Shown in pieces: positions 1 through 36,453 of a DNA stretch of 36,453 bases. Below the pieces are notes generated by a model. It ran no database searches and was not told where the DNA came from. It worked only from the letters and a program-made list of their open reading frames with translations. Source of the stretch: an uncultured Clostridia bacterium (lineage in GTDB: Bacteria > Bacillota > Clostridia > Oscillospirales > Ruminococcaceae); assembly GCA_947625455.1 (NCBI GenBank), contig CANQOJ010000003.1, positions 1 through 36,453 on the forward strand. The letters are read 5' to 3'. Within the stretch, counting starts at the first letter, position 1. Each line of letters begins with the position of its first letter. A program made the position numbers and the translations under genes.

Positions 1-411
1 GCGGGGTTTGAAGTCGGCGCTGACGATTATATAGGAAAACCGTTTCGTCCGAGGGAACTTGTCGCGCGCATAAAAAACGCAGTCCGCAAGCACGCAAGTT
101 CTCCTCAGCTCTTAAAATGCGCGAATGTCGTTATTGATACATCAAGAGGAGTGGTTACCAAAAACGGGAATGAAATTTTCCTGTCGGCGCTTGAATATCG
201 TCTGCTTATGCTGTTTTTTCTCAACAAGAATATTCTGCTGTCAAGAGACAGGATAATGGACGAACTCTGGACGGTTGCGGGGGAATTTGTCGGCGACAAC
301 ACGCTGAATGTCTACATAAAACGCCTGAGGGATAAAATTGAGGACGATCCCGCAAATCCCGCTGTGCTTAAAACAATACGCGGAATGGGTTATAAGGCGG
401 TGGACGAATGA
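1..411 (+). CDS. OmpR-family response regulator, C-terminal part (5' end outside window)
   Basis: The open frame runs in from base 1 with no start. The first residues (AGFEVGADDYIGKPFRPREL) are the end of a receiver domain, with the conserved K-P pair of the alpha4-beta5 region. A linker and an OmpR/PhoB winged-helix DNA-binding domain follow, recognisable by LLSRDRIMDELW, the recognition helix near NTLNVYIKRLRDKIEDD, and the wing TIRGMGYKAVD. It should act as the DNA-binding output of a two-component system. The stop overlaps the kinase start (ATGA at 408-411), so the two are translationally coupled. The phosphorylated Asp lies outside the window. The likely target is the carboxypeptidase promoter at 1420-1485. 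Confidence 0.93.
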   Translation, partial: AGFEVGADDYIGKPFRPRELVARIKNAVRKHASSPQLLKCANVVIDTSRGVVTKNGNEIFLSALEYRLLMLFFLNKNILLSRDRIMDELWTVAGEFVGDNTLNVYIKRLRDKIEDDPANPAVLKTIRGMGYKAVDE

Positions 412-1418
412 ACAAGATAAATACCGATACAAAAATACTGCTTACTGTGCAGTTGTGCGCTTTTGCGGCGGGATTTGTTGTTTGCTTTATTATAAGCCCG
501 AAATCGGCAGTTGTGCTTTCGGTGTTTGCGGCAATATGCGTTATATCCGAAATTATTGTATTGTTAAAGCGCAGGAAAAAGCTTTCAAGACTGTGCGACG
601 AGGTAGACAAAATTCTGCACGGGATTGAAACCGTTTCATTTGAAGAATTTAAGGAGGGCGAACTTGCGGTTTTGTCCTCTGAACTTCATAAAATGACCAT
701 TAAATTAAGAGAGCAGAATTTCGCGCTTAAAAAGGAAAAACAGTTTCTGAAAGAAAACCTTGAGGACATTTCACACCAAATCAGAACTCCGCTTACAACC
801 GTTCTTGTTATACTCGGAATGTTAAGGCAGGAAATCTCTGAAAAAGAACGCACCGAACACATCTCCGAAATGTTTACTCTGCTGTCAAAAATGCAGTGGC
901 TTCTGGAAACCTTACTCAACATCTCCCGCCTTGACGCAGGGGCGGTGACGCTAAGATATGAAACCGTCAAGGCAACGGACATCATTGACTCCGCGCTGTA
1001 TCCTCTGCTTATTCCGATTGAACTTAAAAACATCACGTTATATAAAAGCGCGGCAGATGACTTAAAGCTTAATGCTGACAGGCAGTATATCACCGAAGCG
1101 CTTGAAAATATCCTTAAAAACTGCGTTGAACACACTCCCGAAAACGGTGAAATACGGATTTCCGCAGAGGAAAACAACATCTATACTCAAATCACCGTTG
1201 CCGATACCGGCGCGGGCATTCCCGAAGAAGAACTTTCGCGAGTGTTTGAAAGATTTTACCGTGGGAAAGGCTTTTCAAGCAAGGGGTACGGGATAGGACT
1301 GGCGTTTGCGAAGAAAGCTGTCGTAATGCAGAATGGGACGCTTTCCGTTAAAAATGCGCGTGAAAAGGGCGCGGTTTTTGAGATGAGGATATATAAGTCT
1401 CAACTGAAGTCGGAATAA
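408..1418 (+). CDS. Membrane sensor histidine kinase
   Basis: This 336-residue kinase has two N-terminal membrane segments (about residues 9-30 and 33-53) with almost no extracytoplasmic loop, so it may sense the membrane or a partner protein rather than a soluble ligand. A HAMP-like/coiled-coil linker leads to the HisKA H-box SHQIRTPL with phospho-acceptor His123. The HATPase_c domain shows an N-box (ENILKNCVEH), a G1 box (DTGAGIPEEE), an F-box (FERFYRG) and a G2 box (GYGIGLAFAKK). It is coupled to the upstream regulator by a 4-bp overlap. A VanS-like role is suggested only by the VanY-like gene downstream; the ligand is unknown. Confidence 0.93.
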   Translation: MNKINTDTKILLTVQLCAFAAGFVVCFIISPKSAVVLSVFAAICVISEIIVLLKRRKKLSRLCDEVDKILHGIETVSFEEFKEGELAVLSSELHKMTIKLREQNFALKKEKQFLKENLEDISHQIRTPLTTVLVILGMLRQEISEKERTEHISEMFTLLSKMQWLLETLLNISRLDAGAVTLRYETVKATDIIDSALYPLLIPIELKNITLYKSAADDLKLNADRQYITEALENILKNCVEHTPENGEIRISAEENNIYTQITVADTGAGIPEEELSRVFERFYRGKGFSSKGYGIGLAFAKKAVVMQNGTLSVKNAREKGAVFEMRIYKSQLKSE

Positions 1419-1419
1419 A

Positions 1420-1458
1420 TGTAAGAAAATTGTAAGTATTTCGTAATAAAAAACGAAT
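1420..1458 (+). promoter_or_regulatory. Four direct repeats at 11-bp spacing, candidate response-regulator operator
   Basis: Hexamers TGTAAG (1420), TGTAAG (1431), CGTAAT (1442) and ACGAAT (1453) recur at exactly 11 bp, one helical turn. This is the usual layout for head-to-tail binding of OmpR-family dimers. The last half-sites reach the -35 position of the promoter whose -10 is at 1480. Such placement suits an activator replacing a poor -35 box. The binding protein is inferred to be the regulator encoded at 1-411. Confidence 0.6.
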
Positions 1459-1479
1459 AAAATCTTCTCCGTGAAATGT

Positions 1480-1485
1480 TATAAT
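1480..1485 (+). promoter_or_regulatory. -10 box of the carboxypeptidase promoter
   Basis: Perfect TATAAT with no good -35 hexamer about 17 bp upstream (near 1457-1462). The expected -35 position is occupied by the phased direct repeats, which suggests activator-dependent transcription. The transcript would start near 1492, and a GGAGAAG ribosome site lies at 1508-1514. Confidence 0.55.
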
Positions 1486-1518
1486 CAATCTGATAAAAAC
1501 ATTTGACGGAGAAGAACA

Positions 1519-2199
1519 ATGAAAAAATTCAAGAGAGTACTATTCGTAACCCTTATAATTCTGGGCATATTCATAGTTTTATTTGCGTCCGCGTCTATTT
1601 ACCTTGAATATACCCTCTCACAGCCATGCGGAGAACAGGCAATTCTTTCCGAGTGGAATTTGATACTTGTAAACAACCATTACCACATACCCAAAGGTTA
1701 TGACGTAAAACTTATGGAACTTTCAAACGGGCAGAAAATTGACGAGAGGATTTATCCCGAATTGCAGGAAATGTTTGACGATATGCGAAGCGAGGGCGTT
1801 TATCCGTTTGTAAGAGAGGGCTACCGCACAGCTGACGAGCAAAAGGCGATACTGCGCGAATTTATCGGCGACTATATGGACCAAGGCTACAGCTTGACAA
1901 AAGCTTATGAACTCACGAGAAAAGCCGCCGCGGCTGTCGGAAACAGCGAGCATCAGCTGGGCATTGCCGTAGATATAAACGCCGACCTGGACAAATGCGA
2001 AGCATGGGATGTTTACAACTGGCTTGACGCAAACGCCTGGAAATACGGCTTTATACTGCGCTATCCTCCCGACAAAACCGATATAACCGAAACAAACTAC
2101 GAGCCTTGGCATTACCGCTATGTCGGCAAAGAAGCCGCGGAGGAAATACATTCGCGAGGGGTATGCCTTGAAGAATATCTCAACTTATCTGCTGCCTGA
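1519..2199 (+). CDS. VanY/LdcB-family D-alanyl-D-alanine carboxypeptidase, membrane-anchored
   Basis: This 226-residue protein starts with a basic tail and one membrane segment (about residues 7-27), placing the catalytic domain outside the membrane. It carries the LAS/VanY zinc peptidase motifs: substrate arginine in GYRT (R102), SEHQLGIAVD with zinc ligands H145 and D152, and EPWHYR with catalytic E195 and zinc ligand H198. It should trim D-Ala or similar residues from peptidoglycan stems. Its own promoter and phased repeats link it to the two-component system just upstream, as in VanR-VanS-VanY arrangements. No VanH/A/X genes are visible, so resistance should not be assumed. The stop codon lies inside a relic of the dispersed element (2194-2220), so the final residues may be element-derived. 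Confidence 0.9.
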   Translation: MKKFKRVLFVTLIILGIFIVLFASASIYLEYTLSQPCGEQAILSEWNLILVNNHYHIPKGYDVKLMELSNGQKIDERIYPELQEMFDDMRSEGVYPFVREGYRTADEQKAILREFIGDYMDQGYSLTKAYELTRKAAAAVGNSEHQLGIAVDINADLDKCEAWDVYNWLDANAWKYGFILRYPPDKTDITETNYEPWHYRYVGKEAAEEIHSRGVCLEEYLNLSAA

Positions 2200-2220
2200 A
2201 ATTTGACTTTTATACAGTCT
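2194..2220 (+). repeat. Relic of the 3' end of the ~180-bp dispersed element
   Basis: The stretch around CCTGAAATTTGACTTTTATA then CAGTCT matches the outer 3' end of the copies at 21558-21587 and 33652-33680. CTGAAATTTGA is identical to the 21408 copy. No matching 5' end is present, so this is a decayed or partial copy. It supplies the TGA stop of the carboxypeptidase gene. Confidence 0.55.
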
Positions 2221-2229
2221 TAATTTATC

Positions 2230-2258
2230 TTGACATATCATATTTTTCCTGCTACAAT
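2230..2258 (+). promoter_or_regulatory. Sigma-A promoter of the HAD phosphatase gene
   Basis: TTGACA (2230-2235), a 17-bp spacer, and TACAAT (2253-2258) form a near-consensus promoter. Transcription would begin near 2265, just ahead of the AGGGGG ribosome site (2265-2270) and the ATG at 2278. This rules out the longer frame that opens at the TTG inside the -35 box. Confidence 0.85.
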
Positions 2259-2277
2259 TAAAGCAGGGGGAATTATT

Positions 2278-3018
2278 ATGACCGAAAATTATCTGATATT
2301 CACCGACCTTGACGGCACGATTATCCGCTCGGCTAAAAACCGCTCTGAAACGGACGTTGTTGTTGAAAGGAAAAACGGAGAGGCAATAACCTGCGTTTCG
2401 GAATTTGCCTTGGGAAAGCTTGCGGGTTTAAAAAACGTTGTTCCCGTTACAACGAGGAGCATTGAACAATATCTGCGCATTGAAATTCCCGATTTCAAGC
2501 CGAAATACGCTATATGTTCAAACGGCGGGAATTTGCTTATAAACGGCGAAATCTGCGGGGAATGGCACAAGTTTTCCGAAACCGAATTTGAAAAGTGCAA
2601 AAGCGAAATGGAAAACTGCCGGAAGATATTTGAAAACGATATTAACCGCAGTTTTGAAATAAGGCTTGTGGACGGGCTTTTTCTGTTTACAAAAAGCCGC
2701 TGCGTTTCAGAAACTCTGAAAAACGCAGGCGGCTTTGAAAATCTTAACTGCTTTTCCGTGGGAGAAAAAGTTTACGCATTCCCGAAAGTTTTGAACAAGG
2801 GAGACGCAGTGAAGCGTTTTATTGAACGCGAAAACTTTAACGGCAAAATCATCTGCGCGGGCGACAGCCTGCCCGATATTCCCATGCTGAATATTGCCGA
2901 TACGGCGATTTTTCCAAACGAACTTTTTGGAGTTACGGCAAAAGAAAAGCTTTGCGCGCCGAGAGAGAATTTCTGTGATTTTACCGCCGAGATGTTCAGC
3001 TGTCAGCAAGGTTTTTGA
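2278..3018 (+). CDS. HAD-superfamily phosphatase of the Ter-associated module
   Basis: This 246-residue HAD hydrolase has motif I FTDLDGT (nucleophile and acid/base Asp), motif II VTTR, motif III lysine in NKGDAVKRF and motif IV AGDSLPD. The cap between motifs II and III resembles the C2 type of sucrose-phosphate-phosphatase/Cof-like enzymes. It should remove phosphate from a small metabolite. HAD phosphatases are part of the Ter-linked operons described by Anantharaman and colleagues (2012). Its 3' end overlaps the convergent stiP gene by 23 bp, which supports membership. ATG 2278 is chosen because it follows a strong ribosome site and the promoter. The substrate is unknown. Confidence 0.85.
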   Translation: MTENYLIFTDLDGTIIRSAKNRSETDVVVERKNGEAITCVSEFALGKLAGLKNVVPVTTRSIEQYLRIEIPDFKPKYAICSNGGNLLINGEICGEWHKFSETEFEKCKSEMENCRKIFENDINRSFEIRLVDGLFLFTKSRCVSETLKNAGGFENLNCFSVGEKVYAFPKVLNKGDAVKRFIERENFNGKIICAGDSLPDIPMLNIADTAIFPNELFGVTAKEKLCAPRENFCDFTAEMFSCQQGF

Positions 3019-4093
3019 TAATCCCGCAGGCTTTGTAGTTTTTCAGCGGGTATTCCATAACCTCAACGCCCTTTTCCTTTGCAAGCTGATATAAATGCGC
3101 TAAATGCTCGTTGTCCGAGAGGCTGTGAACGAGGATTTTCCAGGGCATTCTCCTTAAAAGCACCCTTGTTGCTTCGCCTATACTCGGCTTTATAAGGTTG
3201 ATATCATTAACGCCGAATTTCTCCGCAATCTCTCTGACTTCTTCAAGTCCTCCGCGCATATTTCCCGAACTTTTTTCAAATACGGGCAATGGTCGTTTAT
3301 AATCAAACTTGCTTTCAACGGCGTTTATAAACTCATATGTCCTGTCTTTATCGGACAATTCTTTATAAAACGCCGCACCGTGAAAATCATCTTCGCCGAT
3401 TATGTCGTTGCGCAGAAACGTCCTGCTTAAAAGTCCCGAAACAGTTGAATTAAGCAGTGAACTCGCAATCAGAAAATCATCATGCGTACCGCATTTCTCC
3501 GCCATGTACGCAGGATCTGACAGCACCGCAAGTCCCGCGTTTAATTCGGGATAATCAAACATTGCGTTTTTGAGTTCGCGCTGTATTGCGCCTTTCCCCG
3601 TCCAGCCGTCAACAAACTGTATTGATGTGGGGGAATGGCGTTTTAAGATGAAATTCAGCGCGTTTTTGTCAATGCCTTTCCCGCGGATAATTGAAATTGT
3701 GTAGTGAACGACGTCAGCGTTAAATCTGCCCTTTAAATAGCGTTTAAGCAGTACGCCCACAGATGTTCCCGCGCGGGCAAGAGAAACCAGCACAGCATCT
3801 TTGCCCTTGTCCCGATATATTCTCATAGCGCAGTCAGCTACTGCGTCCGCCGTTATCTGCGAATATAAAGCAAGCGACTTTTCATAAATTCTTAAATACT
3901 CCTCTGTCGGTTCATATTCAAGCGGTAACATCTCCGAATAATGCACTCCGCTTTGTATAAGCTTTTCGCGTTCTTCCGAGCATAAAGGTTTGACAAGTCC
4001 CGTTATGTCCTTTAAAAGTATAACTACATCATCTTCAAGATAAGTTCCAAAAATTTCAACCCACTCCCAGAAAATAAATATGTTTACACCCAA
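2996..4093 (-). CDS. StiP-family predicted cysteine protease with C-terminal PELOTA-like domain
   Basis: Conserved blocks seen are SLARAGTSVGVLLKRYL, HYTISIIRGKGID, FVDGWTGKGAI, LSDPA...GTHDDFL and LNSTVSGLLSRT, all typical of StiP proteins of Ter-linked operons. The C-terminal 65 residues (KPSIGEATRVLLRR to EVMEYPLKNYKACGIIK) match the PELOTA-type RNA-binding domain that ends this family. The protease role is a literature prediction, not shown here. The listed start is TTG at 4093, which overlaps the PRTase gene by 38 bp and has no usable spacing to a ribosome site. Family-like sequence (FGTYLEDDVVILLKD) begins just after an ATT at 4054-4052, which lies 9 nt after GGGAG and directly follows the PRTase stop. 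ATT may be the true start. Confidence 0.85.
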   Translation of the reverse strand: MGVNIFIFWEWVEIFGTYLEDDVVILLKDITGLVKPLCSEEREKLIQSGVHYSEMLPLEYEPTEEYLRIYEKSLALYSQITADAVADCAMRIYRDKGKDAVLVSLARAGTSVGVLLKRYLKGRFNADVVHYTISIIRGKGIDKNALNFILKRHSPTSIQFVDGWTGKGAIQRELKNAMFDYPELNAGLAVLSDPAYMAEKCGTHDDFLIASSLLNSTVSGLLSRTFLRNDIIGEDDFHGAAFYKELSDKDRTYEFINAVESKFDYKRPLPVFEKSSGNMRGGLEEVREIAEKFGVNDINLIKPSIGEATRVLLRRMPWKILVHSLSDNEHLAHLYQLAKEKGVEVMEYPLKNYKACGIIKNLADS

Positions 4094-5156
4094 CCTGCCT
4101 TAACACCCTGCACAAATCGTTCAGTCCGTCCGTGAAATCACTGTTGCTGTCGGATACCACAACGGCGTAATCATGGGGTTTCAGGTTATATATAAACGTT
4201 TCGCGGGTGCTGTCGTAAAAACTTCTTAATTTATAACCGCTGTTTATGGGGTAATCATGCGCGTTGTTTATTCCGATAGGGCTTCTTGTCGTTGAATGGC
4301 AGAGGACGTTCATTCCCTTTTCTTCAAGAATTTCGCCAAGTATAACCGCGGGATACATACACTCTTCAGTGCCTAAAACCAGAATATCTGCGCCTTTCGG
4401 AAAACTTAAAATGTTCTCTGTAATTCTGCGCACTTCGCGTTTGTAATCGCCGATTTTTACGCCCATTCTTGCGTTCGGTATTTTTTCACCGCATTCAATG
4501 ACTTCATATTCGGCGGGCTTTTCATATTCAACGGTTTCCGCGGGTGTTACCCGTATATCCTCAACCGCTTTTTCATAATCGCCAAACGGCAGTTTTAAAA
4601 GGCACTCGGTTTTTATCCCCGCATCGGAAAGCCGTTTTTCGTTTTCCTCGGAAACGCGGTTTATGACTGAAGCGGCGATAAACTCTTTTCCTGTTGCATT
4701 CGGAAATTCCGCTTTTAATTGTTCGGCAATATTTATAAGCGTTTTCCCCGTTGATATTTCATCATCAATGAAGATTATCTGAGGGGTTTTCGAGATAAAC
4801 TCACCGAGGTTTTCGGAATACAATTTTTGTTCAACTGCGTGGCTGTGTTCTTCGGAAAAATAAACAAAGTTACCCTTGAAATCCTCGCGCGTTGTATGAA
4901 TATAAACGCAGTCATCGGGAAAACATTCCGAAACCCCCGCGCCTATTGCGGTAGCGGTTTCGGCAAAGCCTATCACAAGCCTTGCAGATGGGTATTTACG
5001 AAACAGCTTTTCACCTAAAGTCCTCATCATTTCCAGAGATGTTTTTGGACTTACGGGGATATGCTTCGCCTGCAGAGGATTTACAAGAAGATAACTGCGC
5101 TTGGTATTATTCAAGCGCTTTGCTGTTTTCAAAAGTTCGTCTGACGTGTAGTTCAT
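4056..5156 (-). CDS. PRTase_2/TRSP phosphoribosyltransferase of the Ter-associated module
   Basis: The N-terminal half is a phosphoribosyltransferase fold: VIGFAETATAIGAGV (about 61-75) and the PRPP loop IIFIDDEISTGKTL (127-140). The C-terminal half has the TRSP signature, here HSTTRSPIGI (287-296), with DYPINSGY and later VVSDSNSDFTDGL. In Ter-linked operons this protein is predicted to make a ribosylated, nucleoside-like metabolite from PRPP. The gene overlaps the upstream ATP-grasp gene by 4 bp (ATGA), indicating coupled translation, and runs 38 bp into the longest reading of stiP. Substrate base and product are unknown. Confidence 0.88.
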   Translation of the reverse strand: MNYTSDELLKTAKRLNNTKRSYLLVNPLQAKHIPVSPKTSLEMMRTLGEKLFRKYPSARLVIGFAETATAIGAGVSECFPDDCVYIHTTREDFKGNFVYFSEEHSHAVEQKLYSENLGEFISKTPQIIFIDDEISTGKTLINIAEQLKAEFPNATGKEFIAASVINRVSEENEKRLSDAGIKTECLLKLPFGDYEKAVEDIRVTPAETVEYEKPAEYEVIECGEKIPNARMGVKIGDYKREVRRITENILSFPKGADILVLGTEECMYPAVILGEILEEKGMNVLCHSTTRSPIGINNAHDYPINSGYKLRSFYDSTRETFIYNLKPHDYAVVVSDSNSDFTDGLNDLCRVLRQVGCKHIYFLGVG

Positions 5157-6166
5157 TGATGTTCACCTAAAACCAACGGAGTTTCAAGATTTACGACCGT
5201 AGGTATATTGCCTTTTGGATATTCCCACGGCAGTTCATTTCCCAGAAGCCTGTTTAATGCGATTTGCGGGATATTTATTCCTGTTGAGGCGCACGAAAGC
5301 TGAAGCCCGCCCGACATACGCGGGTTGATTTCAAGAAGATACGGTCTGCCGTTTTCAAATTTAAGCTGAATATTAAGCGGCGTTTCAAGTTTTATTTCGT
5401 CAAGTATTCTTTGACAAAGCTTCATTATTTCGCCGTCAAATTTAACGTTTGAATATCTCCCGTTTTTAAATCTCGGAAGAATAATATCGCCCCGCGCTGT
5501 TCTAAGGCAGTCCGAGCTAATTTCCCCGCCGCTCAGATACGGCATAAGCAAAACGGGCGTTTCAAAATCATACTGCCGCATTATTTTAACAGCGGTTTCA
5601 TATGACACTTTCATACCCGGCGCATTTAAAAGCGCTGACAGCTTATCGACATTTTCGTCAATAACGCGAAAACTTCTTGCACCCTCGTCGGTTTCAAGCT
5701 TGTAGCAAACGCGCCCGCAATTGCTTTTAAGTTCACTGTAAGCATCTTCAAATTCCGCTGCCGAATGTGCAGTCAGCGTTTTCGGCACTATTTCGGGGAT
5801 TTTTTTGCTGAAAAACTCGTAGGTTTTCGTTTTGCTGTCCAGTGTTCTAAGCATTTTTGAATTTCTGCTGACAAGCACCTTTGTCCCTGTCCCGTCAAAC
5901 CTTTCAATATTCTCCGCAACAGCTACAAGATTTCTCCTCGGCACAAAAACGTCAATTTTATGAACTCTGCAAAATTCAACGCAAAAATCAACGTATTCGC
6001 TTTCGCTTACATTTTCGGGTTCGGTATAGCGTTCATTACAGGCTTTAAGATAAGCCATATTTGAGTTAGTCGCAGAACCTATAAATTCATACTCTGCGCT
6101 TTCACCGCGCATAAGCCCTATAAGATGATAAGCGGTACTGAACCAGTGATTGAACCAGATACGCAT
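5153..6166 (-). CDS. ATP-grasp ligase of the Ter-associated module
   Basis: This 337-residue protein has an N-terminal pre-ATP-grasp domain (MRIWFNHWFSTAYHLI...). The central lid region is around VCYKLETDEGARSFRVI, and the C-terminal metal site is LNIQLKFENGRPYLLEINPR, with E and N-P-R typical of ATP-grasp magnesium binding. SGGLQLSC follows. It should join a carboxylate to an amine or similar nucleophile using ATP, as a tailoring step in the Ter metabolite pathway (ATPgrasp_Ter type). The start ATG 6166 lies 8 nt after the lyase stop, with AGAGG upstream. Partner substrates cannot be read from sequence. Confidence 0.86.
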   Translation of the reverse strand: MRIWFNHWFSTAYHLIGLMRGESAEYEFIGSATNSNMAYLKACNERYTEPENVSESEYVDFCVEFCRVHKIDVFVPRRNLVAVAENIERFDGTGTKVLVSRNSKMLRTLDSKTKTYEFFSKKIPEIVPKTLTAHSAAEFEDAYSELKSNCGRVCYKLETDEGARSFRVIDENVDKLSALLNAPGMKVSYETAVKIMRQYDFETPVLLMPYLSGGEISSDCLRTARGDIILPRFKNGRYSNVKFDGEIMKLCQRILDEIKLETPLNIQLKFENGRPYLLEINPRMSGGLQLSCASTGINIPQIALNRLLGNELPWEYPKGNIPTVVNLETPLVLGEHQ

Positions 6167-6173
6167 TTTAACT

Positions 6174-7169
6174 TCAAATCCTCTTTATTTCCGAAGAAAC
6201 TTCCTCTTGTATTCCGTAAACCTGCGCCAGCTTTAAAACTCTCTGTGCCCATTTTCCGTGGCATTTTACCTCGTTCATTCTGCTGCTGTCCGCGCTTTTC
6301 GCAACACCGCTGTTTTCATCATTCCACGAGAGTATGTTTTTAGCGTCCTCGTAGTCCGAACGAAGCGGTTTCATGGCGTTGAAGATTATAGGCAACTGCG
6401 AGGGGTGTACGGCGGTTTTGCCGATAAAGCCGTTGAGTTTGTCAAGTTCAAGTTCTTTCCTGAGTCCCCTTGCCCAAGCGTCATTGACGTCATCTCCGAA
6501 ATACTCCCACACCGCCGCCGAAACCGCATAATCCGAACCGAAAACGTTGATTATGTCCGAAAGAATATCCCTTATAACGCCTATGTCGTAGATAGTCTGA
6601 GAAGAATTTCTGCGAAGTCCGTAGAGGTTACTGAAATCATTCCCGCCTACTCTTACGTTAAGTACAAACGGCTTTATATCGTCAAGTACTGCCTTTATCC
6701 CGCAAAGCGATGAAGTTCTGTTTGAAATATCAGCCGCGGTTTTGCTTTCAATTATCGGCATTATATAAAGCCGATTTTCTCTGCCGCTATTTAAATCGGT
6801 GATGATTTGCGCATATTCTTCGGCATTTGAACCGTCGAATTTCGGCAGAATATACCCCGTCAATACCCGCTCTTTTTCGCCTAAAAGGCTGTGAATATGC
6901 AGAAGATGACGAGGCGTTCTTATCCTCACAAATACAAGCGGCAGTTTTCCCTCGTCAATCTCCGAAAGCTGTGCAACCGTGTTCACAAGGCACCTTTCCG
7001 CATACTCAAGCGCCCCGTCAAGCACGGTATCTTCTAAACACAGCGCCATTGACGTAAGGCACTTAAAACAGCCGTTTTTAATTTTCTCCGCAACTTGCGT
7101 ATTTACCGCAGGGGTATACAAAAGCCCTCCGACTTTATACGGCAAAAGGCTGTCGTCTGCTAAATTCAT
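6174..7169 (-). CDS. HpcH/HpaI-like C-C bond lyase (TIM barrel) of the Ter-associated module
   Basis: This 331-residue protein resembles citrate-lyase beta/malyl-CoA-lyase-type TIM barrels. Seen are LYTPAVN near the N-terminus, SMALCLEDTV (metal/CoA-site-like glutamate and aspartate), VFVRIRTPRHL (substrate arginine), YIMPIIESKTA (metal glutamate), LNVRVGGNDFSNLYGLRR (metal aspartate) and GKTAVHPSQLPIIF near the end. These fit the C-C_Bond_Lyase family of Ter operons. It probably cleaves or forms a C-C bond on a 2-oxo acid intermediate. The ribosome site GGGAG precedes ATG 7169. It is the first gene after the terD terminator, so its expression probably depends on readthrough. Confidence 0.85.
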   Translation of the reverse strand: MNLADDSLLPYKVGGLLYTPAVNTQVAEKIKNGCFKCLTSMALCLEDTVLDGALEYAERCLVNTVAQLSEIDEGKLPLVFVRIRTPRHLLHIHSLLGEKERVLTGYILPKFDGSNAEEYAQIITDLNSGRENRLYIMPIIESKTAADISNRTSSLCGIKAVLDDIKPFVLNVRVGGNDFSNLYGLRRNSSQTIYDIGVIRDILSDIINVFGSDYAVSAAVWEYFGDDVNDAWARGLRKELELDKLNGFIGKTAVHPSQLPIIFNAMKPLRSDYEDAKNILSWNDENSGVAKSADSSRMNEVKCHGKWAQRVLKLAQVYGIQEEVSSEIKRI

Positions 7170-7194
7170 TTACGCTCCCTAAAAAAACAAAAAC

Positions 7195-7230
7195 AGTAAG
7201 AGCCTACAAAACCACTCATAGGCTCTTACT
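7195..7230 (-). terminator. Intrinsic terminator/attenuator between terD and the biosynthetic genes
   Basis: AGTAAGAGCCTA (7195-7206) pairs perfectly with TAGGCTCTTACT (7219-7230), a 12-bp stem with a 12-nt loop. Read on the minus strand it is followed by GTTTTTGTTTTTTT. It lies 14 nt after the terD stop and about 25 nt before the lyase start. It would uncouple abundant terD mRNA from low-level expression of the downstream enzymes. Confidence 0.88.
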
Positions 7231-7243
7231 TCATAAATTCCGA

Positions 7244-7822
7244 TTAAACGTTTACGCCGTAATTCATGCAAAGTTCTTTAAGTCCGCCCGCAAAACCGCT
7301 TCCTATGGCGTTGAACTTCCATTCGCCGTTGTGTCTGTAAAGCTCTGCGAAAACAATCGCTGTTTCTATTGAGAAATCCTCACACAGGTCATAGCGCACA
7401 AGCTCTGTGTTATTCGCCTGGTCAACAATGCGAATAAAAGCGTTTTCTACCTGCCCGAAATTCTGCGCGCGGTTTTCACAATCGTAGATTGTTACCGTAA
7501 AGGCAATTTTCTCAACATCTGCGGGAATTTTCGTCAAATCAACGACAATCTGCTCGTCGTCGCCCTCTCCCTCGCCCGTCAGGTTGTCGCCCATATGCTC
7601 AACCCCTCCGCAGGCATGCTTTAAATTTCCGTAGAAAACAAAATCTCCGTCGCTCTTGACTTTGCCGTTTGAGCCGAGTAAAAACGCCTCAGTATCAAGG
7701 TCAAACGCCGAGCCTCCCGAATATTTGTTTACGTCCCAGCCAAGCCCCACAACAAGCTTTGAAAGTCCGGGATTGCCTTTTGTAAGGTCTACTTTTTGTC
7801 CTTTAACCAAACTAACTGCCAT
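7244..7822 (-). CDS. terD: TerD-family stress/metal-sensing protein
   Basis: This 192-residue single TerD domain starts [19 protein letters not shown] and contains [47 protein letters not shown] and [16 protein letters not shown]. The Asp-rich [13 protein letters not shown] and DLD stretches match the calcium-binding acidic motifs of this family. TerD proteins are cytoplasmic, bind Ca2+ and associate with membrane complexes in tellurite, colicin or phage stress responses. ATG 7822 is chosen over the upstream frame because GGAGG (7832-7836) sits 9 nt before it. Only one terD paralogue is present; terB, terC, terZ and terA are not seen. Confidence 0.95.
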
Positions 7823-7873
7823 TTTATTTTTCCTCCATATTTTCATGACGGTTTAATCCGCATTTCTATGTTG

Positions 7874-7902
7874 ATTTTACCATAAAATTCCCGCAAAATC
7901 AA
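7874..7902 (-). promoter_or_regulatory. Sigma-A promoter of terD
   Basis: On the minus strand, TTGATT (7902-7897), a 17-bp spacer and TAAAAT (7879-7874) precede terD. A second TTGACA-like hexamer lies about 7 bp further upstream (around 7909-7904), so two overlapping start points are possible. No operator is evident. Confidence 0.7.
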
Positions 7903-8045
7903 GTGTCAAATATGGTTTTTTACCAAATTTAATGACGAAAGGTTTTCTTTTTGTCTGTTTTCACAATAAACGCCGCTTAATTTTGGAGAATATGACAAAC
8001 ATCTCCTGCCTTTTCAAATTTTGTATAAAATTGTTACAGGGAATC

Positions 8046-8060
8046 TATACATTATGTATA
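8046..8060. promoter_or_regulatory. Palindrome upstream of the chemoreceptor promoter
   Basis: TATACAT, T, ATGTATA form a perfect 7-bp inverted repeat around one central base, 36 bp upstream of the -35 box at 8097. It could be a regulator site. AT-rich palindromes of this size also occur by chance, so this is weak. Nothing else stands out in the rest of the 7857-8188 gap. Confidence 0.25.
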
Positions 8061-8096
8061 AAATCAACACGATGCAATAAAAATTTTTATAAATAC

Positions 8097-8125
8097 TTGA
8101 CAAAATTTAAAAGATATGTTAAAAT
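8097..8125 (+). promoter_or_regulatory. Sigma-A promoter of the chemoreceptor gene
   Basis: TTGACA (8097-8102), a 17-bp spacer and TAAAAT (8120-8125) form a strong vegetative promoter. There is no sigma-D/28 flagellar signature in its place. The leader is about 55 nt, with GGAGG at 8174-8178 ahead of ATG 8189. Confidence 0.85.
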
Positions 8126-8188
8126 TTAATTGATAAATTTATATCTAATATTTTTTCAGTCTATTTTCAGGTTGGAGGAAAACAGGTT

Positions 8189-10075
8189 ATGTCAAAAAAA
8201 GGTTATAGATTGAGTGTAAAAATAACGGTTATATCTTGTCTGCTGGTATTCGTAACGGCTTTGCTTTCGGCTTTGATTGCGGGATTTTTATGCGCGGCGA
8301 GCATGAGGGATATTACGTTTACGCTTGTTTCAAGCGGTACGCATACTGTCGAGGCTGAAGTAAGAGGCGAACAGGATACGCTGAAAATACTTGCGGATAA
8401 TATTATAGCAAACGGCGCGCAGAAAAATACCGACCGCATTTCTTCCCTTTGGAACGAAACAAGGCGCGATGAATATGACTTTATCGGCATTGTTGAAAAC
8501 GGCAGTATTACATGGACTACCGACAATTCCGTTTTACCGCAGGGATTTACCCCGAGAACAGGTTTGTTCTCATCTGATGACAAGCTTTTCTGCACATACG
8601 TTACGAGCGATTTGGGCGGATTTTCGTACATACTCGGTACTGACCTTGTGAAAACATCATTTGTTGATACCATAAAGGAAAAGACAAACTGCGAAATTTC
8701 GCTGTTCTTGAATGACGTGCGTTATAACACTACGATATTCAACGCTTCGGGCGACCGCATTGTAGGCGAAAAAATGAGCGCGTCCGTCTGGAAATCAATG
8801 CAGGCTGACCAGACGTTTGAAAACCGCATAGACATCAGCGGAAAGCCTTATTTCGTATTCTATGATCCCATGAAAGACGAGGACGGAAACATTATCGGCT
8901 CATATTTCGCGGGCTACACGGCTGACATCTACAACAACGCCATAGCAAGCGCGATTATCACTACGACGCTTATCTGTATCGCTATCGTAATTGTAATCGT
9001 AATAGTCCTCTTTATCATTCTGAAAGCCGACATCGAGCGTCCTATCGCGGCGCTTATCCCCGAATGTGACGACATCAAGAACATCAACCTCAACAAGGGC
9101 AACAGCGGGTTTGCATATCACAATGACGAGATAGGTCATCTTGCTGACGCGCTTATTGAGTCAAAACAGACGCTTAACTCTTATGTTCAGGATATAGTGA
9201 ACATACTTGACTCAATGGCAGGCGGCGACTTTTCAAATCAGCCGTCTATCTCCTACAAGGGCGACTTTGTTTCGATAGAAAAAGCTTTTGAACAGATACG
9301 CTCACAACTCGGCGATATTATTTCAAACGTCACGCTTTCTGCGGAAAATGTGTCCATGGGTGCGGAACAAATGGCGGAGGGCACGCAGTCGCTTGCAGAG
9401 GGCACTCAGCGTCAGGCGGCGACAATTGACGAGCTGTCCTCTACGGTATCCGGCATAAGCGAACATGTCAACAAAACCGCAGAAGCCGCGCAGACTGCTT
9501 CCGAAATCAGCATGGACTGTGCGAATATCATGCAGCAGCGCACCGCAGATATGCAGGACCTTATAAACGCTATGGATATTGTCGAGAAGAAGTCCGAGGA
9601 TATCGCAAATGTTATCAAGGCAATTGAGGATATTGCATTCCAGACGAACATTCTTGCGCTGAATGCTTCTATCGAAGCGGCTCGCGCAGGCGACGCAGGA
9701 AAGGGATTTGCCGTTGTTGCAACGGAAGTAGGTACTCTTGCGGCACGCTCTGCGGAATCCGCAAACTCAACCAGGACTATTATCGACAGCACGCTTGACG
9801 CTGTTCATGCGTCAATTGAAATCGCCCGCAAGGCTGCAAAGGCGATTGAAAACGTTACGGAAAAATCACGTCAGGCAAGCGACCTTGTAAGAGAAATTGC
9901 AACTGACGCTAATTCTCAGGCAAAAGAACTCGAACAGGCTACAATCGGCATAAACGACATAAGCAGCGTTGTTCAGCAGAACTCCTCTACCGCGCAGCAG
10001 TCTGCGGCTTCATGCGAAGAACTCTCTGCGCAGTCTAAGATTATGCAGGAACAGGTTAACAGAATGAAGGTCTGA
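8189..10075 (+). CDS. Methyl-accepting chemotaxis protein with extracytoplasmic Cache-type sensor
   Basis: This 628-residue receptor has membrane segment 1 at about residues 9-36 and an extracellular sensor of about 215 residues. The pattern SYFAGYTAD just before the membrane resembles Cache domains. Membrane segment 2, very rich in Ile/Val, is at about 252-279. A HAMP domain (about 280-340) precedes a long coiled-coil signalling domain with the hairpin tip [20 protein letters not shown] and the downstream [17 protein letters not shown]. It should control CheA in flagellar motility. There is no C-terminal NWETF-like tether. The many Gln/Glu pairs in the coiled coil are plausible methylation sites. 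The ligand is unknown. FliB at 34935 also points to a flagellated organism. Confidence 0.95.
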
Positions 10076-10160
10076 ACTAGAGACTAGACGCATTATCCTC
10101 CTTCGTCGGATAACGCTTTAAGAGGCTAGAGGCTAGACATGGTATCCGCTTCGCGGATAA
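10076..10160. repeat. Heptad/palindrome intergenic repeat, copy after the chemoreceptor gene
   Basis: This contains CTAGAGA CTAGACG heptads (10077-10090), a hairpin GCATTATCC...GGATAACGC (10091-10116), TTAAGAGG CTAGAGG CTAGAC heptads (10117-10137), and a second perfect hairpin TATCCGC-ttc-GCGGATA (10143-10159). The heptad-plus-first-hairpin unit matches the reverse complement of 34880-34938. The GGCTAGACATGGT..CCGC stretch recurs inverted at 23669-23697. Confidence 0.75.
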
Positions 10161-10179
10161 TATTAAGATTGTTAGATTA

Positions 10180-10220
10180 AACGAGCGTAAACCTATCAAT
10201 GGGTTTACGCTCGTTGTTTT
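10180..10220 (+). terminator. Strong intrinsic terminator after the chemoreceptor gene
   Basis: AACGAGCGTAAACC (10180-10193) pairs perfectly with GGTTTACGCTCGTT (10202-10215), a 14-bp stem with an 8-nt loop, followed by GTTTT. It sits between convergent genes and may stop transcription from both sides, though the U-tract is short. Confidence 0.75.
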
Positions 10221-10241
10221 AAAAATAGTATCTCTAACCGC

Positions 10242-12815
10242 TTAATCTTCGGTCTCTAGTTGCTTTTTTCTACGGCGAGTTTTAATTCTGACAAGCGTCA
10301 TTACTATAAAGATAACCGCGCCGCATACTGAAGCAATAACGCCCGCAATAAAGCCGTCGGGCAAATATACAAGCTTCACCGTATGTTCGCCTTTCGGAAT
10401 GTTAAGGCAAATAAGCGTATCATTGACGGACGTGTTGATCTCGCATTTCCTGCCGTCAATATATGCACTCCAGCCCTTTTCATACGGGATTGACGTAAAC
10501 AGCGCGCAATCCTCTTTTGCGTTTACCGATAATTCAAGAGCGTTGTTTCCCGTTTTTTGCACCTCGTTTTTGGGAATTGCGGAGTTGAAATCTTTCAAAG
10601 CCGTTTCGTCAAGTACGCAGAAAATCGGCGCTTCAAATACTGCACTGCTGTTATAAAGCCTTACTTCAACCGTAACCTGTTCATTTTCCAAAAAACTTCC
10701 CAAGTACGCAACATTATGCTGAAATCCGCCGAAATAGTCGCAGACATATTCGCCGTTTACAAACAGCGCGCAGGTGTGTTCTTCGTATGTCGGGATATAG
10801 ACGTACAGCGGACCGGATTTCGGAATATCAAGCGTATACTCTGCAATTCCGTCAGCGTTTGCATTTCGCTTTTCATAACGAGTGCCGTTTTGTTTCAAGT
10901 TTTGTAGGTCGAAGTCATATTCGCGAATACGAGTGAAAAATTGAGTACGATTGCCGAGAATTGCCGAGGCTATGTTTTCCTGGCAATAAAACGGGTTTTC
11001 GTCGTCAATCTCACTGCCTATAATTTCCCTGTCCGCAAGAAACGCAATCGGCAAAGCGTCCGGATTTTCGTAAACAATGCCGTCTCTTTCGCTGTACGGC
11101 ACAAGCTTTTCGTCCTTCGACATAACATATTTTATGCCGAAAATGTCGTCGGTAAGCATTGTAGAACCGTTATATCGCGTATGCCAGTCGTACTGACCAA
11201 ACCCCAGCTGTCTCATCATTTTGAGTACATTTTCGTTATATACGCTTGAAGAAAACGAAACGCCGTAAATCCCCGCGGCTATATTGTCGTTAAACGCGCG
11301 GTGGAATGTCTTTTCAACACGGTAAAATCCGCTGTCATTTGCCTTTATCCTGTCGGCAGTTTCGCGCATTTCGATTATCTGCGGTTCATATTCCTCGCGC
11401 TTTTGATAACCGAAATCGCCGTTTATGTTAATCAGATAACTCTGCGTGTTAATAATAAGTTCAGCGCACACGGCTATCGCAATTACCGCTTTCGTCTGCT
11501 TTTTGGGGAATAGTTTTACAAGCAACGCACAAACGCCCGCGATTGCAAGCGCTGTCAGCGTAAACAGTCCGATATACTCTGCGTTTTTAAATTCCCTGCT
11601 TCTGAATGCATTTGCCGTCAGCAAAAGCGCTAACAATATAAAAAACGCTGTTCCAAAATGCCGCGCGTGAAGTTCTTTTAAGTTTTCAAATGCCTTTGCG
11701 CCCAGGATTACAAGCATGAATATCAGCAAAAAGGAGTATCTGTGTTCAAACCATACAGGCGCGCGACCGCCGTGCCAGAGGTTGTCCAAGGGCTTAAAGT
11801 ACAGTGAAAACATCAGCAATCCGCATAAAACGCCGCTTGAAATTCTCTCGCGGACGGCAACTTTTTTGCACATAAAATATAAAATTGCAAAGATAAGCGC
11901 GAATAATCCGCAGTACAAAAACGGAAGTCCGTTGTATCTCTGGCTGTCGTAAACTGTCGGGTAGAATTTCAGCAGACCGTCAAGCATATTGAAACATTCC
12001 CTAAATTCTACTCTGTCAAGACCGCCGCTTAACTTTCCCTCAAAAAGCGGCGCGACCGCGGGGACAATGATTATACCCGCCATGAATACAGCAGACGCTG
12101 ACGAAAACAGGAAAATTCCGATTTTTTGCTTTCTTAAGAACGTTTTTCTTGACGAAATAAGAAAGGCAAAATACAAAAGGGAGAAAATGCACAGCATATA
12201 ACCCGTGTAGTAATTTGCCATTATTGCGAAAAGCAGCGTCAATGTATACAGCATGAAACCGCGTTTTCTGCACATTCTCTCCAGTCCCATGATTATAAGC
12301 GGAAGCAAAGCCACAGCGTCAAGCCACATGGGGTTTATGGTATTTGCGCATGAATACCCGCACAATGCGTAACACAGCGAAAATACAACGGCGGTAAACT
12401 CGGAATACTTGCGGTGTTTCCTCAAAAACAGCGACATAGTAAGTCCCGCACAGCTTATTTTCGCAATAAGCATAACAAGAAGCCCCTCCGTTATATTTTC
12501 GCGAGGGAACAAAAGAACAATAAGATTAAACGGGCTTGCGATATAATACGCGAAAGTCCCGTAAAACCCGCCGGAAAGCGAACCGCTCCAGTTGTAAAAA
12601 AGCCCCTCTTCTCCGAAAATAACGTTTTTAAGATAGTCAAAAAAGTAAACGTATTGAGAACTGAAGTCCACCGCCAAAACGGATTTTTCTCCAAACGGGT
12701 AAATTCCGACAAACGCGTATGCCGCAAGAAGTATAACAGCGGGAATGATAAACGAAAGGATGTGGGATTTGTTCGTTGCTATAAATGTTTTGATTTTTGT
12801 AAGAATGTTTTTCAT
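10242..12815 (-). CDS. YfhO-family polytopic membrane protein
   Basis: This 857-residue protein has about a dozen hydrophobic segments in the first ~480 residues, a large soluble region (about 490-810) and a final membrane helix before RIKTRRRKKQ. The N-terminal block VDFSSQYVYFFDYLKN, then FYNWSGSLSGGF and ASPFNLIVLLFP, is characteristic of YfhO/GT-C-like proteins. It also has NTINPMWLDAVALLPLI and, near the C-terminus, FTSIPYEKGWSAYIDG and KGEHTVKLVYLP. In Bacillus, YfhO is linked to glycosylation of lipoteichoic acid. A GT-C-type transfer to cell-surface polymers is the best inference. The ribosome site AAAGGA lies 8 nt before ATG 12815. It stands alone, flanked by repeat tracts. Confidence 0.9.
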   Translation of the reverse strand: MKNILTKIKTFIATNKSHILSFIIPAVILLAAYAFVGIYPFGEKSVLAVDFSSQYVYFFDYLKNVIFGEEGLFYNWSGSLSGGFYGTFAYYIASPFNLIVLLFPRENITEGLLVMLIAKISCAGLTMSLFLRKHRKYSEFTAVVFSLCYALCGYSCANTINPMWLDAVALLPLIIMGLERMCRKRGFMLYTLTLLFAIMANYYTGYMLCIFSLLYFAFLISSRKTFLRKQKIGIFLFSSASAVFMAGIIIVPAVAPLFEGKLSGGLDRVEFRECFNMLDGLLKFYPTVYDSQRYNGLPFLYCGLFALIFAILYFMCKKVAVRERISSGVLCGLLMFSLYFKPLDNLWHGGRAPVWFEHRYSFLLIFMLVILGAKAFENLKELHARHFGTAFFILLALLLTANAFRSREFKNAEYIGLFTLTALAIAGVCALLVKLFPKKQTKAVIAIAVCAELIINTQSYLININGDFGYQKREEYEPQIIEMRETADRIKANDSGFYRVEKTFHRAFNDNIAAGIYGVSFSSSVYNENVLKMMRQLGFGQYDWHTRYNGSTMLTDDIFGIKYVMSKDEKLVPYSERDGIVYENPDALPIAFLADREIIGSEIDDENPFYCQENIASAILGNRTQFFTRIREYDFDLQNLKQNGTRYEKRNANADGIAEYTLDIPKSGPLYVYIPTYEEHTCALFVNGEYVCDYFGGFQHNVAYLGSFLENEQVTVEVRLYNSSAVFEAPIFCVLDETALKDFNSAIPKNEVQKTGNNALELSVNAKEDCALFTSIPYEKGWSAYIDGRKCEINTSVNDTLICLNIPKGEHTVKLVYLPDGFIAGVIASVCGAVIFIVMTLVRIKTRRRKKQLETED

Positions 12816-12834
12816 ATTTTAAGTCCTTTTCTTT

Positions 12835-12954
12835 TAGAGGTAAGATGTTAGATGTAAGAGGTAAGAGTTTGAGCCGAAATGTGATTTTGCCGTTTAGAAG
12901 TAAGGGGTTAGATGTAGGAGGTAAGAGTTTGAACTTGAACGCTGTTTTGCTGAT
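12835..12954. repeat. Two tandem 60-bp units carrying heptad repeats
   Basis: Units 12835-12894 and 12895-12954 align at a period of 60. Both open TAGA(G/A)GTAAG, contain TTAGATGTA(A/G)GAGGTAAGAG, and end ...TTTTGC(C/T)G. Inside each, TAAGATG/TTAGATG/TAAGAGG run as 7-nt units. They lie upstream of the YfhO gene. The rest of the 400-bp gap holds an element relic (13002-13018), a possible -10 and the EAL promoter. Confidence 0.7.
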
Positions 12955-13001
12955 TCAGAGGGGTTTACGGGGCTGTTTGGCGGGGTTGTGAAATTGATGA
13001 T

Positions 13002-13018
13002 GGTTTATCGACAGTTTG
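13002..13018 (-). repeat. Relic of the 5' end of the ~180-bp dispersed element
   Basis: Read on the minus strand, CAAACTGTCGATAAACC followed by ATCATC resembles the conserved element start CAGACTGTCGATAAAGCC then TCATC. No 3' partner is found nearby, so this is a fragment or a decayed copy. Confidence 0.4.
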
Positions 13019-13027
13019 AACAACTTT

Positions 13028-13033
13028 ATTATA
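13028..13033 (-). promoter_or_regulatory. Possible -10 box for the YfhO gene
   Basis: TATAAT is present on the minus strand about 210 bp upstream of the YfhO start, with no convincing -35. A transcript from here would run through the element relic and the heptad repeats before the gene. Confidence 0.3.
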
Positions 13034-13175
13034 GCACAACTACTTTGCTTTGCATATTAGCAAAATCAACAAAAAAATTCTCAAAATTTGCCGAAAAATT
13101 ATGCAACACGGTGCTTGGTGATTTTGACGAAATGAAATTTTTTATCAAAAGGTAATTCCCAAACAAGTATAAATA

Positions 13176-13184
13176 TGTTAGAAT
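13176..13184 (+). promoter_or_regulatory. Extended -10 promoter of the EAL gene
   Basis: TG-T-TAGAAT (13176-13184) is an extended -10 box. The region 17-18 bp upstream (TTCCCA) is a poor -35. GGGAGG (13201-13206) precedes ATG 13216. Confidence 0.5.
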
Positions 13185-13215
13185 GTAGATAGCTGATTTT
13201 GGGAGGTATTGCAAT

Positions 13216-14424
13216 ATGGCAATTGAATTAAACAAAGAGAATATCGCGGGACTTATTGAAAAGGCTTTTGAAAACCATGAAATAAAGGTTTACTATCAGC
13301 CGAAATTCAGCGCGGTAAACAGCAAGATTATGGGCGCAGAGGCTTTGGCGCGCTGGCAGATGTCGGACGGGGTTATGATTTCGCCCGCTATGTTTGTGCC
13401 TTTGCTTGAAGAATTAGGGCTTATAATAGACCTGGACTGGTATGTTTTCAGAGAGGTGTGCAGGTTTATTGCAGATGAACGCAAGGCGGGCGGGAAAGTT
13501 GTCACGGTTTCATCTAACTTCTCGCGCTTTCACGCAAGAGAAGCGGATTTTACAAAAAAGCTGTCTGAAATTGCCGACGAATACAACGTGCCGAGGAAGT
13601 ATCTTGAAGTTGAGATAACCGAGTCCGCTTTAGCGTTTGAGGGAGTGGACATAATCGACTTTGTAAGTTCAATAAAGGACGCGGGTTTCGCCATTTCAAT
13701 CGACGATTTCGGAAGCGGACTTTCATCGCTTAACTTCGTAAAGGACGTTCCCGCAAGCGAACTTAAAATCGACAAATCGCTTCTTTCGCACAACTGTGAA
13801 AACGAAAAAGAGAGGATTGTCCTTGAAGCAATATTCGAGTTTGCGCACAGGCTGAATATGACCACCGTTGCAGAGGGCGTTGAAACGAAAGAACAGCTTG
13901 GTTTTCTGAGAACCTGCGGCTGTGAACTGATACAGGGATATTTATTCGCAAAGCCCATGCCCGAAGAGGATTTCAGGAATATCCTCCTGCAATCCGAGAA
14001 AACAACGGAAACCGAGGACATTTTGCTTGTTCAGTCGCCTGCTACAGCGTCACAGCTTTTGCTTGACGCGGTGTTCACGGAATATCCGCTTGTTATCATG
14101 AGCAACCTTTCTAGAAACAGCTTTTATATGATGGCATATGAAAACTTTTCAACCCGCTCCTGCCCGTCAACAGGCGTATATACCGAACTTATCGTTCACG
14201 GCGCGTCTACAATGTACCCCGACGACCAAAAGCTGTTTTCCGATACGTTTGACATAGACGACCAGATTAAGGCTTACGAAAGAGGAGAGCGCACAAGAAG
14301 AGTAGTCACGCGTCAGCTTGGAGACGACGGCATATACAGAAAAGTTGAAACTACAAACTACTATATGAAAAATCCCAACAGCGACGATATACTTGCGATA
14401 ACTCTAAGTCACGCCGTTGAATAA
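13216..14424 (+). CDS. EAL-domain cyclic-di-GMP phosphodiesterase with C-terminal PAS-like domain
   Basis: The N-terminal EAL domain (about 1-262) is complete: substrate-binding QPKF, the EALAR motif (E42-A-L), metal residues in LEVEITES, DDFGSGLSSL with the catalytic Asp pair, KIDKSLL, AEGVET and the terminal IQGYLFAKPM. It should hydrolyse c-di-GMP to pGpG in the cytoplasm, favouring motility. The last ~140 residues (from about LVQSPATASQLLLDAV to ITLSHAVE) form a separate alpha/beta domain resembling the degenerate PAS-like sensors appended to signalling proteins in Clostridia; its ligand is unknown. There is no membrane segment and no GGDEF. The stop is 7 bp before a dispersed element. 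Confidence 0.92.
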   Translation: MAIELNKENIAGLIEKAFENHEIKVYYQPKFSAVNSKIMGAEALARWQMSDGVMISPAMFVPLLEELGLIIDLDWYVFREVCRFIADERKAGGKVVTVSSNFSRFHAREADFTKKLSEIADEYNVPRKYLEVEITESALAFEGVDIIDFVSSIKDAGFAISIDDFGSGLSSLNFVKDVPASELKIDKSLLSHNCENEKERIVLEAIFEFAHRLNMTTVAEGVETKEQLGFLRTCGCELIQGYLFAKPMPEEDFRNILLQSEKTTETEDILLVQSPATASQLLLDAVFTEYPLVIMSNLSRNSFYMMAYENFSTRSCPSTGVYTELIVHGASTMYPDDQKLFSDTFDIDDQIKAYERGERTRRVVTRQLGDDGIYRKVETTNYYMKNPNSDDILAITLSHAVE

Positions 14425-14431
14425 AATTTAT

Positions 14432-14608
14432 CAGACTGTAGATAAAGCCCCATCTACGTCGTCAGCGTAGCAGCGTTTTCCGCGTAGCGGATAATGCGTG
14501 CAGGCACAAAGCCTAGCCGCAGCCACGCTTCAGCGTTGTGCGCGAAGCGCACATTGCGGTATCTGGGACTTTCTCTACAGTCTGAGGCTTGACTTTTTAT
14601 ACAAACTG
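14432..14608 (+). mobile_element. Terminal-inverted-repeat element (MITE-like), copy 1
   Basis: This 177-bp copy opens CAGACTGTAGATAAAGCCCCA (14432-14452), pairing 19/21 with its inner 3' arm at 14564-14584. It then continues through a GACTTTTTATA-type tail to an outer end ACAAACTG. Internal hairpins are TCCGC-gta-GCGGA (14479-14491), GTGCGC-gaa-GCGCAC (14538-14552) and GGC-ACAAA-GCC (about 14503-14513). No coding sequence is evident. No clean flanking duplication is seen, only GAATAAA at 14419 and 14609. The lipoprotein gene starts 24 bp after the element. Confidence 0.8.
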
Positions 14609-14631
14609 GAATAAAGATAAGGTCTGATTTT

Positions 14632-16239
14632 ATGAAAAAAACTGCAAAAAAGATGTTCTCACTGCTTATTGCTCTGACAATGACAATCTGCGGCTGTTCG
14701 GAAATTCCCGATTTGAGCGGTGAGTTTACAAATTCTGACAATTCCGACAACGAAAGTTCTATAAATTCTGCGGACTACAACGAAAGCGCGCCCGATGAAT
14801 TTGAGGTGAACAAAGCGGATTTTGTGGTAAAGCTTAACGCAGAGGGCGGGGTTTACGAAAATGCCGAGATGATTTCAGAGGGTGAGTTTGACGGCAGAGG
14901 TTATGTACGCTTTGAACAGGGCGAAACGCTTACACATATCGTAAACCCGAAAAACTCACAGCATTACCGCTTTGTACTTGCCGTGCGCTCGCAGAAAGGC
15001 GCGTCAATTAGTCTCAGCGTAAAGGACAAGACAGAGGGAATGTTCTATGTACCGCCGTATGAAGATGATGACAGCCAGAATGCGTCCGAAAAGTTTGGCT
15101 ATTCAATAGTAGACTGCGTTTATCTTGAAGAAGGGAAAAATGTGTTCAAGTTAAGCGTTGACAAGGGAACAGCTGATATTGACTATATAATAGTCGAAAA
15201 TTCCGACAAAGCCGACGCGTCATGTTACAGGACAGGCACGTCCGCGGTAAACCCCTATGCAAGCTTATCGACAGTCGGCACAATGAAATATCTTTCGGAT
15301 ATTTACGGAGATTACTCGATGACGGCGGTGAATGTTTCGGTCGGCACCAATGCGGAAGCTGACGCGGTGTATCAGCTTACGGGACGTTATCCCGCAATCA
15401 GAGGTTCAGAACTTGCGTATGCGGTTTCGGAAAATGTGGACAAGGAAAAACTGCTTGTGGACGATATTGATTTAGCTGTTGACTGGAGTAAAAGTGGAGG
15501 GCTTGTTGCATATAAATGGCACTGGTATTCTCCAAACAGACTTCGCTCGGTCAAAACAGGAGCGTTTGACCTTGCAAAAGCGTTCAAGTCCGTAAATGTC
15601 GAGGAAACAGCACTGTTAAGCGCCGAAGAACTCTCCACGCTGAATAAAGACGGATATATTTCGAGCGATTATCTGGCGTTGATAACCGATATAGATAAAA
15701 TTGCCGAAAATCTGGCAAAACTTGAGGGCGCGGCGACATTCTTTGAGCCTCTCCCAAATGCTGATTCGGGGCTTTACTGGTGGGGCGACAGCGCTGAAAA
15801 CTACAAAAAGCTTTACGCTCTTGTTTTCAACAGACTATGCAGATACCACAAGCTTACAAACTTGATTTTTGTATATACAGGCGGCAGCGGTGATTATTTT
15901 CCGGGTGCGGAATACTGCGACATAGTCGGTCAGAGCTTTTTTGAAAAATCCGACTCGTCATTCGCAGGCAGATTTTCTGCATCGGCTGACGGTTTCCCGA
16001 CAAGAAAAATGCTCGCCGTAACATCATGCGACGTTATGCCGAGCGTAGACTATATGAACCGCGACAATGCCATATGGCTCTGGACGGCGATTGAAAGCGG
16101 AAAGTATCTTATTGATGAAAACGGAGCGTTTTCGTCTGAATATAACTCCATAAACGCTCTCCGAAAAGCATATAATTCAACTCTTATGCTTACCCGTGAT
16201 GAACTTCCCGATATAAGAAATTACGCTATTTCACCTTAA
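14632..16239 (+). CDS. Lipoprotein with CBM-like domain and degenerate GH26 (mannanase-like) domain
   Basis: This 535-residue protein has a signal peptide ending in the lipobox ICGC (Cys22), so it is probably anchored outside the membrane. A Ser/Asp/Asn-rich linker leads to a beta-rich carbohydrate-binding-like module (about 55-185). Then comes a domain with the GH26 layout: TGRYPAIRGSEL, GLVAYKWHWYSP, YWWGDSAENYKKLY, LTNLIFVYTGGSGDYFPG and CDIVGQSFF. The canonical acid/base site (R-P-x-H-E) reads EPLPN here, with Asn376. The nucleophile site (ALTE-like) reads AVTSCD, with Ser465. Both catalytic glutamates are therefore missing, which suggests a binding or scaffold role on mannan-like glycans. 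AAGG upstream serves as ribosome site. The 3' end overlaps the convergent amidohydrolase by 14 bp. Confidence 0.75.
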   Translation: MKKTAKKMFSLLIALTMTICGCSEIPDLSGEFTNSDNSDNESSINSADYNESAPDEFEVNKADFVVKLNAEGGVYENAEMISEGEFDGRGYVRFEQGETLTHIVNPKNSQHYRFVLAVRSQKGASISLSVKDKTEGMFYVPPYEDDDSQNASEKFGYSIVDCVYLEEGKNVFKLSVDKGTADIDYIIVENSDKADASCYRTGTSAVNPYASLSTVGTMKYLSDIYGDYSMTAVNVSVGTNAEADAVYQLTGRYPAIRGSELAYAVSENVDKEKLLVDDIDLAVDWSKSGGLVAYKWHWYSPNRLRSVKTGAFDLAKAFKSVNVEETALLSAEELSTLNKDGYISSDYLALITDIDKIAENLAKLEGAATFFEPLPNADSGLYWWGDSAENYKKLYALVFNRLCRYHKLTNLIFVYTGGSGDYFPGAEYCDIVGQSFFEKSDSSFAGRFSASADGFPTRKMLAVTSCDVMPSVDYMNRDNAIWLWTAIESGKYLIDENGAFSSEYNSINALRKAYNSTLMLTRDELPDIRNYAISP

Positions 16240-17017
16240 GTATTCTCTTGGCGTTTTCGGAAAAGATGTTTCTGCGTTCTTCGTCAGTGTACAAGGGATT
16301 AAGCATAAGTTCGCCTATATACATTGACGGCGAGCAAATGGGAAAATCCGAGCCGAACAAAAATCTTTCCGAACCGCACACGTCTATACCGTGCCTTAAA
16401 ACTCCGTGACGGAAAATTCCCGTTCCCGAAAGGTCAAGATAGTAATTTTCGCTCATCTTCATTCTTTCAAAGTGCCTTTGCGGGTTTTCGCCGTCGCCGG
16501 GGTGCGCGGCAACAAACGTCACTTTCGGGTGTTTTTTCACCATTTGGTCTATCTGGTCATTGTCAATGGTGTGGAAATTCACGACCATATCATACATCTG
16601 CGCTACGTCAAGTATCTCGTCAAACTCTTTGCACGAATAGTCCGACCATTCGCACATATACGGCACAAGTTCTCCTATAAGCCTAACGCCCTTTTTGCTC
16701 ATCTTTTCAATTTCTTCACAGCTTTCGCGTATAAACTTTGGGTGAACATGAAATCCCGGAGTGTAAAACCCGTTGTATTGTTCGGCAAGTTCAAGCGCGG
16801 TCTTGTTTGAAAGCGCTATCTTGTCCCAGAGCGTTGAACCTTCGGGAAAATCCCTTAAAAGGCTCAGCGCCGACCCGCAGATATGCGAAATACCCAGACT
16901 TTTCAGATATTCGGGCGTGTTTTCCGCCGACATACCGCAGTATTCCTTGTGCCTGCAAATATTCTCCTCGGCAGTTTTAAAAGGGTGAGTGTGAAAGTCG
17001 ATTATCTCAAATTCCAT
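16226..17017 (-). CDS. Amidohydrolase_2-type metal-dependent hydrolase
   Basis: This 263-residue TIM-barrel hydrolase starts MEFEIIDFHTHPF, whose HxH is the first metal pair. Further sites are PGFHVHP, GELVPYMCEW, VNFHTIDN (metal His), FVAAHPGDGE (metal His) and FLFGSDFPICSP (catalytic Asp). This matches COG2159-like amidohydrolase/decarboxylase proteins; the substrate is unknown. ATG 17017 is chosen over an upstream frame because CGGAGC lies just before it and the preceding gene ends 17 nt upstream. It is last in a minus-strand cluster with endonuclease III. Confidence 0.82.
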   Translation of the reverse strand: MEFEIIDFHTHPFKTAEENICRHKEYCGMSAENTPEYLKSLGISHICGSALSLLRDFPEGSTLWDKIALSNKTALELAEQYNGFYTPGFHVHPKFIRESCEEIEKMSKKGVRLIGELVPYMCEWSDYSCKEFDEILDVAQMYDMVVNFHTIDNDQIDQMVKKHPKVTFVAAHPGDGENPQRHFERMKMSENYYLDLSGTGIFRHGVLRHGIDVCGSERFLFGSDFPICSPSMYIGELMLNPLYTDEERRNIFSENAKRILKVK

Positions 17018-17033
17018 TTTTTCTTGCTCCGTT

Positions 17034-17819
17034 TCAGCGTATAAATTCCGTATCTTCACATCTTACGGTGAAATATTTAAGTTCTTCTCCCGCTAACAGC
17101 GCGTGTATCTCAAATCCGTTTTCAGCTTTGTATATCTCGTCATAAAGCCAAACCGCGCCGATTAAATCTCCGTCCTGTTCGATTATATCGGCGTTTTTGA
17201 ATATAACGCCATTAGTATCCGTAAATCCTCCCGAATTGTCAAATCTTATGACAATATCCCCGCCGTTATTTTCCACCGCCGTTATCTCGCAGTCATGCAG
17301 GCTTTCCCTCGTAAATTCCGGCATATTATCGCCGAACTCCCTTTGTTCAGCTTTTGTAAGTTCGTCCATAGCGCATTCGGTTTTCTTTTCGTTTTCATTG
17401 CAGAAATTTTCGATAAGCCATTTCACTTCGTTTGTGCAGCAGTCCAGCGCCAGCACCCTTATATCCGCTACCTTTTCAAGTATATATTGCGGAAGCGACT
17501 TTTGGAGCATTTCTATATTATATTTTTGAGCCTTTGCAAACTTTGCCTTTATATCTTCGGAGTCATATTTCGGCGGAGTAAATTTTTCGCGGGCTTTTTT
17601 GTATTCTTCTAAGTTCGGAAAATCAAGCTGGTCGAAATAGTCTTCAAACCTAGCCTTTGACGCTTCTTCGGCAATTTTAAGTTCCTCTTTTACTTTTTGT
17701 TCATATATATAACAATAAAACTCCTCCGAAAACTTCTCCGCCTTTTCATTTACCTTTAACAGCAGATGAAAACCCGTTTTCTGATTTGTTTCATACCATT
17801 CTTTAGTGCAGTATTTCAT
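17034..17819 (-). CDS. DUF4085-like protein of unknown function
   Basis: This 261-residue soluble protein starts MKYCTKEWYE, which resembles DUF4085 proteins. The N-terminal half is charged and alpha-helical with coiled-coil tendency (EKAEKFSEEFYCYIYEQK, KEELKIAEEASK). The C-terminal half (from about HDCEITAVENNGGDIVIRF) is predicted beta-rich. There is no signal peptide or membrane segment. It overlaps endonuclease III by 4 bp (ATGA), so the two are co-translated. No catalytic motif was recognised. Family assignment is from the N-terminal pattern and overall layout only. Confidence 0.6.
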   Translation of the reverse strand: MKYCTKEWYETNQKTGFHLLLKVNEKAEKFSEEFYCYIYEQKVKEELKIAEEASKARFEDYFDQLDFPNLEEYKKAREKFTPPKYDSEDIKAKFAKAQKYNIEMLQKSLPQYILEKVADIRVLALDCCTNEVKWLIENFCNENEKKTECAMDELTKAEQREFGDNMPEFTRESLHDCEITAVENNGGDIVIRFDNSGGFTDTNGVIFKNADIIEQDGDLIGAVWLYDEIYKAENGFEIHALLAGEELKYFTVRCEDTEFIR

Positions 17820-18463
17820 TTTCCTTTATCGCCCCTGTAAGTCATGCATAAACTATTAAGCACGCATTGTCCGCACTTCGGGTTTCTTGCGATACAAACC
17901 CCTCTGCCGTGCCATACAAGCCTATGGCAGAACAAAATCCCCTCGTTTGGAGGAATTACCTCCCGCAGTTGCTTTTCCACGGAATATGCGTCAGTACCCT
18001 TTGAAAGACCTAACTTGTTTGTAATTCGTATAACGTGAGTGTCACAGACCATTGCAGGCTTTCCGTAAAGGTCGCCCACAATCAGATTTGCGGTTTTTCT
18101 GCCTACTCCAGAAAGCTTTACAAGTTCTTCAATGCTGTCAGGTACTGTCGAATTATAAATATCCCTAAGCTGCCTGCACATTTCCACAATGTCCTTTGCT
18201 TTTGTGTGAAACAGCCCGCAGGACTGTATGTACTTTTCAACTTCGGAAACGTCAGCGTCCGCAAACGCTTCAATTGTCGGAAATCTCTCAAAAAGTGCGG
18301 GCGTGACCATATTAACGCGCTTGTCGGTGCATTGTGCAGACAAGCGCGTTGCTATCAATAATTCATGCGGTTTTTCATAAGTAAGCGCGCATTTAACCTG
18401 CGGGTATTCTTCTTTCAGAAGTTCAATTATTTTCTCCGCAAGTTTTTTCCTTGACTCAGACAT
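17816..18463 (-). CDS. nth: Endonuclease III (DNA glycosylase/AP lyase)
   Basis: This 215-residue base-excision repair enzyme acts on oxidised pyrimidines. It shows the helix-hairpin-helix LSGVGRKTANLIVG with catalytic Lys123, the catalytic Asp141 in CDTHVIR, and the 4Fe-4S loop with spacing C-x6-C-x2-C-x5-C (CIARNPKCGQCVLNSLC). Length is typical. It follows the CorC-like gene by 6 nt, so the genes form one transcription unit. Confidence 0.97.
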   Translation of the reverse strand: MSESRKKLAEKIIELLKEEYPQVKCALTYEKPHELLIATRLSAQCTDKRVNMVTPALFERFPTIEAFADADVSEVEKYIQSCGLFHTKAKDIVEMCRQLRDIYNSTVPDSIEELVKLSGVGRKTANLIVGDLYGKPAMVCDTHVIRITNKLGLSKGTDAYSVEKQLREVIPPNEGILFCHRLVWHGRGVCIARNPKCGQCVLNSLCMTYRGDKGK

Positions 18464-18469
18464 TCCCGT

Positions 18470-19423
18470 TTAATTATCCTCTTCTTCCAAAATTCTTATA
18501 ACGCGGATTTTGAGTATATTTCTATCCTCAACTTGCAGGACAATAAGCTTTATGCCCTCGTATTCAACCGACGGAGGAACAAGTTCCCCTCCCTCCGGAA
18601 TATACCCCAGCTTGTCCGTGACAAATCCCGCGATCGTTTCATACTCGTGGTCATCGGGCAAATCAACCCCAAACTGACCGAAAACTTCTTCGGGATCTGC
18701 TTCTCCCGAAACCTCGTAGGTGTTGTCGTCAATGCGCGTTATATCGCTCTTTTCGTCGTCATATTCGTCCTGAATATTGCCCATAACCGCTTCGATTATG
18801 TCCTCAAGCGTCACAATTCCCGCAGTACCGCCGTATTCGTCAACAACAACCGCCATTCCCGCTTTCAGCTTGTTCATTGTCTTAAATATTTCAGAACATG
18901 GGCAAGCTTCGGGAATAAAACTTACATCTCTTAAAAAATCCTCAATTTTAAAATCCGAAAGGTCCTGCTTTCCGATAAGGCACAGCAGGTCTTTTACAAT
19001 AATAATCCCCACTATCTTGTCGATAGTTCCGTCATACGCGGGAATACGCGAAAATCCTAAGTCAAGCGCGGTGTAAATAAGGTCGTCGAGCGTAATCTTG
19101 TTTACGTCAACTCCTACGATAGCCGTCCTGTGCGTCATTACGTCCGCCGCGTTAAGCCCCGCAAACTCGAAGATATTGTTTATCATCTGCGCGGAATCTT
19201 CCTCAATACCGCCCTCTTCTTCGTCCTTTGCCAGCGCGTCAACAAGGTCCATTACCTCGTCCTCGGTAATGTCGGCATAATTTGCCCCAAGCGCTTTTTT
19301 AAGCAGCGCCGAAAGCCCCTTTTCAAGCCATATCAGCGGCGCTAAAAGCACCCTCGCAGTTTTGTGTTCATTCTGTTCGTTTCGTTGATTTTCCGTGCTA
19401 CTTCGGGAACCGTCAGTTTCCAT
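18470..19423 (-). CDS. CorC/HlyC-type CBS-pair protein lacking the DUF21 membrane domain
   Basis: This 317-residue protein has a short N-terminus with one amphipathic stretch (ARVLLAPLIWLEKGLSALLKK) resembling the last helix of a DUF21 domain. ITEDEVMDLVD and IEEDSAQMINNIFEF follow, then tandem CBS domains (ADVMTHRTAIVGVD to KDLLCLIG; CPCSEIFKTMNKLKAGMAVV to TLEDIIEAVMGNIQDEYDDE) and a CorC_HlyC C-terminal domain. Full CNNM/HlyC relatives carry about four membrane helices first, which are absent here. It may be a soluble CorC-like regulator of metal transport or an N-terminally truncated gene. No clear ribosome site precedes ATG 19423, and a heptad-repeat hairpin lies directly upstream. Confidence 0.82.
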   Translation of the reverse strand: METDGSRSSTENQRNEQNEHKTARVLLAPLIWLEKGLSALLKKALGANYADITEDEVMDLVDALAKDEEEGGIEEDSAQMINNIFEFAGLNAADVMTHRTAIVGVDVNKITLDDLIYTALDLGFSRIPAYDGTIDKIVGIIIVKDLLCLIGKQDLSDFKIEDFLRDVSFIPEACPCSEIFKTMNKLKAGMAVVVDEYGGTAGIVTLEDIIEAVMGNIQDEYDDEKSDITRIDDNTYEVSGEADPEEVFGQFGVDLPDDHEYETIAGFVTDKLGYIPEGGELVPPSVEYEGIKLIVLQVEDRNILKIRVIRILEEEDN

Positions 19424-19448
19424 ATAGAATATCGGAAAGGAATATTTT

Positions 19449-19530
19449 CTTTCTAACCTTATGTCTTACCTGAAAGTTTTTTGTTGCTTAAAGCAACATG
19501 CCAGAGGTTAGAGGTAAGAGGTTAGAGTTG
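19449..19530. repeat. Inverted heptad-repeat tracts flanking a small hairpin
   Basis: TTCTAAC/CTTATGT/CTTACCT (19450-19471) is the inverse of AGAGGTT/AGAGGTA/AGAGGTT/AGAG (19503-19527). Between them lies GTTGCTT-A-AAGCAAC (about 19483-19497). Together they can fold into one imperfect hairpin upstream of the CorC-like gene. The rest of the gap to 19623 shows no gene. Confidence 0.6.
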
Positions 19531-19623
19531 AAAGCCAAACGTGTTTTACTTTCTGACAAACCGCTTGAATAATTTTCCTTTCCCTTTACTCCTTTCATAT
19601 AAAAATAAAATTTATTGCAGGTG

Positions 19624-20388
19624 TTATTCTCCGAAAAACAACCTCTTTCCGTTTTTGCCGGCAATTTCGATCATTTCTTCAGTCGAAACTCCCTTTATTT
19701 CAGCCATTTTCGCGGCTGTGTACCGTATCATCGAACTGTCGGAACGCTCGCCTCTATGCGGTTCGGGAGCCATATACGGACAGTCCGTTTCAAGAAGCAG
19801 TCTGTCAATCGGTATAACTTCACAAGCTTGAACCGCTTTCTTTGCGTTCTTAAACGTCAATACTCCCGTAAACCCTATATACATTCCGAGTTTAACCACT
19901 TCAACCGCCGTTTCTGCGGAATATGAAAAACAGTGCATAACGCCCCGCGGTTTATATTCCCTCAGAATTTCCATAGTTTCCGCACAGGCGTCGCGCGAGT
20001 GAATAATAACGGGCAAATCATATGTTTTCGCCATTTCAAGCTGTCTTATAAACACCCTGCGCTGAACATCTTTCGCAGGGGAGTCGTCATAGTGATAATC
20101 AAGACCTATCTCCCCCAGCGCCGTAACTTTCGGCATTTTCAGCAATTCTTCGAGCTGTTTTTCCCAGTTATCAGGCAGATTTCCCGCATCTTCTGGGTGA
20201 ATGCCTGCTGACGCATAAATCCAGTCAAACCTTTGCGCAAGTTCAATTTCTTCCCTTGACGCTTCCAAATTACAGCCTACCGCGATAATGCGCTCAACAT
20301 TCTTTTCGGGCAACGAGTTCAGCACCTGTTCTAAATCTTCGGGAAAATCCCGCTTTAAATAGTGGGCATGAGTATCGAAAATTCCCAT
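19624..20388 (-). CDS. tatD: TatD-family metal-dependent DNase/hydrolase
   Basis: This 254-residue protein has the full TatD site: FDTHAHY (H7, H9), GEIGLDYHYD (Glu), VIIHSRDA (His), GVMHCFSYS (His) and LLETDCPYMAP (Asp). Family members have 3'-5' exonuclease and deacylase activities and take part in DNA repair and quality control. It often lies next to metG in Firmicutes. Here metG is upstream on the same strand, separated by two unknown genes and an inserted element. The start lies 1 nt after the preceding stop, indicating coupling. Confidence 0.95.
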   Translation of the reverse strand: MGIFDTHAHYLKRDFPEDLEQVLNSLPEKNVERIIAVGCNLEASREEIELAQRFDWIYASAGIHPEDAGNLPDNWEKQLEELLKMPKVTALGEIGLDYHYDDSPAKDVQRRVFIRQLEMAKTYDLPVIIHSRDACAETMEILREYKPRGVMHCFSYSAETAVEVVKLGMYIGFTGVLTFKNAKKAVQACEVIPIDRLLLETDCPYMAPEPHRGERSDSSMIRYTAAKMAEIKGVSTEEMIEIAGKNGKRLFFGE

Positions 20389-20389
20389 T

Positions 20390-20692
20390 TTACTTCTTTG
20401 TCCAGTTGAAATCAGAACAGCGCTCGCCCGTTTTCAGAAATTCAGCGGAAATTTTCTTCACATCATCAAGCGACTTTGCTTCAGCAGAATATTTTTCTCC
20501 CGTATCCCTGTTAGACCAGAGAAACGTACCGCTGTTGCCGGTGAGTTCGGCTTCTAACCCCGCCGAATCCGCAAAACAGCTTACTCCGCTGAAATCTGCC
20601 GCCATACCGAAAACCTTTTCAAGCTCCGCCGCATTTCTCGCTGCGGCAACTCTGCCGTCCTTAAATGTTACTCTTGCACCTGCACAAAACAT
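20390..20692 (-). CDS. Small protein of unknown function
   Basis: This 100-residue soluble protein starts MFCAGARVTFKDGRVAAARN and ends RCSDFNWTKK. A clear AGGAG (8 nt before ATG) and tight coupling to tatD (1-nt gap) support a real gene. No signal peptide, membrane segment or known motif was seen. A role related to TatD is possible but is only guilt by association. Confidence 0.7.
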   Translation of the reverse strand: MFCAGARVTFKDGRVAAARNAAELEKVFGMAADFSGVSCFADSAGLEAELTGNSGTFLWSNRDTGEKYSAEAKSLDDVKKISAEFLKTGERCSDFNWTKK

Positions 20693-20715
20693 ATTGTTGT
20701 CTCCTTAAATTATTT

Positions 20716-21366
20716 TTAGCCGTTAAAATACGCCTGCGTAACCAGCTGTTTGGTTTCATAGCTTTCAAGCGGCAATTGTCCTCTGCCGCCGAAAAGTTTT
20801 TCCGTGTCGTTAAACGCGCTTAAAAACGAGCGTTCAAGCAGCGTTTTTTTCGACATTCCGCCTGTCGGCTCAATATTTACGCAGTCGAAAAACATCAGTA
20901 TCCGAGTTGCCGTTTCATCGGGCTGCCAGTACTCCTCGGTATTTTCTTCGGCGGGGGAATTTCCGTACATCTGCCTTAGCTGTGACAAAAGCTCTTCGGC
21001 ATACATCTTCGCGCCGACGCTCGGAACACTTCCCGAAATGACTTCGCCCTGTTTTACAAACATTGCGCGCAGAATATGACTTACGCCTTTTGTCATAAGT
21101 TCCTGCGGCGCTTTTTCGGCTTCTTCGTCAATCTTTCTGAGCGCTTCTTCGCCCGCGTTTTCCTTTTGCGTAAGATTGTTGTCGGAGTTTTGCTTTTGAG
21201 CCGAGCGCCTTGTGTAAGCAGGAGTGAACGCCGCTTCCGATTTTACAAAGCTGTCGGTATGCTCCGCCGCAAGAGTAGAACTTTTCATTTCCGTCCTGCG
21301 CTCAACCGATTTAGTAAGATTTGTTTGATTTACGGACGATATGTCCGCCATTCTTGATATATCCAT
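20716..21366 (-). CDS. Hypothetical protein with disordered N-terminus
   Basis: This 216-residue protein starts MDISRMADISSVNQTNLTKS, using ATG 21366 after a GGGG ribosome site; longer frames run into the inserted element. The first ~90 residues are Ser/Thr/Lys/Glu-rich and probably disordered. The rest is helical (EEALRKIDEEAEKAPQELM, MYAEELLSQLRQMYG) and ends LESYETKQLVTQAYFNG. I do not recognise the family. It lies 23 nt before the next small gene in the metG-to-tatD run. Confidence 0.65.
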   Translation of the reverse strand: MDISRMADISSVNQTNLTKSVERRTEMKSSTLAAEHTDSFVKSEAAFTPAYTRRSAQKQNSDNNLTQKENAGEEALRKIDEEAEKAPQELMTKGVSHILRAMFVKQGEVISGSVPSVGAKMYAEELLSQLRQMYGNSPAEENTEEYWQPDETATRILMFFDCVNIEPTGGMSKKTLLERSFLSAFNDTEKLFGGRGQLPLESYETKQLVTQAYFNG

Positions 21367-21407
21367 ACAGTATCCCCCTTTCTGAAGAATAAAACTATGA
21401 TTATCTT

Positions 21408-21587
21408 CAGACTGTCGATAAAGCCTCATCTGCGTTGTCAGCGTCACTGCAACAGCCACAAAGGCTAGTTGCAGTTAAGCTTCAGCGTTGAGCGCCCAGT
21501 GTTTTCCTCGAAGCGGATAATACGCGCTCAACGCGAGCATACTGAGGCTTTCTCAACAGTCTGAAATTTGATTTATTATACAGCCTG
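21408..21587 (+). mobile_element. Terminal-inverted-repeat element (MITE-like), copy 2, with 10-bp target duplication
   Basis: This 180-bp copy starts CAGACTGTCGATAAAGCCTCA (21408-21428), pairs with its inner arm TGAGGCTTTCTCAACAGTCTG minus one base (21543-21563), and ends TATACAGCCTG at 21587. It is bordered exactly by TGATTATCTT at 21398-21407 and 21588-21597, a perfect 10-bp direct repeat. The right-hand copy covers the metG stop codon. Internal hairpin TGCAAC-a-GCC-ACAAA-GGC-ta-GTTGCA is seen. No open frame is evident. Confidence 0.9.
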
Positions 21588-21590
21588 TGA

Positions 21591-23528
21591 TTATCTTATG
21601 GTGCTTCCGTTGGGCACATCTTTGTCTAAGAACAATACCCTCACATCATCTTCTCCCGCGTCACACGCGAGTATCATGCCCTCCGACAATTCCCCGCACA
21701 GCTTTGCGGGAGCCAGATTCGCCACAAAAACAATCTTCTTCCCGACAAGGTCCTCGGGCTTATACCACTTTGCAATTCCCGAAACTATCTGCCTGCCCTG
21801 TCTCCCGTCGTCAACAGTGAGTTTTAAAAGCTTCTTGGCTTTCGGAATTTTCTCGCAGGCGGTAACTTCTCCGCTTCTGAGTTTTATCTCGGCAAATTGC
21901 TCAATGTTTATGACATTCGCCTTGTCGAGGTCCTCGTCCTCGCGTATGGTCTTTTCGGGTTTCAGCAAGGCGTTTAGTTCGTCAATTTCCTTTTCAATGT
22001 CAATTCTTGGGAAAAGCACTTCTCCTTTCTTGACCGTAACGTCAGCGGGCAGTTTTCCGAATTTCCCTAAAACATCATATTCAACGTCCTCTGCTTTTGC
22101 GCCAATCTGCTCAAATACTTTCGGCATTGTTTCGGGCATAAACGGCAAAAGCAGCGCCGAGCATATCCTTATGGTTTCAAGCAGGTTGTACAAAACCGAC
22201 GCAAGACGCGCTTTTTTACTTTCGTCCTTGCCGAGTTTCCACGGTTCTGTTTCGTCAATATACTTGTTTGCTCTTGAAACAACTTTGAATATCTCCTCAA
22301 GCGCGCTTGACAGCCTTGCTTCTTCAACAAGCGGAGTTACCTTTTCGCAAAGAGCCTCGGCCATGCTTATAAGTTCATTGTCGAGCGGCTCTGCTTCGCG
22401 CTCTGTCGGCAGTGTACCGCCGAAATACTTGTCGGCCATTGCAACAGTTCTCGAAACGAGATTTCCGAGGTCGTTTGCAAGGTCGGAGTTTATGCGGTTT
22501 ATCATGATTTCGTTTGAGAAATTGCTGTCCGAGCCGAACGGCATATCGCGCAGTATCTGATACCTAACCGCGTCAGCCCCGTAACGCTCTGCGAGTATGA
22601 ACGGATCAATGACGTTACCGACTGATTTTGACATCTTCTGCCCGTTGAAGTTTATCCAGCCGTGACCGTAAAGCCTTTTCGGAAGCGGAATTTCAAGCAT
22701 CATCAGCATAATAATCCACACAATCGAGTGGAAACGCACGATTTCTTTCGCCGTCATGTGCATATCCGCAGGCCAGTATTTGTCGAAATCATCATAAGCG
22801 TCGTTTTCATACCCTAACGCGCTTATATAGTTAGTCAGCGCGTCAATCCAGACGTAAACAACGTGCTTTTCGTCAAACGTAACGGGAATGCCCCAGGTAA
22901 ACGACGTTCTCGAAACGCACAAATCCTCAAGTCCGGGCTTTATAAAGTTGTTCACCATCTCGTTTACGCGCGACTTAGGAGTGAGGTAGTCGGTTTCGGT
23001 GAGGAATTTTTCTATCCTGTCGGCAAAATCCGAGATTTTCAGAAAATATGCTTCTTCATGTGCGTCAATAACAGGTCTGTGACAGTCGGGACAGCACCCG
23101 TTTTCATCAAGCTGGCTTTCCGTCCAGAAACTCTCGCACGGCATGCAGTATTTGCCCGTGTATTCTCCCTTGTAGATATATCCCTTGTCGTACAGCTTTT
23201 TGAAAACGCTTTGTACGGTTTTTATGTGATAATCGTCGGTGGTGCGGATAAAGCGGTCGTTGCTAATTCCCATAACTTTCCAGAGCTTCTTGAAGTTGTC
23301 AACAATGGGATCAACATATTCTTTCGGGGTAATCCCTAAATCCTTTGCCTTTTGTTCTATCTTCATTCCGTGTTCGTCAGTGCCCGTAAGGAACATAACG
23401 TCATATCCCTGCATACGCTTGAACCTTGCGATAACGTCGCACGCAACCGTAGTATAGCAGTGACCGATATGCGGGTTGCCCGACGGGTAATAAATCGGTG
23501 TCGTAATATAAAACTTCTTTTTCTCCAT
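21591..23528 (-). CDS. metG: Methionyl-tRNA synthetase
   Basis: This 645-residue class I synthetase has the HIGH motif in YYPSGNPHIGHCYTT and the KMSKS motif in GQKMSKSVGN. Its zinc knuckle has two Cys pairs (CMPCE and CCPDC). An alpha-helical anticodon-binding region follows, then a C-terminal tRNA-binding OB domain (from about IEQFAEIKLRSGEVTACEKIPKAKKLLKL to the end) fused as in many Gram-positive enzymes. It charges tRNA-Met. GGAAGGA precedes ATG 23528. The insertion of copy 2 ends at its stop codon and recreated it through the target duplication, so the protein is intact. Confidence 0.98.
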   Translation of the reverse strand: MEKKKFYITTPIYYPSGNPHIGHCYTTVACDVIARFKRMQGYDVMFLTGTDEHGMKIEQKAKDLGITPKEYVDPIVDNFKKLWKVMGISNDRFIRTTDDYHIKTVQSVFKKLYDKGYIYKGEYTGKYCMPCESFWTESQLDENGCCPDCHRPVIDAHEEAYFLKISDFADRIEKFLTETDYLTPKSRVNEMVNNFIKPGLEDLCVSRTSFTWGIPVTFDEKHVVYVWIDALTNYISALGYENDAYDDFDKYWPADMHMTAKEIVRFHSIVWIIMLMMLEIPLPKRLYGHGWINFNGQKMSKSVGNVIDPFILAERYGADAVRYQILRDMPFGSDSNFSNEIMINRINSDLANDLGNLVSRTVAMADKYFGGTLPTEREAEPLDNELISMAEALCEKVTPLVEEARLSSALEEIFKVVSRANKYIDETEPWKLGKDESKKARLASVLYNLLETIRICSALLLPFMPETMPKVFEQIGAKAEDVEYDVLGKFGKLPADVTVKKGEVLFPRIDIEKEIDELNALLKPEKTIREDEDLDKANVINIEQFAEIKLRSGEVTACEKIPKAKKLLKLTVDDGRQGRQIVSGIAKWYKPEDLVGKKIVFVANLAPAKLCGELSEGMILACDAGEDDVRVLFLDKDVPNGSTIR

Positions 23529-23545
23529 TTTGTAGTCCTTCCCTT

Positions 23546-23720
23546 CTAGAGGCTAGAGGTTAAGAGGCTAGAGGCTAGATTATAATGAATTATTAAGATT
23601 GTTTTGAAGTTATGACAACGTAAGCAACCGGTGACTTACGCACTTTTCCTCCAAAAACAATCTGAATTATCCGCGAAGCGGACACCATGTCTAGCCTCTA
23701 TCCTCTCACTCTCCAGCTTC
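23546..23720. repeat. Inverted pair of heptad tracts with palindrome, between metG and the CdaR-type gene
   Basis: Left tract CTAGAGG/CTAGAGG/TTAAGAGG/CTAGAGG/CTAGA (23546-23579). Right tract in inverse orientation, TCTAGCCTCTATCCTCTCAC (from 23689). AAGATTGTTTT (23595-23605) and AAAACAATCT (23654-23663) are inverted copies inside, and TCCGC-gaa-GCGGA lies at 23670-23682. CGTAAG...CTTACG (23629-23640) makes a loop hairpin. The right half matches 10124-10172 inverted. Confidence 0.7.
23579..23584 (-). promoter_or_regulatory. Possible -10 box for metG
   Basis: TATAAT on the minus strand, with a TTCAAA-like -35 at about 18 bp. It lies inside the repeat region, so the repeat may have brought in or replaced the metG promoter. 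No T-box leader motif was recognised. Confidence 0.35.
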
Positions 23721-23801
23721 TATTATTATAGTACATTTTGGCTTAATTTTCAAGTGCGGAGAGGAAAAAGAAGAAAATTTTACATTTTTCATAAAAAACA
23801 C

Positions 23802-23830
23802 TTGATTTTTTTGAACATTTTTAGTACAAT
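23802..23830 (+). promoter_or_regulatory. Sigma-A promoter of the CdaR-type gene and possibly ftsEX
   Basis: TTGATT (23802-23807), a 17-bp spacer and TACAAT (23825-23830). The leader of about 95 nt is G-rich, with AAAAGAG/CTCTTT complementary runs (about 23845 and 23881) that could pair. The ribosome site AGAGG lies 8 nt before ATG 23934. Confidence 0.75.
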
Positions 23831-23933
23831 ATATTTAGGCGCAAAAAAAAGAGGGTGTAAACTGTGCAATTTGCTGATTACTCTCTTTGGGCGCGGGGTA
23901 TGAGAAGTATATTTTACGAAAGAGGTAAAAGAA

Positions 23934-25022
23934 ATGTCAAACAGGCTTTTCCAAGGCATCGTGCATCAAATGAAAGACGCGGTAAACCGAGTTGTCGGAG
24001 TTATCGACGAAAACGGCACCACTATCGCTTGCAGTGATTTGGGAAAGGTCGGGAACAACGGGAATGATTTCTTCGCTATTGAACTCTCGGATTCACACGA
24101 GGTCTTTATCCGCGAGGGATATACCTATAAGCCTTTCGGCATACACGTTAAACCCGACTATGCTGTATTTGTCGAGGGAACCGACGAATACGCGTCAAGA
24201 TACGCAAACGTAATCGCGGTGTCCTTGGCAAACATAAAGCAGTACTATGATGAAAAATACGACAGAAACAACTTTGTCAAGAATATCATTCTCGACAATG
24301 TTCTTCCCGGCGATATAAGCGTAAAGGCGCGGGAATTGCACTTCAACGGCGACATAGGGAGAGTTGTTTTCCTAATAAGCGTTGTTTCGGCGAATGATGT
24401 TTCCGCCTGCGACGTTATTCAGAACCTTTTCCCCGATAAGAACAAAGACTTTGTTTTCAATATCACCGAAAACGACATTGTTCTTGTAAAGGAAGTCAAG
24501 AACAACATTGACGTAAAGGACTTGGAAAAACTTGCAAGAAGCATTTCCGACACGCTTTCGGGAGAGTTCTTCACAAAAGTTAATATCGGCATAGGCACGC
24601 CTATTGTCGGCATTAAAGAACTTGCGCGTTCGTTTAAGGAAGCGCAGACCGCCCTTGAAGTAGGAAAAGTTTTCGACACGGACAAAAACATTGTTTCATA
24701 TGACAACCTGGGTATTGCAAGGCTTATATACCACCTGCCGACAACGCTTTGCGAAACGTTTCTGAAAGAAGTGTTCAAGAAGAACTCAATAGAGTCGCTT
24801 GACCATGAAACTCTGTTTACAATTCAGAAGTTTTTTGAAAACAGCCTGAACGTTTCCGAAACTTCGAGAAAGCTTTTCGTACATAGAAACACTTTGGTTT
24901 ACCGCCTTGACAAGATAAAAAAGCTTACGGGACTTGATTTGCGCGAGTTTGACCATGCGATAATCTTTAAGATTGCGCTTATGGTTAAGAAATACCTCGC
25001 GGCAAATCCTACTAAGTTCTGA
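23934..25022 (+). CDS. PucR/CdaR-type helix-turn-helix regulator
   Basis: This 362-residue protein has an N-terminal sensor resembling sugar-diacid recognition domains (RVVGVIDENGTTIACSDLGK). A central GGDEF-like fold without catalytic residues follows (about 150-270, with IGIGTPIVGIKELARSFKEA). The C-terminal PucR-type HTH is TIQKFFENSLNVSETSRKLF then VHRNTLVYRLDKIKKLTGLD. It should bind DNA in response to a small molecule. Its position directly ahead of ftsEX suggests a cell-envelope link, but no target site was found. A hairpin follows before ftsE. Confidence 0.85.
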   Translation: MSNRLFQGIVHQMKDAVNRVVGVIDENGTTIACSDLGKVGNNGNDFFAIELSDSHEVFIREGYTYKPFGIHVKPDYAVFVEGTDEYASRYANVIAVSLANIKQYYDEKYDRNNFVKNIILDNVLPGDISVKARELHFNGDIGRVVFLISVVSANDVSACDVIQNLFPDKNKDFVFNITENDIVLVKEVKNNIDVKDLEKLARSISDTLSGEFFTKVNIGIGTPIVGIKELARSFKEAQTALEVGKVFDTDKNIVSYDNLGIARLIYHLPTTLCETFLKEVFKKNSIESLDHETLFTIQKFFENSLNVSETSRKLFVHRNTLVYRLDKIKKLTGLDLREFDHAIIFKIALMVKKYLAANPTKF

Positions 25023-25035
25023 TAAAAAAGCGCGG

Positions 25036-25059
25036 ACAGCCGCAGAACATTGCGGCTGT
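25036..25059 (+). terminator. Hairpin between the CdaR-type gene and ftsE
   Basis: ACAGCCGCA (25036-25044) pairs with TGCGGCTGT (25051-25059). It can be extended by GCGC/GTGC outside. The following TTGTGCGTTTT is a weak U-tract, so this is a partial terminator or processing signal rather than a full stop. Confidence 0.5.
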
Positions 25060-25106
25060 ATTGTGCGTTTTAAGAGGATAGCAGTTATTTGGGGGAATAT
25101 AAAGAA

Positions 25107-25793
25107 ATGGTAGAAATGAAAAACGTCAACGTTCGCTATTCAAGCGGAGTTGACGCTCTTGTAGACGTAAATCTTCGCATAAACGACGGAGAATTTGTGT
25201 TTATAGTCGGGGAAAACGGCGCGGGAAAATCAACGCTTATGAAGCTTATGATGCGGGAAATTGTTCCGTCATCGGGAAGAGTTTTCGTAAACGGCTATAA
25301 CCTTTCAAGACTTAAAGGCAATAAAATCGCAAAATTCCGCCGTTCTATCGGCGTTGTTTTCCAGGAGTTCAGATTGATACAGGATTATACGGTATATGAA
25401 AACGTTTCGTTCGTTTTAAGAATTGCCGACCAGTCGGGAAAGTACATAAGACAAAGAGTGCCTTATGTGCTGAACTTAGTTGAACTTAACACCAAGGCAA
25501 AAAGCAGAACAAGAGAACTTTCGGGAGGCGAGCAGCAGCGCGTCGCGATTGCCCGCGCCCTTGCAAACGATCCCGGATTGCTTATAGTAGACGAGCCTAC
25601 GGGAAATCTTGATCCAAGACATTCGCTTGAACTTGTGGGATTGCTTAAGGAAATAAACCGCTGCGGTACAACGGTTATCATGATAACTCACGAACATGAA
25701 CTCGTGCAGTATTTCGGCGGCAGGATAATAAATTTCGACAAAGGCTCAATAACATTCGACAGAGTGATCGGAGGCAGCGATGAGGACGAGTAA
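25107..25793 (+). CDS. ftsE: Cell division ATP-binding protein FtsE
   Basis: This 228-residue ABC ATPase has Walker A GENGAGKST (35-43), Q-loop VVFQEFRLIQDYTV, signature LSGGEQQRVAIARA, Walker B LLIVDEPTGNLD and H-loop MITHEHEL. The family-typical Walker A is GPSGAGKS, and E-N here is a mild variant. It powers FtsX to activate peptidoglycan hydrolases at division or elongation sites. ATG 25107 is chosen because GGGGGAA (25091-25097) sits 9 nt before it. It overlaps ftsX by 14 bp. Confidence 0.96.
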   Translation: MVEMKNVNVRYSSGVDALVDVNLRINDGEFVFIVGENGAGKSTLMKLMMREIVPSSGRVFVNGYNLSRLKGNKIAKFRRSIGVVFQEFRLIQDYTVYENVSFVLRIADQSGKYIRQRVPYVLNLVELNTKAKSRTRELSGGEQQRVAIARALANDPGLLIVDEPTGNLDPRHSLELVGLLKEINRCGTTVIMITHEHELVQYFGGRIINFDKGSITFDRVIGGSDEDE

Positions 25794-26685
25794 CGTAAGC
25801 TACCTTGTTAAAAAGGGAATAACCTCTGTCTGGAAGAATTTTGTAATGTCGTTCGCGAGTTTTTGTATTCTTCTCGTAAGTCTTTTGCAGGTAAGCGTGA
25901 CTGTACTGTTTATGCTTAATGTGAATATCATTATGAATAACATTGAAAACACAAACGAGATAACGATATACGTTAAAGACGGCGCTACGCAGGAACAAAA
26001 GGACCATATACAGGACGTTCTTGAAAAGGACGAAAATCTGACGGATATTGCATATAAATCATCTGAGGAGGCTTTGGAGGAGTTTAAGGCAACTCTTGAT
26101 GATGTTGCGGTGCTGTTTGATTATCTGCCGAAAAACCCTATGCCCGAAACATTTCTGGTGAGAGTAAAAGACCTTACAAAGATAAGTTATTCGGTAGCGG
26201 CAATATCCAGCATCGACGGCGTTGACCAGGTAAAAGCCCCGTATGAATTTGCGGCGGCGCTTGTAAACATAAGAGATACGTTTTCTATCATAATCATAGC
26301 AATGCTTGTAACGCTTATTGCGGTGAGCATAGTGGTAGTTTCAAACACCATTAGAACAAGCGTTTTTGCGCGTCGCGAGGAAATTTCTATCATGAAATAT
26401 GTCGGTGCTACAAACGGTTTTATAAAACTGCCGTTTTTTGTAGAGGGTATGTTTATCGGCGTTTTGGCGGGGTGCGCGTCATTCGGACTGGCTTGGTTTA
26501 TATACAACTCTGTTTTTTCGCTGTTCAGCGCTGAAAATTTCTCGCTGTGGCAGATGTTCGGATTTTTTAATCTCATTCCGTTTAATAAAATCATGTGGGT
26601 AGTGCTTGCGGCAAACTGCGCGGCGGGTGCGCTTTTAGGCGCTGCGGGTACGGTTATAAGCACGGGGAAATACTTAAAGGTTTAA
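25780..26685 (+). CDS. ftsX: Cell division membrane protein FtsX
   Basis: This 301-residue permease-like subunit of FtsEX has membrane segment 1 at about 18-45 and an extracytoplasmic domain (about 48-165, including NEITIYVKDGATQEQKDHIQ and DYLPKNPMPETFLVRVKD). Three more segments follow (about 170-195, 215-245, 270-295), with the coupling region TSVFARREEISIMKYVGAT. The extracellular loop should contact a murein hydrolase. No PcsB/M23 hydrolase is encoded here, so the partner must lie elsewhere. GGAGG inside ftsE serves as its ribosome site. Confidence 0.96.
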   Translation: MRTSNVSYLVKKGITSVWKNFVMSFASFCILLVSLLQVSVTVLFMLNVNIIMNNIENTNEITIYVKDGATQEQKDHIQDVLEKDENLTDIAYKSSEEALEEFKATLDDVAVLFDYLPKNPMPETFLVRVKDLTKISYSVAAISSIDGVDQVKAPYEFAAALVNIRDTFSIIIIAMLVTLIAVSIVVVSNTIRTSVFARREEISIMKYVGATNGFIKLPFFVEGMFIGVLAGCASFGLAWFIYNSVFSLFSAENFSLWQMFGFFNLIPFNKIMWVVLAANCAAGALLGAAGTVISTGKYLKV

Positions 26686-26713
26686 AATGCGTTTGACAAA
26701 GTGAGGACTTTTT

Positions 26714-27916
26714 GTGAATAAAAAAATATCTTTGGGCGTTGCAATAAGCCTTATTGCGATAGGCTGCGCGGTTACGTTTGTATTGACGTGGACAGTGTCG
26801 CTTAACGTCTACAATTCAAAAATCAGCAACGTGGAACAATACGAGGGCGTTTATGAAAAAATAAGGCAGATGGACGCGGTCGTAAGAAACAACTTTATCG
26901 GCACATTTGACGACGACGCTGTTAAAAACGGCATCCTGAACGGCTATGTAGACGGTTTGAATGATGAAAACGCGGCGTATATCCTGCCAAACTCGTACTA
27001 TGAACAACAGCAGATTGAAAGCGGTGTTGTAAACGGCGCGGGATTTGAGGCTTATGACGACGGTTCGGGTTATCTTGTGGTTTCAAACGTGTACAAAAAC
27101 AGTTCCGCCGACCTTAACGGAATGCGTGCGGGGGATATAATCACCGAAATTGACGGCAGAAACGTTATGGCAATGGAAAGCGGAACGGCGCTTGACAGAA
27201 TTTCGGGCGCAATAGGCACCCAGCTTACGATTAAATATCTGCGCGACGGGGAAAGCTACACTGTAAACCTTATACGCCAGCAGGTTGAAATTGAGTCGGT
27301 AACCGAAGAAATGCTTGACGGAAAGGTCGGGTATATCCGCATTACTTCGTTCAATCAGAAAACTGCCGAGCAGTTTTCGCGCTCGCTGAATACGGTGCTT
27401 GAAAGTTCGCCTGTGGCGCTTGTTATAGATGTAAGGCAAAATTCGGGCGGTATTTATTCATCTTTAAAGCCTATGTTAAACCGTATATTGCCCGCGGCAA
27501 TCGCGGCTACCGCCGAATATCAGAACAAAACGAGAAAACCGCTTATTGAAACGGATTCCGAACAGCAGCTTGAAATACCCGTGGCAGTTTTGGTGGATTC
27601 CGGAACAGCGGCAGCAGCGGAACTTTTCGCTGTCGCGCTTAAAGACGAGGGCGGCGCAATTCTGGTAGGCACGCAGACAAGCGGAAAAGCCGATATTCTC
27701 ACGACATACGTTTTCCCTGACGGCACTGCGCTTACTATCCCTACGGCAAAGGTCATTCCGTCAAAGTCCGCGTCGTATGACGGGGTAGGGCTTACTCCCG
27801 ATTATGCGGTAGAACTTCCGTCGGGATTGTCAATTGCGTATCTTGAACATGAAGCGGACACTCAGCTTATAAAGGCGCTTGAGGTGCTTGTGCCCGATCC
27901 CGCTGAACCCGATTGA
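26714..27916 (+). CDS. S41 C-terminal-processing protease homologue with substituted catalytic serine
   Basis: This 400-residue protein has an N-terminal membrane segment (about 5-29), a PDZ domain (about 100-190; [20 protein letters not shown]) and an S41 protease domain ([29 protein letters not shown]). In CtpA/Tsp enzymes the catalytic serine is the middle one of SASASE. Here the aligned block is T298-A-A-A-A-E303, so the nucleophile is Ala300. The general-base Lys325 (TQTSGK) and Asp311 remain. It is therefore probably proteolytically dead or uses another residue. Genes of this family follow ftsEX in Bacillus (ctpB), so a regulatory or scaffold role in hydrolase control is plausible. The start is GTG 26714 after GAGGA. 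Confidence 0.88.
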
Positions 27917-27954
27917 TTACAGCAATATCATATATAAACAACAGGAGGATTTTT

Positions 27955-28443
27955 ATGAACAAACCCATTACAGTACTGACGAGAAAAGGAGAGGAAAAGC
28001 TAAAGGCTGAACTTAACGAACTGCGTTCGGTAAAAAGGCGCGAGATTGCGGAGAAAATCAAAGTCGCGCTTTCATTCGGCGACCTTTCGGAAAACAGCGA
28101 GTATGACGAAGCTAAAAACGAACAGGGCATAATCGAGTCGAGAATTGCCGAAATTGAAGCAACTCTTGCACACGCGCAGGTTATCGACGACGAGGACATT
28201 TCAACAGAAAAAGTCGGCATAGGCACGACTGTAAAGATACTTGATGTTGAAATGGACGAGGAAATGGAGTTCAAGATTATCGGCACAAAAGAAGCTGATA
28301 TAAACAACGGCAGAATGTCCGACGAAAGCCCCATAGGCGCGGCAATAATGGGCAAAAAGGTCGGAGATGTGGTTGACGTTGAAGCGCCGGTTGGTATAAT
28401 CAAGTTTAAGGTTTTGGACATCAGAAAAGAAGACGAGGACTAA
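27955..28443 (+). CDS. greA: Transcription elongation factor GreA
   Basis: This 162-residue protein rescues backtracked RNA polymerase by stimulating transcript cleavage. The N-terminal antiparallel coiled coil (about 1-80) carries the acidic tip [17 protein letters not shown]. The C-terminal FKBP-like domain has [18 protein letters not shown]-like sequence (here [19 protein letters not shown]). ATG 27955 follows AGGAGG at 27943-27948; the longer frame lacks a ribosome site. It is 6 nt upstream of lysS, the common greA-lysS pairing. Confidence 0.97.
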
Positions 28444-28449
28444 TTGTAA

Positions 28450-29964
28450 ATGACGGAAAATAACAACAACGAAGAAATTACGGAAATAACCCAAGAGGAG
28501 CTTGACGAACAGCACAGAGTGCGCCTTGAAAAGCTCAACGCACTTAAAGAAGCGGGAAATGATCCGTATAAAATAACGCAGTATCCCGTTGATATACACA
28601 ACGCCGAGATAAGAGAGCGTTTTGACGAACTTGAAAACAAGGACGTCTGCATAGCGGGGCGCATGATGACGCGCAGAAATATGGGCAAAGCGAGTTTTAT
28701 CGACATTCGCGACAGCTCCGACAGAATGCAGGTCTATGTGAGAATAGACAACGTCGGCGAAGAAGCATTTGCGGCGTTTAAAAAGTGGGATCTGGGCGAT
28801 ATTCTGGGAGTAAAGGGCTTTGTGTTTAAGACAAAGACGGGCGAAATTTCCGTACACGCAAGCGAAGTTGTCCTTTTGTCAAAGTCGCTTTTGCCCCTGC
28901 CCGAAAAATGGCACGGCTTAAAGGACAAGGAAGAACGCTATAGAAAGCGTTATCTTGACCTTATCGCAAACCCCGAAGTAAAGGATGTTTTCATAAAGCG
29001 TTCAAAGATACTGTCGGAAATAAGGAAATTCCTTGACGGTCACGGATATGTCGAGGTTGATACGCCTGTGCTTTTGCCTATAGAGATAGGCGCGTCCGCA
29101 AGACCGTTCAAGACGCACCACAACGCGCTTGATATTGATATGTACCTCAGAATTGAAACCGAATTGTATCTGAAAAGGCTTATTGTCGGCGGATTTGACA
29201 AGGTTTACGAAGTAGGCAGGATTTTCAGAAACGAGGGCATGGACGCTACTCATAATCCCGAATTTACGTCAATTGAAATGTATCAGGCTTACATCAACTA
29301 TTTTGAGATGATGGACTTAATCGAGGAGCTGTACAGAACGGTTACCCTCAATGTCTGCGGTACCGATACGGTTGAATATCAGGGAAAGCAGATAGCTGTC
29401 GGAAAACCCTGGGAGCGCCTTACCATGATAGACGCGGTGAAGAGGTATGCGGGCGTTGATTACCGCGAATGGGAAACCGACGAGCAGGCGAGGGCGTGCG
29501 CAAAGGAAAAGGGCGTTGAGGACGGCGTAAATGCAAGTTCAACAAAGGGTGATGTGCTTATTGCGTTCTTTGAGAATTTCGTCGAGGACAAGCTGATACA
29601 GCCGACGATAATCTACGATTATCCCGTTGAAAATTCACCGCTGGCAAAAAGAAAAACCGATGAACCCGCGTTTACCCAACGTTTTGAGTATTTCATAAAC
29701 GGAACGGAGTTTGGAAACGCATTCTCCGAACTCAACGATCCCATTGACCAGAAAGAGCGTTTTGTAAAGCAGGTAGCCGCAAAGCGCGCGCAGGGCGGAA
29801 ATGACGCGCAGGTCGACGACGATTTCATAACCGCGCTTGAATACGGACTTCCCCCGACTGGCGGGCTGGGATTTGGATTTGACAGACTTGTAATGCTGCT
29901 TACAAATTCCGCGAGCATTAGAGATGTGCTGTTGTTCCCGACAATGAGACCGATAAATGATTGA
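28450..29964 (+). CDS. lysS: Lysyl-tRNA synthetase, class II
   Basis: This 504-residue enzyme has an N-terminal OB-fold anticodon domain (about 60-160; VCIAGRMMTRRNMGKASFID). The class II catalytic core shows motif 2 (EVGRIFRNEGMDATHNPEF) and motif 3 (GGLGFGFDRLVMLLTN). Length and domain order are standard. It charges tRNA-Lys. Its stop overlaps the longest reading of the next gene. Confidence 0.98.
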   Translation: MTENNNNEEITEITQEELDEQHRVRLEKLNALKEAGNDPYKITQYPVDIHNAEIRERFDELENKDVCIAGRMMTRRNMGKASFIDIRDSSDRMQVYVRIDNVGEEAFAAFKKWDLGDILGVKGFVFKTKTGEISVHASEVVLLSKSLLPLPEKWHGLKDKEERYRKRYLDLIANPEVKDVFIKRSKILSEIRKFLDGHGYVEVDTPVLLPIEIGASARPFKTHHNALDIDMYLRIETELYLKRLIVGGFDKVYEVGRIFRNEGMDATHNPEFTSIEMYQAYINYFEMMDLIEELYRTVTLNVCGTDTVEYQGKQIAVGKPWERLTMIDAVKRYAGVDYREWETDEQARACAKEKGVEDGVNASSTKGDVLIAFFENFVEDKLIQPTIIYDYPVENSPLAKRKTDEPAFTQRFEYFINGTEFGNAFSELNDPIDQKERFVKQVAAKRAQGGNDAQVDDDFITALEYGLPPTGGLGFGFDRLVMLLTNSASIRDVLLFPTMRPIND

Positions 29965-30650
29965 GGATAAAGCGAAAATCGTTTGAATTTAACCGAGGGA
30001 GTGATTATATAAAGTTTGCCATTTCATACAGTTGCGGAAAGGACAGCACTTTGGCGCTCCACAAGATGTTGGAACAAGGACATGAACCCGTGTGTCTGGT
30101 CGTTATGGTAAATGAGGAAGTAGGACGTTCCTATTTTCACGGCGCTGACAGCACAATGTTAGAGCGTTATGCAAAAGCTCTGGGACTTCCTATGATAGCC
30201 TGCCCGGCGAATGGGGAAACCTATCGGACAGCATTTGAAACAGGTTTGTCGAAGTCAAAAGCAATGGGCGCTGAAGCGGTCTGTTTTGGCGATATTGATA
30301 TTGAACAAAACCGCAAATGGGAGGAAGAACGCTGTAAAGCTGTCGGATTGTTTCCTTGTTTTCCGTTATGGCAGCAGGCGCGGGAAAAGATCGTTTACGA
30401 CCTTATTCGGCTCGGCTATAAATGCCTGATTAAAAGCATTAATCGGAGCGTTTTGCCTATGGAACTCTTGGGAACATTTGTTGATGAAACGTCAATTTCA
30501 GTTATGAAATCGGCGGGTATTGATATATGTGGAGAGAATGGAGAATACCACACCCTTGCTGTTGACGGACCGGTTTTTCGGGAACCTTTGGGATTTCAAA
30601 TCGGTGATAACATCGAATTGGGAGATTATGCGATAGCAGATATTAAATAA
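29961..30650 (+). CDS. Dph6-like ATP pyrophosphatase (diphthine-ammonia-ligase family)
   Basis: This protein is an adenine-nucleotide alpha-hydrolase with the PP-loop SYSCGKDSTLALHKM, VCFGDIDIEQNRKWEEE, FPLWQQ and the C-terminal GENGEYHTLAVDGP and FREPLGF. Bacteria lack diphthamide, so the true substrate is unknown; adenylation-amidation of a small molecule is inferred. The listed start is TTG 29961, which overlaps the lysS stop and lacks a ribosome site. Family similarity begins at (M)KFAISYSCGKDS, whose first codon is ATA at 30009, placed 7 nt after GAGGGAG (29995-30001). Translation may begin at AUA. Confidence 0.85.
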   Translation: MRIKRKSFEFNRGSDYIKFAISYSCGKDSTLALHKMLEQGHEPVCLVVMVNEEVGRSYFHGADSTMLERYAKALGLPMIACPANGETYRTAFETGLSKSKAMGAEAVCFGDIDIEQNRKWEEERCKAVGLFPCFPLWQQAREKIVYDLIRLGYKCLIKSINRSVLPMELLGTFVDETSISVMKSAGIDICGENGEYHTLAVDGPVFREPLGFQIGDNIELGDYAIADIK

Positions 30651-30688
30651 TAAAGAAAGAACAACACAAAAGCAGCGAGAAAATTAAC

Positions 30689-30778
30689 GGGTGCCTTAGT
30701 TCCTTGAAAGAGGAATGAACCTTTTTGTTGCTGACAAATTCTGTGAGCATAAGTTTTGCTGTTCCAGACAATGTGCCC
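30689..30778 (+). other. Possible structured RNA or gene remnant in the gap after the Dph6-like gene
   Basis: GGGTGC (30689-30694) can close on GTGCCC (30773-30778). Inside are TTCCT-tgaaag-AGGAA (30700-30715) and a two-part stem TCTG/AGCA...TGCT/CAGA (30740-30768). It could be a branched RNA fold. A 47-codon minus-strand frame also crosses it but lacks a start signal. No internal repeat copy was found, so the status is open. Confidence 0.25.
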
Positions 30779-30795
30779 TGTTGGCAGTTGACCAT

Positions 30796-30875
30796 CTAGA
30801 GGCTAGAATTTAAGAGGCTAGAGTTTTGACGAAAGGCAAACAACCTTTCCATTCAAATTCTAACCTCTTACTTCT
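30796..30875. repeat. Inverted heptad tracts around a 22-bp repeat
   Basis: CTAGAGG/CTAGAAT/TTAAGAGG/CTAGAG (30796-30823) faces the inverse TTCTAACCTCTTACTTCT (30858-30875). The spacer carries a 22-bp sequence (30829-30850: ACGAAAGGCAAACA then ACCTTTCC) that is identical at 31647-31668 and can form a GAAAGG/CCTTTC hairpin. Confidence 0.7.
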
Positions 30876-30910
30876 AAAAGCGCAATTTAGAATTTTCAGG
30901 AGGATTAAAT

Positions 30911-31111
30911 ATGGATAATTTCGAGTATAAAGTGGTCGTATATGATACAAAAGGTTTTGGGGGCGGAATTGTTGAGTCAAATCAGCTTGAAATCCAACTC
31001 AATGCTCTTGGTCGTGACGGGTGGGAGATGGTAAGCTGTACTTCTACAAACCAAGGTTATGGTGCATCCAAAAGCGTAGTTTTTATATTCAAGCGCAAGA
31101 AGAACGGATAA
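30911..31111 (+). CDS. DUF4177 small protein
   Basis: This 66-residue protein starts MDNFEYKVVVYDTKG and contains LEIQLNALGRDGWEMVSC and a terminal VVFIFKRKKNG, the compact pattern of DUF4177. AGGAGG lies 9 nt before the ATG. Function is unknown for the family. It is the first of a run of small accessory genes. Confidence 0.82.
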   Translation: MDNFEYKVVVYDTKGFGGGIVESNQLEIQLNALGRDGWEMVSCTSTNQGYGASKSVVFIFKRKKNG

Positions 31112-31124
31112 ATTCCCGTTTGCC

Positions 31125-31217
31125 ATGCCGTCAGTAAAAACCGAATACATAAAGACCGACAAATTCAGCAGGCTTGAAAACCTGCCGAAATTGTCATTAT
31201 ATGGGAGAATGGAATGA
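31125..31217 (+). CDS. Possible 30-residue ORF or gene remnant overlapping the GNAT start
   Basis: The frame MPSVKTEYIKTDKFSRLENL...YGRME ends TGA at 31215-31217, overlapping the GNAT ATG as ATGA. Charged, protein-like composition and the coupled stop suggest either a translated leader or the tail of a lost gene. It has no clear ribosome site. Confidence 0.3.
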   Translation: MPSVKTEYIKTDKFSRLENLPKLSLYGRME

Positions 31218-31621
31218 TCAGATATGCCGATATTCAGGATTTACCTGTTTTAAAGGAGAATGACAAGCATATTTCCGAAGCTGAATTGAGGAATATCATT
31301 CCTGCAAAGAGAGTTTTTGTCATGCATAAGGACGATAACTTTACAGGGTGGCTGCGGTTTGGGTTGTTTTGGGATAATATTCCGTTTATGAATATGCTGT
31401 ATATTTTGGATAGGTATAGAAGAAAAGGGTATGGAGCGGAACTTGTTTCATTTTGGGAAAAGGAAATGGCGAAAGAAGGATATACCCGCGTTTTAACATC
31501 TACTCAGTCAGACGAACAATCTCAGTTTTTCTATCGAAAAATCGGTTATACCGAATGCGGCGCACTTTTGCTGCCGAAAGAACCGTTGGAGATGTTCTTC
31601 ATCAAGGATTTAAAGAGCTAA
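31214..31621 (+). CDS. GNAT-family N-acetyltransferase
   Basis: This 135-residue protein has the GNAT core: strand MNMLYILDRYRRKGYGAELVSFWEKE with the acetyl-CoA loop (R-R-K-G-Y-G), then RVLTSTQSDEQSQFFYRKIGYTECGALLLP. The substrate is not evident. GGGAG (31202-31206) precedes ATG 31214. Length is at the short end for GNAT. It ends in TAAATTCCCG, shared with two neighbours. Confidence 0.87.
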   Translation: MIRYADIQDLPVLKENDKHISEAELRNIIPAKRVFVMHKDDNFTGWLRFGLFWDNIPFMNMLYILDRYRRKGYGAELVSFWEKEMAKEGYTRVLTSTQSDEQSQFFYRKIGYTECGALLLPKEPLEMFFIKDLKS

Positions 31622-31646
31622 ATTCCCGCCCAGAGGCGGACTTCTT

Positions 31647-31727
31647 ACGAAAGGCAAACAACCTTTCCGCTCTTACTGCATACTGTACATTGTCCACTGT
31701 CAACTGACAACGCAACCGTCAGTTGAC
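31647..31727. repeat. 22-bp repeat, heptad tract and 10-bp inverted repeat ahead of the XRE gene
   Basis: 31647-31668 is identical to 30829-30850. CTGTACA/TTGTCCA/CTGTCAA/CTGACAA (31683-31710) are 7-nt tandem units of a different consensus from the CTAGAGG tracts. GTCAACTGAC (31699-31708) and GTCAGTTGAC (31718-31727) form a perfect 10-bp dyad with a 9-nt loop. Confidence 0.65.
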
Positions 31728-31747
31728 AAATTTCCGCGTGCGAATGG

Positions 31748-31777
31748 TTGACCTGCAACCATTGTTTTTGCTATGAT
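31748..31777 (+). promoter_or_regulatory. Promoter of the XRE gene with short dyad
   Basis: TTGACC (31748-31753), an 18-bp spacer and TATGAT (31772-31777). GGTTG-acctg-CAACC (31746-31760) overlaps the -35 and could be an autoregulatory operator. The start codon lies 31 bp downstream of the -10, behind AAAGGAGGT. Confidence 0.65.
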
Positions 31778-31808
31778 GATAATATCAAAAACAAAGGAGG
31801 TCTTGCTT

Positions 31809-32438
31809 ATGAATATAGCAGACAGGATACAATTTCTTAGAAAATCCAAAGGAGTATCGCAGGAAGAACTTGCGGAAAAGGTTGGCGTTTCCCGACAGGC
31901 AGTTTCTAAATGGGAAAGTGAACAAAGCACTCCCGAATTAGAAAACATTATTATAATGAGCGACTTTTTCGGGGTAACGACAGACTATATCCTAAGGGGT
32001 ATTGAGCCGGAGTCGAGTGATAATAAAGAGCAACAAGGCAGAAAACTTGCAGGCAATATCCTTTATATCGTTTCAACAGCAATTGTTTTTATAGGACTTT
32101 TTTGTGCTTTCTGCGGATACGGATATGCAGAACATTCAATGACGGCTGTGTGGAGTTCTATGATCATTCAGGCGGTCGGTATAGTTTGTTATGGTATCGG
32201 GAAAGTATTGTCGTCAAAAAAAGCTCCGTTTTGCGTTGATTTGCTGAATATAACAGGCGTCGCCTTTATGCCTGTTTCTATGATCACAGGATATATTTCA
32301 GAGCGTATATTACACTATGGAGGAATTACTCCTTATCCGCGAGATATTATCCATTTATTGATATTCGGCGTAGTGTTCGCTGCGCTCATAATTATTAGTT
32401 ATAATATCTTAAAAAAGAAAAGAAATTTATCACGCTGA
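31809..32438 (+). CDS. XRE-family regulator with four C-terminal membrane helices
   Basis: This 209-residue protein has an N-terminal Cro/C1-type HTH (MNIADRIQFLRKSKGVSQEE; VSRQAVSKWESEQSTPELEN; FFGVTTDYILRG). The C-terminal half has about four membrane helices: ILYIVSTAIVFIGLFCAFCG, a second around VWSSMIIQAVGIVCYGIG, a third around VAFMPVSMITGYI and a fourth around LIFGVVFAALIIIS. Such membrane-tethered XRE regulators are common in Firmicutes, and their signal is unknown. ATG 31809 is chosen for the AAAGGAGGT site 8 nt before it. Confidence 0.9.
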   Translation: MNIADRIQFLRKSKGVSQEELAEKVGVSRQAVSKWESEQSTPELENIIIMSDFFGVTTDYILRGIEPESSDNKEQQGRKLAGNILYIVSTAIVFIGLFCAFCGYGYAEHSMTAVWSSMIIQAVGIVCYGIGKVLSSKKAPFCVDLLNITGVAFMPVSMITGYISERILHYGGITPYPRDIIHLLIFGVVFAALIIISYNILKKKRNLSR

Positions 32439-32586
32439 CGGTTTGGATATCCATTTATTTGTCATCAGAAAGCGCGTGTGTTGTACAGTATTCGGTTATG
32501 GTGTATTATGCCCTTTGGGCAAAACGCTGAGGTGGACATTTTTAGAAAAGGCAATAATCAAGTCGACATTGAAAAGGAGTTACAAA

Positions 32587-33261
32587 ATGGGACTATTTGA
32601 CAAATTCAAGAAGAAACCCGATAACAGCCAAGAGAACAAAAACAATGAACTCAAAGCGTCAGGCTGGGACGCTATAACCGAATTGTGCGAAAAGGCATAT
32701 CCCGACCAGAAAAATCCTAAACATTACGGCACGGTGGTGAGCTATCGTTTTGGCGGCAACGATCCGCTTGACGGTATCAGTGTGTATGACGGCGGAGATT
32801 ATTGGCATTTTGTAACTTACGGTTTATCCGAATTGTATGAAAAAGAATCGGATATAAAAGAAATCAGCGGATATGGCATGGAGTATACTTTTAAGCTGAA
32901 AAAAGACAACTACGAAAACGAAGAAAACGAGATACGCTGTATATGCGGTATCTTACAGTCTATTGCATTACTTACATTTAACCAAGGCGAGATTTTTAAT
33001 GTTTATGAATGCTTATATACAGGACAAACGGTAGGCATAGACAGCGGGAAAAAATCCAATATTACAGGATTTATTACAGTGCCGGACGATAAATTCCCCG
33101 AAATTGCTGACACGCCAAACGGCAAAATGTGTTTCGTTGAGTTTATAGGCGTAACAGACAGCGAGTTAAAAGCAATCCGCAATAAAGAAATCAGCGAAAA
33201 GGAATTGTTTGAAAAATTGGGCAGTGATATAACGGATTATAACCGAAAAGCTGTTATATAA
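32587..33261 (+). CDS. SUFU-domain (Suppressor of fused-like) protein
   Basis: This 224-residue cytoplasmic protein has a short Lys-rich leader (MGLFDKFKKKPDN). It then shows the bacterial SUFU pattern HYGTVVSYRFGGNDPLDGIS, VYDGGDYWHFVTYGLSELYE, SGYGMEYTFKL, a central helix and PDDKFPEIADTPNGKMCFVE. In bacteria this domain is frequent in toxin-immunity and accessory loci and its biochemical role is unknown. ATG 32587 follows AAAGGAG with normal spacing. The 148 bp upstream hold an open frame (ending ...IEKELQNGTI) that could be a decayed gene tail. Confidence 0.82.
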   Translation: MGLFDKFKKKPDNSQENKNNELKASGWDAITELCEKAYPDQKNPKHYGTVVSYRFGGNDPLDGISVYDGGDYWHFVTYGLSELYEKESDIKEISGYGMEYTFKLKKDNYENEENEIRCICGILQSIALLTFNQGEIFNVYECLYTGQTVGIDSGKKSNITGFITVPDDKFPEIADTPNGKMCFVEFIGVTDSELKAIRNKEISEKELFEKLGSDITDYNRKAVI

Positions 33262-33299
33262 ATTCCCGTAACCATTTGAAAGAAATAGGAGGAATTATT

Positions 33300-33515
33300 A
33301 TGGCATTTTTTACACCGGTACTATTGTTACGCAGAAAAGTAATCGTAAAACGGTTGATTGCTTGCGGTGCGACCTCGGAAAAAATGGCAAAAACATTGGC
33401 TGAAGCAGGCGTGATCAATCCTAACGGTTTCGGTCGATTTACGCAGAAACTCGTAGAAATGGGAACGATACATATGACTTCCGACGGCAGATATTATGTA
33501 TCAGGCTGTCGATAA
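33300..33515 (+). CDS. Small basic protein of unknown function
   Basis: This 71-residue protein starts MAFFTPVLLLRRKVIVKRLI and has a winged-helix-like feel (ATSEKMAKTLAEAGVINPNG; FTQKLVEMGTIHMTSDGRYY), so a DNA-binding fold is possible but unproven. AGGAGG (33287-33292) sits 7 nt before ATG 33300. The final residues SGCR and the stop are encoded by the inserted element copy 3, so the original C-terminus was probably different. Confidence 0.7.
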   Translation: MAFFTPVLLLRRKVIVKRLIACGATSEKMAKTLAEAGVINPNGFGRFTQKLVEMGTIHMTSDGRYYVSGCR

Positions 33516-33680
33516 AGCCCCATCTGCGTCGTCAACGGCACAGCGTTTTCCGCCGCAGGCGGATAATGCGTGCAGGCACAAAGCCTAGCCGTAGCACCGT
33601 TTCAGCGTTTTGCGCTCGCGCATAATGCGTGCATCTGAGGCTTTCTCGACAGCCTGAGGTTGGACTTTTTATACAGTCTG
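33502..33680 (+). mobile_element. Terminal-inverted-repeat element (MITE-like), copy 3, with 7-bp target duplication
   Basis: This 179-bp copy starts CAGGCTGTCGATAAAGCCCCA (33502-33522). The inner arm (33636-33656) pairs with it, and the outer end is TATACAGTCTG. TATGTAT abuts both ends (33495-33501 and 33681-33687). Internal hairpins are TCCGCC-gca-GGCGGA (33549-33563), TGCGC-tc-GCGCA (33611-33622) and GGC-ACAAA-GCC. It lies across the end of the upstream gene and donates its stop codon. Confidence 0.85.
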
Positions 33681-33711
33681 TATGTATGAAAACTTTTTTA
33701 AAATAATGAAA

Positions 33712-33751
33712 CCCTTGAAAAAAATTGAACCTTTTTCAAGGGGTATTTTTT
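33712..33751 (+). terminator. Intrinsic terminator after element copy 3
   Basis: CCCTTGAAAAA (33712-33722) pairs with TTTTTCAAGGG (33732-33742), followed by GTATTTTTT. This is a clear stop for the accessory gene run before the patatin gene. The remaining sequence to 33870 shows no gene. Confidence 0.85.
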
Positions 33752-33870
33752 ACATAAAATGCCAACCCAAAGAAGAAATTTTGTCAAAAACCTACAGAAA
33801 ACCCGCAGATAAAACCCAAAAGATTTTAGTTTCTGCATAAAAAGAAGTTTACAAAAAGTTTAAATTCGGG

Positions 33871-33879
33871 TGTTAAAAT
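33871..33879 (+). promoter_or_regulatory. Extended -10 promoter of the patatin-like gene
   Basis: TG-T-TAAAAT (33871-33879). TTTACA is present, but 20 bp upstream of the -10, a poor spacing, so recognition probably relies on the TG extension. AAGGGTG precedes ATG 33915. Confidence 0.5.
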
Positions 33880-33914
33880 TAAAATTAGCAGAAATATAAC
33901 TAAGGGTGATTTTT

Positions 33915-34775
33915 ATGAAAACAGGACTAATTCTTGAGGGCGGAGCGGTTCGCGGAATATTCACGGCGGGCGTTCTTGACAGACTTATGGACGCGGGGAT
34001 TTATTTCCCGTATGTTATAGGTGTTTCAGCAGGCGGCGGAAATGCCATGAGTTATGTTTCAAGGCAGAGCGGACGCACAAAGGATATGCTTAATGTTCCG
34101 CGTTCGCAGTCTTATTACGGTTTCAGACAGTTTCTGGGAACGGGAAAGATAATAAACCTTGACAAGATGGTTTATGAATACCCGTTCAAGCAGTTCCCGT
34201 TTGATTTTGACACATATTTCCACAGCGGAATTGAAACAGAGTATGTCTGCACCTGCTGTGAAACAGGAGAAGCGGAGTATTTTTCCGAGGGAAGCGATAC
34301 TGAAAGACTGCTTAAAATCACAAAGGCTACGTGTTCTGTGCCTATGCTGTGCGATCCTGTTGAGATTGACGGAAAGCATTATCTTGACGGCAGTATTGCG
34401 GACTCTATCCCGCTTGAACATGCTCTGCAAAAGGGTTGTGATAAGCTTGTCGTTGTTCTTACAAAGCCAAGCAGCGACACACCGCCGACTGATTACAAAA
34501 AATTCCACGCGGTGATACACCAGATGTACAAACGTTTCCCGAAGTTTGAAGAAGCGTGCATGACGAGAGTTGAACGTTACATAGAAAATGTTGAACTTAT
34601 GAACAGGCTTGAAGATGAGGGGAAGATATTTGTATTCCGCCCGTCACTCCCCGCTATATCCAAGTTTGAAAAGGACAGTGAGAAAATCGACGAGTCATAC
34701 AACGACGGCTATATGCAGGCGGAAAATAAATTAGGACAACTGCTTGACTGGATGGGCGTTAAGCTGGTAAGCTGA
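33915..34775 (+). CDS. Patatin-like phospholipase
   Basis: This 286-residue cytoplasmic lipid acyl hydrolase has the oxyanion-hole stretch LILEGGAVRGIFTAGVLD, nucleophile elbow GVSAGG (G-x-S-x-G) and catalytic Asp in HYLDGSIADSIP. The layout matches bacterial RssA/YchK-like patatins. It probably hydrolyses phospholipid or lysophospholipid. ATG 33915 begins MKTGLILEGG after AAGGGTG. It is convergent with the fliB gene, and a long hairpin separates them. Confidence 0.93.
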   Translation: MKTGLILEGGAVRGIFTAGVLDRLMDAGIYFPYVIGVSAGGGNAMSYVSRQSGRTKDMLNVPRSQSYYGFRQFLGTGKIINLDKMVYEYPFKQFPFDFDTYFHSGIETEYVCTCCETGEAEYFSEGSDTERLLKITKATCSVPMLCDPVEIDGKHYLDGSIADSIPLEHALQKGCDKLVVVLTKPSSDTPPTDYKKFHAVIHQMYKRFPKFEEACMTRVERYIENVELMNRLEDEGKIFVFRPSLPAISKFEKDSEKIDESYNDGYMQAENKLGQLLDWMGVKLVS

Positions 34776-34800
34776 AAAAACGTTTGACAAGGGGGAAACC

Positions 34801-34948
34801 CTGCTAGAGGTTAGAAATCAAGAAGTTAGAGGCTAGAGTTGAAGCTAAAACAAGGTTTAAAAATGAAATCTTGTTTTAGTCTAAACTCTAGCCTCTGGCT
34901 TCTTAAAGCGTTATGCGCGTAGCGCATAATGCGTCTAACATCTAGCAG
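34801..34948. repeat. Long nested inverted repeat (heptad/palindrome family) between convergent genes
   Basis: Outer arms CTGCTAGAGGTTAGA (34801-34815) and TCTAACATCTAGCAG (34934-34948) pair 14/15. Inner arms 34820-34854 and 34870-34904 pair 30/35. A separate perfect hairpin GCGTTATGCGC-gta-GCGCATAATGC sits at 34908-34932. The right outer arm encodes the last residues (T-A-R-C) and stop of FliB. It may terminate transcription from both sides but lacks U-tracts. Confidence 0.8.
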
Positions 34949-35929
34949 TAAATATCTTTTCCGCAACATTCCTGTCGTGAATGACTGCCCTGTCAAATTC
35001 CGTCAGCTTTTCAAGGGCAAACTCGACACTGCCCTCAATTGCCGCCGCGCACATCAGCATATATGCCAAAACGCACACCGAAGCAAAAAACCTGCAGTTG
35101 TCCTCAATGCTTTCATCTTGAAAACAAAACGGCATTTTGAGTTCAAACAGGAAATTCAACGCAAGATTTCCGAAAAAGTACTTCGGGAAAATTTCTGCGC
35201 CGTTTGACAGCTTTTCACGGTCGGGTTTACCGTTTGTGAGTATTGCCGAAAGTGCGTTGCTATTTCCGAAAATATCCGAGTACAGCTTTGCCGATTTATC
35301 TAAGTCAATTTCAATCCCCGCAGCGGCAACCAGATTTTCCTCAAAAGTCCGTTTTTTGTCCGACAGGATATTGTACATCTTGCTGAAAATCTCATTTCTT
35401 GAACGTAATGCAGGATTAGCCTTGAACTCCTCTTCGCCCTCGCACAAAACCGCGCTTAAAATGACTTCATTTCCGTCCACCCTGACCTGCTTTTCGCACA
35501 TTTCGAGCGCATATTCGTCATTCAAAAGCATTCTTGCGATTTCGGGACAGCTTGCACTGCAGCACCTTGTCATAACGGCATTGTTGAAAACCGAAATTCT
35601 CGGATAAATACGGCAGGTGTTTGAAATAAATTCCTCGCCGAATGCCCGCTGTATTGAACACAGCGAGTTTTCCGCGAGGAAAGGACATTTCCTGTCCGAA
35701 AGATTTAAGTTGTATAAAACGCCGTTGTATTCGGGAATTTTGAGCATCTCAAACGCGCTTTCAACCTTTTTGCGCATTTCTTCCGACAAATCAAGAGCGC
35801 ACAGCTTTTTGTATTCATCATCAAGCCACACAAGGCTTTCCCAGCCGTTGCAGCAGTTGTTTTCGCAGCTTGCTCCTCTGCACGAAAATTCCCGAAAATA
35901 TTTCGGCTCTCTTATTATGTAGTATCCCA

Positions 35930-35930
<1 letters not shown>
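34935..35930 (-). CDS. fliB: FliB-type flagellin lysine N-methylase
   Basis: This 331-residue protein has the Cys-rich N-terminus typical of FliB: CRGASCENNCCNGWESLVWL, DRKCPFLAENSLCSIQ, ISNTCRIYPR and MTRCCSASCPEIA. The conserved cysteines suggest a metal or Fe-S site. FliB methylates surface lysines of flagellin. No flagellin gene is in the window, but the chemoreceptor agrees with motility. Salmonella FliB is about 400 residues, so this one is short, and its last residues come from the repeat at 34934-34948. The start overlaps the guaB stop (TGATG). Confidence 0.88.

Positions 35931-36453
<523 letters not shown>

Follow-up and report, generated by a model that had tools for sequence, protein, structure and literature searches.

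ERIC, BOX and Correia sequences are intergenic, foldable repeats of 100-200 bp with optional internal segments, features that they share with the element described here; their ends, target duplications and internal modules, compared by description rather than by sequence, are different from those of the element. Among the repeats bcr1-bcr18 of the Bacillus cereus group, bcr1-bcr3 are MITE-like, bcr10 and bcr18 have a conserved RNA structure, and about half of the repeats are transcribed within UTRs or operons (PMC3446304 and references therein). REPs have complementary stem variants, form head-to-head dimers and are found within larger palindromes (PMC3733652). IS1272, a member of the IS1182 family from staphylococci, targets hairpins without generating a target duplication (TSD), and the hairpin is lost (PMC4923244, PMC5678879); a hairpin duplication has been drawn as an alternative model (Fig. 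13 of PMC5678879, outcome 6b). The repeat that we analysed is genuine: it is a MITE specific to one genus, it targets hairpins and its fold is maintained. When it is compared by description, not by sequence, with bcr1-bcr18, it is likewise a group-specific, interspersed, MITE-like repeat with a conserved secondary structure, as some of those repeats have, and it differs from them in belonging to another Firmicutes class and in having IS1182-like ends, hairpin duplications and nested palindromic modules.

The plus strand of the window, by which we mean the whole stretch of 36,453 nucleotides that was analysed, carries three copies of the element, at 14432-14584, 21408-21563 and 33502-33656. The arm motif CAGRCTGTNGA matches six times in the window, compared with 0.04 matches expected, and these matches pair as three inverted repeats. 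A 24-bp outer motif, with a consensus end of about GACTTTTTATACAGTCTG, lies directly 3' of all three copies. As this motif adjoins copy 1, the interval 14432-14608 (plus strand), recognised by its TIRs and outer motif, is exactly one complete element of the 155-bp class. The motif itself, AGGCTTGACTTTTTATACAAACTG at 14585-14608 (plus), was identified as the outer 3' end of the element from the TSDs lying outside it and from the empty site of copy 3. Copy 1 starts just 3' of the stop codon of an EAL gene (13216-14424) and has no clean target duplication (left flank GAATAAAATTTAT, right flank GAATAAA). On the plus strand it contains a left REP-like module found by pattern match (AGCGTTTTCCGCGTAGCGGATAATGCG, 14472-14498), the core hairpin GGC-ACAAA-GCC (14503-14513) and a right module (AGCGTTGTGCGCGAAGCGCACATTGCG, 14532-14558), the last two read from the sequence. 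Copy 2 was delimited by its arms and outer motif and occupies 21408-21587 (plus) when the motif is included. Comparison of its flanks revealed a 10-bp target duplication, TGATTATCTT, at 21398-21407 and 21588-21597 (plus), the right-hand one of which includes the stop codon of a methionyl-tRNA-synthetase-like ORF on the minus strand (21591-23528). The outer arms of this copy read CAGACTGTCGA/TCAACAGTCTG, with one C.A mismatch on the plus strand. Its right module (21484-21535, plus) is a GCGTTGAGCGC hairpin whose loop, by sequence, holds a nested TTTTCC..GCGGATAATACG hairpin; this copy (L034) and L051 both have a module nested in its own loop. Copy 3 spans 179 bp with its outer motif (33502-33680, plus), as defined by the empty orthologous sites L233 and L234, and comparison with the empty site places a 7-bp target duplication, TATGTAT, at 33495-33501 and 33681-33687 (plus). 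Its left and right modules, both found by pattern match on the plus strand, are AGCGTTTTCCGCCGCAGGCGGATAATGCG at 33542-33570 and AGCGTTTTGCGCTCGCGCATAATGCG at 33604-33629. The predicted folds of the three copies have z-scores of -6.8, -5.0 and -10.2 against dinucleotide shuffles. Elsewhere in the window, a run of minus-strand ORFs at 2996-7846 resembles, by eye and from the translations only, a TerD / ATP-grasp / phosphoribosyltransferase / aldolase stress-type operon.

For analysis, copies were treated as separate loci (L numbers) and genomes were given G numbers, the window's own genome being G000. BLAST located the element at 49 places in this genome (2.30 Mb, 269 contigs), and the end (TIR) motif had 314 matches in its 2.3 Mb, versus 71 for the reversed control; the genome holds about 100 copies of the element. 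Since many of these copies lie at contig ends (C204:1-55, C84:31-77, C120:27-79, C139:27-77 and C166:1-72), the assembly is interrupted by the repeat, and the copy numbers given are minimum values. Among the genomes searched, the element is restricted to one genus: it was found in 31 of 36 other genomes of the genus, and so in 32 of 37 with its own, in none of 24 genomes from other genera of the order and in none of 118 from other genera of the family. The named matches are all to Oscillospiraceae or uncultured Clostridia MAGs, which are gut bacteria. Rfam returned no match at the gathering score (best 13 bits versus 45, E 0.68). A phage link was rejected, as a scan of IMG/VR with the left end of the element gave no match. 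The minimal form measures 105 bp, and forms of 130 and 155 bp arise by the addition of one or two extra hairpin modules, which sit at two fixed positions in a constant orientation (76 to 0). Overall, the element comprises 105-160 bp plus the 24-bp outer motif, with a long outer stem and no transposase. Two apparent elements, L173 (247 bp) and L192 (304 bp), were pairings of unrelated ends and were left out of the alignments.

The empty site of copy 3, together with significant target duplications and precise ends, shows that the element moves. The small gene upstream of copy 3 has orthologues in two relatives that lack the insertion and have the sequence ...TATTATGTG TGAAAACTTTT; the occupied site in the window has ...TATTATGTAT, then the 179-bp element, then TATGTATGAAAACTTTT, with 7 bp duplicated. 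Through the insertion, the TGA stop was exchanged for a TAA that belongs to the element, and the protein gains SGCR relative to its orthologues. The small plus-strand ORF concerned (33300-33515) continues into the element and takes its stop codon from there. All three sites occupied in the window are empty in most relatives. Among 156 copies with the outer motif, a TSD score of at least 6 was found in 52, versus 0.5 expected, and a TSD was absent in 104. The duplications fall into lengths of 6-11 (mode 7) and 17-28; the long ones are mostly self-complementary, about 14-16 of 19 being duplications of a whole hairpin, as exemplified by TAGCGGACTGCTTTAAAACAGTCCGCTT on each side of L067. We also considered the short TSDs as duplications of hairpin loops and rejected this, as the sequences that flank 33 short TSDs do not form palindromes. 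The ends of the element are TIR-like (CAGRCTGTCGATAAAG...CTTTTTATACAGTCTG). L095 and L128 occupy the same orthologous site; L095 has the outer 24 bp and L128 lacks exactly these, so the inner CAGTCTG can become an end, giving two alternative right ends; the alternative end probably arises by recombination between the two CAGTCTG repeats.

A search with PF13751 recovered, from the genus, IS copies with ends that start with CAGTCTGTATATAAA, CAGCCTGTCGAAAAA, CAGTCTGTCGAAAAA or CAGACTGTAGAAAAA. Two of them, L255 (AAGGGGAAAACTTTTTTCAAAAAGTTTTCCCCTT) and L257 (AGCTCCCCGTTACGGGGAGCT), are flanked by duplicated hairpins and score 379 and 301 bits, respectively, against NF033551 (NCBIfam IS1182, cut-off 270 bits). 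This cut-off is exceeded in G000 and G021, and the 379-bit protein is from the window's own genome. Of 19 terminal positions, 12-16 agree between the MITE ends and the IS ends CAGACTGTAGAAAAA, CAGCCTGTCGAAAAA and CAGTCTGTATATAAA. Among the IS copies of the genus, none was found that has the full MITE end (CAGRCTGTCGATAAAGCCYCATCTGCG) or the same long TIRs, and relatives of the IS1182-type transposase are kept in only 5 of 43 genomes; for these reasons the link to IS1182 is one that we infer, and the parent may be another element. A described IS1182-derived MITE was looked for and not found among the papers searched. Points in common with IS1272 and the IS1182 family are the presence of the DDE transposase family in the genus and the preference for inverted-repeat or terminator targets. 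Unlike IS1182-family insertion sequences, the MITE has no transposase and its interior is structured. It also differs from IS1272, which is reported to lack TSDs and to replace the hairpin, in showing short TSDs and whole-hairpin duplications; what we found were duplications, not IS1272-like hairpin replacement without a TSD, and replacement may have occurred in part of the 104 copies that lack one. TSD-less hairpin replacement is a defining trait of IS1272 and not of the IS1182 family as a whole. An IS1182-type DDE transposase that prefers hairpins as targets is the probable mobiliser of the element.

A preliminary description of copy 1 had proposed, from the three window copies, that they differ at paired sites while keeping the stem. 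This is borne out in a family that extends far beyond three copies. We aligned 114 distinct 105-bp copies without gaps, built a FastTree tree, and evaluated a structure consisting of an outer stem (columns 1-26/80-105), an inner arm (33-46/61-74) and a core (48-50/56-58). With a null in which each column's changes were placed at random on the tree, a model that recombination between copies violates, the summed G of 2208 was about eightfold above the simulated 266 ± 62 (maximum 463 in 300 simulations), and 13 of 41 pairs exceeded all 300 simulations. Structures slid by 1-3 columns reached summed G values of 190-500. In a set of 60 diverse copies read on the plus strand, both sides had changed in 30 of 40 pairs, and covariation was 0.352, versus 0.129 ± 0.006 for shuffled and 0.04-0.07 for slid structures, a level attained by none of 500 shuffles. 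Parsimony assigned about 129 double changes, 74 of them transition pairs and 55 transversion pairs. The covariation test that the preliminary description had suggested therefore yields a signal far above shuffles, slid structures and the tree-aware null, and the long outer stem and the roughly 14-bp inner arm, capped by GCC-UUUGU-GGC on the minus strand, are maintained.

The best-surviving alternative, which we nevertheless regard as rather unlikely, is that the palindrome is kept at the DNA level without selection on the fold, through arm-templated repair (hairpin or quasipalindrome correction) and conversion of copies by one another. Exchange of interior blocks, as this would entail, is evident at orthologous sites with conserved flanks: the interior is 152 bp with a GGC core in L006 and 105 bp with a GCC core in L061, and further swaps separate L050/L099/L308, L119/L125, L121/L203, and L103 from L171. 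In L298/L314, four neighbouring pairs have changed together, and the 55 transversion pairs, for which there is no wobble route, also fit such upkeep. As interiors are swapped between copies, the closure of the ACAAA loop, correctly given in the preliminary description as GGC/GCC at 14503 and 33575 (copies 1 and 3) and GCC/GGC at 21455 (copy 2), may reflect different haplotypes and, taken alone, counts for little as evidence; the outer arms of copies 1 and 3 likewise read as described there, and from the three window copies alone compensation cannot be told from an exchange of haplotypes. However, adjacent double changes fall on the same branch in only 15 of the 129 double changes, and L103 and L124, two 155-bp elements with flanks 89-94% identical, have as their sole difference one C-G pair changed to T-A on both sides (2 of 155 bases). 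L109/L295 and L129/L130 show one one-sided change each, and both leave A.C on the plus strand, that is, G.U on the minus strand. Stepwise change and block exchange thus both occur, and gene conversion alone, raised in the preliminary description as a possible full explanation, does not account for a single paired change of this kind or for mismatches biased to G.U on one strand.

Correction and the double-stranded cruciform are strand-neutral, yet the two strands of the element are not equivalent. Standard pairs in the 60-copy set amount to 97.0% on the minus (transposase-sense) strand and 92.4% on the plus strand, and covariation is 0.435 versus 0.352. The mean MFE is -69.3 kcal/mol for the minus strand versus -58.1 kcal/mol for the plus strand, about 11 better, with the minus strand folding better in 110 of 114 copies. 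Non-Watson-Crick cells on the plus strand are A.C rather than G.T in both the arm (130 vs 19) and the outer stem (118 vs 29). The same asymmetry was found in the events themselves, one-sided changes on the plus strand leading to A.C 78-79 times and to G.T about 41 times, and in their precursors, changes into a proper pair starting from A.C about 82-88 times and from G.T about 4 times. Counted by columns, the strand bias is 20 vs 8 (p = 0.036) and of moderate strength only, with columns 38/69, 39/68, 9/97, 17/89 and 15/91 carrying much of the signal; singleton mismatches, counted from the alignment table, are balanced (14 kinds with A.C vs 15 with G.T), and in the 155-bp forms the strand difference nearly vanishes. 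Mutation bias was rejected as the source of the A.C excess, as the spectrum in unpaired columns (C>T 39 vs G>A 2) favours C>T, which would give G.T. Since A.C on the plus strand is G.U on the minus strand, and cruciform formation and templated repair do not distinguish strands, a single strand, RNA or ssDNA, is indicated. Where a change on one side only is tolerated, it mostly leaves G.U on the minus strand, and this supports, short of proof, a folded single strand in the minus orientation, a putative RNA or ssDNA, as the thing maintained. The preliminary description was therefore right that structure is conserved, as the covariation shows, but not in the strand that it read, the fold of the minus strand being the better conserved.

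It is improbable that the element is instead a host cis RNA element, such as a terminator, attenuator or mRNA-end stabiliser, with its fold kept by selection on neighbouring genes. Its context would suit such a role: 136 of 138 copies lie outside long ORFs, with median gaps to genes of 27 and 62 bp, and many copies are at terminator-like hairpins. Some orthologous copies also differ less than their flanks, as in L103/L124 (2 of 155 bases vs 6-11%), but others, L298/L314 and L317/L322, diverge as much as their flanks do, and we dropped slower change in the element than in its flanks as proof of constraint, as it holds for some orthologous pairs only. There is no U-tract 3' of the fold, the sites of the window copies are empty in most relatives, and the orientation bias relative to flanking genes is not significant (+,+ 48; -,- 34; 138 copies with context). 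Because copies lie in both gene orientations without clear bias, we consider that the fold serves the element rather than its neighbours; it would act in the element's own life cycle, through strand stability or processing or through recognition by the transposase.

The GC-rich hairpins had been taken to change on both strands together. Their differences instead reflect module variety, not point compensation, as both lengths and positions differ in the window; they are an independent mobile palindrome, outside the basic fold, of 27-29 bp and sitting at two fixed sites of the element. The module pattern, GCGTTNTNCGC-loop-GCGNATAATGC, has 83 matches in the window's own genome and is present in 29 of 43 genomes of the genus, with prevailing stem variants that differ between genomes; it never occurs in the reversed control, and a slightly longer pattern had no match in any of 244 other genomes of the order. 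Free-standing modules in the window, at 34907-34933 (plus, by pattern match, outside any element) and 10090-10116 (minus), reside in other repeats. At 12833-12950 in the window and 3' of the EAL gene in L173-L180, there are other short repeat families, of the TTAGAGGTTAGAAGTAAGAGG and CAGTGTACAGTGGACAGT types, that often host the module. In an IS200 Y1 transposase gene, TAGTACC[CTC]TGCAC has become TAGTACC-AGCGTTATTCGCCGCAGGCGAATAATGCG-TGCAC; as the module lies inside the gene and replaces three bases, it is itself an insertion. Such Y1-gene insertions, with three target bases replaced, were seen in G065 (L364, L368 and L373) and G034 (L365), at about position 1563 in L365, L368 and L373. The module folds better on the plus strand (-15.1 vs -10.8), opposite to its host MITE. 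In G011 there are many BIME-like, head-to-head module pairs about 22 bp apart whose partners carry different stem variants, for example C10:155-181(+) and 204-228(-).

The module thus shares with REP/BIME sequences (PMC3733652) a 27-29 bp palindrome, complementary stem variants, head-to-head dimers and a location within larger palindromes, and it differs from REPs with GTAG or CGTC tags in having neither tag nor RAYT and in occurring, among the genomes searched, in one genus only. A REP/BIME system mobilised by a RAYT (Y1) transposase, to which the short palindrome, its conserved foot (AGCGTT...AATGCG), the genome-specific stem variants and the closely spaced pairs of G011 would point, is extremely improbable, and we rejected it for the module, as Y1_Tnp was found neither in the window's genome nor in G011, G005, G009, G025 and G007, which are rich in modules, the module interrupts the Y1 gene where the two coincide, no GTAG or CGTC tag was found at the module foot and no RAYT gene flanked by the module, and the target duplications of the large element are of the kind that DDE transposition typically leaves.

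We consider it probable, though well short of certain, that the repeat is a MITE moved by a hairpin-preferring IS1182-type DDE transposase, that its fold is maintained on a single strand of minus orientation, and that it carries a second mobile palindrome inside. This palindrome would have been inserted at two positions of an ancestral element, and it would since have been shuffled among copies. A more specific reading, that the minus strand is the source of a putative structured RNA or of an ssDNA hairpin that persists, either of which aids the element's own mobilisation by the hairpin-targeting IS1182-type transposase, seems to us very improbable. The family is a natural experiment: a single palindromic mobile element is available in more than 100 sequenced copies, some of them at orthologous sites, and these allow selection on one strand to be separated from palindrome correction at the DNA level. 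The element provides cases in which entire terminator hairpins are duplicated, as has been drawn in a model for IS1272 (IS1182 family), and its palindromes nested in palindromes bear on the spread of REP-like repeats without a RAYT. If the reading as minus-strand RNA or ssDNA is true, this would be a DDE mobile element selected for a single-strand fold.
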